Below, piece by piece: positions 1 through 64,000 of a stretch of DNA of 64,000 bases. Below the pieces are notes generated by a model that ran no database searches, was not told the origin of the DNA, and was given only the letters and a program-made list of their open reading frames with translations. This DNA is from Thermaerobacter marianensis DSM 12885. Its GTDB lineage: Bacteria > Bacillota > Sulfobacillia > Thermaerobacterales > Thermaerobacteraceae. The stretch spans positions 434,001 through 498,000 of the forward strand of contig NC_014831.1 of NCBI RefSeq assembly GCF_000184705.1. The letters run 5' to 3'. Position numbers and translations under genes: made by a program. Each line of letters starts with the position of its first letter. The stretch's first letter is position 1.

Positions 1-838
1 CAAGCAGCAGGGTCGGCCGCTGGTGATGGTGACGGCTTACGACTATCCCTTCGCCCGCCTGGCCGACGCCGCCGGCGTCGACATGATCCTGGTGGGCGAC
101 TCCCTGGGCAACGTGGTCCTGGGGTACCCGACCACCGTGTCCGTCACCCTCGACGACATGGTCCACCACACCCGGGCCGTCCGCCGCGGGGTCCAGCGGG
201 CCCTGCTGGTGGCGGACATGCCCTTCCTCACCTTCCACCTGTCGGTGGAAGAGGCCTTGCGGGCCGCCGGCCGGCTGGTGCAGGAAGGCGGGGCCGAGGC
301 CGTCAAGCTGGAAGGGGCGGGCCGCGTCGTCGAAGTGGTCGACCGGTTGACGGAGGCCGGCATCCCCGTGGTCGGCCACCTGGGCCTGTTGCCCCAGCGG
401 GTTCACGCCCTGGGCGGCTATCGCGTCCAGGGCCGTGACGAGGAGGAGGCCCGCCGCCTGCTGGACGACGCCGTGGCCCTGGAGCAGGCCGGCTGCTTCG
501 CCCTGGTGCTGGAGATGGTGCCCCGGGAGCTGGCCGCGCTGGTCAGCCGGCGCCTGCGCATCCCCACCATCGGCATCGGCGCCGGCCCCGACTGCGACGG
601 GCAGGTGCTGGTGCTGCACGACCTGCTGGGCCTCACCCAGGGCCGCGTGCCGCGCTTCGCCCGGCGGTACGCCGAGCTGGGGCGACTGGCCCTCGAGGCC
701 CTGCAGCGGTATGCCGCCGACGTGCGCAGCCGCGCCTTCCCGACGGACGAGCACAGCTACCACATGGCCGCCGGCGTGGCGGAACGCCTGCAGGGGCCGG
801 CCGGCGAGGAAGGTGAGGCACCGTACGGGGGTTCCTGA
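1..838 (+). CDS. panB: 3-methyl-2-oxobutanoate hydroxymethyltransferase (5'-truncated)
   Basis: Transfers a hydroxymethyl group from 5,10-methylene-THF to 2-oxoisovalerate, giving ketopantoate, the first committed step of pantothenate and CoA synthesis. The reading frame is open from base 2 (residues KQQGRP before the MVTAYD motif), so the start codon lies upstream of the window and the GTG at 23 is internal. Visible family motifs are [13 protein letters not shown] near the N-end, VGDSLGN, the KLEG segment and the [20 protein letters not shown] block near the C-terminal third. It is followed 40 bases later by panC, the usual partner; panD is not downstream and would have to lie elsewhere. Confidence 0.96.
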
Positions 839-878
839 CGGCCCGCCACCGGTTCATCCACGGGAAGGAGGCAGGTCC

Positions 879-1763
879 ATGGAACTGGTGCAGGACATCG
901 CCGCGTTGCGGGAGCGCATTGCCCGCTGGCGGCGGGAAGACCCGGACGGCCGCGTGGGGTTCGTCCCCACCATGGGCTATCTCCACGAGGGCCACCTCTC
1001 GCTGATCCGCCGCGCCCGGGCGGAGTGCCGCCGGGTGGTGGTCAGCGTGTTCGTCAACCCGCTGCAGTTCGGCCCCCAGGAGGACTTCGCCCGCTATCCG
1101 CGGGACCTGGAGCGGGACCTGCGCCTGGCCGCCGGCGCCGGCGCCGACCTGCTCTTCCATCCCCCGGTGGAGGCGATGTACCCCCACGGCGACCCGGGCG
1201 TCTTCGTCGACGTGGGCGACCTGGCCCGGCGCTGGGAGGGGGCCCGGCGCCCCGGCCACTTCCGCGGGGTCGTCACCGTGGTGACCAAGCTCTTCCACCT
1301 GGTTCAGCCCGACCGGGCGTACTTCGGGCAGAAGGACGCCCAGCAGGCGGTGATCGTCCGCCGCATGGTGGCCGACCTCAACTTCCCCCTGGAAGTGGTG
1401 GTCTGCCCCACGGTGCGGGAGCCCGACGGCCTGGCCATGAGCTCCCGCAACGTGTACCTGGACGAAGACCAGCGCCGGGCGGCGCCGATCCTCTATCGCG
1501 CCCTGCAGGCGGCCCGCCGGCGCCTGGAAGCCGGTGAGCGCAGCGGGCCCGCCCTGGTCGAAGCGATGGAGGCCGTTCTGGGCGGGCAGCCCCTGATCGA
1601 CCCCGAGTACGCCGCCGTCGTCGATGCCGCCACCTTGGAACCCCTGGAGCGGGTGGAGGGGGAGGTGCTGTTGCTGGTAGCGGCCCGGCTCGGGTCCACC
1701 CGGCTGATCGACAACCTCTGGCTGGTGGTGGAGGGCGACCGCGTCCGGGACCGCTGGACCTGA
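879..1763 (+). CDS. panC: pantothenate synthetase
   Basis: Joins pantoate to beta-alanine with ATP in the cytoplasm, forming pantothenate through a pantoyl-adenylate. The 294-residue length is normal. The nucleotide-binding signature PTMGYLHEGHLSL (HxGH) is near residue 30, FGQKDAQQ is mid-protein and the MSSRN loop is near residue 185. The ATG at 879 is chosen because GGGAAGGAGG sits about 8 bases upstream and the protein then begins at the family's usual point; the frame stays open far upstream only because of GC content. It is probably cotranscribed with panB. Confidence 0.97.
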   Translation: MELVQDIAALRERIARWRREDPDGRVGFVPTMGYLHEGHLSLIRRARAECRRVVVSVFVNPLQFGPQEDFARYPRDLERDLRLAAGAGADLLFHPPVEAMYPHGDPGVFVDVGDLARRWEGARRPGHFRGVVTVVTKLFHLVQPDRAYFGQKDAQQAVIVRRMVADLNFPLEVVVCPTVREPDGLAMSSRNVYLDEDQRRAAPILYRALQAARRRLEAGERSGPALVEAMEAVLGGQPLIDPEYAAVVDAATLEPLERVEGEVLLLVAARLGSTRLIDNLWLVVEGDRVRDRWT

Positions 1764-1817
1764 CGGCCACCGGGGCCCCGCGGCCTGGCGGTGCCCCTGC
1801 CGCTGCCCCTCCTCCTT

Positions 1818-1937
1818 CCCGGCACCACGACCTGCCCGCGCCTCCCGCCCCGTGCCACGGGTCCTCCGCCTGCCCGGCACCACGACCTGCCCGCGCCTCC
1901 CGCCCCCCGCCACGGGCCCTCCTCCTGCCCGGCACCG
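1818..1937. repeat. 55-base tandem repeat, two full copies plus a partial third
   Basis: The string CCCGGCACCACGACCTGCCC starts at 1818 and again at 1873, and its first 10 bases recur at 1928, giving a constant 55-base period. Copies one and two differ at only a few positions over the full unit. The unit is pyrimidine-rich on the plus strand. There is no CRISPR-like spacer diversity, so this is a simple tandem duplication. Confidence 0.8.
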
Positions 1938-2138
1938 CCACCGGCCCGGTGCCGGTACCTCGGGACCTGGTGCGGCCCGGCACCGCCGCGCCGGGCTCCG
2001 CATACGATGCAGCACCACCCGCCCTAGAGGCCGGTTCCCAGAGGCCGGTTCTTCCCGCCACGACCGATCTCCGCCGGCATAGCGATCCCGGGTGCCCCCG
2101 GGCGATCCCAGACGCCCAGGATCTGGATTGTCCCGCCG

Positions 2139-2167
2139 GCATGACGCCCCGGCCGGCCACATACAAC
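2139..2167 (+). promoter_or_regulatory. candidate mother-cell (sigma-E-like) promoter of the yhbH operon
   Basis: GGCATG (about 2138-2143) is followed after 16 bases by CATACAAC (2160-2167). This resembles the B. subtilis sigma-E elements (CATA-type -35, CATACAnT -10). Transcription would start near 2174, about 50 bases before the yhbH ATG. It fits with sigma-E control of prkA and yhbH known in B. subtilis. The match is partial and made by eye. Confidence 0.4.
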
Positions 2168-2225
2168 CGGAAAAACCCCCTCCCTCGCCCGATCGCGCCG
2201 TACATACCGCGAGGGGGTGAGGTCC

Positions 2226-3398
2226 ATGCCGCGGGGCGCGATCGACTGGTCCCTGCACCGCAAGGGGCCCGTCGACCAGGCGCGGCACCAGGAGAAGGTC
2301 CGCGCCGCCATCCGGGAGAACCTGGCCGACCTGATCGCCGACGACTCCTTGCTGACCACCGACGGCCGCCGCGTCGTCAAGGTGCCGGTGCGTTCCCTCC
2401 GGGAATACCGCTTCCGCTTCAGCACCCGGCGCAACCCCCAGGTGGGGCAGGGGCGGGGCGGCAGCCGGAAGGGGGACGTCCTGGCCCGGCAGCCCGGCGA
2501 CCCCGGCGGGCAGGGAGACCCCCACGCTGCCGGCCACGAACCCGGGATGGACTACTACGAGACGGAAGTGACCCTGGACGAGCTGGAGGCCGTCCTCTTC
2601 GAGGAGCTGGAACTGCCCAACCTCCAGCCACGCCGCCAGGCGGTCCTGGATGCGCAGCGGCCGCGGTTTACCGAGATCACCCGGGCCGGGCCCCTGAGCC
2701 GGGCCGACCTGCGCCGGGCCTTGAAGGAAAACCTCAAGCGCCACGCCCGCCAGGGGCAGGCCCGGCTGGGCCCCTTCCACCGCGAGGACCTGCGCTACCG
2801 CAGCTGGCGGGACGACCCCCGGCCCCGGACCCGGGCGGTGGTCATCGCCATGCGGGACGTCTCGGGCAGCATGGGCGAGTCGAAGAAGGCGATGTCCCGC
2901 ACCTTCTTCTTTTGGATGAACCGGTTCCTGGAGAGCCGTTACCGCGACGTGCAGCGGGTCTTCATCACCCACCACACCGAAGCCCAGGAGGTCGACGAGG
3001 AGCGGTTCTTCCACCTGGGGGAGAGCGGCGGCACCCGGGTCTCGTCGGCCTACCGGCTGGCCCTGGAGATCGTGGCGGAGCGATATCCCCCGGCGGACTG
3101 GAACCTCTACGCCGTCCACTTCTCCGACGGCGACAACTGGGGCGAGAGCGACAACGGGCTCTGTGTCCAGCTGGTCCAGGAGCTGGTGGAACAGGCCAGC
3201 CTCTTCGCCTACGGGGAGATCAACGAGAGCGGCTACCGCTCGCCGCTGTGGACGGCCTTCGAGCGGGTGCGGCACCCCCGGTTCGTCCGGGTGAAGATGA
3301 CCCGGCGCGAGGACATCTACCCCGCCCTTAGGGCGATATTCCGGCCGAACCCGGCGGACGGCGCCGCCGGATCGGAGACGGGCGGTGAGGGGCCATGA
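2226..3398 (+). CDS. yhbH: YhbH/DUF444 sporulation and stress protein
   Basis: A DUF444 family protein of 390 residues with a von Willebrand A-like domain in its C-terminal half. The MIDAS-like motif DVSGSMG is near residue 211, preceded by a hydrophobic strand (VVIAM). In B. subtilis YhbH is a mother-cell sporulation protein; in enterics YeaH works with the kinase YeaG. The molecular role is unproven. The ATG at 2226 is chosen over a GTG three codons earlier because it has the strong site GAGGGGGTGAGG just upstream. The stop overlaps the spoVR start by four bases (ATGA), indicating translational coupling. Confidence 0.93.
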   Translation: MPRGAIDWSLHRKGPVDQARHQEKVRAAIRENLADLIADDSLLTTDGRRVVKVPVRSLREYRFRFSTRRNPQVGQGRGGSRKGDVLARQPGDPGGQGDPHAAGHEPGMDYYETEVTLDELEAVLFEELELPNLQPRRQAVLDAQRPRFTEITRAGPLSRADLRRALKENLKRHARQGQARLGPFHREDLRYRSWRDDPRPRTRAVVIAMRDVSGSMGESKKAMSRTFFFWMNRFLESRYRDVQRVFITHHTEAQEVDEERFFHLGESGGTRVSSAYRLALEIVAERYPPADWNLYAVHFSDGDNWGESDNGLCVQLVQELVEQASLFAYGEINESGYRSPLWTAFERVRHPRFVRVKMTRREDIYPALRAIFRPNPADGAAGSETGGEGP

Positions 3399-4657
3399 CC
3401 GTCGCGGGCATCACCGCTGCCGGGCCCGGGGCCGACCGGCTCCTGCCCCACCTGGAGCGGATCTGGGCCGCGGCCCGGGAGCTGGGGTTCGACCCCCTGC
3501 CGATCCACTTCGAGGTGGTGCCGGCGCCGGTGGTCTACGAGGTGGCGGCCTACGGCCTGCCCGGCCGCTTCACCCACTGGAGCCACGGCAAGGCCTACCA
3601 CCTGCTGAAGACCCGGCACGACTACGGCCTGCACCGGGTCTACGAGCTGGTGATCCACGCCGAGCCGTGCCAGGCCTTCCTGCTGGAGAGCAACACCTTT
3701 CTGGAGAACCTGTTCGTCGCCGCCCACGTGGTGGGGCACGCCGACTTCTTCCACCACAACGTCTTCTTCCGCCGGGCCGGCAGGGACATGGCGGACCTGG
3801 CGGCCGTCCACGCCGAGCGGGTGCGCCGGTACGAATACGACCACGGCGTCGAGGCGGTGGAGCGGGTGCTGGACGCGGCCCTGGCCCTGGAGCCCCACAC
3901 CGATCCGTGGCTGCGGGACGCCGACGCGATTCCGCCCCTGCGCCCCGACGAGCCCTGCGAAGACGTGCTGCTGTTCATCCAGCACCACGCGCCGGACCTG
4001 GAGGACTGGGAGCGGGACCTTCTGGCCATGGTGCGGGCGGAGCGGCTCTACTTCTGGCCCCAGGTCCGCACCAAGGTGATGAACGAGGGCTGGGCCTGCA
4101 TCGCCCACACCCGCATCCTGCGCCGCCTCGACCTGTCCGACGGCGACTACACCGAGTTCGCCCGGCTGCACGCGAGCATCCAGGCCGCGTCGCCCTTCGC
4201 CTACAACCCCTATGCCGTCGGCTACCACACCTGGGAGCGGGTGCTGGCCACCCGGGGCTGGGACGAGGCCCGGTTCATCCTGGACACCGAGGACGACGTG
4301 GCCTTCCTCCGCAACCACCTGGACCGGGACGTGGTCGAAGCCTGCAATCTCTACATCTACGCCCGTCAGGGCGACCGCTGGGTGGTGCTGGAGGACGACT
4401 GGGAGAAGGTGCGGGATCTTCTGGTCTTGAGCCGCGTCCGCGGCGGGTTCCCGCTGATCGCGGTGGTCGACGGCAACTACCGGGGGCGCGGGGAACTGCT
4501 GCTGCGCCACATCTTCGACGGCCGGGAGCTGGACCTGGACGAGGCGCGGCAGGCGCTGGCCCACGTGGAGCGCCTGTGGCGCCGGCCCGTCCACCTGGAG
4601 ACGCGGGCCGACGGCCGGGATGTGGTGCTGTCGGTGGCCGCGGGCGACAAGGGGTGA
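3395..4657 (+). CDS. spoVR: SpoVR family protein
   Basis: A soluble protein of 420 residues matching SpoVR/YcgB throughout. It opens with the family's DPLPIHFEVVP segment and then GRFTHWSHGKAYHLLK, with the MNEGWACIAHTRI and conserved HxxWER blocks later. SpoVR is needed for normal spore cortex formation in B. subtilis; its biochemistry is not known. It starts inside the yhbH stop codon and ends six bases before prkA, so the three genes form one tight operon, the arrangement conserved between bacilli and enterobacteria (there with prkA first). Confidence 0.95.
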   Translation: MTVAGITAAGPGADRLLPHLERIWAAARELGFDPLPIHFEVVPAPVVYEVAAYGLPGRFTHWSHGKAYHLLKTRHDYGLHRVYELVIHAEPCQAFLLESNTFLENLFVAAHVVGHADFFHHNVFFRRAGRDMADLAAVHAERVRRYEYDHGVEAVERVLDAALALEPHTDPWLRDADAIPPLRPDEPCEDVLLFIQHHAPDLEDWERDLLAMVRAERLYFWPQVRTKVMNEGWACIAHTRILRRLDLSDGDYTEFARLHASIQAASPFAYNPYAVGYHTWERVLATRGWDEARFILDTEDDVAFLRNHLDRDVVEACNLYIYARQGDRWVVLEDDWEKVRDLLVLSRVRGGFPLIAVVDGNYRGRGELLLRHIFDGRELDLDEARQALAHVERLWRRPVHLETRADGRDVVLSVAAGDKG

Positions 4658-4663
4658 CATCCG

Positions 4664-6583
4664 ATGGGGACGAACCTGCACGAGCTGCTGCGGCGCCACC
4701 GGGAGGACGAAGCCCGCCTGGGCTGGGAGGGGACCTTCGCCGACTACCTGGAGATCGTGCGCCAGCGGCCCCAGGTGGCGCGGCTGAGCCACGCCCGGCT
4801 CTTCGACATGCTGAAGGCGGCGGGGGTGACCGAGGCCCAGGAGGACGGCGACGGCGGGCCGCGGCCGCGGCAGATCCACTTCTTCGACGGGCAGCTGTTC
4901 GGCCTGGAGGAGCCGCTCAACCAGCTGTACGACTACCTGGAGTCGGCGGCGCGGCGGCTGGAGGTGCGCAAGCGCATCCTGCTCCTGATGGGGCCGGTGG
5001 GGGGCGGGAAGTCGACCATCGTCGCCCTGCTCAAGCGGGGCCTGGAGCGGTACACGCGGACGGACGAGGGGGCGGTCTACGCCCTCAAGGGCTGCCCGAT
5101 GCACGAGGAACCGCTGCACCTCATCCCCGAGCCCCTGCGGCCCACGGTGAGCCGGCAGCTGGGGGTGCACATCGAGGGCAGCCTCTGCCCGGTCTGCCGG
5201 TACCGGCTGGAGCACGAGTTCGGCGGCGACGTCGAGCGGTTCCCCGTCCAGCGGATCGTCTTCTCCGAGGCGGGGCGGGTGGGGATCGGCACCTTCACCC
5301 CCTCCGACGAGAAGTCCCAGGACATCGCCGAGCTGGTGGGGTCCATCGACCTCAGCACCGTGGGCGAGTACGGCACCGAGTCCCACCCCCTGGCCTACCG
5401 CTTCGACGGCGAGCTCAACGTGGCGAACCGGGGCTTGATGGAGTTCGTCGAGCTTCTGAAGGCCCAGACGGAGTTCCTGTACGCGTTGCTTACGCTCTCC
5501 CAGGAGCAGTCCATCAAAACCGGCCGGTTCGCCATGATCTACGCCGACGAGGTGGTCATCGGCCACACCAACGAGGCGGAGTACCAGGCCTTCGTCAAGA
5601 ACCAGCGCAACGAGGCCCTGATCGACCGGATGATCCTGATCAAGGTGCCCTACAACCTGCGCCTGTCGGAGGAGGTGAAGATCTACCGCAAGCTTCTGGC
5701 GGAAAGCGACCTCCAGGGCGTGCACATCGCCCCCCACACCCTGGAGGTGGCGGCCATGTTCGCCATCCTGACCCGGCTCGAGCCGCCCAAGCATCCCAAC
5801 CTGACCCTGATGAAGAAGCTGCGGCTCTACGACGGCCAGCCGGTGGAGGGCTTCAGCCCCCGGGACGTGCGGGAGATGCGGGAGGGGGCGGAGCGGGAGG
5901 GGATGACGGGCGTCTCGCCCCGGTACGTGATCAACTGCCTCTCCAGCGCCGTCATCCGGGCGGAGAACAACTGCCTGGGTCCGCTGGCCGCCCTGCGCGC
6001 CCTGCGGGACGGCCTGGATCACCACACGGGGCTCACCAAGGAGCAGCGGGAGCGCTACCTCAACCTGATCCACGAGACCCGGCGCGAGTACGACGAGATC
6101 GCCAAGAACGAGGTGAACCGCGCCTTCGTCTACTCCTTCGAGGAGACGGCGCGCAACCTGTTCAACAACTACCTGGACCACATCGAGGCCTACTGCCACA
6201 AGACCAAGCTGCGCGACCCCATCACCGAGGAGGAGCGGGACCCCGACGAGAAGCTGATGCGGTCCATCGAGGAGCAGATCGGCGTGCCGGAGAGCGCCAA
6301 GAAGGCGTTTCGTGAAGAGATCCTGCTGCGCCTCTCGGCCCTGGCCCGGCGCGGGCAGAAGTTCGACTACACCTCCCACGACCGGCTGCGGGAGGCCCTG
6401 GAGAAGAAGCTGTTCAGCGACCTGCGCAACGTGGTGAAGATCACCACCTCCGCCACCCACCCCGACGAGGAGCAGCTCAAGCGGATCAACCAGGTGGTCC
6501 AGCGGCTCTGCGAGCGGCAGGGGTACTGCCCGGCCTGCGCCAATGAGGTGGTGCGCTACGTGGGCCAGCTCTTGGGCCGGTGA
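4664..6583 (+). CDS. prkA: PrkA family AAA+ serine protein kinase
   Basis: A 639-residue PrkA/YeaG homologue, close to the B. subtilis length of 631. The N-terminal AAA+ part carries the Walker A motif GPVGGGKST near residue 110. A conserved Cys pair follows (LCPVCRYRLE), then the kinase-like C-terminal domain rich in RLSEEVKIYRK and related helices. In B. subtilis PrkA acts in the forespore/mother-cell programme; in E. coli YeaG pairs with YeaH in starvation responses. The ATG at 4664 follows AAGGGGTGACATCCG. It is the last gene of the operon and faces a convergent gene at 6717. Confidence 0.95.
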   Translation: MGTNLHELLRRHREDEARLGWEGTFADYLEIVRQRPQVARLSHARLFDMLKAAGVTEAQEDGDGGPRPRQIHFFDGQLFGLEEPLNQLYDYLESAARRLEVRKRILLLMGPVGGGKSTIVALLKRGLERYTRTDEGAVYALKGCPMHEEPLHLIPEPLRPTVSRQLGVHIEGSLCPVCRYRLEHEFGGDVERFPVQRIVFSEAGRVGIGTFTPSDEKSQDIAELVGSIDLSTVGEYGTESHPLAYRFDGELNVANRGLMEFVELLKAQTEFLYALLTLSQEQSIKTGRFAMIYADEVVIGHTNEAEYQAFVKNQRNEALIDRMILIKVPYNLRLSEEVKIYRKLLAESDLQGVHIAPHTLEVAAMFAILTRLEPPKHPNLTLMKKLRLYDGQPVEGFSPRDVREMREGAEREGMTGVSPRYVINCLSSAVIRAENNCLGPLAALRALRDGLDHHTGLTKEQRERYLNLIHETRREYDEIAKNEVNRAFVYSFEETARNLFNNYLDHIEAYCHKTKLRDPITEEERDPDEKLMRSIEEQIGVPESAKKAFREEILLRLSALARRGQKFDYTSHDRLREALEKKLFSDLRNVVKITTSATHPDEEQLKRINQVVQRLCERQGYCPACANEVVRYVGQLLGR

Positions 6584-6648
6584 GGGAGGCCCGACCCTGG
6601 GGGCGGTAGAGGGAGCTCGCACCGGGGGCCCGGGTGCGGCGAACCCTG

Positions 6649-6740
6649 CCGGGGTGCGGGAGCGCCGCCTGCAACGCCGTGCCGACGGGGCGCCGCCCTT
6701 GCGGGAGCTGCAGATCTTACCGGGGTGCGGGGGCGCCGCC
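6649..6740. repeat. 21-base direct repeat
   Basis: CCGGGGTGCGG plus ten more bases at 6649-6669 recurs at 6720-6740 with one difference (GAGCGCCGCC versus GGGCGCCGCC). The first copy is between the convergent genes and the second includes the last codons of the minus-strand membrane protein. Origin unknown; it could be a small duplication of the gene end. Confidence 0.6.
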
Positions 6741-7367
6741 CCACCGGGACGAACCGGCCGCCGGCCGGCGCCCGCGCCGCCGGGACGCCAGGGTCCAGAT
6801 CAGCGTGCCGGCCAGCAGCGCCCACGCCAGCCGGTCGAGCCAGACGGCCACCGCCGGTGCCCGCAGGTGCAGCACCACCAGGGCGTAGGTCCAGGCAAAG
6901 GACCACACCACGTCGTGGAGGGCGAGGTACGCCAGCAGCGCCGCCAGGGTCCGGTCCCATCGCGGCAGGGTGCACAGCACCCAGAAGGCCTGGGCGAAGC
7001 CCGGCCCCAGCCAGCGCCACGCGGTCAGCACGGCCCATCCGGACGGGCTGCGGGCCAGGCGGTCGACCCGCTCGGCCACCCGCTGCATCGATCCCCACCG
7101 CTGCTGGGCCGCGGCGATGCCGCGCCAGCCCCACCAGCGGCCCAGGCCGAGCACCAGGGCGTGCCCGGCCAGGGTGGCGGCGGCCGCGAGCCCTCCGGCC
7201 ACGAGCCAGCCGGCGTCCGTCTGGGCGGCCCAGGCGGTGAGCAGGGTGAACAGCGCCACCGTGGTCAGCGGGATGCCGATGGAATGGAGGGCGAATCCCG
7301 CCGCCAGCAGGCCGGCCTCGGTCAGCTCGTGCAGCGGGATCGCCAGAAGGCCGCCGTGGGCCGTCAT
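6717..7367 (-). CDS. polytopic membrane protein, DedA/VTT-like
   Basis: A 216-residue integral membrane protein with about four to five hydrophobic segments: residues near 15-40 (GIPLTTVALFTLLTAW), 50-70, 110-135, 140-165 and 175-195. The general layout suggests a small DedA/SNARE-associated-like protein, but the diagnostic DedA motifs are not clear, so the family is tentative. The tail is rich in Arg, Gly and Pro. The ATG at 7367 is set by GGAGGTGG eight bases upstream. It lies downstream of the DUF1657 gene on the same strand. Confidence 0.6.
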   Translation of the reverse strand: MTAHGGLLAIPLHELTEAGLLAAGFALHSIGIPLTTVALFTLLTAWAAQTDAGWLVAGGLAAAATLAGHALVLGLGRWWGWRGIAAAQQRWGSMQRVAERVDRLARSPSGWAVLTAWRWLGPGFAQAFWVLCTLPRWDRTLAALLAYLALHDVVWSFAWTYALVVLHLRAPAVAVWLDRLAWALLAGTLIWTLASRRRGRRPAAGSSRWGGAPAPR

Positions 7368-7675
7368 GGTGGCCACCTCCACCGGCCAGGATACCAGCCC
7401 GCAACGGCAAGCGGGAGCCTGGGCAGGCTCCCGCTTGCCTTCCGCCCCCGTGTGGGTACGGGATGGCGGTGAACCTTCGCACGGCCGGCGTGGAACGGGC
7501 CGTCCGGCCCCGCCGCCCGCAGCGGACCCGCGAACCGGCGGAGACCGTCGGACCCTGGGACGGACCCGGAGCCCGCAGCGGCGACGCGCCCGGGCCCCGT
7601 GGCGGCGCGGGCCGGCCACGGCGACCGCTGGCCTGCACAACCGCCCGCGGTCCGCGGCGGGGTCCGCTTCCGGCG
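7368..7675. other. 308-base gap between two minus-strand genes
   Basis: The gap contains a perfect 15-base stem at 7407-7438 and otherwise very GC-rich sequence. Open frames across it translate to low-complexity Ala/Arg/Pro strings. No gene is supported. Confidence 0.55.
7407..7438 (-). terminator. perfect stem-loop downstream of the DUF1657 gene
   Basis: GCAAGCGGGAGCCTG (7407-7421) pairs perfectly with its complement at 7424-7438 across a two-base loop. It lies 240 bases past the DUF1657 stop and just before the membrane-protein ribosome site. No T-run follows on either strand, so termination may be Rho-assisted, or the stem may protect or attenuate RNA. Confidence 0.5.
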
Positions 7676-7882
7676 TCACTTCTGGCGGTACTGGGGCTCT
7701 TGCTGCTGGATCTGCTGCAGACGCTGCTTCAGGCCGTTGACCGTCTGCTCCATCTGGTTGGCCAGGTTCTGGAACAGCTGCTTGGCCTGCTGGTCCTGGG
7801 TCTCGAGCTGGTAGCTCTTCAGGTCCGCGAGGATGCTCTCCGCGCTCGCCAGCGTCTGCTGCATCTGGCTGCCGACCGTCAC
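7676..7882 (-). CDS. DUF1657 domain protein (spore-associated small protein)
   Basis: A 68-residue Gln-rich helical protein matching DUF1657: TVGSQMQQTLASAESILADLK, then QTLQTQ-like and KQLFQNLANQMEQ segments, ending in a QQQEPQY tail. DUF1657 genes are found in spore-formers, often next to spoVA-type genes; their function is unknown. The GTG at 7882 is preferred because GGGAGGTGAG lies six bases upstream and the family starts at MTVGSQ; an alternative GTG three codons earlier would fall inside that ribosome site. Confidence 0.85.
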   Translation of the reverse strand: MTVGSQMQQTLASAESILADLKSYQLETQDQQAKQLFQNLANQMEQTVNGLKQRLQQIQQQEPQYRQK

Positions 7883-8065
7883 GCGGCTCACCTCCCGGCC
7901 CTAATGTCGGCCCGCCGGGCGGGGGCCATGACCGGCAATGGGTTGTTGTCATGCCGGAGGACAAGCTGCGCTACCATGGAAGGGTCAGGAGAGGACGCGG
8001 CGGGCGGCAGCATCGCCGTCAGACCGCAGCCCGTGGAGGCGTTGGGGAAGGGGGAGGGCTCCCGC

Positions 8066-9025
8066 GTGAAACGCATCGGGCTGTTAACCAGTGGTGGCGA
8101 CGCGCCCGGGATGAACGCGGCCGTGCGCGCGGTGGTGCGGCGCGCGCTGGCCGCGGGCTGCGTGGCCGTGGGCGTGCAGGAAGGCTACGCGGGCCTGATC
8201 GAAGGCTGGATGGAGGAACTGGACCACCGCGCCGTGGGCGACATCATCCACCGCGGCGGGACGATCTTGCGCACCGCGCGCAGCGAGGCGTTCCGCACCC
8301 CGGAGGGCCAGGAGCGGGCCCTCGAGCAGCTCCGGCGCCACGCCATCGACGGGCTGGTGGCCATCGGCGGCGACGGCACGCTGCGCGGCGCCTTGGCCCT
8401 GCACCGGCGAGGGTTCCCCGTGGTGGGCATTCCCGCCACCATCGACAACGACCTGGCCGGCACCGATGTGACCATCGGCTTTGACACCGCGGTCAACACG
8501 GTGCTGGAGGCCATCAACCGGGTGCGGGACACGGCCACCGCCCACGGCCGGACCTTCGTCATCGAGGTCATGGGGCGCCACAGCGGCCAGATCGCCCTGA
8601 TGGCCGGCCTGGCCGGCGGCGCCGAGTCCATCCTGGTGCCGGAGGTACCCTACGACCTGGACGACGTGTGTGCGCGCCTGCTGCGCGGCCGCCAGCGCGG
8701 CAAGCGCCACAGCATCATCGTCGTGGCGGAGGGCGCCGCCCGCGGCTTCGAGGTGGCCCAGGCCATCGAAGCGCGCACGGGCCTGGAGACGCGGGTGACG
8801 GTGCTGGGCCACATCCAGCGCGGCGGCACGCCCTCGGGCCGGGACCGGCTGGTGGCCAGCATCCTGGGGGCGGCGGCGGTGGAGGTGCTGCTTCAGGGGC
8901 AATCGGGCGTGATGGTCGGGGTGCGCGGCGACGGCTGGGTGGCCACGCCCATCGACCAGATCCTGGCCACGCCCCGTCCCCTGCCCGAGGGGTGGATCCA
9001 GCTGGCCGAGGTGCTTGCGCGCTAA
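8066..9025 (+). CDS. pfkA: ATP-dependent 6-phosphofructokinase
   Basis: Phosphorylates fructose 6-phosphate to fructose 1,6-bisphosphate, the committed step of glycolysis. Its 319 residues equal the classical Bacillus enzyme. Motifs are LTSGGDAPGMNA at residue 7, IGGDGTLRGA near 100 (GGDG marks the ATP-dependent type), the catalytic IPATIDNDLAGTD near 125 and EVMGRHSG near 165. The GTG at 8066 is chosen because GGGGGAGGG precedes it and the protein then begins MKRIGLLTSGG. An in-frame ATG at 7976 lacks a ribosome site and adds non-homologous residues. pyk follows after 22 bases. Confidence 0.96.
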   Translation: MKRIGLLTSGGDAPGMNAAVRAVVRRALAAGCVAVGVQEGYAGLIEGWMEELDHRAVGDIIHRGGTILRTARSEAFRTPEGQERALEQLRRHAIDGLVAIGGDGTLRGALALHRRGFPVVGIPATIDNDLAGTDVTIGFDTAVNTVLEAINRVRDTATAHGRTFVIEVMGRHSGQIALMAGLAGGAESILVPEVPYDLDDVCARLLRGRQRGKRHSIIVVAEGAARGFEVAQAIEARTGLETRVTVLGHIQRGGTPSGRDRLVASILGAAAVEVLLQGQSGVMVGVRGDGWVATPIDQILATPRPLPEGWIQLAEVLAR

Positions 9026-9047
9026 CGATGCCGTCGAGGTGATCCCA

Positions 9048-10901
9048 GTGGAGTTTCGCCGGACGAAGATCGTCTGCACCCTGGGCCCGTCCACCGACGA
9101 TCCCGCGGTCCTGCGCCGCCTGCTCCAGGCGGGCATGGACGTGGCCCGGATCAACCTGTCGCACGGTACCGCCGCCGACCACCGGCGCCGGGTGGAGACC
9201 CTGCGGGCGGTGGCGCAGGAGATGGGCCGCCACGACGTGGGCATCCTCTTCGACACGCGGGGCCCGGAAGTGCGGGTCGGCGCCCTGCCGGGCGGCGCCC
9301 TGGACCTGGCGGCGGGCCAGCGGGTGGCCCTGGTGGCGGCCGGCCATGGCGAGGCGGGCGCGGCCCCCGACGGCGGGCCCGGCGGCCCGGCGCCGGCCGG
9401 TTCGTCCGCAAGCGCCGGTCCCGTGGCCGCTCCTGGCGCGGCCCCTGCCGGGTGCCCCGTGATCCCCGTCTCCTACAGCCGCGTGGCCACCAGCGTCGGG
9501 CCGGGCGACCGCATCCTGCTGGATGACGGCAACCTGGTGCTCACCGTGGAGGACGTGGACGGCGTCTACGTCTACTGCCGGGTGGATGCGGGCGGCCGGT
9601 TGCTCCAGGGCAAGAAGGCCACCCTGCCGGCGGAGAGCCTGGATCTGCCCTACCTCAGCGAAGCCGACCGGGACGACGTGCGCCTGGGCATCGAGCTGGG
9701 CATCGACTTCATCGCCGCCTCCTTCGTGCGGTCGGCGGCCGACGTCCACGCCCTGCGGAGGGTCATCGAGGAGGCGGGCGGCGACCAGTGGGTCATCGCC
9801 AAGATCGAGAACCGCCTGGGCGTGGAGCGCCTGGACGAGATCCTGGCCAGCGCCGACGGCATCATGGTCGCCCGCGGCGACCTGGGCGTGGAGCTGCCGG
9901 TGGAGGACATCCCGCTGCTGCAGAAGCAGATCATCCAGGCGGCCAACCGGGCGGGGAAGCCGGTGATCACGGCCACCCAGATGCTGGAGTCCATGGTCCG
10001 TCACCCGCGGCCGACCCGGGCCGAGAGCACCGACGTGGCCAACGCCATCTTCGACGGCACCGACGCCGTCATGCTGTCGGCCGAGACGGCGGCGGGCGAC
10101 TACCCCGTGGAGGCCGTGGAGATCATGGCCCGCATCGCCCGCCGCACCGAAACGGCCCTGGACTACGGCCGGCGCCTGGCCCGCCTGGCCGGGCAAGAAC
10201 ACCGCACCGTCACCGACGCCGTCAGCTACGCCTCCTGCACTGCCGCCGAGAGCCTGGGCGCCGCCGCCATCCTGACGGCCACCCAGTCGGGTTACACCTC
10301 CCGCATGATCTCGCGCCACCGGCCGCGCCAGCCCATCGTGGCCCTGACGCCCAGCCAGCGGGTGGCGCGCAAGCTCAGCCTGGTGTGGGGCGTGCGGGCC
10401 CTGGTCATCGAGCCGCGGGACAGCGTGGACGGGCTCATCGACCGGGCCCTGCAGGGCGCGGTGGACGGCGGGTTCGTCCGGCCGGGGGATCTGGTGGTGA
10501 TCACCGCCGGCGTGCCCGTGGGCCAGCCCGGCACCACCAACATGCTGCAGGTGCACACCGTGGGCGAGGCGGTGCTCCGCGGCACCGGCGTGGGCCAGGG
10601 CAGCCACACCGGCCCCGTGCGCATCGTGCGCGACCCCGAGGCGGCGGGACCGTTCCACGGGGGCGAGGTGCTGGTCGCCCTGAGCACCGACCGCGACTTC
10701 GTGCCGCTGATCGAGAAGGCCGGCGCCCTGATCACCGAGGAAGGCGGCCTGACCTCCCATGCCGCCATCGTCGGCCTGCACCGCGGCATCCCCACCATCG
10801 TCGGGGCGGCGGGGGCGCTGGAGACGCTCAAGGACGGCGAGACGGTGACCGTCGACGCGCGGCGCGGCCTGGTCTACCGCGGCTGGGCCCGCGTCGGGTA
10901 A
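9048..10901 (+). CDS. pyk: pyruvate kinase with C-terminal PEP-utiliser domain
   Basis: Converts PEP and ADP to pyruvate and ATP. The core shows RTKIVCTLGPS at the start, RINLSHG, the KIENRLGVERLDEI block, GIMVARGDLGVELP and ATQMLESM. Residues from about 535 to the end (617) form the extra mobile PEP-utiliser domain with the TSHAAIVG histidine motif, typical of Bacillus-type enzymes. In the B domain, residues about 100-138 are an Ala/Gly/Pro-rich insertion absent from most homologues. The GTG at 9048 follows GAGGTGATCCCA. It is coupled to pfkA, a common glycolytic pair. Confidence 0.96.
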   Translation: MEFRRTKIVCTLGPSTDDPAVLRRLLQAGMDVARINLSHGTAADHRRRVETLRAVAQEMGRHDVGILFDTRGPEVRVGALPGGALDLAAGQRVALVAAGHGEAGAAPDGGPGGPAPAGSSASAGPVAAPGAAPAGCPVIPVSYSRVATSVGPGDRILLDDGNLVLTVEDVDGVYVYCRVDAGGRLLQGKKATLPAESLDLPYLSEADRDDVRLGIELGIDFIAASFVRSAADVHALRRVIEEAGGDQWVIAKIENRLGVERLDEILASADGIMVARGDLGVELPVEDIPLLQKQIIQAANRAGKPVITATQMLESMVRHPRPTRAESTDVANAIFDGTDAVMLSAETAAGDYPVEAVEIMARIARRTETALDYGRRLARLAGQEHRTVTDAVSYASCTAAESLGAAAILTATQSGYTSRMISRHRPRQPIVALTPSQRVARKLSLVWGVRALVIEPRDSVDGLIDRALQGAVDGGFVRPGDLVVITAGVPVGQPGTTNMLQVHTVGEAVLRGTGVGQGSHTGPVRIVRDPEAAGPFHGGEVLVALSTDRDFVPLIEKAGALITEEGGLTSHAAIVGLHRGIPTIVGAAGALETLKDGETVTVDARRGLVYRGWARVG

Positions 10902-11064
10902 GGGGGCCGGTGCGCGCGGCGAACCCGGTACCTGTTTCCGGATGAACCGGCGCCGCCCGCCGGGCCCGCGCCCGTGGACCGGGCCGGTGGGCGGGCGGGC
11001 CGGCGGCCGCGCTGCCCGGCCGCGTTGGTCCGGGTGAGGGCGTCCCCGGCCGGTGGAGCCGGGC

Positions 11065-11073
11065 TGGTACAAT
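11065..11073 (+). promoter_or_regulatory. extended -10 promoter for mrp
   Basis: TGGTACAAT combines a TGn extension with TACAAT, a strong sigma-A -10 element; no convincing -35 lies 17 bases upstream. Transcription would begin near 11080, which argues that translation starts at the GTG at 11101 and not at the ATG at 11080. Confidence 0.6.
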
Positions 11074-11100
11074 GGAGGCATGGAAAGGGGGGACTCCACC

Positions 11101-12204
11101 GTGTCCGAGGTGACGCGGGAGCAGGTCCTCAGCGCCCTGGCGCAGGTCAAGGACCCCGAGCTCAACCGGAACCTGGTGGAACTGAACATGGTCCGCGACC
11201 TGCAGATTGAGGGCGGTCGTGTGGAAGTGGAGATCGCCCTGACGGTGCGGGGCTGCCCGCTGCGGTACGAGATCAAGAAGGACGTGGAGTCCAAGCTGCA
11301 GGCCATCCCCGGCGTGACCGAGACGGTGGTCCACCTGGGGGCCATGACCGACGAGGAGCGGCAGCAGCTGATCGAGAAGTTCCGCCAGCCGCGCCAGCCC
11401 AAGTCGCGGATCATGGCCGACGACTCCCAGACGGTGATCCTGGCCATCTCCAGCGGCAAGGGCGGCGTGGGCAAGTCCACGGTGACCGCCAACCTGGCGG
11501 CGGCCCTGCGCGCCCTGGGGTACAAGGTGGGCGTGCTGGACGCCGACATCTACGGCTTCAGCATCCCCGGCATGCTGGGCATCGAGGGGCGCAAGCCCGT
11601 GGCCTTCAACAAGGCCATCGTGCCCATCCCCGCCCACGGCATGCAGGTCATGTCCATGGGCTTCTTCGTCGAGGCGGACACCCCCCTGATCTGGCGCGGG
11701 CCCATGCTGATGGGCGCCGTCGAGCAGTTCCTGGCCGACGTGTTGTGGGACGATCTGGACTTCTTCCTGATCGACCTGCCGCCCGGCACCGGCGACGTGC
11801 CGCTGAGCATCATGCAGAAGCTGCCGCGGGCCCAGATCGTCGTGGTGACCACGCCGCAGCCGGCCTCGGTGACGGTCGCCCAGCGCACGGGGATCATGGC
11901 CCGCAAGGTGCAGCACGAGGTGCTGGGCGTCATCGAGAACATGTCCTACCTGGTGTGCTCCAAGTGCGGCCAGCGTCACGAGATCTTCGGCCGCGGCGGC
12001 GGCCGGGAGCTGGCGGAGAAGCTGGGCACGCGGCTGCTGGGGCAGCTGCCCATCCAGGAGGAGCTGCGGGAGGCGGCCGACGCCGGCAAGCCCGTGGCCC
12101 TGTTCGCGCCGGACAGCCAGGTGGCCAGGGCCTTCCTGGAGCTGGCGGGCCGCATCGCGGAGCTCACGCTGCCGGCGGAGCGGGTGGCCGCGGCCTCGCG
12201 GTGA
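11101..12204 (+). CDS. mrp: Mrp/ApbC family Fe-S cluster carrier ATPase
   Basis: A 367-residue scaffold or carrier that delivers Fe-S clusters to apoproteins. Residues 1-100 form a MIP18/DUF59 domain (ALAQVKDPELNRNLVELNMV). The P-loop NTPase domain follows, with a deviant Walker A SSGKGGVGKST near residue 117, and ends with the CSKC pair near residue 286 that binds the cluster at the dimer interface. The GTG at 11101 has AGGGGGGA about nine bases upstream; the ATG at 11080 sits at the predicted transcription start. Confidence 0.94.
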   Translation: MSEVTREQVLSALAQVKDPELNRNLVELNMVRDLQIEGGRVEVEIALTVRGCPLRYEIKKDVESKLQAIPGVTETVVHLGAMTDEERQQLIEKFRQPRQPKSRIMADDSQTVILAISSGKGGVGKSTVTANLAAALRALGYKVGVLDADIYGFSIPGMLGIEGRKPVAFNKAIVPIPAHGMQVMSMGFFVEADTPLIWRGPMLMGAVEQFLADVLWDDLDFFLIDLPPGTGDVPLSIMQKLPRAQIVVVTTPQPASVTVAQRTGIMARKVQHEVLGVIENMSYLVCSKCGQRHEIFGRGGGRELAEKLGTRLLGQLPIQEELREAADAGKPVALFAPDSQVARAFLELAGRIAELTLPAERVAAASR

Positions 12205-12575
12205 GCGCCGGTCCACAGGCGGTGGCTTGGCAAGGCGCGGTGCCTTGATCCCCACGGGGCCCGGCTGCCCCTCCGCCGCCGCGTGGGGGCCGGCCGTGTA
12301 GGGGAACCGGCCGTGGGGAGGAGCCGGCCAGGAGTCGCCGAGAGAGCGCGGCGGCCCCTGGCCGCTTGCCGTTTCCTGGCGCAGCGGAGGAAGGTGGAAG
12401 CGGCTTCCGGGTCGAACGTGTTGGCGATCGAGCCCTTCCGGCGCCGGCCGCTGGGCGGAACGCCTCCTTCCGGCGCCCGCTGCCCCGCGGCACGCCGCGG
12501 CCCGTGGGGACCGGAGGCGCGGGCGTCGCGTGTCGTTTTCCAAGGAACGGGACCTGGCAGAACGGGGGATGACGG
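12205..12575. other. 371-base intergenic region
   Basis: Between mrp and the hydrolase gene. It holds short GC-rich direct repeats (GGCCGGCCGTG and ACCGGCCGTG near 12288-12315) but no strong terminator, promoter or family-matching frame that I can recognise. Confidence 0.5.
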
Positions 12576-13553
12576 ATGAGGGGTGCATCGGGTGGACTCG
12601 GGGCGGGCACCGGCCGCATGCCTGCCGCCCGGCGGTGGGTGGGGCGGGGTCTGGCGCTGCTGGTGCTGCTGGCCGCGGCCGCGTGCGTGGCGATCTCCTG
12701 GCAGGTGGGGCTCGGGCTGATCCATCCCGACCGGGAGCCGGTGACGACGGACCCCTCCAGCCGCGGCCTCGCCTTCGAGGATGTCCAGTTCACCAGCCGC
12801 GACGGCGTGCGCCTCGAGGGCTGGTTCCTCCCCGCGGCGGGCGGCGTGGCGTCCCGCACGGTGATCTTCGCCCACGGTTACGGGAAGAACCGGCTGCAGG
12901 ACGATGTGCCCGCCCTGGACGTGGCGGCGGCCCTGGTCCGCCAGGGTTTCAACGTGCTGATGTTCGACTTCCGCAACAGCGGCGAGTCGGGCGGCGACCG
13001 CACCACGGTGGGCCAGGAGGAGGTGCAGGACCTGGCGGCGGCCGTGGAGTGGGTACGCCGCACCCACGGGGCCGACCAGGCCGTGGGCCTGCTGGGCTGG
13101 TCCATGGGGGCGGTGACGGCGATCCTCACCGCCGGCGGGGTGGAGCCGGTCCAGGCCGTCGTGGCCGACGCGCCCTTTGCCGACCTGCGCGTCTACCTGG
13201 AGGAGAACCTGTCCCACTGGACGGGCCTGCCCGAGTTTCCCTTCAACTGGCTGATCCGCACGCTGCTCCCGCCCCTGGTGGACGTCCACCCCGACCGGGT
13301 GCGGCCCGTGGAGGCCGTGACCCGCATGGCGCCCACGCCGCTCTTGCTGATCCACGGCACCGCCGACACGGTCATCGGGCCCCAACACAGCCGGCAGCTG
13401 CAGCTCGTGGCCCAGCGGTCCGGGGTGCCCGTGGAGCTGTGGGAGGTGGAGGGGGCGGGGCACGTCAAGGCCTACGCGACGGCGCCCGAGGCGTACCTGG
13501 AGCGGGTCGTCACCTTCTTTGACACCCACCTGCCGGCGCGCGGCGGGCGATGA
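12576..13553 (+). CDS. membrane-anchored alpha/beta hydrolase
   Basis: A 325-residue serine hydrolase with one N-terminal transmembrane segment (residues about 25-45, LALLVLLAAAACVAISW), so the catalytic domain probably faces outward. The oxyanion-hole region is FAHGYGKNR near residue 95, the nucleophile elbow is GWSMGA near 174, the acid is in HGTADTVI near 259 and the histidine is in GAGHVKAY near 293: a complete triad. It resembles YqkD-like and dipeptidyl-peptidase-like hydrolases, but the substrate cannot be assigned. GGGGGATGACGG precedes the ATG; an ATG 14 codons later is an alternative. Confidence 0.88.
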   Translation: MRGASGGLGAGTGRMPAARRWVGRGLALLVLLAAAACVAISWQVGLGLIHPDREPVTTDPSSRGLAFEDVQFTSRDGVRLEGWFLPAAGGVASRTVIFAHGYGKNRLQDDVPALDVAAALVRQGFNVLMFDFRNSGESGGDRTTVGQEEVQDLAAAVEWVRRTHGADQAVGLLGWSMGAVTAILTAGGVEPVQAVVADAPFADLRVYLEENLSHWTGLPEFPFNWLIRTLLPPLVDVHPDRVRPVEAVTRMAPTPLLLIHGTADTVIGPQHSRQLQLVAQRSGVPVELWEVEGAGHVKAYATAPEAYLERVVTFFDTHLPARGGR

Positions 13554-13860
13554 GGTGCCGTTCCGGTCCGGTCGCGCCGGCCATGCCCGCGGCCGGACGC
13601 TCCCTGCGGATTCTTTTCTTCGCAACCCCTTTGACAGCCCGGCCGCCGGGCGGAACAATACCGGACAAGGACTCTGCAAGGCGGCGCGCTCCTTCCTGCA
13701 AGCGTGCCCCGTCTCGCCCGCGTCCGGGCCGGCCGGGCAGGGGTCCGGCCGGGCCGTGCCATACCCTGGCGGGCGCTCGGGCCGGTGCCCGCCGGAAGGG
13801 CCGGTGCGGGGGGGGTGGGGCGGGCGGCGTGCCGCCGCTGGTGAGACGGAGGAATGAGCC
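13554..13860 (+). other. lysC upstream region with a long leader
   Basis: Holds a strong sigma-A promoter at 13631-13659, then a leader of about 195 bases rich in G/C stems, including GGCGGC/GCCGCC just before the ribosome site. I do not recognise a lysine riboswitch (L-box), T-box or SAM motif in it. Open frames here are shadows. Confidence 0.55.
13631..13659 (+). promoter_or_regulatory. sigma-A promoter of the aspartokinase gene
   Basis: A perfect -35 TTGACA (13631-13636), a 17-base spacer and -10 AACAAT (13654-13659). Transcription should start near 13666. This is the best -35/-10 pair in the window. Confidence 0.75.
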
Positions 13861-15081
13861 TTGTCCCTGTGGGTGTGGAAGTTCGGCGGCAGTTCCGTGG
13901 CGGGACCTGACCGGATCCGCCACGTGGCCCGGCGGGTGGCCGAGGCCCGCCGAGAAGGACACGACCTGGTCGTCGTCGTCTCCGCCATGGGCGACACCAC
14001 CGATGACCTCATCGCCCTGGCCCGGCAGCTTCACCCCGAGCCCCCGGCCCGGGAACTCGACGCCCTGATGGCCACCGGTGAGCAGGCCAGCGCGGCGCTG
14101 CTGGCCATGGCCCTGGATGCCCTGGGCGTGCCCGCCCGCTCCTTCACCGGCTGGCAGGCGGGCATCCAGACCGAAGGGCCCCACGGCAGCGCCCAGGTGC
14201 GGGCCATCGCCCCCGAGCGCCTGCGGGAGGCCCTGAAGGCCGGGTTCGTCCCCGTGGTGGCGGGATTCCAGGGACTCAGCGCCGAGGGCCACGTCACCAC
14301 CCTGGGGCGCGGCGGGTCCGACACCACGGCCGTCGCCCTGGCCGCGGCGCTTCAGGCGGAGCGGTGCGAGATCTTCAGCGACGTGGAGGGCGTGTTCACC
14401 GCGGATCCGCGGGTGGTGCCCGACGCCCGCCTGCTGCCCGTGATCTCCTACGACGAGATGATGGAGCTGGCGCGCCTGGGGGCCCAGGTGCTCCATCACC
14501 GGGCGGTGACCTGCGCCCAGCACAACGGCCTGATCATCCACGCCCGGTCGACCTTCTCCGATCACCCGGGGACGCGGGTGGTACCCGCCGACACCATCGA
14601 GCCGGACCGGCCCGTCAGCGGCGTCACCTCCGACCGCCACGTGGCGCGCCTGGCCCTGGTGTCGGTGCCCAACGTGCCGGGGATCGCCCACCGGGTCTTC
14701 AGCGCCCTGGCGGAAGCCGGGATCAACGTGGACATGATCAGCCAGTCCGTGGCCCGCAACGGCCACCAGGACATCGCCTTCACCATCTCGGACGGCCACC
14801 TGGCCGTGGCCCGGCGCATCCTGGAGCCGGTGGTGCGGGAGCTGCCGGCCGAGCGCCTGGTGGTGGACGATCGCATCGCCAAGGTCAGCGCCGTGGGGGC
14901 GGGGATGGTGACGCAGCCCGGCGTGGCGGCCACCATGTTCGGCGCCCTGGCCGGGGCCGGGATCAACATCGAGATGATCAGCACCTCGGAGATCAGCATC
15001 TCCTGCCTGGTGGCCCGCGAGCAGGTGGACGACGCGGTGCGGGCGGTTCACGCCGCCTTCGGCCTGGGGGCAGAACGGTAA
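13861..15081 (+). CDS. lysC: aspartate kinase
   Basis: Phosphorylates aspartate at the head of the lysine, threonine, methionine and diaminopimelate pathway. In spore-formers it also feeds dipicolinate and peptidoglycan. The 406 residues comprise the kinase domain, with KFGGSSVAGPDRIR at residues 5-18, LGRGGSDTTA near 150 and FTADPR near 180, then two ACT domains (VPNVPGIAHRVFSALAEAGIN and the second GAGMVTQPGVAATMFGALAGAGIN), which mediate amino-acid feedback. The TTG at 13861 is chosen because GGAGGA lies seven bases upstream; the nearby ATG at 13854 is out of frame. Confidence 0.95.
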   Translation: MSLWVWKFGGSSVAGPDRIRHVARRVAEARREGHDLVVVVSAMGDTTDDLIALARQLHPEPPARELDALMATGEQASAALLAMALDALGVPARSFTGWQAGIQTEGPHGSAQVRAIAPERLREALKAGFVPVVAGFQGLSAEGHVTTLGRGGSDTTAVALAAALQAERCEIFSDVEGVFTADPRVVPDARLLPVISYDEMMELARLGAQVLHHRAVTCAQHNGLIIHARSTFSDHPGTRVVPADTIEPDRPVSGVTSDRHVARLALVSVPNVPGIAHRVFSALAEAGINVDMISQSVARNGHQDIAFTISDGHLAVARRILEPVVRELPAERLVVDDRIAKVSAVGAGMVTQPGVAATMFGALAGAGINIEMISTSEISISCLVAREQVDDAVRAVHAAFGLGAER

Positions 15082-15084
15082 AAT

Positions 15085-15420
15085 TCGGCGGTGACTTTGA
15101 AAAGGGGATGGACCTCGGGGTCGTGCGTGGAGGACGGTGCTCCCCCACAGGGGGGCGGGCATCCCTGCCGTCAGGGCGGCCGCGGCCAGGCCCGCCCGCA
15201 CGCCGCCGAGCCGGGCCGACAGCCAGCAGGCCGCGGCCACTACGGCCGTGCTGGTGACGGCTGGGACCAGCACCGCGTACCACCAGTCGGCCCCGAACAG
15301 CCGGATCACCAGGCTGAGGAGCAGCGGCTCGCCGATGGGCCGGAAGGCGCTGGGCGTGGTGCCGATGACCGGAGCCCCGCCCTTCGGCCAGGCCGGCGGC
15401 GATGTCCCAGTCGATCTTGG
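15085..15420 (-). pseudogene. remnant of a GT39/ArnT-like membrane glycosyltransferase N-terminus
   Basis: On the minus strand two frames together resemble the N-terminal region of integral-membrane glycosyltransferases. KIDWDIAAGLAEGRG is in one frame, then APVIGTTPSAFRPIGEPLLLSLVIRLF continuing with WWYAVLVPA and an AAACWLSARLGG transmembrane segment is in another. The shift lies near 15375. The similarity ends near the lysC stop and no catalytic domain follows, so this is a truncated relic. The identification is from pattern and hydrophobicity only. Confidence 0.45.
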
Positions 15421-15421
15421 C

Positions 15422-15967
15422 TCAGCCACCCCGCTGCGGTCCGGACCCGCCCGGGGTGGGGGCGACCGCCACCGGTGGCGACAGCAGCGGTGCCACGCGG
15501 TACGATTCGAGCCGTTCCCCCCGGTAGGCCGCGATGAAGACGAACGGTGGCTCGGCCTCCAGCATCCGCGGCAGGAAGAGGGGGATGTTGCCCACCACCC
15601 GGGGGTCGCGGAGCACCTTCTCCACCGGCCACCAGGCCAGGCGGCCTTCGTCGGATGCCAAGAGATCGCCGGTGGCGCGACGCGCCAGGAAGGTATAGAT
15701 CATCTGCGGCCGCCACCGGCCGTCCAGTTCGTGAAAGCAAAGGATCGCCCGCAGAACGGGATCCTGAAGAACCAGGCCCGTCTCCTCGGCGAACTCGCGG
15801 ACGACTCCCTGGATGGGATCCTCGCCGGCCTCCAACTTGCCGCCCGGGGCGTTCCAGCGACCGGCGTTGGGCGGCTTGCGCCGTTCCAGCAGGAGCACCT
15901 GGCCGTCCCGAACCAGGAACCCCAAGGTGAAGACTTCGAAGACGTGGCGTGGCGTCGGCGTCGTCAT
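15422..15967 (-). CDS. Nudix hydrolase
   Basis: A 181-residue protein with a full Nudix box in residues about 42-64 (GGKLEAGEDP, REFAEETGLV), the Mg-binding motif of enzymes that hydrolyse nucleoside diphosphates linked to X. The layout, with GFLVRDGQVLLLERRKPPNAGRWNAPGG before the box, is like MutT/8-oxo-dGTP diphosphatase, but substrate cannot be read from sequence. The tail is Pro/Gly-rich. No clear ribosome site precedes the ATG at 15967, so the start is less sure. Confidence 0.85.
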   Translation of the reverse strand: MTTPTPRHVFEVFTLGFLVRDGQVLLLERRKPPNAGRWNAPGGKLEAGEDPIQGVVREFAEETGLVLQDPVLRAILCFHELDGRWRPQMIYTFLARRATGDLLASDEGRLAWWPVEKVLRDPRVVGNIPLFLPRMLEAEPPFVFIAAYRGERLESYRVAPLLSPPVAVAPTPGGSGPQRGG

Positions 15968-16093
15968 GGTAGAACTGTTCGGCCATCCGGTGTCGAATCC
16001 TGTTCGCCGGCCAGGACGATCCGTAACGGCGGTGGGGGATTCCCCGGGAAATGCGTCGAGAAACGGGAGGCCGCCGCGCCTGGCCCGGCGCCG

Positions 16094-17194
16094 TCACGTG
16101 GTAAGAAAGACCGGGATCCCGTCGGGATCGCGGAGGACCCAGCCACGGGGTGAGGGCTCGGCCTCGTGCCCTGCGGCCCGGGCGCGGTCCAGCACCGCCT
16201 TCAGGTCCGCTGCGGTGGGTAGCTGGATGGTGAACCCTGCCAGGCCGGCGGCTCCGGGCGGCGGCGGGGGGGCGCCTTCGCCCGCCCAGACGTTGAGGCC
16301 CAGGTGATGGTGGTATCCGCCGGCCGCCACGAAGAGGGCGCCGGGGAAGTCCCGCTGGGTGACCTCGAAGCCCAGTACCCCGCAGTAGAACGCCTCGACG
16401 GTCTGCAGCCGGGAGACCTGCAGGTGGACGTGCCCGACCACGGGCCCCCGGGGAGGGTCCCCGGCCCCGTCCGGGCCGGCGTCCGGCCGGGTTCCTCCGG
16501 CGGCGGCGACCAGGTCCTCCAGGTCCAGCGGCGCGGTGTACATGGCGATCCCACCGTTCCGGCGCGGCCACTGGTCCCGCGGCCGGTCGGCGTAGAGCTC
16601 GAGGCCGTTGCCTTCGGGGTCGGCCAGGTAGATGGCCTCGCTCACGCCGTGATCGGCGAAGCCCTGAAAGCGCCACCGCCCCTGCACCAGTCGCAGGAAG
16701 GCGCGGGCCAGGTCCGCCCGGCCGGGGTAGAGCAGGGCGACGTGGTACAGGCCCGTGGTGCGCGGCGGGCGCGGCGGGGCGCCGGGCGACTCTTCGAGGC
16801 AGAGGAGGGGAGGGCCGCCGGCTGCAGCGGCGAGCCAGACCGGCGGGTGGGACGACCCGTTCCCAGGGGCGCTCGCAACCGGGCGGGGTGGGCCGGCGGG
16901 GCTCTGGCTGCCTTCGGGAACCCCTGCGTCCCCTGTGCGGCCGAGGCCCCCCGCGTGGTCCGCTGTCCCGACGCGGCCCGCGTCCCCGGCAGCCGCGCCC
17001 CCGGGCGTGCCCGCCCCTCCTTGGGACGCGGCCCCGGCCGTGGAGCCGGCCACCCCGGGAGCCGGGCTGGGCACGAGACCCAGAAGATCGCGGTAGAACG
17101 GCAGCACGCGGGCCAGCTGGCGGACCCGCAGGTACACCGGCCCGAGCCGGATGTCGGCAGGCAATGCGGCCTGCGGCGTTGGGGAATGGTTCAT
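16094..17194 (-). CDS. two-domain VOC/glyoxalase-family protein
   Basis: A 366-residue protein of two vicinal-oxygen-chelate halves, resembling CatE/YfiE-type extradiol dioxygenase-like proteins. The first half begins LGPVYLRVRQLARVLPFYRDLLGL and has the metal-type histidine in TGLYHVALL and a glutamate in GNGLELYADRP. The second has VGHVHLQVSRLQTVEAFYCGVLGF and GGYHHHLGLNVW. Residues about 45-125 are an Ala/Gly/Pro-rich insertion within domain one. The ATG at 17194 is fixed by GGAGGTGCGACG. The reaction is unknown. Confidence 0.85.
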   Translation of the reverse strand: MNHSPTPQAALPADIRLGPVYLRVRQLARVLPFYRDLLGLVPSPAPGVAGSTAGAASQGGAGTPGGAAAGDAGRVGTADHAGGLGRTGDAGVPEGSQSPAGPPRPVASAPGNGSSHPPVWLAAAAGGPPLLCLEESPGAPPRPPRTTGLYHVALLYPGRADLARAFLRLVQGRWRFQGFADHGVSEAIYLADPEGNGLELYADRPRDQWPRRNGGIAMYTAPLDLEDLVAAAGGTRPDAGPDGAGDPPRGPVVGHVHLQVSRLQTVEAFYCGVLGFEVTQRDFPGALFVAAGGYHHHLGLNVWAGEGAPPPPPGAAGLAGFTIQLPTAADLKAVLDRARAAGHEAEPSPRGWVLRDPDGIPVFLTT

Positions 17195-17425
17195 CGTCGC
17201 ACCTCCGGCTCCATTGTCACCCAGCGCTCCTGGTTTGGCGACGGTCGACGACGGCCCCGCCGATGGCGGGTGCGCTGACGGGAGGGGCGTTTGCGTTCCG
17301 GGTCGAATGCCCCAAGGTGGCCGGCCCGTCCAACGGTGGACCGGCTTGGCCCGGCGACGCCGTCGCCCGCAGACCCGACCGGGCCGGCGTCCGAAGGTGT
17401 CCATGACCAAAGGTGGTGCTCGGTC

Positions 17426-19255
17426 TTGCCGACGGCTTCCTCCCGGTACACCCCGCGCCAGCGGGCCCTGCTGGCCCGCTACGTCAGCAACCTCGACGGC
17501 AACGTCTACGCCATCTACAACCTGCCCGAAGAGGTCGTGGCAGTGATCTTCGCCTATGTGAGCCGGAGCCCGCGCAGCTTCCGGGAGAACCTGCTGCGCC
17601 TGATGGAGGATCCGGAACTGGACCTGCTGGCGGGGCTCCCGGCCCAGCCCCAGGCGGTCCCGGCGCCGGGTTTAGACCAGGTGGCCGCGGCGGCGGAACC
17701 GGATGCGGATGGCGGGCCGGCCGGAGTTGCCGTGCTCCCCCCGGGCGCGGGGGCCGGGGACTTGGCCGGGAGCGCGGCGCCGGAGGCGGCCGCGGCCGAG
17801 GGAGCGGCCACCGCCGCCGGGTCCGTCGCCATCGCGGCGGAGAAGGCCCGCAAGTTCCACGAGAAGTGGGTCGTCGGCTACGGCCACGCGTCGGTGGCCG
17901 AGCTGGCCAAGGCGGCGGTGGGCATCGAGGGCATCTCCCGCCTGGCCAGCGCGCGGCTGGAGACGGCCAACCCCTGGCTTTCCTTCATCGAGTACAGCCA
18001 GCGGTACCAGATGCCCGCCCGCGGCGCCTACGTGGTGCCGCCCGAGCTGGAAGCGGCCGGCGACCCGGAGCTGCTGGCCGCGTTCCACCGCGTCCAGGAC
18101 GTGACCTACGGGGCGTACGAGGAGCTCTTCCGCGGGCTGGTCGCGTACCTGGAGCGGGCCGAACCGGCGCGCGCCGGCGAGACGCCCAAGGCGCGCCGCA
18201 GCCGCCTGGAGAAACAAGCCTTCGAGGATGCGCGCTATGCCCTTACCCTGGCGGTGCAGACGAACCTGGGGATGGTGGGGAACGGGCGCGCGCTGCGGGA
18301 CGCCATCGTGCGGCTGCTGTCGGATCCCTACGAGGAGACGACGCGCCTGGCCCTCGCCATCCGGGCCGAGGTGACCAAGGTCCTCCCCACGCTGGTTCGA
18401 TACGCCGAACCCAACCCGCGCATCCGCGCCGGGGAAGCGGCCGTGGCCCGCGGCGTGGACGAAGCCCTGCGCCGGTACCGGGACGTCCGGGCGGTGGCCA
18501 GCGACCCGGTGCTCTTGCTGGACTGGACCGGCCGGGGTGCGGGGAACGGGGCGCCGGCGGGAGGTCCGGGACCGGTTCCGCCCGCGTCGGACGGTGGCAG
18601 GCGGGCCCCGGCGCCCACCACCCCCGACGAGCAGGCGGCCCTGGACGTGATCCTGGGCGCCTGGTTGGCCGAGTTCGGATCGGGTGGCTGGCCCGAGACG
18701 GCCGACGTGCTGGCGCGCATGACGCCGGCGGAGAAGATCGCCCTCTACGCGCGCGCCGTCGAGGGGCTGGGACCCCATGACCCGCCGCCCGACGCGCTGA
18801 AGTTCGTCCGGTACCGGGTGGAGTTCACCGTTTCCGAGGCCAACTGGCACCAGCTCCTGCGCCACTCCCGGCGCATGCACTTCGCCGCCCAAGCGCCGGG
18901 CATCGAGCACGGCATCACCGTGCCGCCGCGGGTGCAGGAAGCCGGGCTGGCGCCGGTGCTGATGCGCGCGGTGGACGCGGCGGAGCGCCTGTTCTTCCGG
19001 CTGGTCCGGGACGGCTTGCCCCTGGCGGCCCACTACGTGGTGACCAACGCCCACCGGCGCCGGGTACAGGCCGAGTTCGACCTGTGGCAGCTGTATCACC
19101 TCATCACCCTGCGCGGAAAGCCCGAGGCGCAGTGGGACATCCGGCGGACGGTCCACGAGCTGGCGCGCCGGGTGATGGCGGTCCACCCGAACCTGGTGCG
19201 CTGCGTGCCGCGGCTGATGGCGGTGTTGGAGGGGCCTGGAGCGGGGCGGCCGTAG
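17426..19255 (+). CDS. thyX: long ThyX-like protein with two ThyX domains
   Basis: A 609-residue member of the flavin-dependent thymidylate synthase superfamily, about twice the usual 220-260 residues, with two ThyX-like halves. The first has GYGHASVAELAKA and FIEYSQRYQMP; the second has NWHQLLRHSRRMHF and NAHRRRVQAEFDLWQLYHL. The canonical RHRxxS motif before the ExSxRY segment is not seen in the first half. Ala/Gly-rich inserts occupy residues about 68-135 and 370-399. The TTG at 17426 follows AAAGGTGG; earlier in-frame codons give no homologous residues. Whether it makes dTMP is open. Confidence 0.8.
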   Translation: MPTASSRYTPRQRALLARYVSNLDGNVYAIYNLPEEVVAVIFAYVSRSPRSFRENLLRLMEDPELDLLAGLPAQPQAVPAPGLDQVAAAAEPDADGGPAGVAVLPPGAGAGDLAGSAAPEAAAAEGAATAAGSVAIAAEKARKFHEKWVVGYGHASVAELAKAAVGIEGISRLASARLETANPWLSFIEYSQRYQMPARGAYVVPPELEAAGDPELLAAFHRVQDVTYGAYEELFRGLVAYLERAEPARAGETPKARRSRLEKQAFEDARYALTLAVQTNLGMVGNGRALRDAIVRLLSDPYEETTRLALAIRAEVTKVLPTLVRYAEPNPRIRAGEAAVARGVDEALRRYRDVRAVASDPVLLLDWTGRGAGNGAPAGGPGPVPPASDGGRRAPAPTTPDEQAALDVILGAWLAEFGSGGWPETADVLARMTPAEKIALYARAVEGLGPHDPPPDALKFVRYRVEFTVSEANWHQLLRHSRRMHFAAQAPGIEHGITVPPRVQEAGLAPVLMRAVDAAERLFFRLVRDGLPLAAHYVVTNAHRRRVQAEFDLWQLYHLITLRGKPEAQWDIRRTVHELARRVMAVHPNLVRCVPRLMAVLEGPGAGRP

Positions 19256-19324
19256 GCGCGGCATGGAGAGGCGTGGGGCGACGGCACGGGGCGCCACCCG
19301 CAGAACCGGGAGGAACCCGCCCCG

Positions 19325-19354
19325 TTGTAGCGGCTGCCGCGCCTGTGTTACGAT
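19325..19354 (+). promoter_or_regulatory. sigma-A promoter of tRNA-Leu
   Basis: TTGTAG (19325-19330), an 18-base spacer and TACGAT (19349-19354). Start expected near 19361, a few bases before the mature tRNA 5' end. Confidence 0.65.
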
Positions 19355-19366
19355 GCTCATGCGTGC

Positions 19367-19450
19367 GCCGGGGTGTCGGAACCGGTAGACGAGGCGGACT
19401 CAAAATCCGTTGGGCGCGAGCCCGTGCGGGTTCGAATCCCGCCCCCGGCA
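19367..19450 (+). tRNA. tRNA-Leu, anticodon CAA
   Basis: The acceptor arm GCCGGGG (19367-19373) pairs with CCCCGGC (19443-19449), with discriminator A at 19450. The anticodon arm is CGGA, loop CTCAAAA, TCCG, giving anticodon CAA for UUG codons. A long variable arm (TGGGCGCGAGCCC region) marks a class II tRNA, and the T-arm GGGTTCGAATCCC is standard. CCA is not encoded: CCG follows the discriminator. Confidence 0.96.
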
Positions 19451-19480
19451 CCGTCGTTACCAGGCGTGACGCCTTGCGCG

Positions 19481-19516
19481 AGTCCCGGACGGCGGGCGGA
19501 GCCGCCGGGACTTTTT
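19481..19516 (+). terminator. Rho-independent terminator after tRNA-Leu
   Basis: AGTCCCGG (19481-19488) pairs with CCGGGACT (19505-19512), with further inner G/C pairing, followed directly by a run of five T (19512-19516). Confidence 0.85.
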
Positions 19517-19545
19517 GTTGCTGAATGATATCATTCTGATAGAAC
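19515..19545 (+). promoter_or_regulatory. AT-rich promoter with a perfect 14-base palindrome
   Basis: GAATGATATCATTC (19523-19536) is a perfect palindrome in an otherwise GC-rich setting. It sits between -35-like TTGTTG/TTGCTG (19515-19523) and -10-like TAGAAC (19540-19545). It is well placed as an operator inside the promoter of the SPFH gene (start 19669). The bound regulator is unknown. Confidence 0.5.
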
Positions 19546-19668
19546 CCGCCGGATGGCTGGCCGGCCGGACGGTGGCCGGGTCGGCCCTTCGCGGGCCGGG
19601 GGGCCGCCATCCACCGGTGAGGGGTGCAGCCGGCGGACCGGCAGACCGGCGGACAGGAGGGACAGGGG

Positions 19669-20565
19669 ATGAAGGAGACCCGGGCGTGGGCGCTACCCGG
19701 CATCGTGGGACTGGTGCTGGCGCTGGCGCTGGGTGGGGCCGCGGTGTACCTGTTCATCCGCGGGGTGTCGGCGCTGGAGAGCGGTGCGGTGCCGGTGCTA
19801 GGCCACGGCGGCGTCGACGTGACGGCCGGTGTCCTCGCGCTGATCGCGGCCATCATCGTCGCGTCGGGCATGTTGATCGTCCAGCCCAACTACTCCCGGT
19901 CGGTGGTGTTCCTGGGCCGGTACCTGGGGACCCTGCGGGAGCCCGGCTGGTGGTGGACGGTGCCCTTGACCAGCCAGCCGGCCGTCTCCCTGCGGGTGCG
20001 CAACTTCGAGAGCGAGAAGATCAAGGTCAACGACCTGCGGGGGAACCCGATCCAGATCGCCGCCGTGGTGGTCTGGCGGGTGGTGGATGCGGCCCGCGCC
20101 CTGTTCGAGGTCGACAAGTACGAAGAGTTCGTCAAGATCCAGAGCGAGACGGCCCTGCGCCACATCGCCAGCCAGTACCCCTACGACACCTTCGAGGATC
20201 ACAGCGCGACCTCGCTGCGCGAGAACACCGACATCGTGTCCCAGGCTCTGGCCCAGGAGCTGCAGGAGCGCCTGGCGGTGGCCGGGGTCGAGGTGCTGGA
20301 CGCCCGCCTGACCCACCTGGCCTACGCGCCGGAGATCGCCCACGCCATGCTGCAACGGCAGCAGGCTGAGGCGGTGGTGGCGGCCCGGGCGAAGATCGTG
20401 GAAGGGGCCGTGGGCATGGTGCAGATGGCCCTGGCGGAACTGCAGCGCCACGGCGTGGTGGAACTGGACGACGAGCGCCGGGCCGCCATGATCAACAACC
20501 TGATGGTGGCCATCGTCGGGGAGCGGGCGGCGCAACCGGTGATCAACACCGGCACGCTGTACTGA
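19669..20565 (+). CDS. SPFH/Band 7 membrane protein
   Basis: A 298-residue protein with two N-terminal transmembrane helices (residues about 8-28 and 45-68), then an SPFH domain. NYSRSVVFLGRYLGTLREPG and VSLRVRNFESEKIKVNDLRGNPI lead into the WRVVDAARALFEVDKYEEFVKIQSE block, followed by a helical stretch. Family members scaffold membrane microdomains or regulate proteases; the specific role is unknown. The ATG at 19669 follows CAGGAGGGACAGGGG. It lies in one direction with the downstream ribbon-helix-helix gene. Confidence 0.92.
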   Translation: MKETRAWALPGIVGLVLALALGGAAVYLFIRGVSALESGAVPVLGHGGVDVTAGVLALIAAIIVASGMLIVQPNYSRSVVFLGRYLGTLREPGWWWTVPLTSQPAVSLRVRNFESEKIKVNDLRGNPIQIAAVVVWRVVDAARALFEVDKYEEFVKIQSETALRHIASQYPYDTFEDHSATSLRENTDIVSQALAQELQERLAVAGVEVLDARLTHLAYAPEIAHAMLQRQQAEAVVAARAKIVEGAVGMVQMALAELQRHGVVELDDERRAAMINNLMVAIVGERAAQPVINTGTLY

Positions 20566-20748
20566 GAGACCGTACCGCCTCCCCGCTGGCTGCGGGTGGG
20601 GACGTCCCGGGGACCGGGCCGGCGCGCTCCCGGCGGCGGGCGGTGTGGTGCGCGGTGGAGGCGGTCCGTTCCGGACGAACCGGCACGGGGGCAAGCCGCA
20701 AGGGGGCGATGCACGCCGCAGAGGTGGGCTTTAGCTTGCAGCCCGGCA

Positions 20749-20773
20749 GCGGGGCGGCGGTACGCCGCCCCGC
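20749..20773 (+). promoter_or_regulatory. stable hairpin in the leader of the ribbon-helix-helix gene
   Basis: GCGGGGCGGCG (20749-20759) pairs perfectly with CGCCGCCCCGC (20763-20773) over a GTA loop, about 35 bases before the gene start. The preceding 80 bases also contain complementary runs (GGGCAAGCCGC, GTGGGCT, GCAGCCC), so the leader may be a folded attenuator. No T-run follows. Confidence 0.45.
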
Positions 20774-20807
20774 CGGCATGACGCCCGCCTCGGGACGGGA
20801 ACGGGAA

Positions 20808-21065
20808 GTGACGCTCGTGCCAGAGAAGAAGCGGTTTCTCCTGCGCATCGATCCGGTGATCTACGACGCGATCCAGCGGTGGGCCGCCGACGAGTGGCGC
20901 AGCGTCAACGGCCAGATCGAGTACCTGCTCCGGGAGGCGCTCCGGCGGGCAGGCCGGCTGCCCGCACCGGTCAGGGGGGGACGGGCGCAGCAGGATTCGG
21001 GACCGCCCGCAGGCGATTCCGAAGGGGAAGGGGGATCGCCGCCACCAGGGACGCGTGGGCGGTGA
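20808..21065 (+). CDS. ribbon-helix-helix (Arc/CopG-type) DNA-binding protein
   Basis: A small protein of about 85 residues. EKKRFLLRIDPVIYDAIQRW followed by NGQIEYLLREALRRAGR is the beta strand plus two helices of the Arc-like fold; SVNGQIEYLLREAL is typical of this group. The tail is disordered. The start is uncertain: GTG at 20808 with GGGACGG nine bases upstream, GTG at 20817 or ATG at 20781. The gene end overlaps the minus-strand aminopeptidase relic. It may regulate the upstream SPFH gene. Confidence 0.75.
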   Translation: MTLVPEKKRFLLRIDPVIYDAIQRWAADEWRSVNGQIEYLLREALRRAGRLPAPVRGGRAQQDSGPPAGDSEGEGGSPPPGTRGR

Positions 21066-21144
21066 TCCCCCGGTCGTCCCCGGGCGCCAGCGGCAGCGAG
21101 AATTCCGTCAGCACCCGGGCGAAGCGCTCGATGCGCGGGTCCAC
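20971..21144 (-). pseudogene. stub of an M29-type aminopeptidase N-terminus
   Basis: The minus strand from GTG 21144 reads DPRIERFARVLTEFSLPLAPGD, which resembles the opening of thermophilic M29 (AmpS/aminopeptidase T) enzymes. The following residues lose the resemblance and the frame ends after about 57 residues, with no metal-binding domain. The relic overlaps the end of the plus-strand ribbon-helix-helix gene. Identification is from the N-terminal pattern only. Confidence 0.4.
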
Positions 21145-21196
21145 CCCTGAACCCCCATTCGCTTGGGCCGCCGCGGGCGGGAAGGAGCGCCGCGCC

Positions 21197-21964
21197 TCAG
21201 CGCGGCCCCATCCGCAGCGCCCCGTCCAGCCGGATGACCTCGCCGTTGAGCATGGGATTCTCGATGATGTGCCGCACCAGCAGCGCATACTCCCGCGGGC
21301 GTCCCAGCCGCTGGGGGAAGGGCACCTGCTGCTCCAGGGACTTGCGGGCGGGCTCGGGCAGGCCGGCCATCATCGGCGTGTCGAAGATGCCGGGCGCGAT
21401 GGCCACGACGCGGATGCCGTACCGGGCCAGCTCCCGGGCGATGGGCAGGGTCATGGCGGCCACGCCGCCCTTGGAGGCCGAGTAGGCGGGCTGGCCGATC
21501 TGCCCGTCGAAGGCGGCCACCGACGCCGTGTTGATGATGACCCCGCGCTCTCCCTCGGCGTTGGGCTCCTGCTGGGCCATCACCGCCGCCGCCAGCCGGA
21601 TCACGTTGAAAGTCCCCACCAGGTTGACCTCGATGACCCGGCGGAAGCGGTCCAGGTCGTGGGGACCCTCCCGGCCCAGGACCTTCTCGGCGATGGCGAT
21701 GCCGGCGCAGTTGACGGCGCCGTGCAGCCCGCCGAAGGACTCCACGGCCGTCCGAACCGCCTGCTGCACGCTGTCCGGGTCGGTGACGTCGGTGGGGACG
21801 AACCGGGCCCGCTCCCCGATCTTGCCCGCCACGGCCTCGCCGGCCTGGCGGTTGATGTCGGCGATGATCACGTGGGCTCCCGACTCGGCCAGTAATTCCG
21901 CGGTGGCGGCGCCCAGGCCCGAGCCGCCGCCGGTGACCAGGAAGGTTGCGCCCTTGGCCTCCAT
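21197..21964 (-). CDS. SDR family dehydrogenase (3-hydroxyacyl-CoA dehydrogenase-like)
   Basis: A 255-residue short-chain dehydrogenase with the NAD-binding TGGGSGLG at residue 12, NCAG near 88, a catalytic Ser in [14 protein letters not shown] and YSASKGG (Tyr and Lys) near 160. The acidic DINR after strand two favours NAD. Its sequence is close to the type II 3-hydroxyacyl-CoA dehydrogenases (17-beta-HSD10-like), which fits its place 94 bases downstream of a thiolase. AGGAGG precedes the ATG. It probably oxidises 3-hydroxyacyl-CoA in a beta-oxidation-type pathway. Confidence 0.88.
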
Positions 21965-22058
21965 GGGTGCGCCTCCTCTTGGCGAAGAACCTGCAACGCC
22001 TGCAAGCTGTTACAACAACCGGTTGATGAACGGGACCGGGCGGGACCTGGCACGGCTC

Positions 22059-23219
22059 CTAGTCGAGACGCTCGATGATGGTGGCCGTGGCCATGCCGTG
22101 GCCGATGCACATCACCTGCAGGCCGAACTGGCCCCCGGTGGCCTCCAGGCCGGCCAACATCTTGGCCATCAGCCCGGCGCCGGTGGCGCCCAGCGGGTGG
22201 CCGTGAGCGATGGCGCCGCCCCAGGGGTTGACCCTCTCCATGTCCGGGTCGAACTCCCGCGCCCAGGCCAGGACCACCGTGGCGAAGGCCTCGTTGATCT
22301 CGATCCAGTCGATGTCCCGCAGCGTCAGGCCCGCCCGCTGCAGCGCAAGGCGCGTGGCGGGGATCACCGCCGTCAGTTGCATGGTGGGGTCGTCGCCCAC
22401 CACCACCCGGGCGCGGAATCGGGCCTTGGGCCGCAGCCCGTCGGCCAGGGCCGCCTCCCGGTCGGCCACCAGCACCGCCGACGCGCCGTCGGAGATCTGG
22501 CTGCTGTTGCCCGCGGTCACGATGCCGCGGCCTTCGGGCCGGAAGACCGTGGGCAGGGCCGCCATGCGCGCGGGGTCGATCCGGTCGCGGATGCCCTCGT
22601 CCCGGGTGACGGTGACGGGATTCCCCTCGGCGTCCAGTCCCTCGACCGGAACGATCTCACGGTTCTTCCCTGCACGGGCGGCGGCGCTGGCCCGGCGGTG
22701 GCTCTCGGCGGAGAAGGCGTCGGCCTCCTGCCGCGTGATGCCCCATCTCTCGGCGATGCGCTCGGCGCTCTCGCCCTGGTGGATCAGCTCGTACCGCTCC
22801 CGCAGCTCGGGGTTCAGCGTCTCGAAGCCGCCCCGGATGTCGCTGAACATGGGGACCCGGGTCATGCTCTCGACGCCGGCGGCGATCACGTAACGGGCGT
22901 CGCCGGCGGCCACCGCCTGGGCGGCGAAGTGGATCGCCTGCTGGCTGGAGCCGCACATGCGGTTGAGGCTGACCGCCGGCACCCGGACGGGAAACCCGGC
23001 CAGGAGGACGCCCAGCCGGCCGACGTTGGCGCCCTGCTCGCCGGTCTGGGTGACGCAGCCGGTGATCACGTCGTCCACCGCCGCCGGATCGAGACCCGTC
23101 CGCTCCACCAGCCCCCGCAGGGCCAGGGACAGCAGCTTGTCGGGCCGCGTGGCGCGGTGGACGCCGTCGCGCCGCCCGAAGGCGGTGCGCACGCCGCCGA
23201 TCAGTACGGGTTCGCCCAC
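22059..23219 (-). CDS. acetyl-CoA acetyltransferase / thiolase
   Basis: A 386-residue thiolase. The acylated cysteine is in [13 protein letters not shown] near residue 88, the NEAF motif is near 310, [16 protein letters not shown] carries the catalytic histidine and CIGHGMA the second cysteine. It cleaves 3-ketoacyl-CoA to acetyl-CoA or condenses acetyl-CoA. The GTG at 23219 is set by GAGGAGGGG a few bases upstream. It is followed by the SDR gene; together they make the last two steps of beta-oxidation. The IS110 element lies immediately upstream. Confidence 0.93.
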
Positions 23220-23237
23220 GGCCACCCCTCCTCGTGG

Positions 23238-23243
23238 GTTATA
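23238..23243 (-). promoter_or_regulatory. candidate -10 element for the thiolase gene
   Basis: TATAAC on the minus strand, about 19 bases before the GTG start; the -35 is weak. The leader would be only about 12 bases. It abuts the left side of the IS element. Confidence 0.3.
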
Positions 23244-23259
23244 GTCCGAGCAGGTTTTG

Positions 23260-23458
23260 ACTCCAGACTTCGCCAAGTTTCGTCAGGGCCGGAGGAGGTC
23301 CAACCCCCTCCCCGCCGTGTGACGGCCTGCGAAAGACCGACCCCTCCGGCACCTGGCGAAATCCGCTGCCAAACGGTCGCTAGGGCGTTGTGCCGCGAGC
23401 ACCGGTTCCACGAGGGCACCGTGGGTGGCGGTGATCGTCCCGTACGGGAGGTGGCATC
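23260..23458 (+). ncRNA. possible bridge RNA region of the IS110 element
   Basis: IS110-group elements encode a structured bridge RNA of roughly 170-200 bases in the non-coding left end. Here about 200 bases upstream of the transposase hold several potential stems: GGAGGAGG with CCCCTCC near 23292-23317, and CCCGTACGGG at 23438-23447 just before the ribosome site. The placement fits the family, but loops and target guides were not resolved. Confidence 0.35.
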
Positions 23459-24679
23459 ATGTTGCGCGTCGGAATCGACCAGGCCAGCCAACATCACGAC
23501 GTCTGCCTGGCGTCCGCGGGGCAGGCACCTTCCTACCTCCGGGTCCCCAACGATGCGGACGGGCTTGAGGAATTGCTCGCCGCGATCCGGCGTCGGGAAC
23601 CGGACCCGGCGCAGGTGCACGTCGCCATCGAAGGCTCGGGACAGGGGCTCTTCGTGGCGGCGCTCCTCGCCACAGGCTTTCAGGTCTATCCCGTCAATCC
23701 CAAGGCGGTGGACCGCTACCGGGACCGCCTCTCGCCGGCCGGCAGCAAGGACGACCGCCGCGATGCCCTGGTCCTGGCCGAGATCCTCCGCACGGATCGC
23801 CATCGCCTTCAGCCCCTGCGCCTGGAGAGCGACACCCTGCGCCAGCTCCGGGTGGTCTACAGCCACCACCAGACCCTGGTGGAGGAACGCACCCGGCTCC
23901 TCAATCAGCTCATCGCCTGCCTGCGCACGTACTACCCGCGGGCCCTGGAGCTGTTTGCCGACCTGGGCCGGCCCGTGGCCTGGACCTTTTTGCGCACTTT
24001 TCCGACCCCCGCTCACTTCGCCCGCGCCCGCCGGTCCCGGATCGAGAAGCTGTTGCGCCAGCATCGGTACCCCGGCGTGGCCGCCAAGACTGCCGAACTG
24101 CTCGAGCTCGCGCGCAAGCCCCAGCTCCCGGCCGATCCGGCCACCGTAGCTCTTTGGGCTCGCCGCATGCTCTTTCTGGTGGATCAGCTCGAAGCCGTCG
24201 GCCGCGAGCTCGAGGCCTGTCACCAGCAGTTGGAGGCTTTGGTGCAGGCGCATCCGGACGGGGATTTGTTTCGATCCGTGAAAGGCATTGGCACGGTCCT
24301 GGCCGCCGGCGTGATCACCGTCTTCGGGGAGGACCGCCAGGCGGTCCCCAGCGTCCGCCCCGTCCAATGCCGCTCGGGAACGGCCCCGGTCACGGTCCGC
24401 AGCGGTAAGACCGTCCGGGTGCGTTTCCGCCGTGCTTGCAACAAACAAGCCCGGAATACGCTGCAGCTACTGGCGCAGCAGCTCGTCCTGCACCATGCCT
24501 GGGCCCGAGAGATTTACCAGGCCCACCGCGACCGAGGGCGTCACTACCATGAAGCCTTACGCATCGTGGCCCACCACGCCCTTCGGGTTCTGTTTGCGAT
24601 GTGGCGGGATCGTCAGCCCTACGACCCCACCCGGTTCGAGGCGGCTCGTCGCCAGCGCCAGGAGCCGAAAGCCGCGTAG
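23459..24679 (+). CDS. IS110-family transposase (DEDD RuvC-like plus serine domain)
   Basis: A 406-residue recombinase. The RuvC-like DEDD domain has Asp in GIDQASQHHDV (residue 7), Glu in VAIEGSGQG (near 57) and the KDDRRDA pair near 97-101. A coiled helical middle follows, then the Transposase_20 domain with SVKGIGTVLAAG and the serine-bearing VRSGKTVRV segment near residue 320. It appears complete, so the element may be active. GGGAGGTGGCATC precedes the ATG. Confidence 0.93.
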   Translation: MLRVGIDQASQHHDVCLASAGQAPSYLRVPNDADGLEELLAAIRRREPDPAQVHVAIEGSGQGLFVAALLATGFQVYPVNPKAVDRYRDRLSPAGSKDDRRDALVLAEILRTDRHRLQPLRLESDTLRQLRVVYSHHQTLVEERTRLLNQLIACLRTYYPRALELFADLGRPVAWTFLRTFPTPAHFARARRSRIEKLLRQHRYPGVAAKTAELLELARKPQLPADPATVALWARRMLFLVDQLEAVGRELEACHQQLEALVQAHPDGDLFRSVKGIGTVLAAGVITVFGEDRQAVPSVRPVQCRSGTAPVTVRSGKTVRVRFRRACNKQARNTLQLLAQQLVLHHAWAREIYQAHRDRGRHYHEALRIVAHHALRVLFAMWRDRQPYDPTRFEAARRQRQEPKAA

Positions 24680-24931
24680 CACTCACTAGCACGATCCCCA
24701 GCAACCGTTGTCAAGGATCACAGCCCCGGACGGGTACTTGACCCTAGGGCGTCTTTCACGATCCCGGTCCCGGTTCGGCGCCCGACCAACCGGACGGTCG
24801 GGCTTCCGGTCCCATCCGCGGTCACGGCACGGCCGGCGGGGCCGGAACCCGCCTGCTCCCTTCGGCGCGGTCCGGCCCGGCCCCTGCCGCCGGGCCGGCG
24901 GCCCGCCAGGAGGCCGCCGGCGCCCCGTTCC
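24680..24931. other. region between IS110 transposase and broken ligase
   Basis: Contains the right non-coding end of the IS element (to about 24752) and then GC-rich sequence before the ligase stop. No gene or clear terminator seen. Confidence 0.4.
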
Positions 24932-26601
24932 TCACGTTCCCGTCGCACCGGCAAAACGCGCCCGCAGCTCGCGCTTGAGGATCTTGCCCGAGGCGTTGCG
25001 GGGCAGGTCGTCGACGAAGATGACCCGCTTGGGCACCTTGAAGGGAGCCAGGTGTTGGCGGGCGTGGGCGATCAGCTCCTCCTCGGTGGCCCGGGCCCCC
25101 GCCTTGAGCACTACCACCGCCGTCACCGCCTCGATCCACTTGGGGTCGGGCAGGGCGATCACCGCCACCTCCCACGGCGGGGTGGGTGTAGAGGGCCTCC
25201 TCCACCTCCCGGCTGGCCACCAGGACGCCGCCGGTGTTGATCACGTCCTTGATGCGGTCCACCACGTAGAGGTAGCCCTCTTCGTCCATGTAGCCCAGGT
25301 CCCCCGAGTGGAACCAGCCGCCGCGGAAGGCCTCCTCCGTCTCCTCGGGCTTGTCCCAGTAGCCCACCCAGCTGGGGCGAGCGGTGGACGATCTCCCCCA
25401 GCTGGCCGGGGGGCACGTCCCGCATCTCGGGGTTGACCACCCGCGTCTCCACGTGCAGCACCGGGCGGCCCGCCGACGCCGGCCGGGCGTCGTGCTCCTC
25501 CGGGCGCAGTACGGTGGCCAGGGGCGCGATCTCGCTCTGGCCGTAGCAGTTGTACACCTCCACCCCCGGTAACCGCCGGCGCAGCTCCTGCAGCACCGGC
25601 ACCGGCATGATGGAGGCCCCGTAGTACAGCTTCTTGAGGCTGGAGAGGTCGTGGCGGTCGAAGTCCGGGTGGCGGAGGAAGTTGATCCACACCGTGGGCG
25701 GGGCGAACATGGACGTGATCCGCTCCCGGGCGATCAGGGGCAGGCAGACCTCCGGCACCGGCGCGGAGAGGATCCAGCCCGTCGCCCCCACCAGCAGCTG
25801 GGGCATGAGGAACACGTGCATCTGGGCCGAGTGGTACAGGGGCAGGGCGTGCAGGCAGCGGTCGTGGCGCTGGATGTCCAGCTCCACGATGCAGCTCAGG
25901 TACTCCGCCATCAGGGCGCGGTGGGTCATCATGGCCCCCTTGGGGGCGGCGGTGGTGCCCGAGGTGTAGAGCAACTGGACCACCTGGTCCTCGCGGACGC
26001 CGTCGAAGGCGCCGCCGTCCGTTTCGTCCCCTACGGCGGCCGTGGCGGTTCCGCTCCCCGCACTGGGGGTCCGCACCGCGTCCAGCAGCGACTCCATGGT
26101 CCCGTAGATCTCGGCCACCGCCTGGTCCCGCACCTCGGCCACGGCCGGCTCCAGCTGGGCGTCGAAGAACAGGGCGCGGCTGCCCGACTGGTTCACGATG
26201 TAGAGGAGCTCCCGCCCCGTCAGCATGAAGTTGATCGGCACGTGGACGAACCCGGCGCGAGCGCAGGCCAGGAACAGCAGCACGTAGGTGTCCGAGTTGC
26301 GGCCCAGCGCCGCCACCCGGTCGCCGGGCTCGAGGCCCCGGCCCTTGAGCCACCGGGCGAGGCGGGTCGCGGCGGCGTCCAGCTCGGCATAGGTCCAGCG
26401 CCGGTCGCCGAAGTGCAGGGCGATGCGGTCCCGGTGCTTGCGGGCGGCACGGCGCAGGGCGTCGCCGATGGTGTTGCGCAGCGCCCGGTCCATGGCGCGG
26501 CGGAGGGATTCGTCGCCCGCGGGGGAAGCCGCACCGGCCGCCCCGCCGCCGGATCCTGGGGGCGGGCTGGAACGGGCCGGTTCGTCCGCAGCCAGGCGCA
26601 T
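24932..26601 (-). pseudogene. long-chain acyl-CoA ligase, two frameshifts
   Basis: An AMP-forming acyl-CoA synthetase of about 555 residues if repaired. From ATG 26601 (AGGAGG upstream) the frame reads through the AMP-binding motif YTSGTTAAPKGA and NCYGQSEIAP to GEIVHRSPQL. It shifts near 25370 into GYWDKPEETEEAF, GWFHSGDLGY and RIKDVINTGG, and shifts again near 25165 into VAVIALPDPKW and the catalytic-lysine segment RNASGKILKRELR. Two frame changes point to a pseudogene or two sequence errors. The N-terminal 30 residues are Ala/Pro/Ser-rich. Confidence 0.85.
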
Positions 26602-26759
26602 GACAAGGGTCCTCCTTCCTGGCGGCCGTTCGTGGCCAGTCTTCGCGGCGCGTCGCCGTGGGGGGCCCGCGTGGGCATCCCGCCGTCGCGGAGCGCTGGC
26701 CCGGGGGCCGGTCCGTCCGGATGGGAAGAACGGGCGCCCGGGCGGCGGTGGCGGGTGGA

Positions 26760-28400
26760 TCAGCCACCTGCCACCAGGTGGTCCCGGAACCGCTCCCGCA
26801 GGGCCGCCTTGAGAAACTTGCCCGTGGACGTGCGGGGGATCTCGGGCACGAAGACCACGTCGTCGGGCAGCCACCACTTGGCGAACTTGGGCCGCAGGAA
26901 CTCGATGAGCTCCTCCTTGGTGGCCGTGTGGCCCTCCTTCAGCACGACCACCGCCAGGGGGCGTTCCTGCCACTTGGGGTGGTGGACCGCGATGACGGCG
27001 GCCTCGGCCACGGCAGGGTGGGCCATGAGCTCGTTCTCCAAGGCGACGGAGCTGATCCACTCGCCGCCGGATTTGACCAGGTCCTTATCCCGGTCCTTGA
27101 TCTCCACGAAGCCCCGGGGGTCGATGGTGACGATGTCGCCGGTTCGCAGCCAGCCGTCGTCCGTCCAGCGGTCGGCGGCCTCGGGGGCGTTGTAGTAGGC
27201 GGCGGCGATCCAGGGACCGCGGATCTCCAGCTCGCCCATGGTCTGGCCGTCCCACGGCACGATGCCCTGCTCGTTGCGGGCCCGGATCTCCACCAGGGGT
27301 AGCGGCCGCCCCTGCTTGGCCCGCACCTCGTACTGGACATCCGCCGGGGCACCGGCCAGGTCGGCAGGAAGACGGGAGATGGTGCCCACGGGGGACGTCT
27401 CCGTCATGCCCCAGCCGTGGACCACCCGCAGTCCGTGGCGCTCCTGGAAGCCGCGGATCATGCCCTTGGGGGCGGCCGAGCCGCCGATCAGCATGGCCCG
27501 CAGGCTGGAGAGATCCCAGCGGCCTGGGTTCTTGTCCAGTTCCTGTAGGATGCCCAGCCAGATGGTGGGCACGCCGGCCGTCACGGTGACGCGCTCCTGG
27601 GCGAAGTCCTCCAGCAGGCTGACGGGGTCCAGGTGCGGGCCGGGGAAGACCTGCTTGGCCCCCACCATGGTGGCGGTGAAGGGCATCCCCCAGGCGTTGG
27701 CGTGGAACATGGGGACCACGGGCAGGCAGCAGTCGGCCTCGCCGATGCCCACGCCGTCGGGCAGGGCGGTGCCCAGGGAGTGGAGGACCAGGGCGCGGTG
27801 GGAGTAGAGCACGCCCTTGGGCCGGCCCGTGGTGCCCGAGGTGTAGCACATGGCCGCGGCTTCCCGTTCGTCCAGGTCGGGCTCCCGGTAGCGGGACGGA
27901 TCGGCGGCGGCGAGCAGCTCCTCGTAGTCGAGGAGGGTGCCGCCGTCGGGGCCGGCGGCGGCCGGCACGCTGCCGCCCACGACGATCACGTGCTCCAGCT
28001 GCACGTGGTCCTTGAACTGCTGGTAGAGCGGCAGCAAGGTGCGGTCGACGATCAGCACCTTGTCCCCGGCGTGCTGGACGATGTAGGCCAGCTCCGACGG
28101 GTGGAGCCGCAGGTTGAGGGTGTGCAGCACGGCGCCGGCGGCGGGGATGCCGAAGTAGGCCTCCAGGTGCTGGTACTGGTTCCACATCAGGGTGGCGACC
28201 CGGTCGCCGCGCCCGACGCCCAGCTCCTGCAACGCCACCGCCAGGCGGCGGGCCCGCTGGGTGAAGTCCCGGTAGGTGTAGCGGTGGAAGGACTTGTCGG
28301 GCAGGCGGGTGACGATCTCCCGGTGGCCGAAGAGGGCCTCCGCCCGCCGGAAGATGGTGAGCAGCGTCAGGGGGAAGTCCATCATGAGTCCCTGCAGCAC
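26760..28400 (-). CDS. long-chain fatty-acid/acyl-CoA ligase
   Basis: An intact 546-residue AMP-forming ligase that activates a fatty or other carboxylic acid to its CoA thioester. Motifs are CYTSGTTGRPKGVLYSH near residue 190, GWGMTETSP near 335, WLRTGDIV and DRDKDLVKSGGEWIS near 430, and the C-terminal PRTSTGKFLK lysine near 525. It resembles FadD/AlkK-type medium- to long-chain ligases. The GTG at 28400 is chosen for AGGAGGACC seven bases upstream; ATG codons five and six residues later are alternatives. It overlaps the end of the upstream racemase relic. Confidence 0.93.
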   Translation of the reverse strand: MLQGLMMDFPLTLLTIFRRAEALFGHREIVTRLPDKSFHRYTYRDFTQRARRLAVALQELGVGRGDRVATLMWNQYQHLEAYFGIPAAGAVLHTLNLRLHPSELAYIVQHAGDKVLIVDRTLLPLYQQFKDHVQLEHVIVVGGSVPAAAGPDGGTLLDYEELLAAADPSRYREPDLDEREAAAMCYTSGTTGRPKGVLYSHRALVLHSLGTALPDGVGIGEADCCLPVVPMFHANAWGMPFTATMVGAKQVFPGPHLDPVSLLEDFAQERVTVTAGVPTIWLGILQELDKNPGRWDLSSLRAMLIGGSAAPKGMIRGFQERHGLRVVHGWGMTETSPVGTISRLPADLAGAPADVQYEVRAKQGRPLPLVEIRARNEQGIVPWDGQTMGELEIRGPWIAAAYYNAPEAADRWTDDGWLRTGDIVTIDPRGFVEIKDRDKDLVKSGGEWISSVALENELMAHPAVAEAAVIAVHHPKWQERPLAVVVLKEGHTATKEELIEFLRPKFAKWWLPDDVVFVPEIPRTSTGKFLKAALRERFRDHLVAGG

Positions 28401-29577
28401 GATGGGTCCTCCTCTCGCGGGGGGCGGCCCCGGATCCCCAGCGCCGGGGCCGGCCCCGGGGTGTGGCTCATCGGCGTCGCGGAACGTCCTGCAGGCTGGT
28501 TCCCTCGCCGGTCCGGCCGGGTCACCTCCTCTCGCCGAAGGCATGGGGCCGGGGCCGTCAGCCGGCGGCGGCCGGCCGGCGCCGGCCCGGACCCGGGCCC
28601 CGTGCGGACGGCCGCGAGGGGCAGGTCCCGCTGGCGGGCCCAGGCCTCCCACTCGGCGGCCGGGCGCCGGCGGAAGACCGCCGCCAAGCGCTCTTCCACG
28701 CCGGGCGGCAGGCCGGGGCCGGGCGGGCCGAGTTCATCGAGAAGACGCCGGGCGAAGTGCGGTTCCAGGGCGGCCACCGCCACCCAGCCGTCCCGGGCGG
28801 GATAGCAACGGTACAGGGGCAGGCCGCCGCCCAGCAGCCCGCCGGGGGCCGTCAGGCCGTGCCGGAGGGGGGCGGCCAGGGCGTGGGCGGCCTCGGCCAG
28901 GCTGACCTCGACGTAGCGCGGGGAGGGGGTGGCGCCGCCGTCGGCTCCGTCGCCTTGGGGCCGGGTCGGGACCCGCTCCTGCTCCCAGCGCCGTTCCCGG
29001 TCCGCGTCCCGCTCCCGTTCCCGGGCCAGCAGCAGCGCCAGGGCGGCCGCCACGGCTCGCTCGGCCCCCCCAGGTCGGCCAGCAGGGTGCGGGGCAGGGC
29101 GGGCGGGTCCAGCAGGCCGGTCTCCGCCAGGTAGGTGAGGTCGTGGCCGGGTTCTTCCTGGCGGGGCGCCGGGTAGCCCACGATGGCCACGTGAACGAGG
29201 TGGGGAAACCGGCGGGCCAGAGCGGCGGGTCCCAGCCCCAGCCGCGCCAGGGCCGACGGCCGCTGGGCGGTGAGGAGCAGGTCGGCATGGGCCAACCGCT
29301 CATCCAGGGCGGCCCGCCCGGCCGGGGTCTTGAGGTCCAGGCGCACGACCTCCTGGCCGGCGGTCAGTTCCTCGTACCACGCGGGGGCGGCGGCGGCCAG
29401 CGGGTCGCCGCCGGGGGGTTCGACCTTGCAAACCGTGGCACCCAGCGCCTGCAGCCGGGCAGCGGCCACGGGCCCGGGGACGTTGACGGCCAGGTTGACC
29501 ACCCGGTATCCCCGCAGGGGGGCCAGGGGTGGGGGCGGCGCGGGGGAGGGGCGAGCGTCGACGGGTACGGCCGGCAC
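28382..29577 (-). pseudogene. CaiB/BaiF family CoA-transferase / alpha-methylacyl-CoA racemase, frameshifted
   Basis: The frame from 29577 encodes LRGYRVVNLAVNVPGPVAAARL, KVEPPGGDP, the GHDLTYLAETGLLD segment that carries the catalytic Asp in the racemase branch, and LLADLGG. It then shifts at a seven-G tract (29071-29077) and continues in another frame as VAAALALLLARERE and DGWVAVAALEPHFARRLLDELG. One more G would restore the frame. The whole matches AMACR-type proteins, which epimerise 2-methylacyl-CoA. Replication slippage, phase variation or a base-calling error are all possible. Confidence 0.8.
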
Positions 29578-29723
29578 CCCCGATTTCGTCGCCTAGAATG
29601 GTGGTGGACACGGAATTCGCCGCCCGCCGCCCCCGTCCTGCCGAGATGCCTGCGAAATCACCCCTCGAATCCGCTGCGGTCCGGCCGGCCCGTTCACGGG
29701 ATCCGCCCGGTGCCCTTGGGACC

Positions 29724-30737
29724 TTACGCCTCCGCCAGGGCCCGGTAGAGCAAGGGCAGCGAGACGTCGTAACGGTGGGCGGTGCCGAAATGCCCGCCGT
29801 CGAACTCCTCGTAGACGTGGGGGATGCCGAGTTGCTGGAGCAGCCGGTGGAGCTGGCGCGCTCCCCAGAGCAGGTTGAACTCGTCCTGCCGGCCGCAGTC
29901 CACGTACAGCAACCGCAGGCTCTGCAACGCACCGGCCACCCGGGGTGCCAGGCGAACGGGATCGAGGGCCAGCCAGCGCTCCCAGACCTCGGGGCGGAGG
30001 GCGCCGGTCTCCAGGTCCACCGGCAGGGCGATGCCGTAGGGCGCCTCGGGGTCCGGCGAGTAGCAGGCGGCCATGGCCAGCACGTTCAGCGAGGCGTGCC
30101 ACGGCCCGCCCGGCCCCTGGCCGCGGGCCCGCATCTGCCGGTACGCCTCCAGGTACGCGTCCAGGCCGCCCAGCTGGTCCAGGTGCCGCAGGAACTTGGG
30201 GAAGTCGGGAAGGTAGCAGTATTCGAAGGCCATGTCGCCGGAGTGGCAGGCGCACGCCCGGAAGAGCTCGGGGTGCCGGGCCGCCTGGATGAAGGCCCCG
30301 TACCCGCCCGACGACTTGCCCACCACCCCGTGGGCCCGCACGCGGTAGTGCTGCTCCACCAGCGGCACCAGCTCCTGGACCAGGTAGTCCTCGTAGCGAC
30401 CGACGGCCGGCGAGTTCAGGTACTGGCTGCCCCCCAGGAAGGTGAAGCAGTCGGGCAGGGCGAAGACCGCCGGGCCGATCCGGCCCTCGGCGTAGAGCCG
30501 GCCCAGCCGCTCGGGCAGGTTCTCCTCCCACGGGTCGTAGTTGAGCAGGCGGGGGCCGGTTCCGCCGAAGCCCGAGAGCACCCAGATGCAGGGGACGGGG
30601 CCCGCCGGCAGCCCGTCGGGAGGAACCAGCACCCACAGGGAGCGCTCCACGGGGTCGTCCCAGGGGTTGCCCTCCAGCACGCGGCTGCGGTGGCGGTACT
30701 CGACGGCCTGGAAGGGCGGATAGAGGGACCGGTGCAC
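29724..30737 (-). CDS. esterase D-like alpha/beta hydrolase
   Basis: A protein of about 337 residues of the putative-esterase family (S-formylglutathione hydrolase/antigen 85 type). The nucleophile is in GVVGKSSGGYGA near residue 140, an acid is in LYVDCGRQDEFN near 270 and the histidine is in FDGGHFGTAHRY near 310. The substrate is unknown; a role in releasing acids for the adjacent acyl-CoA ligases is an inference. The GTG at 30737 is preferred for spacing from GAGGTG; an ATG three codons earlier overlaps that ribosome site. Confidence 0.82.
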   Translation of the reverse strand: MHRSLYPPFQAVEYRHRSRVLEGNPWDDPVERSLWVLVPPDGLPAGPVPCIWVLSGFGGTGPRLLNYDPWEENLPERLGRLYAEGRIGPAVFALPDCFTFLGGSQYLNSPAVGRYEDYLVQELVPLVEQHYRVRAHGVVGKSSGGYGAFIQAARHPELFRACACHSGDMAFEYCYLPDFPKFLRHLDQLGGLDAYLEAYRQMRARGQGPGGPWHASLNVLAMAACYSPDPEAPYGIALPVDLETGALRPEVWERWLALDPVRLAPRVAGALQSLRLLYVDCGRQDEFNLLWGARQLHRLLQQLGIPHVYEEFDGGHFGTAHRYDVSLPLLYRALAEA

Positions 30738-30839
30738 GGATGGCATCACCTCGGTTCGCCGGGTCGTGGGGCCGCGGTCTACCGGGGCCGGGGGCGGCCT
30801 GGGCGGCTCCGGCGCACCCCCGGGTCACGGCCCGCGATG

Positions 30840-30857
30840 TGGTACCTTCTAAGTTAG
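30840..30857 (+). promoter_or_regulatory. candidate promoter and operator of the alcohol dehydrogenase operon
   Basis: TGGTACCTT (30840-30848) resembles an extended -10, followed at once by the short palindrome CTAAGTTAG (30849-30857) at the expected transcription start. No good -35 is seen. Confidence 0.35.
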
Positions 30858-30907
30858 TCCCAAACGGGCGTGCAAGCGCCAGACTCCGGGCGGATGGAGG
30901 GTGGCCG

Positions 30908-32074
30908 TTGCTGCAAGGATACCTGGCCGGCATCCGCCGGCTCACCCTGCGCCAGGTTCCCGTGCCCGAACCGGGTCCGGGGGAAGTGGTGGTCCGCATC
31001 CGCCGCGCCCTGACCTGCGGCACCGACCTCAAGACGTTCCGCCGCGGCCACGCCCGGCTGCCCGTGCCGGGACCCTTCGGCCACGAGGCGTCGGGCGTGA
31101 TCCACGCCGTGGGCGAGGGGGTCCAGCGCTTCCGACCGGGCGACCCCGTGATGTGGGTGCCCACGGCCCCTTGCGGGGCGTGCCCGCCCTGCCGGCGTGG
31201 CCAGGAGAACCTGTGCCAGCGCCTCTTCGAGCCGGAGCGGATGGCCCTGGGCGCGTACGCCGAGTTCATCCGGCTGCCCGCGCCCATCGTGGCCCGGCAC
31301 CTGTTCCCCAAACCCGAGCACCTGACCTTTGAGCAGGCCGCCTTTCTCGAACCCTTGAGCTGCGTGGTGCGGGGCTGGCGGCGCCTGGGCCGGCCCGAGG
31401 AAGTGGTGGTGATCGGCACCGGCACCATTGGCCTTTTGCACGTCATGGTGGCGCGGGCCCTGCAGGTTCCGCGCATCGTGGCCGTGGGCCGGCGGCCGGC
31501 GGGGCTCGAGCTGGCGCGGCAGGCGGGGGCCACCGAGACCCTGGCCGCCGACGCGCAGGACGCGGCGCCCCAGGTGCGGGCCCTGTTCGGCGGCGAGGGA
31601 CCGGCGGCCGTCATCGAGGCGACGGGCCGGGCCGAGGGGTGGCAGGCGGCCGCCCAGTGGGTGCGGCCGGGTGGCCGGGTGCTGCTCTTCGGCGGGCTGG
31701 CCGGCGGCACCTGGGTCCACTTCGAGGCTTTCCGCCTCCACTACGAAGAGGTCGACCTGATCGGGTCCTTCCACTACACCCCCGCCGACGTGCGGGAGTC
31801 GTACGACCTGCTGGCCCGCGGCCGGCTGCCGGTGGAGATGCTGATCACCCACCGGCGGCCCCTGGCCGAGCTGCCCGCGGTGTTCCAAGCCCTGGACCGG
31901 GGCGAGGCCATCAAGGTGGCGCTCATCCCGGACGGGGACGAACCCGCCGACGGGACGGACCCCGGGGCGGATGCCGCCGGGGCCTCGCTTGGCGGCGGCC
32001 AGGATCCCGCTGCCGGGGCCCGCCCGCCACAAGGGGGAACCCCCCGCGACGCCGCGGAACTTGGCGCGGGGTGA
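30908..32074 (+). CDS. zinc-dependent alcohol dehydrogenase, sorbitol/threonine dehydrogenase type
   Basis: A 388-residue medium-chain dehydrogenase. The catalytic-zinc cysteine is in LTCGTDLKTF near residue 38 with GHEASG near 62; the structural-zinc cysteines lie in CGACPPCRRGQENLC near 91-105. The NAD fold has VIGTGTIGLLH near 172. The acidic C-terminal 35 residues are low-complexity. The TTG at 30908 follows GGAGGGTGG and gives the usual LTLRQVPVPEPGPGEV start region. It heads a possible three-gene operon with a second dehydrogenase and a cupin. Substrate unknown. Confidence 0.88.
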   Translation: MLQGYLAGIRRLTLRQVPVPEPGPGEVVVRIRRALTCGTDLKTFRRGHARLPVPGPFGHEASGVIHAVGEGVQRFRPGDPVMWVPTAPCGACPPCRRGQENLCQRLFEPERMALGAYAEFIRLPAPIVARHLFPKPEHLTFEQAAFLEPLSCVVRGWRRLGRPEEVVVIGTGTIGLLHVMVARALQVPRIVAVGRRPAGLELARQAGATETLAADAQDAAPQVRALFGGEGPAAVIEATGRAEGWQAAAQWVRPGGRVLLFGGLAGGTWVHFEAFRLHYEEVDLIGSFHYTPADVRESYDLLARGRLPVEMLITHRRPLAELPAVFQALDRGEAIKVALIPDGDEPADGTDPGADAAGASLGGGQDPAAGARPPQGGTPRDAAELGAG

Positions 32075-32165
32075 GACGCCAAGCGCCGCGGGCGGCGCCG
32101 GAACCGTTGACGGATGAGTTCGTCGTGGCTGGCTTGGCCGACCACGTTGGGCGGGAGGGCTGTCC

Positions 32166-33491
32166 ATGGCCGAATCTGCCGCCAGCCGCGCCCCTGCGGG
32201 GCCGGTTCTTCCGGAACGGATGCGGGCGGCCCGCCTGGATGCGCGGGGGCGTGTGGAGATCGCCGAAATGCCGGTGCCCCGGCCGGGGCCGGGGGAAGCC
32301 CTGGTGCGGCTGCGGGCGTGCGGCATCTGTTCCAGCGACCTGCTGGACTGGTACGTGGCGGGCAAGGCCCGCGGCGGGCCCTTCGTCTTCGGTCACGAGC
32401 CCGCCGGGGAGATCGTGGCCTTCGGGCCCGGCACCCAGCCTCCGCCGGGGCTGGAGGTGGGCAGCCGGGTCTTCGTCCACCACCACGCGCCCTGTATGGC
32501 GTGCGCCGCGTGCCGGCGGGGGGACTACGTCCACTGCCCCGTCTGGCGCCGGCCCGGGCTGATCCCGGGGGGCATGGCCGAGTACGCCGTCGTGGCGCCC
32601 CAGGTGCTGCAGCACGACACCCTGCCCTTGCCGGAGGGGGCCGGGTGGGAGGTGGGGGTGCTGGTGGAACCGGTGGCCTGCGCGGTCCACGCCCTGCGGC
32701 GGGCGGGGTTCGAGCCCGGCTGGCGGGTGGCGGTGATCGGCGCGGGGTTCATGGGACAGGCCCTGGGCCTGGTGGCGCGGGCCTGGGGTGCTGCCGAGCG
32801 GGCGGTGGTCGACCGGCTGCCGGGCCGGCTGGCTTGGGCGGCGCGGCGGTGGGCGACGCTGGTGATCGACACGGGGGATGAGGGGCGCCCCGGGGCCGTC
32901 GCGGGCGGGGCGGGCGGGGGCCCTGGCATGGAACCGGCGGCGACGGCGGACGGTCACGCCGGGGAGCGGGCCGCCGGCAACAGGGGTGGAGGCACGCCGG
33001 CCGGCACCGGGCGCGCCGGGACCGGTCCGGGCGCGGTGGCGGCCGCCACCGGCGGCGGCGGAGGCGGGCGGGCCACCCCCGTGCCGTGGCTCCGCCCCGG
33101 TCCGGGTGCGGATGCGCAGGCCGTGGCCCGGATGCTGGAGGACCGCTGGGGCGAGGGGGCCGACCTGGTGCTGGTCACCCCCGCCGGGGAGGAACCCCTC
33201 CGCCTGGGCATCGCCTGCGCCCGCCCCGGGGGGACCGTGGTGATGTTCGCCCCCACGGCCCCGGGGTGCGACCCCGCCATTCCCGGGTACGACGTGTTCT
33301 TCCGGGAGATCCGGCTGGTACCCAGCTACTCGGCGGGACCCGGCGACACCCGCGATGCCCTGGCCCTGCTGGCGGCGGGCCAGGTCCCCGCAGCGGAGCT
33401 GGTCACCCACCGCTACCCGCTGGCCGACGTCGCCACCGCGTACCGCCAGGTCAAGGACCCGGCAGCGTTGAAGGTCATGGTGGAACTGTGA
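32166..33491 (+). CDS. second zinc-dependent alcohol dehydrogenase
   Basis: A 441-residue paralogue. It has RACGICSSDLLDWY near residue 55 and GHEPAGE near 77, structural-zinc cysteines CMACAACRRGDYVHC near 108-122, and the NAD fold motif VIGAGFMGQALG near 194. Residues about 235-312 are a Gly/Ala/Pro insertion within the nucleotide-binding domain, which makes it some 80 residues longer than usual. The ATG at 32166 follows GGGAGGGCTGTCC. Together with the first dehydrogenase it could form a heteromer or oxidise two related polyols; this is inference. Confidence 0.87.
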   Translation: MAESAASRAPAGPVLPERMRAARLDARGRVEIAEMPVPRPGPGEALVRLRACGICSSDLLDWYVAGKARGGPFVFGHEPAGEIVAFGPGTQPPPGLEVGSRVFVHHHAPCMACAACRRGDYVHCPVWRRPGLIPGGMAEYAVVAPQVLQHDTLPLPEGAGWEVGVLVEPVACAVHALRRAGFEPGWRVAVIGAGFMGQALGLVARAWGAAERAVVDRLPGRLAWAARRWATLVIDTGDEGRPGAVAGGAGGGPGMEPAATADGHAGERAAGNRGGGTPAGTGRAGTGPGAVAAATGGGGGGRATPVPWLRPGPGADAQAVARMLEDRWGEGADLVLVTPAGEEPLRLGIACARPGGTVVMFAPTAPGCDPAIPGYDVFFREIRLVPSYSAGPGDTRDALALLAAGQVPAAELVTHRYPLADVATAYRQVKDPAALKVMVEL

Positions 33492-33563
33492 CGGAGCCGG
33501 CTGCCGGGCCGGGCGGGTCCGGTCCGGCCCGGAGCCCTTGAGCGGACGAGGAGGGCATGGTCC

Positions 33564-34169
33564 ATGGACGAACGGGCTGCGGCGGCCGTTCCGGCAGTGG
33601 CCACGCCACCGGCGCCGGAAGGCGGGGAACCGGCCGGCCGGTCCCAGGGGGAGGCGGCACCGGCCGGCGGGCTGCCGGCGGTGAACCGTCCCCTGACGGC
33701 CGAGGAGTTCGCCCGCCTGCGGGTCCGCCGGTTCGACCCCGCCACCTTCCGCTGGGAGGGCATCCCCGACCAGGTTTACCAGGGACCGGCCGACCCGGCC
33801 CTGGGGTTCCGGGACGTGATCCGGCGCACCCTGGTGCCCGGTGGGGCGACCCCGGCGGCCTTCGAGGTGCGGTACTTCGAGGTGGCGCCGGGCGGCTACT
33901 CCCGCCTGGAGCTGCACCAGCACGTTCACGCGGTCCTCATCCTGCGGGGCGAGGGCGAGGTCCAGGTCGGGGACCAGGTGTACACGGTGCGCCCCTTTGA
34001 CCTGGTCTACGTGCCTCCGGAGACGCCCCACCAGTTCCGCCACCGGGGCGGGGAAGGGGACGAGCCTTTCGGCTTCCTCTGCGTGGTCGACGCGCAGCGG
34101 GACCGGCCGCGGCCCTTGGAACCCCGGGCGGGTGGCCACGGAAGCAGACCGGGCGCGTCCCCTCGGTAG
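33564..34169 (+). CDS. cupin domain protein
   Basis: A 201-residue protein with an Ala/Pro-rich N-terminal 45 residues, then a single cupin barrel near residues 90-175: GGYSRLELHQHVHAVLILRGEGEVQVGDQVYTV gives the first metal motif and YVPPETPHQFRHR the second. Such proteins bind a metal and act as sugar isomerases, dioxygenases or sensors. GAGGAGGGC precedes the ATG. Its place after two polyol-type dehydrogenases suggests carbohydrate metabolism. Confidence 0.82.
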   Translation: MDERAAAAVPAVATPPAPEGGEPAGRSQGEAAPAGGLPAVNRPLTAEEFARLRVRRFDPATFRWEGIPDQVYQGPADPALGFRDVIRRTLVPGGATPAAFEVRYFEVAPGGYSRLELHQHVHAVLILRGEGEVQVGDQVYTVRPFDLVYVPPETPHQFRHRGGEGDEPFGFLCVVDAQRDRPRPLEPRAGGHGSRPGASPR

Positions 34170-34179
34170 CGGCCCCTGC

Positions 34180-34210
34180 GGCAGCCGGACCGCACGGGTC
34201 CGGCGCTGCC
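34180..34210 (+). terminator. stem-loop after the cupin gene
   Basis: GGCAGCCGGACC pairs with GGTCCG and, past a two-base bulge, GCTGCC, over a short loop, 10 bases after the stop. No T-run, so possibly a Rho-dependent or processing stem. Confidence 0.5.
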
Positions 34211-34332
34211 ACTTGCCACAAGGGCGCCCGCGCGCCGGCGGCGGTCGGTGACGGCTGGTCGCGGCATCCGGCGCCAGGGGAGTGCGCCCTGACCTGTTGG
34301 ATGCCGGCTCACGGCCGGCGGGGCGGGCGCAT

Positions 34333-35829
34333 TCAGCGGAAGGGCTGCAGGGACCCCGGGGCCCGGCCCGTGGCGAAGGACGGGACGGCGCCCCGGCCGA
34401 AGCGGCCGGGCCGGGATGAACCCGCCGCTGGGCGGTCCGGATCCGGCATTCCCGTTTCGGGGCGAGGCGGCGGTGGCGCGGGCGACACCCCGCCGCCCGG
34501 CCGGGACGGAGCGAAGAGATAGCCCGCCCGGGCTCCGGGTGGCAGAGCGCCGGGCGGGAGGCCCGGCACCGCGCGGGGAGGAACCGGCATCCTGCCCCGG
34601 GCAAGGCGCCGCCGCGGCGTCCGGGCCGGCGCCGAGGTGGCGCCGGCAGGCCCCGCCGGGGGCGCGGCCCGGCGGGCGGCGGGTTCCACGGGGGTGGCGC
34701 CCGCTTCCGTACCGGTCTCCCTGGTGTCCCGATCCACGGGGACCGGGTCCGGGGGGGCGCTCTCGGGACCGGCGGCGGTCTCCTCCGCGGGCGGGGCCCC
34801 TTCCTCCGCCGTCGCCTGACCTTCCGCCGCCACCCTCCCTTCGGCGCTCTCCGCTTCGGCACGAGCCGCGGCCAGAGCGCTGGCGGCAGCTTCCGCGGGT
34901 TCGTCCGGTGCCGCGTCGCCCTCCCCGCCGGGCCGGTGCTCCGGGCCGGTCCGCGGCGAGGAACCGGCCGGAGGCCCGGCGTGGGGATCGCTGCCCGCCG
35001 CGTGGGGGCACCCGGCCGTTGCCGGATGATGGCGGGCGGTGGCCGGCGCCGGGCTTGCCGCCGGCCACGGCACGACGGCGTGGGTGGGTCCGCCGAAGAA
35101 GGCGGTCAGGCCCCGGTAGACCGCCGTCGCCACCATCTCCGCAGGCCAGCCCTCCGGCAGGTGCACGGTCGCCGCCACCCGGGGCGCCACGACCAGGGCC
35201 CCCATCGCGTCCACCCCCGGGACGGCCGTCGACGAGGCCGCCCATGCAGGCTTTCCCGGGGCCAGCGGGTTGTGGAGGATCAGGGCCGGCGCGGGTCCCG
35301 GCCAGTGCCGCTGCTGCACGGGCACGCAACCGGCCCGCCACAGGCCGCGGGCCAGGTGGCGGCCGAGACGCCACGCCGGCCACGGGTGGCGGCCGGCCGT
35401 GGCCACCCGGGCGCGGAGGGCGATGTCATCCAGGTGCAGGGTGAGGAGGACGTCGGCCGCGATCCGCGCTGCGGTCCCCGTGGCGCCGGGGGCGGCCGGT
35501 GCCGGGGAGCCCGCGTCGCCGAGGACCACCGTGGCGCCGGACTGCTGGAGGACCCCGGCCAGCAGGGTGGCCAGGGCGGCGGGCGCGGTTCTGCCCGGAA
35601 GCCCACCGGCCGTCGTCTTGGGCGCGGTGCCCGCCGTTCCGCGGTCGCGGCCGGACCCCACGACCCGCAGGATCACCACCCGGCCGTGCAGGGCCGAGTC
35701 GACGGCGGCGTGGCGGTGGTCGTCCCCCAAATAGACGCGGTGGCCCAGGCATTCCAGGACGGCGGCCCAGCCCGGGGCGCCGTCCGGATCGACCTCGAAG
35801 CGCCAGCGGTGGCGGACCAGGATGTGCAT
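34333..35829 (-). CDS. unknown protein, possible amidase_3-like domain with long disordered tail
   Basis: A 498-residue protein. Residues about 1-235 look globular, with a pattern faintly like N-acetylmuramoyl-L-alanine amidase (LATLLAGVLQQSGATVVLGD, then ARIAADVLLTLHLDD); the expected Glu/His metal ligands were not confirmed. Residues about 240-498 are Pro/Ala/Glu/Arg-rich and probably disordered, with no signal peptide. GAGGGGG precedes the ATG at 35829. Function unknown; the amidase suggestion is weak. Confidence 0.6.
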   Translation of the reverse strand: MHILVRHRWRFEVDPDGAPGWAAVLECLGHRVYLGDDHRHAAVDSALHGRVVILRVVGSGRDRGTAGTAPKTTAGGLPGRTAPAALATLLAGVLQQSGATVVLGDAGSPAPAAPGATGTAARIAADVLLTLHLDDIALRARVATAGRHPWPAWRLGRHLARGLWRAGCVPVQQRHWPGPAPALILHNPLAPGKPAWAASSTAVPGVDAMGALVVAPRVAATVHLPEGWPAEMVATAVYRGLTAFFGGPTHAVVPWPAASPAPATARHHPATAGCPHAAGSDPHAGPPAGSSPRTGPEHRPGGEGDAAPDEPAEAAASALAAARAEAESAEGRVAAEGQATAEEGAPPAEETAAGPESAPPDPVPVDRDTRETGTEAGATPVEPAARRAAPPAGPAGATSAPARTPRRRLARGRMPVPPRAVPGLPPGALPPGARAGYLFAPSRPGGGVSPAPPPPRPETGMPDPDRPAAGSSRPGRFGRGAVPSFATGRAPGSLQPFR

Positions 35830-36050
35830 TCGCGGTTTCCCCCTCGCCCCGGCGGCCCCGGGCGGCGGCGGGCGGCGGGCCGGCCCGATGGGACCAGGCG
35901 GTGACCCGCCCCCTGGCCATCCGGATGGCCGAGACGCCTAGGCCTGCCGGGCGGTTGTAACATACGCAAGGGCCGCCCCGAGGGTGCGAGGGCACGCGGG
36001 CCGGCCGCGCCGGCATGGCGCCGGTTCAAGGGGTGCGAGGGGCCAGGGCT

Positions 36051-36533
36051 TCAGACCTCGGCTTGCCGGGGTACGGCCAGCAGGCCGCCCAGCACGCCGC
36101 CGTAGACCAGGTGGGCGATGGCCGCCACCAGGGCGCTGCGGGCTCCGGAGAAGCCCGTGCCGAGGAAGCCGGGGGACGGGGCCGCCCCGACGGCCGAGAG
36201 CAAGGGCAGCACCACCAGGGCGCCCGCCACCCACACGGCCAGGCCGAAGGCCATGCCCGTGACGGCGTTGCCGGCCGGGGCGATGGCCCGGTAGACCAGG
36301 GCCCACAGGACCGCGGCGACCAGCAGGGCCGCCAGCCCGCCGGCGGACATGGCCGCCTGGGCCATGATGCGGCCGTCGCCGATGCCCAAGCCGTCGGCCA
36401 CGAACCGGCTGAAGACCCCGCGCTGGGTGCCGAGGATGGGCTGCAGGACGTAGACCGTGGCGATCTGCACCAGACCGGCGATGAGCCCGGCGGTGACGAC
36501 CCGCGGGGTCGAGGCGGTGGGCACGCGAGACAC
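36051..36533 (-). CDS. small polytopic membrane protein
   Basis: About 160 residues with four predicted transmembrane segments: RVVTAGLIAGLVQIATVYVL, GGLAALLVAAVLWALVYRAIA, VTGMAFGLAVWVAGALVVLPLL, and ALVAAIAHLVYGGVLGGLLAV. No enzyme motif is seen. The GTG at 36533 is chosen for AAGGAG nine bases upstream; an ATG at 36609 would add an Arg/Ala-rich extension. It is divergent from ctaA, so a link to oxidase assembly is possible but unproven. Confidence 0.65.
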   Translation of the reverse strand: MSRVPTASTPRVVTAGLIAGLVQIATVYVLQPILGTQRGVFSRFVADGLGIGDGRIMAQAAMSAGGLAALLVAAVLWALVYRAIAPAGNAVTGMAFGLAVWVAGALVVLPLLSAVGAAPSPGFLGTGFSGARSALVAAIAHLVYGGVLGGLLAVPRQAEV

Positions 36534-36715
36534 GACCGTCAACTCCTTGGCTCGGGATCGCGTTGGGTTCGCGCCGGCCCGCCCGGCGGCGCGGCTCTTG
36601 GCTAGCATGACCAGACGGCGGCGCAGCCATACCGGCCGGGGACGCACCCGCCGGTCCCCGGGGAGGCACCCGTCGCTCCGGAGCCGGCCCGGCTGTACCT
36701 CGGGCGGACGCCGCA

Positions 36716-36745
36716 TTGCGCCGCCCCGCGCCGTTGGGCTACGTT
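36716..36745 (+). promoter_or_regulatory. candidate sigma-A promoter of ctaA
   Basis: TTGCGC (36716-36721), an 18-base spacer, TACGTT (36740-36745). Start near 36752, about 40 bases before the GTG. Confidence 0.5.
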
Positions 36746-36793
36746 GAACCTGGCTGCGAGAACGTCTGCCGACCAGGGGGGAGGGCGACCGGC

Positions 36794-38209
36794 GTGGCGC
36801 GGAAGAACCGGGCAAGCGGCGAGACGGCCGTGGAGGACGGCGGGCGGCCGGCCGGGCGCCGCACGCCATCCACCGGAGCGGTACGGGGTGATGCGGCGCG
36901 GGGGCGGGACTCCAGGCCGGCGCCGGCGGGCCGGCGGGCGCACCGCGGGCTCCGGGCCCTGGCCGCGACGGCGACCATCACCTTGTTTCTCGTCGTGGTG
37001 GCCGGGGCGCTGGTGAGTGCCACCGGCTCGGGCGAGGGCTGCGGGCGGTCGTGGCCCCTCTGCGGGTCGCCCGTGTGGACCGTGGCGGCGGTCATCGAGT
37101 TCAGCCACCGGATCGTCTCGGGGGTCGCAGCCCTGGCCGTGGTCGCCCTGGCCGCCGTCGCGCCGCGCCGGCTGGGCGGGCGACGGGATGCGCGCTGGCT
37201 GGCGGTGGTGGCGATCGCCTTCCTGTTCCTCCAGGCCGGTCTGGGCGCAGGGGTCGTCCTCTGGGGCCAGCCCGACGCCGTCCTGGCCCTGCACTTCGGC
37301 ATCTCGCTGGTATCCTTCGCCTCCGTCGCCCTGCTGAGCCTGCGGGTCTGGTACGCCACCGGCACCCCGGTGCCGGTGGACGCGGACCCGGCGCAGCGCA
37401 CCGGCGCCGGCAGCCGCGACGCCGACGGCAACGGGACCGCCGCCGCGCCGGTGGCCGGGCGGGCGGCCTCCCCCGGCCTCCCCGGCAGCGGGCCCACGGC
37501 ACCGGCGTTTCCGGCACCCTGGCGCCGGGCCATCTGGTTCCTTCTGGCCTACACCTACGTGGTGGTGTACACAGGAGCCTACGTGCGGCATACCAACACC
37601 AGCCTGGCTTGTCCCTCCTGGCCTGCTTGCGGAGGACCCTGGGAAGGCCCGGCGGCCATCCAGATGGTCCACCGGCTGGCGGCCGGTGTGCTGCTGGTGG
37701 CGCTGGTGGTGATGGCGGTCCTGGCGCGGCGCGGCGCCACCGGCCGGGACCGGTCCGCCCCGCTGCGGGTGCCGGCCACCGGTACGGGCCCGGGGGATCC
37801 GGCGGGTTCCCTGCCGCCCGGGTGGGTGCGGGGCCTGTCCCTGGCGGCCGGGCTCGCCGTCCTGCAGGCGCTCAGCGGCGGTTACGTGGTGCTGAGCCGG
37901 CTCGACCTGGCCGCTACCATGCTCCACAGCAGCTTGATCACGCTGATGTTCGCCGTCCTGTGCCATCTGGGTCTGGAAGCCCTGGGGCCCCGCTGGTCGC
38001 TGGCTTCCTACGGTGCGCCGGGCCTGGCTCTGGGCAGCCCGGGGCCAGGGCTCGGGGGTGGCGGTCACGGTGGCCGGATCCTTCCGCCCGAACCGGCGGG
38101 TCGCGGCTCGGCGCCGGCCCCGGCAGGCGGCACCTCCCCAGCGGGTGCCGGCCCCTTCATGGCCGGGGTGGGCGGGAGCCCGGGCGGCCGGCGCGGGGCG
38201 CTGAGCTGA
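36794..38209 (+). CDS. ctaA: heme A synthase
   Basis: Oxidises the C8 methyl of heme O to a formyl group, giving heme A for cytochrome aa3 oxidase. A multi-span membrane protein with the four expected heme histidines in EFSHRIVSG, ALHFGISL, MVHRLAAG and MLHSSLITL, and cysteine pairs in GCGRSWPLCG and ACPSWPACGG as in B. subtilis CtaA. At 471 residues it is far longer than the usual 300. The excess is an Arg/Pro-rich N-terminus of about 55 residues, linkers near 200-240 and 320-350, and a Gly/Pro tail. The GTG at 36794 follows GGGGGGAGGG. Confidence 0.9.
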   Translation: MARKNRASGETAVEDGGRPAGRRTPSTGAVRGDAARGRDSRPAPAGRRAHRGLRALAATATITLFLVVVAGALVSATGSGEGCGRSWPLCGSPVWTVAAVIEFSHRIVSGVAALAVVALAAVAPRRLGGRRDARWLAVVAIAFLFLQAGLGAGVVLWGQPDAVLALHFGISLVSFASVALLSLRVWYATGTPVPVDADPAQRTGAGSRDADGNGTAAAPVAGRAASPGLPGSGPTAPAFPAPWRRAIWFLLAYTYVVVYTGAYVRHTNTSLACPSWPACGGPWEGPAAIQMVHRLAAGVLLVALVVMAVLARRGATGRDRSAPLRVPATGTGPGDPAGSLPPGWVRGLSLAAGLAVLQALSGGYVVLSRLDLAATMLHSSLITLMFAVLCHLGLEALGPRWSLASYGAPGLALGSPGPGLGGGGHGGRILPPEPAGRGSAPAPAGGTSPAGAGPFMAGVGGSPGGRRGALS

Positions 38210-38221
38210 CGCCTGCAAAGG

Positions 38222-38270
38222 GCGGCGCCCCGCGCCCGTGCGCGCAGCGTGCACGGGCGCGGGGCGCCGC
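38222..38270. terminator. perfect 20-base stem between convergent ctaA and ctaB
   Basis: Bases 38222-38241 are exactly complementary to 38251-38270 over a nine-base loop (GCGCAGCGT). It starts 12 bases after the ctaA stop and ends 54 bases before the ctaB stop, suited to act as a bidirectional terminator. There is no T-run. Next to it CGCCGAGTTCGTCC is repeated twice (from 38269). Confidence 0.7.
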
Positions 38271-38324
38271 GCCGAGTTCGTCCCGCCGAGTTCGTCCTGC
38301 CTGCCGCGTCCGCCGGCCCGTCCG

Positions 38325-39266
38325 TCAGACGCGACCCAGCAGGTGCCCGGCCAGCTGCTGCACCGTCACGTCCAGCACCATCGCCGCGAAGAGGCTGAAG
38401 AGGTAGACGATGCTGTAGCCGTAGAGCGCCCGGGCCCGGGCGTCGGAGGTCTCGGCCATCAGCCCCCGGGTCAACCGCAGGTACCGCACGCCCAGGACCA
38501 CGGCCGCCGCGGTGTACACCCAGCTCAGCACCCCCAGCGGCGCCATGGCCAGGGTGACGGCGACGGTGACCCACGTATAGAAGTAGATTTGCCGCAAGGT
38601 GGCGTCCACGCCCGCCACCACGGGCAGCATCGGCACCTTCGCCTGGGCGTACTCGTCCCGCAGCGCGATGGCCAGGGCCCAGAAGTGGGGCGGCGTCCAG
38701 AAGAACACGATGAGGAACATCACCACGGCCGCCACGTCGAGGCGGCCGGTCGCCGCGGCCCACCCGATCAGGGGACCCACCGCGCCTGCCGCACCGCCGA
38801 TGACGATGTTCTGCGGGGTGCGCCGCTTGAGCCAAGCGGTGTAGACGCCGACGTAGAAGGCGATGCCGCCGGCGGCGATGTAGGCCGTCAGCGGGTTGAC
38901 CTGGGTGTAGAGCAGGGCGAAGCTCAGCATCGCCAGGACCACGGCGAAGGCCGTCGCGCGGCCGGGATGGACGCGCCCGGCGGCGATGGGCCGGCGGCTG
39001 GTCCGGGGCATGGCCGCGTCCATGTCCCGATCGAGCACGTGGTTGAGGGTGGCCGCCGCCCCGCCGGCCAGCATGGTTCCGGCCAGGGTCACCAGCAGCG
39101 TCCACGGGTGGGGCGCCTCGCCCAGGGCCACCCACATGGACGCGGCCGTGGTGACCAGCACCAGCAACATGACCCCCGGCTTCATCAGGGTCAGGTAATC
39201 CCGCAGCACCCCGTTGCGGCTGGCGGGCAAGGCGCGCGACAGCACCGCGCTGTTGGGCATGCTCAT
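38325..39266 (-). CDS. ctaB: protoheme IX farnesyltransferase (heme O synthase)
   Basis: Attaches a farnesyl group to protoheme to make heme O, the CtaA substrate. A 313-residue UbiA-superfamily membrane protein with the prenyl-diphosphate site NHVLDRDMDAAMPRTSRRP near residue 80 and the second Asp-bearing loop ALRDEYAQAKVPMLP near 205, plus about eight to nine transmembrane helices. The ATG at 39266 follows GGAGGAACGCCC. Transcribed toward ctaA and away from ctaC. Confidence 0.95.
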   Translation of the reverse strand: MSMPNSAVLSRALPASRNGVLRDYLTLMKPGVMLLVLVTTAASMWVALGEAPHPWTLLVTLAGTMLAGGAAATLNHVLDRDMDAAMPRTSRRPIAAGRVHPGRATAFAVVLAMLSFALLYTQVNPLTAYIAAGGIAFYVGVYTAWLKRRTPQNIVIGGAAGAVGPLIGWAAATGRLDVAAVVMFLIVFFWTPPHFWALAIALRDEYAQAKVPMLPVVAGVDATLRQIYFYTWVTVAVTLAMAPLGVLSWVYTAAAVVLGVRYLRLTRGLMAETSDARARALYGYSIVYLFSLFAAMVLDVTVQQLAGHLLGRV

Positions 39267-39692
39267 GGGCGTTCCTCCATCCGGGCGAACCGAACCTGCG
39301 CTTCCGTCACGCTTCCGTCCTTCGGGGCGCCGGATCCGGGCGCTGGACATCCTCAAGGAATGCCGCCGTGGCTGCGAACCACGCCGGATTCGGGCCGGCT
39401 CAGCTCCCGTAACGTCTAAAAAATACCGAATACCGGGGGGTTCATGCGACCTGAGAGGCGAACCCTCCGGGAAAGGTGAACCCTCCGGCCCCGAACCGAG
39501 ATTGCATCGGGCCCCGGCCCGATGGCCACGGCATCGGCGTTTCGGGGACTGTTGAATGTGGGTCGTAGGAGAGAGGTACGCGCAGGACCGATCACGGCAC
39601 TATTCTATCGGTTTATTTCCTGCAGGCAAGACGGGGCGCGCCGATGGGCTTGGCCACCAGGGGCCAAACTGGTGGGCCTGTCAGGCGTCGCC

Positions 39693-39721
39693 TTGCGCCC
39701 ATAGGGGGGATTCCATACAAT
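39693..39721 (+). promoter_or_regulatory. sigma-A promoter of the ctaC oxidase operon
   Basis: TTGCGC (39693-39698), a 17-base spacer, TACAAT (39716-39721). Start near 39728, leaving a leader of about 150 bases before ctaC. Confidence 0.7.
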
Positions 39722-39737
39722 TCAAGCGGGTTTCGCG

Positions 39738-39762
39738 CTTGTTGCAACGCCGGCGCAACAAG
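39738..39762 (+). promoter_or_regulatory. hairpin near the start of the ctaC leader
   Basis: CTTGTTGC (39738-39745) is exactly complementary to GCAACAAG (39755-39762) over a nine-base loop, at about +10 to +35 of the predicted transcript. It could be an operator or RNA stability element. Confidence 0.45.
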
Positions 39763-39880
39763 GTCGGACGACGTCGTCAACCGGGCGGGCCGGATCTCGG
39801 CGGGGCCGATCCGTGTACGCATGCTGTGCGGGACCGCGAGGAGCCGTACGGGACCGGCGAGATTGGAGGAAGAGGGGGAC

Positions 39881-40735
39881 ATGCATCAGGTGACGGAGCG
39901 GGAGAACCGGCGCGCGGGTGCCGTGGTCACCCTGCTCATCGGGCTGGTCCTGGTGGCGGGCGTGGCCAGCACCGTCTATGCGACCAAGCGCTGGTGGCTG
40001 CCGCCCCTGGTGTCGGCCACGGCGGCGCCCATCGACCGCATGTTCAACCTGCTGATGGTCAGCATCGGCATCGTCTTCGTACTGACCCAGGGGGCGCTGG
40101 CCTGGTTCGTCTGGAAGGCGGCCCGCAACCCGCGCGCCCTGTACTGGCACGAGAACAAGCGCCTGGAGTCCACCTGGACGGTGGCCACGGCGGTCATCCT
40201 GACGGCCTTCATCGTGATGGGGTACCAGATTTGGCTCTCGGTCCACACGCCGCCGGCCGCTGCGGCGGAGAAGACGGCGGTGGTCGAGGTGTGGGGCCAG
40301 CAGTTCTACTGGACGGCGCGTTATCCCGGCCCGGACGGCCAGTTTGGCAAGACGGATCCGCAGTATGTGGATTTCAAGAGCAATCCCTTCGGCATCGACC
40401 CCAACGACCCGGCCGGCCAGGACGACATCGTGGTCGACGGTTCCAAGGGTCCCATCGTGATGCCGGCGGGTTACAAGGTGACGGTGCAGCTTCACTCCCG
40501 GGACGTGATCCACAGCTTCTTCGTCCCGCAGCTGCGGGTGAAGTTGGACGCCGTTCCCGGCCAGGTCAACGAGCTGTACGTGGAGCCGACGGAGCCCGGG
40601 ACGTACGAGATCGCCTGCGCGGAGCTGTGCGGAGTGGGCCACTTCGCCATGCGCGGCGAGATCCAGGTGCTGCCGGAGTCCGAGTGGCAGTCCTGGCTGG
40701 CGGAACATGCGGGTGAGCACGGGGCGGCCCAGTGA
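39881..40735 (+). CDS. ctaC: cytochrome c oxidase subunit II
   Basis: Carries the CuA centre that receives electrons from cytochrome c. The 284 residues have two N-terminal transmembrane helices (about 12-34 and 50-72, with a third hydrophobic run near 95-115), then an outer cupredoxin domain: HSRDVIHSFFVPQL and CAELCGVGHFAM supply the two Cys, two His, Met and Glu ligands of CuA. There is no C-terminal CxxCH, so it is not a caa3 fusion. GGAGGAAGAGGGGGAC precedes the ATG. It overlaps the long frame of ctaD; the real gap is 35 bases. Confidence 0.95.
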   Translation: MHQVTERENRRAGAVVTLLIGLVLVAGVASTVYATKRWWLPPLVSATAAPIDRMFNLLMVSIGIVFVLTQGALAWFVWKAARNPRALYWHENKRLESTWTVATAVILTAFIVMGYQIWLSVHTPPAAAAEKTAVVEVWGQQFYWTARYPGPDGQFGKTDPQYVDFKSNPFGIDPNDPAGQDDIVVDGSKGPIVMPAGYKVTVQLHSRDVIHSFFVPQLRVKLDAVPGQVNELYVEPTEPGTYEIACAELCGVGHFAMRGEIQVLPESEWQSWLAEHAGEHGAAQ

Positions 40736-40770
40736 GCGGCTGCAGGTTCGGTAGAGAGGAGGCGCAGTCC

Positions 40771-42549
40771 ATGGCCCACGGCGGAACCCAGGCGGCGCTG
40801 GCGGGGCACGCGACCCATGCGGGCCACCATCACGAGCCGCAGAGCTTCTGGCGCCGTTACATCTTCAGCACGGACCACAAGATCATCGCCATCCAGTACC
40901 TGCTGACCTCACTGGTCATGGCCGCGGTGGGCGGCTTTTTGGCCATGTTGATGCGGGTCCAGCTGGGTTGGCCGGGTCGCCAATGGCCGCTGCTGGAGGC
41001 CCTCATGCCCAATGCCTTCAAGGGCGGGCGGATGGATCCGGACTTCTACTACGGGGCCGTGACCATGCACGGCACCATCATGGTGTTCTTCTTCCTGACC
41101 ACGGCCCTGAGCGGCGGGTTCGCCAACTTCCTGATCCCTCTGCAGATCGGGGCGCGGGACATGGCGTTCCCCGTTCTCAATATGATTTCGTACTGGCTGT
41201 TTCCGGTGGCCATCGTCTTCGCCCTGGCCTCCTTCTTCGTCCAGGGTGGGGCGCCGGGCTCGGGCTGGACGGCCTACCCGCCGCTGAGCGATCGCGAGCC
41301 GCTGGGCCAGACCCTGTGGTTGATCTCCGTCTTCATCCTGATGCTGGCGTTCCTGGCCGGCGGCATCAATTACATCACCACCACGCTGAACCTGCGCACC
41401 AAGGGCATGTCCATGAGCCGCCTGCCCTTGACGGTCTGGACGCTGTTCGTCACGGCGCTGGTGGGGCTGTTCGCGTTCCCGGCGCTGATGGCGGCGGCGC
41501 TGATGCTGATCTTCGACCGGGTGGGCGGCACCCACTTCTTCGACCCGGCGGGCGGCGGTGACCCGATCCTGTGGCAGCACCTGTTCTGGTTCTTCGGGCA
41601 CCCCGAGGTCTACATCGTCATCCTGCCGGCCATGGGCATCGTGTCGGAGGTGCTGGCCACCCACGCGCGGAAGCCGGTGTTCGGCTACCGCTACATGGTG
41701 GGCTCCACCCTGGCCATTGCCGGTCTGAGCTTCATCGTGTGGGGCCACCACATGTTCGCCAGCGGCATGAGCCCGACCCTGGGCAGCATGTTCATGGCCA
41801 CGACCCTGGCCATCGCCATCCCGTCGGCGGTGAAGACCTTCAACTGGCTGGCGACCATCTATCGCAGCAAGATGCGCTTCACCACGGCAGCGCTGTATGC
41901 GGTGGGGTTCGTGTCGCTGTTCATCACCGGCGGTTTGACGGGCATCATCCTGGGCAACCCGTCCACGGACCTGTACTTCCACGACACCTACTTCGTCGTG
42001 GGGCACTTCCACTTCATCATGGGGGCCGCGGCGCTGTTCGGCGTCTTCGCCGGGCTGTACCACTGGTTCCCCAAGATGTTCGGCCGGATGATGAACGAAC
42101 GGCTGGGGAAGATCCACTTCTGGCTGACGTTCCTGGGCATCTACGGCACGTTCTTCCCGATGCACTTCCTGGGGACGGCCGGGATGCCGCGGCGGATCTA
42201 CAGCTGGGAGGCGTATCAGTTCCTGGGCGACGTGGCCACGCTGAACCACATCATCTCGATCTCGGCCTTCGTCCTGGGCGCGGCGCAGTTGATCTTCGCC
42301 TTCAACCTGTTCTACAGCATGTTCCGCGGGCCCAAGGCCGAGCGCAACCCGTGGCAGGCCAATACGCTGGAGTGGTGGGCGCCGTCGCCGCCGCCCCACG
42401 GGAACTGGGACGAGGCCGAGCCGGTGGTGTACCGCTGGCCCTACGAGTACAGCCCGAAGTACGCGCCCGAGGGCGTGGACCATATCCCGCAGTGGCTGCC
42501 TGAACCGGCGGTCGCCACGGCGGGTCGCGACGGCGCGGGAGCACGGTAA
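40771..42549 (+). CDS. ctaD: cytochrome c oxidase subunit I
   Basis: The catalytic heme a / heme a3-CuB subunit that reduces oxygen and pumps protons. A 592-residue protein with about 12 helices: heme a histidine in TMHGTIMVFFF, CuB and crosslinked Tyr in FWFFGHPEVYI (the Glu marks the A1-type proton channel), WGHHMFASGM, then HDTYFVVGHFHFIMG with the heme ligands. The His-rich N-terminus (HATHAGHHHEP) is unusual. The ATG at 40771 is set by AGAGGAGG eight bases upstream. Confidence 0.96.
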   Translation: MAHGGTQAALAGHATHAGHHHEPQSFWRRYIFSTDHKIIAIQYLLTSLVMAAVGGFLAMLMRVQLGWPGRQWPLLEALMPNAFKGGRMDPDFYYGAVTMHGTIMVFFFLTTALSGGFANFLIPLQIGARDMAFPVLNMISYWLFPVAIVFALASFFVQGGAPGSGWTAYPPLSDREPLGQTLWLISVFILMLAFLAGGINYITTTLNLRTKGMSMSRLPLTVWTLFVTALVGLFAFPALMAAALMLIFDRVGGTHFFDPAGGGDPILWQHLFWFFGHPEVYIVILPAMGIVSEVLATHARKPVFGYRYMVGSTLAIAGLSFIVWGHHMFASGMSPTLGSMFMATTLAIAIPSAVKTFNWLATIYRSKMRFTTAALYAVGFVSLFITGGLTGIILGNPSTDLYFHDTYFVVGHFHFIMGAAALFGVFAGLYHWFPKMFGRMMNERLGKIHFWLTFLGIYGTFFPMHFLGTAGMPRRIYSWEAYQFLGDVATLNHIISISAFVLGAAQLIFAFNLFYSMFRGPKAERNPWQANTLEWWAPSPPPHGNWDEAEPVVYRWPYEYSPKYAPEGVDHIPQWLPEPAVATAGRDGAGAR

Positions 42550-42618
42550 GCGCGGGCGGCAGGACCCGGCGAAGATCCGGCACCGGCAGGAAACCGGCGC
42601 GGTCGGGGGGTGAAGCGG

Positions 42619-43329
42619 ATGCCGACGACAACCCGGAAGCCGCCACGGACGCGCCACCGCCTCCGCAGGCAGGGGGCGGCGGCACGGCCTCCGGTGCCGG
42701 TGATCGCCGGCCGCCGGGTGGACACGCCCGGCCGGATCCCGCCCAACGGCCGGGGCGGTGGCGGGGGGTGGGGCGGTGGGCCCGGCGACGACGAGGCGCG
42801 GGCCCGCGCCGCCACCATGGCCACCTGGATGGTGGTCGCGGCCGTGACCCTGATGTTCATGGGGTTCACGAGCACCTATGTGGCCCGCAGCGCCGAGCCC
42901 GGCTGGGCGCGCCAGGACCTGCCCCCCCTCTTGTGGTGGAACACGGCGGTCCTGCTGGCCAGCAGCGTCACCATGGAGCTGGCGCGGCGGCGGGCCCGGA
43001 AGGGCCTGGTGGCCGGCGCCCGGCGCGCCCTGGGGGTCACGACCCTGCTGGGGCTGGCCTTCGTCGCCGGGCAGGTGGCCGCCTGGGCCCAGTGGCTGGC
43101 CGCCGGGGTGGTGGCGTCCGGAAGCACCCACGCGGCCTTCTTCTACCTGCTCAGCGGGGTCCACGCGGCGCACGTGGCCGGCGGGCTGGGCGCCCTGCTG
43201 TACGGGATGTGGCGCCTGGGCCGGCCCGGCACGCCCGCGCAGATGGCGGCCTCGATGACCAACATCGCCACCTACTGGCACTTCGTCGACGTGTTGTGGC
43301 TCTACCTGTTCGCATTGCTGCTCTGGTAA
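42619..43329 (+). CDS. heme-copper oxidase subunit III, first copy
   Basis: A 236-residue protein. The first 70 residues are Arg/Pro/Gly-rich, then there are five transmembrane helices of the subunit III family with STHAAFFYLLSGVHAAHVAGG and the terminal NIATYWHFVDVLWLYLFALL signature. ATG at 42619 with GGGGGGTGA upstream; a GTG three codons earlier is the alternative. It is followed 16 bases later by a second subunit III gene, with which it shares the WHFVD motif. Confidence 0.87.
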   Translation: MPTTTRKPPRTRHRLRRQGAAARPPVPVIAGRRVDTPGRIPPNGRGGGGGWGGGPGDDEARARAATMATWMVVAAVTLMFMGFTSTYVARSAEPGWARQDLPPLLWWNTAVLLASSVTMELARRRARKGLVAGARRALGVTTLLGLAFVAGQVAAWAQWLAAGVVASGSTHAAFFYLLSGVHAAHVAGGLGALLYGMWRLGRPGTPAQMAASMTNIATYWHFVDVLWLYLFALLLW

Positions 43330-43345
43330 CGACGGGGGGGTCGGC

Positions 43346-43990
43346 ATGAGCACCATCGAAGCGACGCAGCACCCGCTGGCCGCCGATCAGGAGGCGGTGC
43401 TGCGCTCGGAGTGGGGCGGCGGCCGCTCGCCCTTCGCCACGCCCCATGCCAAGCTGGGCATGTGGATCTTCCTGGCGTCGGACGTGCTGGTCTTCGCCAC
43501 CCTCCTGACGGCGTACGGCGTGGCACGGCTCAAGGCGGGGACCTGGCCGGACCGCACCCACATCTTCGAAGGGCTGTGGCTGGTCACGCTGATGACCTTC
43601 ATCCTGATCAGCAGCAGCTCGACCATGGCGGCGGCGGTCGGGGCGGCCCGGCGGGGCGATCAGAAGGCGGCGGTGCGGTTCCTGCTGCTGACCATTCTGG
43701 GTGGCCTGTTCTTCCTGGGCTCGCAGGCCTTCGAGTGGACCAGCCTGATCCGCGAAGGCGCGCGGCTGATGTCCAACCCGTGGGGCGTGCCGCAGTTCAG
43801 CGCCAGCTTCTTCGTGATCACCGGCTTTCACGGGTTCCACGTGCTGACCGGCCTGATCTACCTGGCGGTCATCACGCTCAACGCCATGCGGGGCCGGTAT
43901 TCGGGGCTGGGCGTCGAGGTGGCGGGTCTGTACTGGCACTTCGTCGACCTGGTGTGGGTGTTCATCTTCACGCTGTTCTACCTGATCTAG
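43346..43990 (+). CDS. ctaE: heme-copper oxidase subunit III, second copy
   Basis: A 214-residue, five-helix subunit III: KLGMWIFLASDVLVFATLL opens helix one, ITGFHGFHVLTGLIYL and LYWHFVDLVWVFIFTLFYLI close the protein. This is the more typical CtaE/CyoC form of the two. Subunit III supports turnover stability of subunit I. GGGGGGGTCGGC precedes the ATG. Position between ctaD and ctaF is the standard place for this subunit. Confidence 0.92.
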   Translation: MSTIEATQHPLAADQEAVLRSEWGGGRSPFATPHAKLGMWIFLASDVLVFATLLTAYGVARLKAGTWPDRTHIFEGLWLVTLMTFILISSSSTMAAAVGAARRGDQKAAVRFLLLTILGGLFFLGSQAFEWTSLIREGARLMSNPWGVPQFSASFFVITGFHGFHVLTGLIYLAVITLNAMRGRYSGLGVEVAGLYWHFVDLVWVFIFTLFYLI

Positions 43991-44118
43991 CCCTCATCTA
44001 GCCGTTGGAAGGGCCGGGAGGGCGGCTCAGCGCTCTGCCGGCCGCGCCGCGGGTCCGGGATGGGAACCGGGGTCCGCGGATGGGAACGCGGAACGGCGCG
44101 AGGAAGGAGGGGCGCGCG

Positions 44119-44421
44119 GTGAGCGGAACGGCCCACAGCGCCGTGGAACACGGGCACGAGCACGACCATGGGAACCGGTTGTACTTCCTGACCTGGTTGT
44201 GGCTTCTGCTCATCACCGTGCTGGAAGTGGGCGTGGTCCTGGTCCACATGCCGCGGGCGATCCTGGTGGCTGTCCTGCTGCTGATGACGGTGCTGAAGTC
44301 GGGGCTGATCGTGGCCAACTTCATGCACCTGCGGTTCGAGAAGCTCAACATGATCTACATCATCCTGACGCCGATGATCTTCGCCCTCATCATGTGGTAC
44401 GGGGTCGCGCTGGACTACTGA
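44119..44421 (+). CDS. ctaF: cytochrome c oxidase subunit IV (prokaryotic type)
   Basis: A 100-residue membrane protein with three helices (LYFLTWLWLLLITVLEVGVVL, AILVAVLLLMTVLKSGLIVANF, MIYIILTPMIFALIMWYGVAL) and the family motif KSGLIVANFMHLRFE. The N-terminus is His-rich (EHGHEHDHG). The GTG at 44119 follows GGAGGGG by six bases; the longer upstream frame is Arg/Gly-rich and unrelated. Confidence 0.9.
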   Translation: MSGTAHSAVEHGHEHDHGNRLYFLTWLWLLLITVLEVGVVLVHMPRAILVAVLLLMTVLKSGLIVANFMHLRFEKLNMIYIILTPMIFALIMWYGVALDY

Positions 44422-44554
44422 GCCCCTGCCGGGCGGGAGCGCCCGGAGGGCCAGGGGCACCGTGGGGCCAGGGCGAGGGTCGGATCGTGAGGGCGAGCCG
44501 CGGCACCGGGATGGGGGCCGCGGCTCGCACGCCCTTGAGAGGGGGTGGCGGGCG

Positions 44555-44788
44555 ATGAGCGTCATCCCGGGCTTGCCATGGTATCTTGCCAGCCACTGGA
44601 CCAGCGGGGGACAGGTGCCCAAGGCCTTCTTCCTGATCATGATCCTCGTGACCTACGGGCTGATTGCCCTGCTCGGCATCGGGGCGTACCGGCTTCTGCG
44701 CGGCGGGCCGGCCGGGACCGGTGGAGGGGACGAAGGACCGGGTGGGCGCGTGGGCGGCCGGGACGGATCCGCCGGGCGCAGCGGCTAA
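44555..44788 (+). CDS. small single-span membrane protein at the end of the oxidase operon
   Basis: A 77-residue protein with one clear transmembrane helix (AFFLIMILVTYGLIALLGIGAY, residues about 22-43) and a Gly-rich acidic tail. AGAGGGGGTGGCGGGCG precedes the ATG. No family recognised. Its place 133 bases after ctaF and before a terminator suggests an oxidase assembly or accessory role, by position only. Confidence 0.65.
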   Translation: MSVIPGLPWYLASHWTSGGQVPKAFFLIMILVTYGLIALLGIGAYRLLRGGPAGTGGGDEGPGGRVGGRDGSAGRSG

Positions 44789-44981
44789 GAGGCGAAGAAG
44801 GCCGGCGCCGGCGGGTCCGTTGGCGGACGCGGGGCGCCCGCATTCCCCACCGGCCGACGGGCCGGCGGGGTGCCGGCGCGGTCCGGCGCGGGGAAGGCGG
44901 GGAAGGGCGTTGGGGTGAGGGCAGCGTGCAGGTGCGGCAGGGCGTGCCGCCGGCCGGGCCGCCGGGGCCGGGGCGCAACGG

Positions 44982-45013
44982 AGAGGGGAGCCGGTGACGA
45001 CCGGCTCCCCTCT
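44982..45013. terminator. stem-loop ending the oxidase cluster
   Basis: AGAGGGGAGCCGG (44982-44994) pairs perfectly with CCGGCTCCCCTCT (45001-45013) over TGACGA. TTGCTG follows on the plus strand. Lies between the oxidase operon and the convergent CAP-domain gene and may serve both. Confidence 0.75.
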
Positions 45014-45073
45014 TGCTGAGGCGCCGCTGGGGCGGGCCCGGTTTCGTGGGGGGCCGGAGAGCGGGCCCAACGG

Positions 45074-45985
45074 TCAACGGTACCGGGCGCCCAGGAACAG
45101 TTGCACCACCAGCACGCCGTAGCGGACGGGGACCACGGCCACGCCGATGCGGTCGTGGTCGGGGTGGAGGATGTTCGCGCGGTGGCCCTGGCTCGCCATC
45201 AACATCCGGTGGGCGGCGTTCACGTCGCGGGCCATGGCCAGGTTCTCTGCCCCCATCACGCGGGCGCGGATGCCTGCCGCGATCTCCATGGCGTAGGGGG
45301 AACCGTAGGTGGGCGAGACGTGGGAGAAGGACCCCTGCTGCTGGATGTCCCGCGCCTTGAGCCGCGCCAGGCGCGTCAGGTCCGGGTCGACCGCCAGTTC
45401 GGGCAGGCCCCGGTTCCGCCGTTCCAGGTTGACCAGCTCGACCAGCCGCCTCTCCTCGGCGGTCAGGCTGGCGGCGGCATCGCGCGGGCTCGGTGCCGGC
45501 TCAAGCCTTGGAGCCTCCGTCGGCTGGCTCGGGGGCGCCGAAGGCCGTGGGGTGGATGGCGTGGGAACCCCTCGGCCGCCGTGGGGACCGCCGGTGGAGG
45601 AACCGGCGGGGGTGCCGGCCCCCGTTCCATCGGGCGTCGCGGCCGGATCCGCGGCGGTGCCCCGGCGTAGCTGGGCCCTCTGCAACTTCCACTGGTAATA
45701 CCATCCGAAGACCCCGGGTCCACGGCCGGTGAACTCGGGGGTCACGCCGCCGCCCGTTCCCTCCCCGGCCGGGAAGCCGGCGGTACCCCCTGCTTGAAGG
45801 CCCAGGGCACCGGTGCGGCCGGCCGCGGCCGGCGACGCCGCCGGACTCCCGGCCGGCCGCAGCACAGGGTCACCAGGATACGGATTGCGCCAGGCGGCCA
45901 TGGCCGGTGCAGCGGGCACGGCCATGGCCAGGGCGGCCAGGATCGCAGCGCCGGCGATCCGCCGCCTGATTCGCGGGGAAACCAC
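45074..45985 (-). CDS. secreted CAP/SCP-domain protein (YkwD-like)
   Basis: A 303-residue exported protein. Residues 1-30 are a signal peptide (RIRRRIAGAAILAALAMAVP, cleavage near APAMA-A). A Pro/Ala/Gly-rich linker spans about 35-170, and the CAP domain covers about 175-303: LVNLERRNRGLPELAVDPDL, ARDIQQQGSFSHVSP, AENLAMA and MASQGHRANILHPDHDRIGVAVV. CAP proteins of this type are common in spore-formers; the biochemical role is unclear. The GTG at 45985 follows GGGGAGGG. Confidence 0.9.
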   Translation of the reverse strand: MVSPRIRRRIAGAAILAALAMAVPAAPAMAAWRNPYPGDPVLRPAGSPAASPAAAGRTGALGLQAGGTAGFPAGEGTGGGVTPEFTGRGPGVFGWYYQWKLQRAQLRRGTAADPAATPDGTGAGTPAGSSTGGPHGGRGVPTPSTPRPSAPPSQPTEAPRLEPAPSPRDAAASLTAEERRLVELVNLERRNRGLPELAVDPDLTRLARLKARDIQQQGSFSHVSPTYGSPYAMEIAAGIRARVMGAENLAMARDVNAAHRMLMASQGHRANILHPDHDRIGVAVVPVRYGVLVVQLFLGARYR

Positions 45986-46082
45986 CCTCGCATCCCTCCC
46001 CGGATGGTTGGAGCGTGGTGTGGGTATTGTCCGGGACGGGCCTGTCCGACGGCAACGGACGCAAGGGAGTGGGACATGGTGT

Positions 46083-46160
46083 CGCGCGGGCTCCGTTCGG
46101 CCATTTGAGGCAATTTCGTCGTTTTGGATACACTTTGTGGGACATACCAACTTCCGGACA
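46083..46160. promoter_or_regulatory. AT-rich island upstream of the CAP-domain gene
   Basis: About 75 bases of much lower GC than the surroundings, including ATTTGAGGCAATTTCG and TTTTGGATACACTTTG. On the minus strand GTGTATCC could be a -10 region for the CAP gene. On the plus strand TTGAGG and ATACAC are 17 bases apart. It probably holds a promoter, but the direction is not certain. Confidence 0.4.
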
Positions 46161-46260
46161 TTGGCCTGCGCCTCCGTAGGGGACGCGGACCGGTCCCGCC
46201 TCGACCCCGTTGCCGTTGTCGCCGGCAGGGGGGCGGGTTCTTGTCGCCGGCGGGGGTGGA

Positions 46261-47910
46261 TCAAGACCCGTCGGGCCGGGGGACCGTGCGCCAGCGGGGC
46301 GGTCGCCGGGGCGACGCCGGCGCGGGCGGTGTGCCACGGGGGGACCGGGGTGCCGGGGGGCGGACCGGACCCGTCGGAGGGGGGCCGGCGAGGGGGCGGG
46401 CCGCCGGGCCGTCCGCCTGGGTGGCCGCCGTGGGGGCAGCCGGCCTTCCTCCGGGGTCGTTGGATCCCAGGGAGGACGGGCGTTCCAGGGAGTCCGGGCG
46501 TTCCCGGCGACGCGCGGGCGACGTCTCGGGTGCGGGAAGCAAGCCTGCCGGCTGCCCCGCCGTCAGGGGGCCACCGGCCGTCGGGCCCGCCGGGAGCGGC
46601 GTGTCCGGGGACGGGTGGAGGAGCGACGGGGCGAGGCCGGGAGCGGCAGGCCAGCCGCCGGCGCCGTGGACGCGCAACGCTTCCATCCAGGTGTGGGGCA
46701 CCGGCCAGGGTTGGGGGACCCCGTGGGGACCGGTACGCAAGGGCATCCGGCAGGGGATCACGGGTTCCTCCCAGGCCACGGCGACCCGTGCCCAACCCAG
46801 CCAGCGGATCGGGGCCGCCACGCGGCCCAGACGCCGGCAGGCGCCGTCTGCAGCCAAGAGCCAGCCTTCGACCGCGCCGTCGACGCCGGCTCCGCCGGTG
46901 GCGCGCAGCAGCAGGACCAGGTCGGCTCCACCCGACGCCCACCACCCCACGACCGCCACCGGGCCGGCCACCGCAGAGGCCGCGACCTCCGCCTGCCCCC
47001 CCGACGCGCCGTCCCCGCCGGTCCACCGTACCGGCATGAAGCGCGGCATCCCCGCGGGCGGAAAGTCGCCACGTACCAGGTCGGACCAGGCGACCCCGGC
47101 AACGGACGGGTGCGCGGGTGCGGCCCCCCCATCATCGGCTCCCCCAACGCCGGGACCCAGCCCTCGCGGGTTCCAGGAGGCGAGGGCACGGGCGCCTCCA
47201 CCGGGCAGGGGACTGAGCTGCGGTGGCTCGCCGTGGCAGGCCGCGGTGCCCAGTGACCCGGATCCCTCACGGGCCCACCCCGAGCGGGCGACGCGCCGCC
47301 AGAGGGCCCAGTGGCAGGCGCCACCGGCGTCCCGCCACAACAGCACAAGCCGTGGCCCGCCCTGGCGCTCGTCTTCCCAAACGGCCGCCTCCAGCAGTTC
47401 GACGGCGCCGGGCAACGACCCCGCCGGTTCGTCCCGCCAGCGACGGCGAAAAGACAGCACCCGCAGCTCAGGTGCCGCCGCATTCGGCCCTGGCCCGGCC
47501 AGGTAGGGCAGGTAGACGGCTCCGGTGCCGGCCGCGAAGGCGGCGGCGACCGACAGGGGGTTCATCCCGTGCAGGGGGCGGGTGAACCACCAACTGCCCC
47601 CTCGGCCGCCCGGCCCCTGCGGGGCCGCCGGGTCCCGAGGCACGTAGATCCATATGCGCAGGTCCCCGGGCGAATGGGCCACGAGCCACGGTCGCCGCTG
47701 GTTCCCAGGCGCTGCTCCGGACCCCTTGGCCGGCGGGGGGCCCCACCCGGCCCACAGGGCGCGGACCCGGCCCGGGTCGGGCGGTGGCGGCAGCGAGCCC
47801 TGCACCGTGACGGTTCCGTCACCCGCCCGGCTGCAGAGGAGCCAGACGTCTTCTGCCGGCTCACCGAGCAGCAGCGTGGCCTGCTCCGCGGCCCGGGCGA
47901 GCCCGACCAC
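46261..47910 (-). CDS. large protein of unknown function, Trp-rich
   Basis: A 549-residue protein with no family I can name. Residues about 1-420 look globular, with repeated short hydrophobic strands next to Trp (VWLLCSRAGDG, LRIWIYVPRD, LVLLWRDAGGACHWALWRR, VAVVGWWASGGADLVLLLRA), a pattern that would suit a beta-propeller, though no repeat motif is firm. The last 120 residues are Pro/Arg-rich. No signal peptide. The GTG at 47910 follows GAGGAGGTGG. Confidence 0.6.
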   Translation of the reverse strand: MVGLARAAEQATLLLGEPAEDVWLLCSRAGDGTVTVQGSLPPPPDPGRVRALWAGWGPPPAKGSGAAPGNQRRPWLVAHSPGDLRIWIYVPRDPAAPQGPGGRGGSWWFTRPLHGMNPLSVAAAFAAGTGAVYLPYLAGPGPNAAAPELRVLSFRRRWRDEPAGSLPGAVELLEAAVWEDERQGGPRLVLLWRDAGGACHWALWRRVARSGWAREGSGSLGTAACHGEPPQLSPLPGGGARALASWNPRGLGPGVGGADDGGAAPAHPSVAGVAWSDLVRGDFPPAGMPRFMPVRWTGGDGASGGQAEVAASAVAGPVAVVGWWASGGADLVLLLRATGGAGVDGAVEGWLLAADGACRRLGRVAAPIRWLGWARVAVAWEEPVIPCRMPLRTGPHGVPQPWPVPHTWMEALRVHGAGGWPAAPGLAPSLLHPSPDTPLPAGPTAGGPLTAGQPAGLLPAPETSPARRRERPDSLERPSSLGSNDPGGRPAAPTAATQADGPAARPLAGPPPTGPVRPPAPRSPRGTPPAPASPRRPPRWRTVPRPDGS

Positions 47911-48218
47911 GGTCCCACCTCCTCTCGCCTCCAACCCTAGTCGGCGCCTGGGCCGGGTATGCCGGCGGACGCCTGCCGGCGGGAGCGGCGGGCGAGGCAC
48001 CGGGGACCTTCTCGGGCCGCGGGGCGTCCGGGACCGTTCGTCCCACGGTGGAGGGGTGGGTGCCCAATCTGGAACCGCGACGTGACACCTCTCCGACGGC
48101 ACTCATATAGCCTGTAGCGGAAGAGATGCCCGTGTCGGGTGGGTACCCGGTGCCGGCGGGATCCACGCCGGCGGGCGCGACGCCCAGCCACCAGCTTTCG
48201 ACGAGGGAGGAACGGGCG
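47911..48218. other. 308-base divergent region
   Basis: Between the minus-strand unknown gene and the plus-strand Cys-rich gene. It contains the candidate sporulation promoter at 48085-48112. The rest is GC-rich sequence in which no further element is recognisable. Confidence 0.5.
48085..48112 (+). promoter_or_regulatory. candidate mother-cell (sigma-K/E-like) promoter of the Cys-rich gene
   Basis: AC at 48085, 17 bases, then CATATAGCC at 48104-48112, resembling the sigma-K pattern (AC, 16-17 bases, CATAnnnTA) except for the last two bases. Start near 48120, about 100 bases before the ATG. Confidence 0.4.
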
Positions 48219-48857
48219 ATGCAAGACGTGGTGCAAGACGGGCAGGATCAGGTCGTCCCGGGTCCGTGTGATCCAACGTATGGGTGTCCGGATCCGACGG
48301 AGATCGTCTGCATCGAGACGTTGAAGGTCTACGACTTCTGCTTTCAGGTCGAGCGGCGCGAGAACGTGTGCTTCAACCTGCCCCACGCCTGTGCGGGCGC
48401 CAGGCCCACCGACCAGGTGGTGTGCAACGTCATCGGCGTGGAGTGCCGCGAGCTCTCGCGGAGCGCCGATCCGGAGAACCCGGGTTTTGCCGACGTGACG
48501 TTGCTGGTCACGGTGACGCTGGAGTTCAAGATCGTGCGGAACGACACCCTGGTGTGCCGGTTCGAGGATTCCTTCAGCTTCCTGAAGACGGTGTTGCTGT
48601 GCGCGCCCGAGGGCACCGAGGTGCAGTGCGAGTCGACGGGGTCGCGGTGCGGGCCTTGTGTGGTGGTCAACGGACGGGTGTGCTGCCACGTCGACGTGTG
48701 CCTGCTGATCCAGTCGAAGGCGTGGGTGAAGCTGCTGGTCCCCTCCTACGGCTTCTGCGTGCCGGCACCCTGCGTGGCGATTCCCAAGCCGCCGCTGGTT
48801 TGCCCTCCCGACAACCTGTTTCCCCCGCAGTGCACGCCGCTGGTCGACAGGGCCTGA
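48219..48857 (+). CDS. cysteine-rich protein, putative spore surface component
   Basis: A 212-residue protein with 20 cysteines spread over its length, including CGPC and a CC pair (RVCCHVDVC). The opening CIETLKVYDFCFQ resembles Cys-rich proteins seen in spore-forming Firmicutes, but I cannot name a family. A central beta-rich stretch (FADVTLLVTVTLEFKIV) suggests a folded core. No signal peptide or membrane segment. GAGGGAGGAACGGGCG precedes the ATG. Promoter type and Cys content fit a crosslinked coat or exosporium protein; this is inference. Confidence 0.72.
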   Translation: MQDVVQDGQDQVVPGPCDPTYGCPDPTEIVCIETLKVYDFCFQVERRENVCFNLPHACAGARPTDQVVCNVIGVECRELSRSADPENPGFADVTLLVTVTLEFKIVRNDTLVCRFEDSFSFLKTVLLCAPEGTEVQCESTGSRCGPCVVVNGRVCCHVDVCLLIQSKAWVKLLVPSYGFCVPAPCVAIPKPPLVCPPDNLFPPQCTPLVDRA

Positions 48858-48873
48858 GCGGCGAGGCCGCAGC

Positions 48874-48907
48874 GCCAGGGGGCCGCACGGGGGTGCGGCC
48901 CCCTGGC
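48874..48907 (+). terminator. stem-loop after the Cys-rich gene
   Basis: GCCAGGGGGCCGCAC (48874-48888) is exactly complementary to 48893-48907 over a four-G loop, 16 bases past the stop. No T-run. It may also serve the convergent glycosyltransferase gene. Confidence 0.65.
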
Positions 48908-48959
48908 CGTGACGGGCGGGCGGTCGGCCGCCGGGCCGGGTCCGCCCATGCCCGTTCAA

Positions 48960-49997
48960 TCAGCGTGCGCCTGCCCGCCTGCGGTGGGAGGCGATGGCCG
49001 CCGCGTACACGTCCAGGGTGGCCGCGACCATGGCGTCCAGGTCGAAGTGGCGCTCGGCGTACTCGCGCCCGAACGCCATGAGCTCGCCCAACCACTGGCG
49101 GTCCTGGTACAGCCGCATCAGGTCTGCGTACAGGGCCGCAGGGGACGGCGGGCCTTGATGCCGGCCCAGCCCGCTGAAATCGGGGAAATCCATGGACGCG
49201 ACCAACTCCGGTGTGACCACCCCGTGGTACTCCCTGCCCAGGATCAGGCAGGCCGCCCCGGCCGCCATGGCCTCGCGGATCGCGCAGCCCGTGCCCACGA
49301 CCACGTGGGCCCGGCCCATCCACCGGTGGACGTCGGTCACCCACCCCAGATGCTCGGCGCGGCGGCTGGGAAGGCGCACGTTGGCGGCGACCCAGAACCG
49401 GGTGTCGCCGGGCAGGCGGTCCACGGCCGCACAGAGGGCCAGGACGCCCGCCCGCTTCCAGCGATCGACACGGCCGGCGTAGAGGATGGTGAATTGCGGT
49501 TCGCGAACACCGGGCCGGAAGCGCTCGAGATCCGCCCCGTTGCCGATGACCACGATCTTGTCGCGGTAGGGAGCCAGGTTGCCGGCGATGCGCGGTCCCA
49601 CGCAGATCAGCCGCGCCGCCGCGGACAGGGCCGGCCGGTACGCCAGCTGGTTCAGGGAGAGGCCGTGACAGGTGATGACCAGCGGCACGTCCAGCCGCGC
49701 CGCCAGGCGGCGCCCGTGCTCGAAGGACCAGGACGACTGGACGTGGACGACGTCGTAGCGCCCGGCAGGTGGCTCCATCCGGTCCACCCCGGCCGGCTGC
49801 CGGGGGATCGCCATCACCCGCACCCCGGCCGCGTGGAGCAGCCGCAGGTAGTCACGACGGCGCGGCGCCCCCGGCCCGGCGTGGGTGAGCAGGAGGTCCA
49901 CGCCGAGTCCCCGGCGGCGCAGTCCCCGCGCCAGATGGATGACGTGGGCCGTCTGTCCGGAAGCGAAGAAGGTCGCGGTCAGCATCAAGATGTGCAC
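48960..49997 (-). CDS. GT4-like glycosyltransferase
   Basis: A 345-residue GT-B fold protein. The N-terminal half has TATFFASGQTAHVIHLARGLRRRG, the VHVQSSWSFEHGRRLA segment and ITCHGLS. The C-terminal half has VIGNGADLERFRPG, ILYAGRVDRWKRAGVL and a GTGCAIREAMAAGAACLILG donor-site block with the expected Glu. It likely transfers a sugar from a nucleotide donor to a cell-surface acceptor. The GTG at 49997 follows GGGAGGGAGCGCCG. Confidence 0.87.
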   Translation of the reverse strand: MHILMLTATFFASGQTAHVIHLARGLRRRGLGVDLLLTHAGPGAPRRRDYLRLLHAAGVRVMAIPRQPAGVDRMEPPAGRYDVVHVQSSWSFEHGRRLAARLDVPLVITCHGLSLNQLAYRPALSAAARLICVGPRIAGNLAPYRDKIVVIGNGADLERFRPGVREPQFTILYAGRVDRWKRAGVLALCAAVDRLPGDTRFWVAANVRLPSRRAEHLGWVTDVHRWMGRAHVVVGTGCAIREAMAAGAACLILGREYHGVVTPELVASMDFPDFSGLGRHQGPPSPAALYADLMRLYQDRQWLGELMAFGREYAERHFDLDAMVAATLDVYAAAIASHRRRAGAR

Positions 49998-50208
49998 CGG
50001 CGCTCCCTCCCGGGTTCAGTAGAGGGTATGCGGCGGGACGCCCGCAGGGCACGTGGCGGCGGCGCAGGGCGGGCTGCCCGTCCAGCATCGCCGGCCCGGT
50101 GGACCCCCACGCCGTCGACGGGGTGAGCGGGGGATCCGGCCAGGGCCGGTGTTCCCGGTGGTGGGGTGGGCGGAGGAGGCGCCGCGGACGCAGGGACCGG
50201 CCGGGCAG

Positions 50209-50238
50209 GGAACTTCCGGCGGTCCGGGAGCGTCATTA
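50209..50238 (+). promoter_or_regulatory. ECF-type promoter, probably autoregulatory
   Basis: GGAACTT (50209-50215), 15 bases, CGTCATTA (50231-50238) match the classical ECF pattern (GGAAC -35, CGTC -10), 25 bases before the ECF sigma gene. This is the layout of a self-activating sigma factor. Confidence 0.65.
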
Positions 50239-50262
50239 GGACCGACGGGGAGGAGGAGGCGG

Positions 50263-50913
50263 ATGCCGGACCGCCACGACGGGCGGCAACGGACCGGCGG
50301 CGCGGACCCCTCGGGTGTCGCCGCGTGGAGCGACGAGGCGCTGGTGCAGCGTGCCCGGGAGGGCGACCTCGATGCCTTCACCGCCCTGGTCGAGCGCTAC
50401 CAGGTGGCGGTGTACAACCTTTGCCTGCGCCTGACGAACCAGCCCGCCGATGCGGCCGACGCGGCCCAGGAGGTCTTCCTGCGGGTGTACACCAACCTCC
50501 GCCGGTTCCAGGGCCGGGGCCCGTTCCGGTCCTGGGTCTACCGGATCGCCGTCAACACGTGTCGCGACGAGCTCCGCCGCCGGCGCCGGCGGCCGGTCCC
50601 CGCCCTGGCTCCTCCCGGACCGGATGCCCACCCCCTGCCCGCCGGGGACGACGGCGACCCCGCCCGGGCCGTGGTGGGCCGGGAGGTCCAGGCTGCGATC
50701 CAGGACGCCCTGGGCCGGTTGCCGGAGGTCTTCCGGACCGTCGTGGTGCTGCGGGACGTGGAAGGACTGTCGTACGAAGAGGTGGCCGCCGTCCTCGGCG
50801 TGTCCATCGGGACCGTGAAGTCGCGGGTCCACCGCGGGCGTGTGATGCTGCGGGACTGGCTGGCCGCGGCGGGCTGGCTGGCCGGCCGCGGGAAGGGGGG
50901 TGACGGGCCGTGA
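50263..50913 (+). CDS. ECF RNA polymerase sigma factor
   Basis: A 216-residue sigma-70 family ECF factor. Region 2 spans about residues 22-95 (ALVQRAREGDLDAFTALVERY, DAADAAQEVFLRVYTNLRRF, FRSWVYRIAVNTCRDELRRRRRR). An Ala/Pro linker precedes region 4 near 140-195 (LGRLPEVFRTVVVLRDVEGLSYEEVAAVLGVSIGTVKSRVHRGR). The ATG at 50263 has GGAGGAGGAGGCGG upstream. It overlaps the downstream zinc-finger gene by four bases (GTGA), as is usual for a sigma/anti-sigma pair. Confidence 0.94.
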   Translation: MPDRHDGRQRTGGADPSGVAAWSDEALVQRAREGDLDAFTALVERYQVAVYNLCLRLTNQPADAADAAQEVFLRVYTNLRRFQGRGPFRSWVYRIAVNTCRDELRRRRRRPVPALAPPGPDAHPLPAGDDGDPARAVVGREVQAAIQDALGRLPEVFRTVVVLRDVEGLSYEEVAAVLGVSIGTVKSRVHRGRVMLRDWLAAAGWLAGRGKGGDGP

Positions 50914-52283
50914 TCGGAGGCTTCGGGCATGTCGACCGCTGGCTGAGTGATTGGCTCGACGGGACCTTGCCAGGCCCGCGGCGCCAGGCGGTCGAGGGCC
51001 ACCTGGCAGCCTGCGCCCGATGCCGCGCCCGGGCGGAGGCGATGCGCGAGACGGTCCGTCAACTGCGGTCCCTCACCCCTGTGCCACCGCCTCCCGACCT
51101 GGTGGCGCGGGTGCGGGCGCGCCTGGCGCAGGATGCCGCCACGGCCCCTGGCGCCGCTGGACCAAGCCATGCCCGCGGTGCCGTACCGGGTCCGGCCCCC
51201 GAGGGTCCGGCGACCGACAGGCCGGTGGCGACGGCCGCAGGCGCCGACCGCCCGGCGGAGGAGGCCACCCGGCGGCCCATGGCCCGGCTGTGGCGTTGGG
51301 TCCAGCGCCGCCCGGGGTGGCGGCCCGCGATGGCCGGCGGCGCCCTGGTGGTGCTCCTGGTGTGGGCGGCAGGGCGCTGGCTGGGCGGGACGGGCGGCGC
51401 CGTGCGCCAGGCCGTGGCGCCGGAGCTGGCCTCGGTGCCGGAGACGGCCGCCCGCGCCGGCGGCTGGGATGCCGCGCAGGAGAACGGCAGCGGCGCTGGG
51501 GCGAATGCGGCCGGTGCCGCTCCGGACACCGCGCCGGGGGCCACCGCGGGCGCGGCGGAGGCATTGGGATCCCAGGCGTCCAGCGCGATGCGGCCGGCCG
51601 CCGCCTCGGGCCGGCTGCTGATCCGCACCGGCCGCCTGGACCTGGTCGTGCCGGACGTGGCGGCTGCCTACCGGGAGGCAGAGGCGATCGCCCGGCGGTA
51701 CGGCGGGTTCGTCCAGGACGCGCGCCTGGACCGCACCGGCGCGGTCGAGGCGGCCAGCCTGACCCTGCGCGTCCCCGACCAGCGGCTGGAGACGGTGATG
51801 GACGAACTGGCTGCCCTGGCCCAGCGGGGGCGCGTGGCGGGCCACTCCATCGAGGCCCAGGACATCTCCTCGCAGTACATCGACGTCAAGGCGCGCCTGG
51901 AGACGCTCCAGGCTCAGGAGGCGCGGCTGCGCCAGCTGGCCTCGCGTTCGGCCGGCATCGACGAGTTGCTGCGGGTGGAACAGGAACTCTGGCGCGTGCG
52001 GGGGGAGATCGAGCAACTGGAGGGACAGGTGCGCTTCTGGGACCAGGCGGTGCAGCTGGCGACCATCGAGGTCGGACTGCGGGCCGTGGAGGCGACGCCG
52101 CCGGAACCGGCGGGCAGCCTGCGGGAACGGGCCGCCCGCGCCTTCCTGCGCTCCCTGCACGGGCTCGGCCAGCTGGTGCAGGCTGCCATTGTGGGATTGG
52201 CCGCGCTGGTGCCTTACCTGGCCGTGGTCGGGGCGGCAGCGGGGGCATGGCTCGGGTGGAGGCGGCGCCACTCCCGGCCTTGA
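50910..52283 (+). CDS. anti-sigma-like protein: zinc finger plus DUF4349
   Basis: A 457-residue membrane protein. Residues about 8-60 form a zinc-finger anti-sigma domain (VEGHLAACARCRAR, HxxxCxxC). An Ala/Pro linker and a transmembrane helix near 137-158 (MAGGALVVLLVWAAGRWLGG) follow. An outer DUF4349 domain with coiled-coil is at about 230-420 (DLVVPDVAAAYREAEAIARRYGGFV, ISSQYIDVKARLETLQAQEARLRQL), and a final helix anchors the C-terminus. It probably holds the ECF factor at the membrane until an envelope signal arrives. GTG start overlaps the sigma stop. Confidence 0.9.
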   Translation: MIGGFGHVDRWLSDWLDGTLPGPRRQAVEGHLAACARCRARAEAMRETVRQLRSLTPVPPPPDLVARVRARLAQDAATAPGAAGPSHARGAVPGPAPEGPATDRPVATAAGADRPAEEATRRPMARLWRWVQRRPGWRPAMAGGALVVLLVWAAGRWLGGTGGAVRQAVAPELASVPETAARAGGWDAAQENGSGAGANAAGAAPDTAPGATAGAAEALGSQASSAMRPAAASGRLLIRTGRLDLVVPDVAAAYREAEAIARRYGGFVQDARLDRTGAVEAASLTLRVPDQRLETVMDELAALAQRGRVAGHSIEAQDISSQYIDVKARLETLQAQEARLRQLASRSAGIDELLRVEQELWRVRGEIEQLEGQVRFWDQAVQLATIEVGLRAVEATPPEPAGSLRERAARAFLRSLHGLGQLVQAAIVGLAALVPYLAVVGAAAGAWLGWRRRHSRP

Positions 52284-52386
52284 ACCCCGCGGGGCCGGGC
52301 AACGATCGGGCGATGGCGACGCCACCGGGTCGCCATGGGATCGGGAGGAACCGGTGGCGAGCTGCCGTGGGGGCGACATGCCGGGC

Positions 52387-53745
52387 TCATCCAGCCCAGC
52401 CGGCGAACGTCTGGAGCGACGCCACGGGGTGCGGGCGGTTGACGCCGCCCTCCCGCCCGGCCCAGGCGTGCAGCGCCAGCTGGACGGCGTAGGCCATCAG
52501 ACCCCGGGCCTGCTCGGGCCGCGGGGACGGGCCGTACTGGGGCTTCGCGTTGGCTTCGAAGACCCAGGGCCGGCCCTGGGGATCGAGGCCGACGTCGACC
52601 CCGATCTCGCCGAGCGGGCCGAACCGCGCCTCCAGCGCCAAGGCGACCCGGACCGCCACGCGGGTCGCCTTGGCCTTCAGACCGGCAAGGGCCGGCAAGG
52701 GACCGAAGCGGCGGCGAAACGCCTCCAGCTCGAAGGGCGTGCCGCCGCGGGAGATGTTGGTGGTCACCGTCGCCGGGTGACCCAGGCGGACGACGATGAG
52801 CGGCACCGTCCACGTACCGGTGCCGTCCTTCTTCACCTCGACGCGCAGATCCCAACGGCGGCCGTTCAACCGCGGCAGCTGGATGCCCTGCTGGACCACC
52901 CAGACGCCACCCGCGATCCAGCGCGACAGCACCTCCACCACCTGGGCGGGATCGGCCGCCCGGCTGCGAAGCCGTTGCCGGCCGACCTGTCCCTCGATCC
53001 ACCACCCGCCCGCGACGGCCCGCAACCGCACCACCTCCGTGCCGTGACTGCCCCCGTCGGCCTTGACGAAGACCAGGCGGTGGCGGGAGAGGAAGGCGGC
53101 GAGCTCGGCCGGTGCCTCGAGCCGGACGGTCTCCGGGACCAGGGGGCGGGTGTCGGCGAAGAAGCGCAGGGCTTGATAGGTCTCCCACTTGGGGAACCCG
53201 CTGGCCAGGTTGACGAAGGGGATGGCGTCTTCCTCCCATAACGCCCTGCGCAGCGACCGGGCGGCGGCCCGGGGGCCGGGATCGGGAAAGGTCGCCCGGT
53301 TGTAGATCACATCGGGCAGGGGTATGGTGACCGGCCGGAGCCTTCCGCCCTGCCAGGTCCACCCCCGGATGCGGCCGCCGGCGCGGTCGACGCCCTTAAG
53401 GTCGAAGAAGAAGGGGATGCCGCCCGCCCCACGGACCTCCTGGCTGAGGAGCCGGACGCCTCGCTTCCAGGAGCGCAGCATCGCCGGGGTGACCCAGATG
53501 CCGACCAGGGGACCGACCACCAGACGCTGCCCCCCGTCGGCAGGGAACACGTAGACCGCCTGCCCGCGGTCGAAACCGAAGGCGTCGAGGACCGCTCCAG
53601 GCAGGGCCAGGGTGCGCTGGTCGGGTTCCCAGAGGGACGGAAGCCGGATGACGGCGTGGCCGAGCTGGACCCAGGCTGGCACGGCGGCATGGGAGAGCTC
53701 GCGGACCGTGGCGCGCCGAGCGGCCGTCTCCCGCCCCGGCATCAC
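52387..53745 (-). CDS. YheC/YheD-family ATP-grasp protein, array member A (type I)
   Basis: A 452-residue ATP-grasp protein of the endospore-coat YheC/YheD family. The N-terminal domain (about 25-110) has VGPLVGIWVTP. The family block PLPDVIYNRATFPD and FPKWETYQALRFF are near 140-190. The ATP-grasp part has FVKADGGSHGTEV near 228, an ATP-site Arg in RRWDLRVEVKKDG near 295 and the metal-ligand segment FEANAKPQ near 410. Catalytic residues look intact. In B. subtilis the relatives YheC and YheD localise to the spore coat; the reaction is unknown. It starts four bases inside the end of the neighbouring member B. Confidence 0.88.
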   Translation of the reverse strand: MMPGRETAARRATVRELSHAAVPAWVQLGHAVIRLPSLWEPDQRTLALPGAVLDAFGFDRGQAVYVFPADGGQRLVVGPLVGIWVTPAMLRSWKRGVRLLSQEVRGAGGIPFFFDLKGVDRAGGRIRGWTWQGGRLRPVTIPLPDVIYNRATFPDPGPRAAARSLRRALWEEDAIPFVNLASGFPKWETYQALRFFADTRPLVPETVRLEAPAELAAFLSRHRLVFVKADGGSHGTEVVRLRAVAGGWWIEGQVGRQRLRSRAADPAQVVEVLSRWIAGGVWVVQQGIQLPRLNGRRWDLRVEVKKDGTGTWTVPLIVVRLGHPATVTTNISRGGTPFELEAFRRRFGPLPALAGLKAKATRVAVRVALALEARFGPLGEIGVDVGLDPQGRPWVFEANAKPQYGPSPRPEQARGLMAYAVQLALHAWAGREGGVNRPHPVASLQTFAGWAG

Positions 53746-55130
53746 GGCCGGTTCCCCTCGATGTCCAGCCAGGCGGCGTAGTGCACCGGGAACCGCTGGA
53801 TGCGCTGTTCCGCGCCGGGATCGCCGAGCCGCTGCAGGCTCACCTTCAGCGGCATCCCGTTGACCTCGATCAGGCGCACGGTCCCGTCCTGCAGGACCCC
53901 CAGGTCGATGCCCAGCTCGTACACCGGTCCCAGCGCGGTGTCGATGGCGCGGGCGGTGGCCAGCGCGGCCTCCGCGACGGAGTCGCGCACCGCGGTGGCG
54001 CGCCCGCCGAAGGCATGCTGCAAGACCTGCTCCGGCAGGGCCACCTGCCCCCCGCTGCGGGGGCTGGTGATGGCGCTGCCCAGGGGCGCGATCCGGGCCA
54101 CCACACCCGACACCGTCCAGCGCCCCACGCCGTTCTTCTGCACGAGGACGCGCAGGTCGAAGCGGTTGCCCAGGTATGTGGCGAGCGGCAATCCCTCCTG
54201 CAGGAGGTACACCCGCGGCCCCCGTAGCAAGGGGCGGACCGCGGCGCGCACGGCGTCCGCGTCCGGCAGCAGGCGTTCCACGTTTCCCTGTGCGTCGCGG
54301 TGGGTCAGCAGCCAGCCGCCGGCGCGGCGGCGGGTCAAGCGGTGCACGCCGCGGCCCCGCGAGAGGTCGTCGGGCTTGAGATAGAGATCGCTGAAGCGGC
54401 GCATCGCGCGGGCCAAGGAATCGGGCGTGAGTCGCTCCGTGTAGGCCAGGAGGGAACGCACCGCCGGGACCCGGTGCAGAACATGGTAGGTCTCGAGCTT
54501 GCGGATCTTGCGGTGGGAGAGCAGGGTGCAGCCGAGCGCGCGGGCCCTGGGCGCCAGCTCTTGGGGACGCGGTCCGGCCCCGACGGCGGTGGGATAGAGG
54601 ATCACCCGCGGCAACGGGTAGACCCCGCCGGCCAGGCGCGGCGGGCCGCCTGCCGGCACTTCGACCCGCTCTGCGCGGACCGCCGAGCGGTTCCAGAGGA
54701 TGTCCTCGGGGCCAGCCAGCAGCAGGACGGCCCCCGCTTCGCGGGCGGCGGTGGCCATCTGGGCGATGGCCGGGTCGTCGGCACCGGACCGCAAGGCACG
54801 CAACACGGACCGGGAGGTGACGTAGGCGATCAAGGGGCCGCAGGCCAGGGTGGCGGTGCCCTCCCGCCAGACGGTGAGGGGCGTCCCCGCGGGCAGGCCA
54901 AGGGCTTCGGCCAGGGACGCCGACAACGCCACCTGGTGATCGCCGAGGCCGGGTTCACCCCGCAACTGCCCTGTGACCCGGCGGGTGCCGAACCGAACCG
55001 TGCACGGGCGGTCCTGGGGGAGGCCCAGCCGTTCCACCAGCAGGGGAGAGAGCATGACCACCCGTTCCGCCGGGTTCTCGCGGACCGTCACGCGGACTTC
55101 GAACCGGTCCACCTTGATCCGCCTCCTCAA
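53742..55130 (-). CDS. YheC/YheD-family ATP-grasp protein, array member B (type II)
   Basis: A 462-residue ATP-grasp protein of the second subtype in this array. It has PRVILYPTAVGAG in place of the DVIYNR block, SHRKIRKLETYHVLH, the Lys loop YLKPDDLSRGRGVHRL near 250, the pair LATYLGNRFDLRVLVQKNG near 315-330 and the metal segment LIEVNGMPL near 425. All expected ligands (Lys, Arg, Glu, Asn) are present, so it should bind ATP-Mg. It overlaps members A and C by four bases at each end (ATGA type), so translation is coupled. Confidence 0.87.
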   Translation of the reverse strand: MRRRIKVDRFEVRVTVRENPAERVVMLSPLLVERLGLPQDRPCTVRFGTRRVTGQLRGEPGLGDHQVALSASLAEALGLPAGTPLTVWREGTATLACGPLIAYVTSRSVLRALRSGADDPAIAQMATAAREAGAVLLLAGPEDILWNRSAVRAERVEVPAGGPPRLAGGVYPLPRVILYPTAVGAGPRPQELAPRARALGCTLLSHRKIRKLETYHVLHRVPAVRSLLAYTERLTPDSLARAMRRFSDLYLKPDDLSRGRGVHRLTRRRAGGWLLTHRDAQGNVERLLPDADAVRAAVRPLLRGPRVYLLQEGLPLATYLGNRFDLRVLVQKNGVGRWTVSGVVARIAPLGSAITSPRSGGQVALPEQVLQHAFGGRATAVRDSVAEAALATARAIDTALGPVYELGIDLGVLQDGTVRLIEVNGMPLKVSLQRLGDPGAEQRIQRFPVHYAAWLDIEGNRP

Positions 55131-56473
55131 GGCGCTGCGTCCTCATCGCCGCCGCCGACCGTCAAGCGGGAGCGAATCGGCAGGGCAAGCCCGGTCTCCC
55201 GGCCCGCCCACGCCCGACCGGCCAGCCACACCGCGTACTGCATGGGCCAGCGCGCCTGGGGTACGGTCTGGCCCGGTACCGGCGCGTGGGTCGACTTGGC
55301 GTTGGCCTCGAAGACCTTGGGGCGCCCCTGCCGGTCGAGGCCGAAGTCGACGCCGACCTCGCCCTGGAGCCCGTACCTCGCCTCCAGCGCCATGGCGACC
55401 AGCCGGCCCACGCGGGTGGCAACCGCGTCCAGGTCCCGCAGTACCTTGAGGCCGGCGAACCGGGTCCGGAAATCCTCGAGCAGGAAGATGTCCGCACCCT
55501 GCGCCTCGTTGGTCACCACCGCCGCCGGCGGTCCCCACCGGACGAAGATGAAGGGCACTTCCCACTCCCCCTGCCCGTTCTTCTTCGCCTCGAGCCGGAC
55601 GTCCCAGGGGCGCCCCTCCAGCTGGGGGAGCGGGATGCCTTCCTGAAGGACCCACTGGCCGTCTTCCGTCAGCCGGGTCAGAAAGGCGTGCAGGTCGTCC
55701 AGGTGGCCGAAGCGCTGCTGGATCTGCATCCGCTGGTTGCGTCCCTGGACGCGCCAGCCTCCCCGGGCCGCCTGAATGCGCAGCACCTGACCGCCGGCGC
55801 TGCCGCCATCGGCCTTGAGAAACGCCACCGGGTAGCGGCGCAAGAACCCGGCGAAGGTCTTGCGATCGCCAAACCGGATGGTGGCGGGCACCAGTTCCCT
55901 GGTGGCGCGGAAGAAGCGCAACGCCTCGTAGGTTTCCCACTTGGGGAAGCCGGCGGCCGTGTTGACGAAGGGGATCCGGTCGACGGCGATGAGCTGGCGG
56001 CGCAGTTCCCGCGCCCGGGCCCGTCGCCGCAGGTTGGGATACGTCGCCCGGTTGTAGATCACGTCCGGGAGCGGCAGGACCGCCCGGGCGGGCTTCCCTC
56101 CCCGCTCGACCCAACCCGCGACCCGTCCCCGCCGGCGGTCGATGCCGTCGAGATCGAAGACCACGGGGATCGCCCCCGCGGCCCGCGCTTCCTGCATCAG
56201 GACCCGCAGCGAGGGAGTCCACTGGCGGATCACCGCCCGCGTCACCCAGAGGCCGACCAGCGGCCCCAGGCGGAGCCGCTGCCCGCCGTCCCGAGGCCGC
56301 ACGTGGACTTCCTGATCCGGGGTCAGGCCCAGCTCCCCCATCCAGGCGGGGGGGAGGGCCAGGGTGCGGTTCGCGCCGTCGTACCGCAGCGGGGCGGCCC
56401 GCTCGCCATGCCCGAGATGCACGACGCGTTCCGGAGCGGAACCGTGGAGCGGGACCACCCGCACGCGTTCCAT
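55127..56473 (-). CDS. YheC/YheD-family ATP-grasp protein, array member C (type I)
   Basis: A 448-residue paralogue of member A, sharing the PLPDVIYNRATYPN and GFPKWETYEALRFF blocks, FLKADGGSAGGQV, RPWDVRLEAKKNGQG with the ATP-site Arg, and KVFEANAKS. The catalytic set looks complete. The ATG at 56473 follows AGGGGGGGACACAGG. The frame stays open for 150 more codons upstream, over the end of member D, but with no homologous residues there. A gap of 179 bases separates it from member D, unlike the other tight junctions. Confidence 0.85.
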   Translation of the reverse strand: MERVRVVPLHGSAPERVVHLGHGERAAPLRYDGANRTLALPPAWMGELGLTPDQEVHVRPRDGGQRLRLGPLVGLWVTRAVIRQWTPSLRVLMQEARAAGAIPVVFDLDGIDRRRGRVAGWVERGGKPARAVLPLPDVIYNRATYPNLRRRARARELRRQLIAVDRIPFVNTAAGFPKWETYEALRFFRATRELVPATIRFGDRKTFAGFLRRYPVAFLKADGGSAGGQVLRIQAARGGWRVQGRNQRMQIQQRFGHLDDLHAFLTRLTEDGQWVLQEGIPLPQLEGRPWDVRLEAKKNGQGEWEVPFIFVRWGPPAAVVTNEAQGADIFLLEDFRTRFAGLKVLRDLDAVATRVGRLVAMALEARYGLQGEVGVDFGLDRQGRPKVFEANAKSTHAPVPGQTVPQARWPMQYAVWLAGRAWAGRETGLALPIRSRLTVGGGDEDAAP

Positions 56474-56652
56474 CCTGTGTCCCCCCCTGAGCACCAGGTT
56501 GACGGCGTCCGGCCGTTGCAGGACCACCGGGGTGGCCACCACGGGCCTTGCGCCGCGTCGCCCACCGGTGGGGATGGGAACCAGCCGGCCACCCAAGGTG
56601 GCCACGGCGCCGCTCCGGGCGAGGGCCGGAGGGGTCGCCCACCCGCCCCACC

Positions 56653-58038
56653 CTATGCGGGTGGGGCGGCGGGGGACAGGGGGGCCCGCGCCCATTCCAG
56701 GGCCAAGCCGACCGCGCGATGGATGGGGCAGCGGTAGAGGCGCTGGGCCGCATAGGCGTCCCAGAGGAGGAGCGTGTCGTCCAGCCGTGGCTGTCCTTCC
56801 ACCTGCAACAGGCGCACCGCGCCGTCGGGCAGCAGCGCCAGTTGGACGCCGAGTTCGAACCGTGGACCCGCTCCGGCGTCGACCGCGCGGGCCGCGGCCC
56901 GCGCCACGCGCCCCAGCTCGTCGCAAACTTGCGGCCAGCGGGTGGGGAAGGCGTGGCGCAAGGCGGCCTCCGCGGGGGCAACCCGGCCGCCTGCACCAGG
57001 GCTCGTCAGGACGCAGCCCGGCGCGGCGACGCGGGCGAGGAGCGCGGACACGTCCCAGTGCCCCCGGGCGTCCGGCTGGACCAGGGCGAAGACGTCAAAG
57101 GGGTTTCCCAGATAGGTGGCTAGGGGAAGGGCTTCTTGGACGACGAAGGCGGTGGGGCCGGCGGCGAGCGCGGCCAGGGCCGCCTGGACCGCCCTGGGAT
57201 CGGGAAGCTCCTGCGTGCCGGTCCGGTCTTCTGCTGCGGCCATCAACCGCCAACCCCGATCCTGCCGCGTGAGGCGGTACACGCCGGCTCCACCGGAGGG
57301 GACATCGGGCTTCACGAACAGATCCGGGAACGCCGCGAGAGCCTCGGCGAGGGTGTCCGGGCCGAGACGCCGGGTCCACGGGATGCGCGGGGCCAGGTCC
57401 CCATCGGTGGCCGCCAGCTGGAGCCCCTCCAGGTGGGTGAGGCGGCCGATGCGCAAAACCGTGCAGCCCATCTCCGGCCCGCGGGCGGTGAGGGGGTCGG
57501 ACTCCGGACCCTCGTCGCTGAACACCCGGCGCAGGATCACCCGCGGCACCGGGAACCGGGCTTCCGTCAGGTGCCAGCGTCCGCCGCGGCGTTCCTCGGG
57601 CCGGTACCCCGTGATCGCCTTCGCGTCCACCTGCCCATCGGCGGGCGAGAACAAGCACAGCACGGCGCCCAGTTCCCGGGCGTGCCGGGCGTAGGCGGTG
57701 AAGGGCCGGCCGACGCCCTCGGCGCGCAGCCGGGCGAGGACGCCGCGCGCCACCATGAGGCCGACCAACGGACCCAGTTCGAGGCCTGCGTCCACCGGCT
57801 GCATCGCCATGCGCCCGCCGCCCGGCAGGGCCAGACGCTCGGCCACCGCGGCAGGGACGGCCACCCGCCCTGGGGGGAGACCGGCGTCCTCGTCCAGCCG
57901 GACACGGACGTGCCGCGTGCCGAAGCGAAGGACATGCCGCCCCGGGGGACGTTGCAGGGCGGACAACAGACCCCTGGCCACGCGGACAGGCGCCGCGCGC
58001 CCGGCCTCGATCTCCACGCGAACGAGCAGCCGCACCAT
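56653..58038 (-). CDS. YheC/YheD-family ATP-grasp protein, array member D (type II, probably inactive)
   Basis: A paralogue of member B of about 461 residues (PRVILRRVFSDEG, LPLATYLGNPFDV, LTSPGAGGRVA, FVKPDVPSGGAGVYRL). At three aligned catalytic sites it differs. RFDLRVLV in B is PFDVFALV here (ATP-site Arg to Phe). GIDLGV is GVQLAL (Asp to Gln). IEVNG is LQVEG (metal-binding Glu to Gln and Asn to Glu). It probably cannot catalyse ATP-dependent ligation. Start ATG 58038 or 58047: AGGAGGTGGAT overlaps the first. It heads the leftward array. Confidence 0.83.
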   Translation of the reverse strand: MVRLLVRVEIEAGRAAPVRVARGLLSALQRPPGRHVLRFGTRHVRVRLDEDAGLPPGRVAVPAAVAERLALPGGGRMAMQPVDAGLELGPLVGLMVARGVLARLRAEGVGRPFTAYARHARELGAVLCLFSPADGQVDAKAITGYRPEERRGGRWHLTEARFPVPRVILRRVFSDEGPESDPLTARGPEMGCTVLRIGRLTHLEGLQLAATDGDLAPRIPWTRRLGPDTLAEALAAFPDLFVKPDVPSGGAGVYRLTRQDRGWRLMAAAEDRTGTQELPDPRAVQAALAALAAGPTAFVVQEALPLATYLGNPFDVFALVQPDARGHWDVSALLARVAAPGCVLTSPGAGGRVAPAEAALRHAFPTRWPQVCDELGRVARAAARAVDAGAGPRFELGVQLALLPDGAVRLLQVEGQPRLDDTLLLWDAYAAQRLYRCPIHRAVGLALEWARAPLSPAAPPA

Positions 58039-58106
58039 GACGGTCATCCACCTCCTGCGGGGGATGCGACCCCGGCCGGCGGCCGCACGCCGTTTCTGGC
58101 GGGTCG

Positions 58107-58147
58107 CCCATCACCTTATGCGCACCGCGCAGGGCATGACCGCATAG
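58107..58147 (-). promoter_or_regulatory. candidate sigma-E-like promoter of the ATP-grasp array
   Basis: On the minus strand GGTCATG (58141-58135) is followed after 14 bases by CATAAGGT (58120-58113), similar to sigma-E elements. The start would be about 60 bases before member D. The divergent aminomutase gene begins 38 bases to the right. Confidence 0.35.
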
Positions 58148-58184
58148 CTTGGCTCTGCACAAGTCCCGAAGGAGGCGGTTGGCG

Positions 58185-59270
58185 GTGGGGCGCTACCGTA
58201 CGGACATCCGCGAGATCGAGCAGCTTGCCGCCGAAGAGCGCCAGCGGTTGCGGCCGGTGACGGAGACCTACGTCTTCCGGGTCAACGACTACTACCTCTC
58301 TCTCATCGACTGGGACGATCCGGACGATCCCATCCGCCGCATCGTCATCCCCTCGGAGGTGGAGCTGGCAGAGTACGGGAGCCTCGACCCTTCGGACGAG
58401 GAGAGCAACTACGTGGCACCCGGCTGCCAGCACAAGTACGGGCCGACCGCCCTGCTGCTGGTCTCCAAGGTGTGCGGGGCCTATTGCCGGTTCTGCTTCC
58501 GCAAGCGGCTCTTCCGCGAGGACGTGGAGGAGCACCACGTCAGCATGGACGTCGAACCCGGCCTGCGGTACATTGCGGCGCATCCGGAGATCACCAACGT
58601 GCTGCTCACCGGGGGCGACCCCCTGATGCTGAGCCCCCGGCGGCTGGACCAGATCCTGACGCGGCTCCGCGCCATCCCGCACGTGAAGGTCATCCGCATC
58701 GGGACCAAGATCCCGGCCTTCGAGCCCATGCGGGTGACGGACAACCCGGAGCTGCTCGAGGTGCTGCGGCGCCACTCGCGGGCCGACGCCCGCATCCACT
58801 TCTCCCTGCACTTCAACCACCCACGCGAGATGACGGAAGAGGCCCTGCGGTGCATCATCGCGCTGCAGGAGGTGGGGGTCACCCTGGTCAACCAGACGCC
58901 GTTGCTGCGGCGCGTCAACGACGACCCGGCCGTCCTGGCGGAGCTCCTGGAGCGGCTCACCTGGTGGGGGATCGCGCCGTACTACATCTTCCAGAACCGG
59001 CCGGTGGCGGGCAACGCGGACTTCGTCGTGCCGCTGCGGGAGGGGTACCGCATCGTCGAGCAGGCCAAGGCCCGGGTCTCGGGCTATGCCAAGCGGGTGC
59101 GCTACGTCATGAGCCACGCGACGGGCAAGATCGAGATCCTGGCGGTGGAGGGCGAGCGGATCTACCTCAAGTACCACCAGGCGCGGAATCCCGAAGACTA
59201 CGGCCGGTTCCTGGTCTGCCGGTTGACCGACGACGCGGCCTGGTTCGACGATCTCCAGCCGGTCGCATAG
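58185..59270 (+). CDS. kamA: KamA-family radical SAM aminomutase (lysine 2,3-aminomutase-like)
   Basis: A 361-residue radical SAM enzyme. The cluster motif CGAYCRFCFRKR (CxxxCxxC) is near residue 104. The body follows lysine 2,3-aminomutase (NVLLTGGDPLMLSPRRLDQIL, IRIGTKIPAFEPMRVT, HFSLHFNHPREMT, NQTPLLRRVND, YYIFQNRPVAGNADF). In place of the PGGGGK PLP-lysine motif it has SHATGKIEIL, so Lys there is the likely PLP anchor. It would move the amino group of lysine or a related substrate from C2 to C3, giving a beta-amino acid. The GTG at 58185 follows GAAGGAGG; an upstream TTG has no site. Confidence 0.88.
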   Translation: MGRYRTDIREIEQLAAEERQRLRPVTETYVFRVNDYYLSLIDWDDPDDPIRRIVIPSEVELAEYGSLDPSDEESNYVAPGCQHKYGPTALLLVSKVCGAYCRFCFRKRLFREDVEEHHVSMDVEPGLRYIAAHPEITNVLLTGGDPLMLSPRRLDQILTRLRAIPHVKVIRIGTKIPAFEPMRVTDNPELLEVLRRHSRADARIHFSLHFNHPREMTEEALRCIIALQEVGVTLVNQTPLLRRVNDDPAVLAELLERLTWWGIAPYYIFQNRPVAGNADFVVPLREGYRIVEQAKARVSGYAKRVRYVMSHATGKIEILAVEGERIYLKYHQARNPEDYGRFLVCRLTDDAAWFDDLQPVA

Positions 59271-59426
59271 GCGGCCCGGGCCGTCCAGCCGCCGGTGACC
59301 CCGGTCCCGCCGTCGTCGTCGCACGCCCCAGGCAAAGGGGACGGGGGTCCCGCAGCGGATCGGTCGTCGGAGCCGCGCCCGCGGGGATCCGCCGCGGGGG
59401 CCGGCTTCGGGCAGGAGGGAGGCGAC

Positions 59427-60812
59427 ATGCTCGAGGCGGTACGGATCCGTCCCTGTTCCGCAACCGGCCTCCTGGTCGGGCCGGATGCCCAGGCGACCAT
59501 CGGGATCCGCGGGCGCCGTCATGTCACGCTGTGCCACGGCAACTGCCGGGAGGTGGTCGGGGCCTGGCGGGACCCGGCGGTGCCGCCCGGGGAGATCTGG
59601 CTGCCGCGCGGCGTGGTGGATCGGCTGCTGGCGGTGCCCGGCATCCCCTACGACGTGCGCTGGGACGGGCGGGAACTCCGGCTGGGCCCCGTGGTCGCCG
59701 TGATCGTGCCGCAACGATCCCTGGCGCCATCGCCGGACCGGTGGGCCGATTGGGCGGCGGCCTACGACCGGGTGCGCGGCCTCTTGTTCGTCACCGATCG
59801 CGCCCACCTGGACCTGGAGCGAGGCCGGGCCAGCGGCTACTACCTGCGGCCGGACCCCCGGGGCGGGCAATGGCAGTGGGGCCGGTTCCCCCTGCCCGAG
59901 GCGGCGTACCGGCGCGCCGCATTGCCCGCCGCCTTGTACGAGCAGCTGCCGCAGCGGGGCACGCGCCTGTTCGACACCGAGTGCGCGGACAAGTGGACCG
60001 TCTACCGGTGGCTGTCCGCCCGGCCCGCCGTGGCGCCTTACCTGCCGTGGACGGTTCCCGTGGAGCGGTTGGAGGACCTGCCTGCGCTGGTGCGCTGCCG
60101 CGGGCGCCTGATGCTCAAGCGCCGGGAAGGATGCCGGGGGCGCGGGCTGCTGGCCGTCTGGGGCGACGGCAGCGCGGGGTTTTGGGTCCAGCGCCGGGAC
60201 GAACCCGCACCCCGGCACGTCCCCGGCGACCGGGAGCTGATCGCCTGCCTGCGCCGCGAGTTCGGTCCCCACCGCTACCTGGCCCAGCAGGCGGTGGACC
60301 TGCCGGAGCGGGCCGGGCGGCGGATGGACCTTCGCGTCATCATGCAACGCGACGCCCGGGGAGCGTGGCGGTGCACCGGCGGGGCGGCCCGCTTCGGCAA
60401 GCCCGGCCACATCGCCAGCAACTTCGTCTGGGAAGGGGGCTTCGGCTGCGCGCCGGACCGTGGCCTGCGCCTCGCCTTGGGCCTCGACGCCCGGGCGGCC
60501 CGCAGGCTCTGGGACGGCGTGCGGGAAGCCGCCCTGCGCGTCTGCCAGGCGCTGGATGCCTACGGCGAGTTCGGCGACCTCGGCCTGGACATGGCCGTCG
60601 ATCGCGCAGGGTGCATCTGGCTGCTCGAGGTGAACTGCGGCCTGCAGGTCCACCGGCTGGCAGCATTCGACGGCGGCGCCGAGGCCGTCCGGCGCGTGCG
60701 GCAGACCCCCCTGCTCTATGCCCGCCACCTGGCCGGGTGGCCTGCGGTCGAGCCGCGAGCGCCCTCGTTCCTCCGCAGCCGAGCGGCAGGGGCGGGCGCC
60801 GTCCGGCCGTGA
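59427..60812 (+). CDS. YheC/YheD-family ATP-grasp protein, array member E
   Basis: A 461-residue, more divergent ATP-grasp protein on the plus strand, 156 bases after the aminomutase gene. The N-domain has LRLGPVVAVIVPQRSLAP. Later come FPLPEAAYRRAALP and TECADKWTVYRWLS, the Lys loop LMLKRREGCRGRG near 230, YLAQQAVDLPERAGRRMDLRVIMQRD with the ATP-site Arg near 300 and the metal segment WLLEVNCGLQ near 395. Ligands look intact. The ATG at 59427 follows AGGAGGGAGGCGAC. It may be cotranscribed with the aminomutase gene, which ties that enzyme to the ATP-grasp set. Confidence 0.86.
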   Translation: MLEAVRIRPCSATGLLVGPDAQATIGIRGRRHVTLCHGNCREVVGAWRDPAVPPGEIWLPRGVVDRLLAVPGIPYDVRWDGRELRLGPVVAVIVPQRSLAPSPDRWADWAAAYDRVRGLLFVTDRAHLDLERGRASGYYLRPDPRGGQWQWGRFPLPEAAYRRAALPAALYEQLPQRGTRLFDTECADKWTVYRWLSARPAVAPYLPWTVPVERLEDLPALVRCRGRLMLKRREGCRGRGLLAVWGDGSAGFWVQRRDEPAPRHVPGDRELIACLRREFGPHRYLAQQAVDLPERAGRRMDLRVIMQRDARGAWRCTGGAARFGKPGHIASNFVWEGGFGCAPDRGLRLALGLDARAARRLWDGVREAALRVCQALDAYGEFGDLGLDMAVDRAGCIWLLEVNCGLQVHRLAAFDGGAEAVRRVRQTPLLYARHLAGWPAVEPRAPSFLRSRAAGAGAVRP

Positions 60813-60819
60813 CCCGAGA

Positions 60820-60828
60820 TGATACAAT
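60820..60828 (+). promoter_or_regulatory. extended -10 promoter of polA
   Basis: TGATACAAT is a TGn extension plus TACAAT. Start near 60835, about 95 bases before the TTG. No clear -35. Confidence 0.6.
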
Positions 60829-60930
60829 GGGTGGCGAAATGCGTGCGGATCGCAGCCCAGGCAGGCAGGGCGGCCAAGGCGGCGCGCCCTGGCCGGCGGT
60901 CCGGCCGATCCCGGAGGTGGCCCCTCGGCC

Positions 60931-63900
60931 TTGTGCCCATCCAGCGCTCGCCCCGACACCAAGCTCGTCCTGATCGACGGACACAGCCTGATGTATCGGG
61001 CGTTTTTCGCCCTGCCCCCGCTGGCGACGGCGGACGGCGTGCCCACCAATGCCGTGTACGGGTTCCTCACCATGCTGCTGCGCCTGCTCGAGGAGGTGGC
61101 GCCGCAGTACATCGGCGTCGCCTTCGACCGCGGCCTGCCGGCCTTCCGGGTCGAGCGCTTCCCGGCGTACAAGGGGCATCGGCCCGAGCAACCGGACGAG
61201 TTGCGGCCGCAGTTCCCCCTGGTCAAGGACGTCCTGGCCGCCATGGGCGTGGCCACCGTCGAGCACGAGGGCTTCGAAGCCGACGATCTGCTGGGCACGC
61301 TGGCGCACCGTGCCCGGGCGGCCGGCGTCGACCGGGTGTTGCTGGTGACCGGTGACCGGGACGTGCTGCAGCTTGTCGGCGATGGGGTCGAGGTGTTGCT
61401 GACCCGCAAGGGCATCAGCGATCTGCAGCGGTACGACGAGGCGCGCATCCGCGAGGAAATGGGCATCGCCCCGGCCCAGTTCCTCGACGTCAAGGCCCTG
61501 ATGGGCGACCCCTCCGACAACATCCCGGGGGTGCCGGGCATCGGCGAGAAGACCGCTCTCAAGCTGATCCAGCAGTTCGGCGACTTGGAGACGGTGCTGG
61601 CCCGGCCGGAGGCCGCGGGCGGCAAGAAGCTGCCCGGCCTGCTGCGCCAGTATGCCGACCAGGCGCGGCTGAGCCGGGAGCTTGCCCGGATCCGGACCGA
61701 CGCCCCCGTCGAGTTCGACCCCGAGCGGTTTGCCCGCCGGCCGCCCGACCCGGCGGTGCTGCGGCCTCTGCTGCTACGCCTCGAGTTCCGCAGCCTGGTG
61801 GACCGGCTGGGGCTGCAGGCCGGGCGATCCACGGCGGGCACCCGTGCCTCCGGGGAGACGGGCCCAGGGGACGGGCAGGACCCGAACCGAGAGGGCCAGG
61901 CCGTGGAACGCGGCGAGCGCCACCGCCGCCCGGCTGCCCCGGCGCCGCCGGTCCCTGCGCCGGAGGCGGCCGAGGCCGCCGGCGCCGGAGCCGAGCCCGA
62001 GTGGCCTCCGGTGGACACGTTGCCGGACCCGGCAGCCGTAGCCAGGTGGCTCGAGGAGCGGGTCGCTGGCCCGCAAGGGGGGGCGGTCGCCACGCGGGAG
62101 GGGCCACCGGCCGACGCGGTCCGCGGGTCGCGGCAGGGCGCGGGCGCGGGGCAGCCCGAAGCGCCGCCGGCTGAGGACGGGCCGGCGGGCGAGCCCGTCA
62201 CCGTGGTCGCGGTGCTCGCCCCGGCGCCGTCGGGACCGCCGTCCCGGGCGGAGGCGGGTGACGACCCACCGACTTCCGCGACGTCAGGGGCGGCCGGCGG
62301 CGGGCCCCAATTGGGTGGCATCGGGCTGGCGGCGGCCGGTCGGGCGGCGGCCTGGGTGGCCGCCGGCGCGACCGGTGGGGGCGGCGCCACGCCGGGCCCG
62401 GACCAGTCGGCCGGTGCGGACCACCGGACCCTGGCGGCAGCCCTGCTGCGCCGGTCGCTGGCCGGGTTCGACCTCAAGCCGCTGTACCGGTGGCTGCTGC
62501 GGTCGCAGGAGGCGGAGGCCGGCCGCCCGCGGTCGCCGGCGGAGTCTGCCGGCCGAGGGCCCGGCGACGCCGGGGCCGGCGGGGAGGCGGGCGCGGCGCC
62601 GGCAGCCGGGGGCGCGGCCCTGCGTCCGGCACCGCGGGCAACGGTGCTCCCGGCGCCCGCCTCCGACCTCAAGCTGGCGGCGTACCTGCTGGACCCCGTC
62701 CGCAACCGGTACTACCTGGTGGACGTGGCGCGCCAGTTCTTCGGATGGGAGCTGGAGGAGGGCCCTGCCGACCGTCCCGACGATCCCGCCTGCCGCACGA
62801 CGCAGCTGCTCGGGCGCGACGCCGCCCTGTGCGCCCGGCTGCGGCCCGCGGTGGAGGCGGAGCTGGCCGCCCGGGGTCTGGAGCGGGTCTACCGGGAGAT
62901 CGAGCTGCCCCTGGTGCCCGTGCTGGCCGCCATGGAGGAGGCCGGCATCGCCGTCGACCGGCGCCAGCTGGAGGAGCTGGGCCGGCTCTTCACCCGGCGC
63001 AGCCAGGAGCTGGCGGAGCAGATCTACCAGCTGGCGGGGGAGACGTTCAACATCAACTCCACCCAGCAGCTGGGGCAGATCCTCTTCGAGCGGCTGGGCC
63101 TGCCCGTGGTGAAGAAGACCAAGACGGGCTATTCCACCGACGCGGAGGTGCTGGAGACCCTGGCGGCCCGGCACCCCATCGCCGAGCTGGTGCTGGAGTA
63201 CCGGTCCCTGGTCAAGCTCCAGGGCACCTACGTGGACGGCCTGGCCGAGCACATCGGCCCCGACGGCCGGGTGCACACCACCTTCCAGCAGACGGTGGCC
63301 GCCACGGGCCGGCTGTCCAGCACCCAGCCCAACCTGCAGAACATCCCCATCCGGGACGAACCCGGCCGCTCCCTGCGCCGCGCCTTCGTCGCGCCGCCGG
63401 GGCACCGGCTGGTGGCCGCCGACTACTCCCAGATCGAGCTGCGGGTCCTGGCGCACTACAGCGGCGACGAGGGGCTGCTGGAGGCCTTCGCCCGCGGCCA
63501 GGACGTCCACGCCCGGACCGCCAGCGAGATCTTCGGCGTGCCCCTGGAGCAGGTGACGCCCGAACAGCGCCGGGTGGCCAAAGCGGTGAACTTCGGCCTG
63601 GCGTACGGGCAGACGGACTACGGCCTGGCCCGCGCCCTGCGCATCGACCGGGCCGACGCCCGCCGCTTCATGGACCGCTACTTCGAGCGCTACCCCGGCG
63701 TGAAGCGGTACATGGAAGAGACCATCCGCCGCGCCCGCCAGCACGGCGAGGTGACCACCCTGCTGGGGCGGCGGCGGCCCGTGCCCGAGATCCGCCACCG
63801 GGTGTACCACATCCGGCAGAACGCGGAGCGGGTGGCCATCAACACGCCCATCCAGGGGACGGCCGCCGACATCATGAAGCTGGCCATGATCCGGGTCTAC

Positions 63901-64000
63901 CGCGCCCTGGCGGGCGAAGGGCTCCGGGCCCGCATCGTCCTGCAGGTCCACGACGAGCTGCTGGTGGAGGCGCCGGAGGACGAGGTGCCGGCGGTGGCCG
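60931..64000 (+). CDS. polA: DNA polymerase I (3'-truncated by the window)
   Basis: Replication and repair polymerase. The N-terminal 5' nuclease (residues about 10-290) shows LIDGHSLMYRAFFALP, GFEADDLLGTLA, VTGDRDVLQL and DNIPGVPGIGEKTA. The middle (about 290-580) is Ala/Gly/Pro-rich with only traces of a 3'-5' exonuclease (FDLKPLYRWLL, SDLKLAAYLLDPVRNRYYLVD) and no clear catalytic Asp/Glu set. The polymerase domain has motif A DYSQIELRVLAH, motif B RRVAKAVNFGLAYG and motif C LQVHDELL. The TTG at 60931 follows GGAGGTGG by ten bases. The frame is open at the window end; only the last residues are missing. Confidence 0.93.
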   Translation, partial: MCPSSARPDTKLVLIDGHSLMYRAFFALPPLATADGVPTNAVYGFLTMLLRLLEEVAPQYIGVAFDRGLPAFRVERFPAYKGHRPEQPDELRPQFPLVKDVLAAMGVATVEHEGFEADDLLGTLAHRARAAGVDRVLLVTGDRDVLQLVGDGVEVLLTRKGISDLQRYDEARIREEMGIAPAQFLDVKALMGDPSDNIPGVPGIGEKTALKLIQQFGDLETVLARPEAAGGKKLPGLLRQYADQARLSRELARIRTDAPVEFDPERFARRPPDPAVLRPLLLRLEFRSLVDRLGLQAGRSTAGTRASGETGPGDGQDPNREGQAVERGERHRRPAAPAPPVPAPEAAEAAGAGAEPEWPPVDTLPDPAAVARWLEERVAGPQGGAVATREGPPADAVRGSRQGAGAGQPEAPPAEDGPAGEPVTVVAVLAPAPSGPPSRAEAGDDPPTSATSGAAGGGPQLGGIGLAAAGRAAAWVAAGATGGGGATPGPDQSAGADHRTLAAALLRRSLAGFDLKPLYRWLLRSQEAEAGRPRSPAESAGRGPGDAGAGGEAGAAPAAGGAALRPAPRATVLPAPASDLKLAAYLLDPVRNRYYLVDVARQFFGWELEEGPADRPDDPACRTTQLLGRDAALCARLRPAVEAELAARGLERVYREIELPLVPVLAAMEEAGIAVDRRQLEELGRLFTRRSQELAEQIYQLAGETFNINSTQQLGQILFERLGLPVVKKTKTGYSTDAEVLETLAARHPIAELVLEYRSLVKLQGTYVDGLAEHIGPDGRVHTTFQQTVAATGRLSSTQPNLQNIPIRDEPGRSLRRAFVAPPGHRLVAADYSQIELRVLAHYSGDEGLLEAFARGQDVHARTASEIFGVPLEQVTPEQRRVAKAVNFGLAYGQTDYGLARALRIDRADARRFMDRYFERYPGVKRYMEETIRRARQHGEVTTLLGRRRPVPEIRHRVYHIRQNAERVAINTPIQGTAADIMKLAMIRVYRALAGEGLRARIVLQVHDELLVEAPEDEVPAVA

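Follow-up and report, generated by a model that had tools for sequence, protein, structure and literature searches.

The window analysed here, 64 kb of the genome of the deep-sea bacterium Thermaerobacter marianensis, contains five genes for ATP-grasp proteins of the YheC/D family (PF14398) on either side of one gene for a KamA-family radical SAM enzyme (Table 1). All six genes were confirmed between positions 52387 and 60812. A Pfam profile search gave E-values of 2e-58, 5e-55, 6e-51, 4e-32 and 7e-60 for the five ATP-grasp genes, and their scores of 112-203 bits, at a cut-off of 26.8, place all of them in the family; a profile search of the whole genome of 2,844,696 bases returned no further PF14398 gene. 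The arrangement described in the initial annotation, with four ATP-grasp genes running leftward, a divergent kamA and a fifth ATP-grasp gene behind it, is correct, but of the four-base overlaps claimed to couple three of the leftward genes only that of genes 1 and 2 is secure after revision of the starts. The likely starts are GTG 55112 behind AGGAGG for gene 2, ATG 56473 for gene 3, GTG 58185 for kamA and ATG 59427, preceded by GGAGG, for gene 5. Given these starts, genes 1 and 2 overlap by the bases GTGA, and a gap of about 14 bases separates genes 2 and 3 unless the longer alternative, TTG 55130, is the start of gene 2.

Table 1 Features of the YheC/D-kamA locus of T. marianensis (feature, position in the window, strand, remark)
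Gene 1, YheC/D ATP-grasp ligase type A	52387..53745	-	catalytic and Mg-site residues intact
Gene 2, YheC/D ATP-grasp ligase type B	53742..55112	-	residues intact
Gene 3, YheC/D ATP-grasp ligase type A	55127..56473	-	residues intact
Gene 4, YheC/D paralogue type B	56653..58047	-	predicted inactive pseudoenzyme
Divergent promoter region, 137 bp	58048..58184	.	two sites like mother-cell sigma sites
kamA, KamA-family radical SAM/PLP aminomutase, 361 aa	58185..59270	+	
Gene 5, YheC/D ATP-grasp ligase third type	59427..60812	+	residues intact

Genes 1 and 3 (type A) are 52% identical and genes 2 and 4 (type B) 41%, whereas identity between the ligase types amounts to 24-32%, with gene 5 being separate from both A and B. 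In phylogenetic trees types A and B form separate clades (support 100/100) that contain the kamA-linked genes. Read in the direction of transcription, the leftward array has the order B-A-B-A, a doubled pair. The residues K227, R300, D383, E396 and N398 of the ATP/Mg site (numbering of gene 1) are present in the alignment of genes 1, 2, 3 and 5. Gene 4 retains K227 and carries the substitutions K185H, R300F, D383Q, E396Q and N398E, all at positions that nearly all of the other 40 aligned proteins retain. Because five conserved residues are gone, gene 4 probably codes for a dead enzyme. The residue alignment and the trees led us to reject the idea of five equal copies: the earlier count of five stands, but the array is made up of a doubled A/B pair with a degenerate gene 4 and of a gene 5 that represents a third type. 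An AlphaFold2 model of the gene 1 product (pLDDT 92) matched RimK (Z 22.4), GshB (22.0), LysX/ArgX (21.9) and the tubulin ligase TTLL6 (18.5), and the modelled catalytic region has a fold of the RimK/GshB/LysX type. Comparison of gene 5 with the PDB by sequence gave chance matches only.

The kamA product has a radical SAM domain (PF04055) and scores 243.3 bits with the KamA family model TIGR00238 (cut-off 199.2), which assigns it to this family. When aligned to lysine 2,3-aminomutase (LAM; 2a5h) it keeps the CxxxCxxC cysteines of the [4Fe-4S] cluster, the PLP-lysine signature and the carboxylate-binding Arg134. Both lysine-binding aspartates of LAM are absent: Asp293 is replaced by arginine and the position of Asp330 is non-acidic. 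An arginine at the Asp293 position is found in all 90 of 90 KamA relatives, an FxxRP motif in 89 and an MSHxxGK(I/V) signature, of which SHATGK is a variant, in 87 of them. The product stays below the cut-offs of the models for lysine 2,3-aminomutase AblA (TIGR03820; 233.2 bits, cut-off 525.4), glutamate 2,3-aminomutase (TIGR04368, the second best model by score; 244.2 bits, cut-off 650), arginine 2,3-aminomutase (TIGR04468; 221.7 bits, cut-off 600) and EpmB (TIGR03821; 204.8 bits at an E-value of 2e-60, cut-off 369.3). Since both aspartates are missing and the model cut-offs are not reached, we rejected beta-lysine as the product, and with it the lysine reading of the initial annotation; by its sequence, the window enzyme is predicted not to be a lysine 2,3-aminomutase. 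An acetyl-beta-lysine (AblA/AblB) pathway is likewise disfavoured, as AblA stays below its cut-off and the best match to the AblB acetyltransferase in the T. marianensis genome reached 20.5 bits (cut-off 205.1).

Glutamate 2,3-aminomutase has a lysine where LAM has Asp293. Because the window enzyme features an arginine at this place, an acidic substrate (glutamate or aspartate) is a fair guess; the arginine rules out the lysine binding mode, although an acidic substrate is not thereby proven. Where no YheC/D gene is nearby, kamA has other neighbours: genes for an AGCS amino acid carrier and a GltP-like sodium:dicarboxylate symporter in Zixibacteria, and for a fused TRAP transporter, a class III aminotransferase and an RpiR regulator in alkaliphilic Bacillaceae. 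Such neighbours fit a free amino acid as substrate.

Within the class, the KamA subfamily is present in three of 154 genomes, those of T. marianensis, G094 and G472, which represent three families. The three proteins are 68-72% identical and form one clade (99/92). In each of these genomes kamA diverges from A/B-type YheC/D genes, with a spacing of 120-130 bases in G094 and G472, and no case of kamA without A/B ligases was found among the 154 genomes. The conservation of the neighbourhood, on which the earlier proposal had been made to depend, is thus confirmed in the class for three families, and it shows the grouping to be more than chance. A fusion of B and A makes up one protein of 755 aa in G472, which argues that the two types act together. 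YheC/D genes were present in 25 of 101 sampled genomes of the class, mostly as other types than A/B. Type B without kamA is present in G448 and G429, two genomes from a different family, and G429 also has an A-like fragment; the type B genes of both sit between pst genes and phoU, as far as these can be named from sequence.

Outside the class a YheC/D gene was found within 10 kb of kamA in one of 80 loci (bacteria and one archaeon), that of Marinithermofilum abyssi. There kamA is located inside a run of YheC/D genes and beside a complete 2-aminoethylphosphonate set, and the YheC/D protein encoded nearest to it groups as the sister of type A (support 96/95 to 97/97). This genome contains 20 YheC/D genes, so the proximity to kamA is possibly due to chance. 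Most Bacilli have no YheC/D gene adjacent to kamA, and YheC/D is absent from the examined genomes of Zixibacteria, Acidobacteria and Planctomycetes with the same KamA. Since A/B ligases occur without kamA and the KamA subfamily occurs without YheC/D, neither strictly requires the other. On the basis of the 80 loci we rejected a general KamA-YheC/D linkage across bacteria; the co-occurrence that the initial annotation proposed to look for across spore formers holds inside the class but, with the single exception of Marinithermofilum, not beyond it.

The whole cluster is absent from three sister species of Thermaerobacter. These keep the flanking genes (glycosyltransferase, ECF sigma factor, a DUF4349 gene and polA) and carry either a subtilase gene or an element resembling a transposon at the cluster site instead; in two of the three a decaying B-like remnant is present elsewhere. 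In G465, a member of a sister genus, genes 3-2-1 are found in the same order and with 58-68% identity on a short contig without kamA. Because of this retention, loss in the three other Thermaerobacter species is likelier, and a recent insertion in T. marianensis is not favoured. The missing cluster in the sister species indicates that the locus is dispensable for the genus.

The divergent region between gene 4 and kamA contains two of the eight copies of CATANNNT in the whole window. On the plus strand AC-N17-CATAGCTT starts at 58124 and points to kamA, and on the minus strand CATAAGGT points to gene 4; both are putative mother-cell sigma sites, judged by the commonly cited consensus letters of such promoters. 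In a test set of 24 sequences of T. marianensis and relatives, with our own gene calls, with genomes that are related to each other and with a motif that was picked after inspection of the window, CATANNNT was present upstream of 13 of the 27 YheC/D or kamA genes in leading position, versus 21 of the 210 remaining genes (p=6e-6). When the window's own genes are excluded, the motif precedes 11 of 23 leading genes. The two-part motif, AC followed by 15-17 bases and CATANNNT, was found for 8 of the 27 leading genes versus 7 of the 210 others. Four of these seven control matches are cotE genes, one of which (L140:10062-10643) was named by similarity and a CotE match, and they serve as a positive control for the two-part motif. 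Sites that resemble sigma E/K (mother-cell) promoters are hence enriched upstream of YheC/D and kamA genes.

Five relatives (G472, G450, G233, G404 and G457) have YheC/D arrays in the vicinity of cotE, and the arrays of G450 and G457 also contain a COOH-NH2 ligase of PF14395. CotE was not detected in the T. marianensis genome, so this locus is not cotE-proximal; such proximity is common in relatives and not strictly defining for spore-coat YheC/D loci. SpoIVA is present in T. marianensis. Strain 7p75a is a marine thermophile that requires sea salts and in which terminal spores are rarely seen (PMC3035304). The yheC and yheD genes of B. subtilis belong to the sigma E regulon and their expression is increased by SpoIIID (PMC517825); YheD is present on the spore as a shell whose function is unknown (PMC7911427). 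KamA of this organism belongs to the sigma E regulon and is restricted to sporulation, its physiological function being unknown (PMC6522883). The neighbourhood, the promoter-like sites, cotE in relatives and the ligase fold partly support the earlier idea of a beta-amino acid tag on the spore, in which lysine and beta-lysine find no support and a product on the spore surface is a prediction.

Our preferred model, which we put forward tentatively and at close to an even chance, holds that a mother-cell array of amide ligases, equipped with an aminomutase of its own, joins a non-lysine beta-amino acid to a spore-surface peptide. In an alpha-amino acid, likeliest glutamate or aspartate, KamA would shift the amino group from C2 to C3, and the resulting beta-amino acid, perhaps beta-glutamate, would be produced in the mother cell. 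A and B would jointly activate a carboxylate as acyl-phosphate and, as RimK, LysX or the tubulin ligases do, couple the beta-amino acid to a peptide or to a protein of the coat. The product would lie on the spore surface or form part of it. Gene 4 may function as a non-catalytic partner or may be a decaying copy, and gene 5 may attach another residue. The notion of a sporulation pathway that operates free of ribosome and tRNA, in which a beta-amino acid (possibly beta-glutamate) is made on site by a radical SAM aminomutase and built into the spore surface by paired YheC/D ligases, is conceivable but doubtful; it would yield a coat modification resistant to proteases and would give YheC/D a first chemical function.

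The strongest rival assumes that the genes merely share a mother-cell regulon: the aminomutase would serve the breakdown or recycling of amino acids in sporulation, and the ligases would not be fed by it. This assumption agrees with the aminotransferase, RpiR and TRAP genes beside kamA in Bacillaceae and the symporter genes in Zixibacteria, with the occurrence of A/B ligases without kamA and of the KamA subfamily without YheC/D, and with the sporulation-only B. subtilis KamA, the physiological function of which is unknown (PMC6522883). Within the class, however, kamA always comes with the A/B pair (3 of 3 genomes), although the YheC/D genes in the class are mostly of other types, and neither an aminotransferase nor a transporter gene was seen directly beside it; we regard a purely regulatory connection as rather unlikely. 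In some antibiotic pathways a stand-alone ligase joins the product of an aminomutase. KamA and the ligases could in a similar way make a soluble peptide with a beta-amino acid (an antibiotic, a storage or a protective compound), for which several ligase types at one locus would be suitable and with which the RimK/GshB/LysX-type fold is as compatible as with protein tagging. The conserved block lacks a transporter, resistance or other tailoring gene, though, and the YheC/D arrays near cotE in relatives and the mother-cell promoter-like sites also argue against a small-molecule pathway, which appears improbable to us.

A further rival is an osmolyte role, and beta-glutamate is a known osmolyte (PMC1224877): the compatible solute yielded by KamA would be beta-glutamate or a different beta-amino acid, and the YheC/D genes would be incidental. 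The sea salts needed by T. marianensis (PMC3035304) and the many halophiles or alkaliphiles among the Bacilli with this KamA would suit such a role. The retained linkage to A/B ligases, the promoter sites of mother-cell type and the failure of any AblB acetyltransferase to exceed the cut-off speak against it, and we hold an osmolyte function to be distinctly improbable. Modification of elongation factor P, the alternative named in the initial annotation, would require KamA to supply (R)-beta-lysine as EpmB does. The two enzymes belong to the same superfamily, as is evident from the E-value with TIGR03821, but the EpmB cut-off is missed, the T. marianensis genome has no EpmA above cut-off (best genX match 248.6, cut-off 286.9) and the lysine-binding aspartates are missing, which makes this role hardly credible.

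YheC/D proteins are widespread among spore formers, and YheD is found on the B. subtilis spore, with no reaction being known (PMC7911427). The present locus, with an A/B pair kept across bacterial families and a natural B-A fusion, physically unites YheC/D and KamA and so provides a concrete and testable hypothesis that leads from substrate to ligase. Incorporation of a beta-amino acid into the coat would amount to new spore chemistry.

Among known systems, RimK, LysX/ArgX and GshB are the nearest solved folds to gene 1 (Z 21-22 across about 260-285 residues). These enzymes produce glutathione or add glutamate or aminoadipate to a peptide or protein; identity to them is only 16-21%, and YheC/D has an N-terminal extension of about 75 residues; residues 1-75 of gene 1 were covered by none of the structure matches listed in a search with the full model. 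Iyer et al. (2009; cited in PMC4431377) reportedly predicted peptide-like modifications as the products of ATP-grasp and COOH-NH2 ligases, a proposal that is not said to include an aminomutase. The PF14395 ligases that accompany YheC/D arrays in relatives resemble these amidoligase clusters. No paper that combines YheC/D with an aminomutase was found in the literature searched. Glutamate 2,3-aminomutase of the C. difficile type (TIGR04368) has a basic lysine at the Asp293 place where the window enzyme has arginine, but by sequence the two represent different subfamilies. KamA (YodO) of B. subtilis, a lysine 2,3-aminomutase of the same radical SAM/PLP family, makes beta-lysine and shares about 60% identity with the LAM of clostridia (PMC6522883), whereas the window enzyme has neither of the lysine-binding aspartates and scores below the cut-off of the LAM model. 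YheC and YheD of B. subtilis belong to the same ATP-grasp family PF14398, and with SpoIVA a further spore protein is shared by T. marianensis; the present locus differs by its doubled A/B pair, a third type, one apparently dead copy and an aminomutase gene. No aminomutase gene is known to adjoin yheCD in B. subtilis. The coupling of the YheC/D and KamA families is real and conserved and, as far as the literature searched shows, unreported; the locus is a variation of known YheC/D spore loci and not a new class of system.

Together, the YheC/D array and a PF14395 COOH-NH2 ligase constitute a two-ligase spore locus that recurs in the class of T. marianensis, the Sulfobacillia. The spore coat gene cotE lies in the vicinity at L127, L138, L139, L140 and L117 (L-numbers denote loci from other genomes). 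Proteins at L140, L141 and L142 resemble the ligases of L139 and L127 by look, Pfam confirmation being confined to the latter two.

Features at YheC/D arrays and in Thermaerobacter
Locus	Position	Feature	Remark
L139	2058-3458	PF14395 COOH-NH2 ligase, directly after YheC/D array	Pfam-confirmed
L127	10555-11895	PF14395 COOH-NH2 ligase, directly after YheC/D array	Pfam-confirmed
Window	50263-52283	ECF sigma factor, then zf-HC2 anti-sigma domain fused to DUF4349	
L118	9813-10361	Decaying YheC/D remnant, B-like	near purA
L119	about 9689-10200	Decaying YheC/D remnant, B-like	split into two frames; near purA

The ECF sigma and zf-HC2/DUF4349 pair is kept upstream of polA across the genus Thermaerobacter, two other species of which carry the YheC/D remnants. 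In another Thermaerobacter genome, G158, the site that holds the YheC/D and kamA cluster in T. marianensis is occupied by a transposon-like gene pair (L136:10366-12221), judged from sequence only to be a transposase and a resolvase-like gene. YheC/D genes of the paired clades A and B also occur without kamA, between phoU and pst-type phosphate transport genes (L164:8793-10166 and L165/L166).

PF14398 genes are expanded in Thermoactinomycetaceae, with 20 matches spread across each of two genomes (G537, source of L008, and G539, source of L010). At L010, from Marinithermofilum abyssi, a PEP mutase, a phosphonopyruvate decarboxylase and a 2-aminoethylphosphonate transaminase, all exceeding equivalog cut-offs, are set among YheC/D genes and kamA (3502-6681). 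The ligases may accept a phosphonate as a further substrate.

In alkaliphilic and halophilic Bacillaceae, L051 (3845-11170) and about 20 similar loci combine the KamA subfamily of the T. marianensis enzyme with a HemL-like class III aminotransferase, accompanied by an RpiR regulator and a TAXI-TRAP transporter; these loci perhaps encode a catabolic route via a beta-amino acid.
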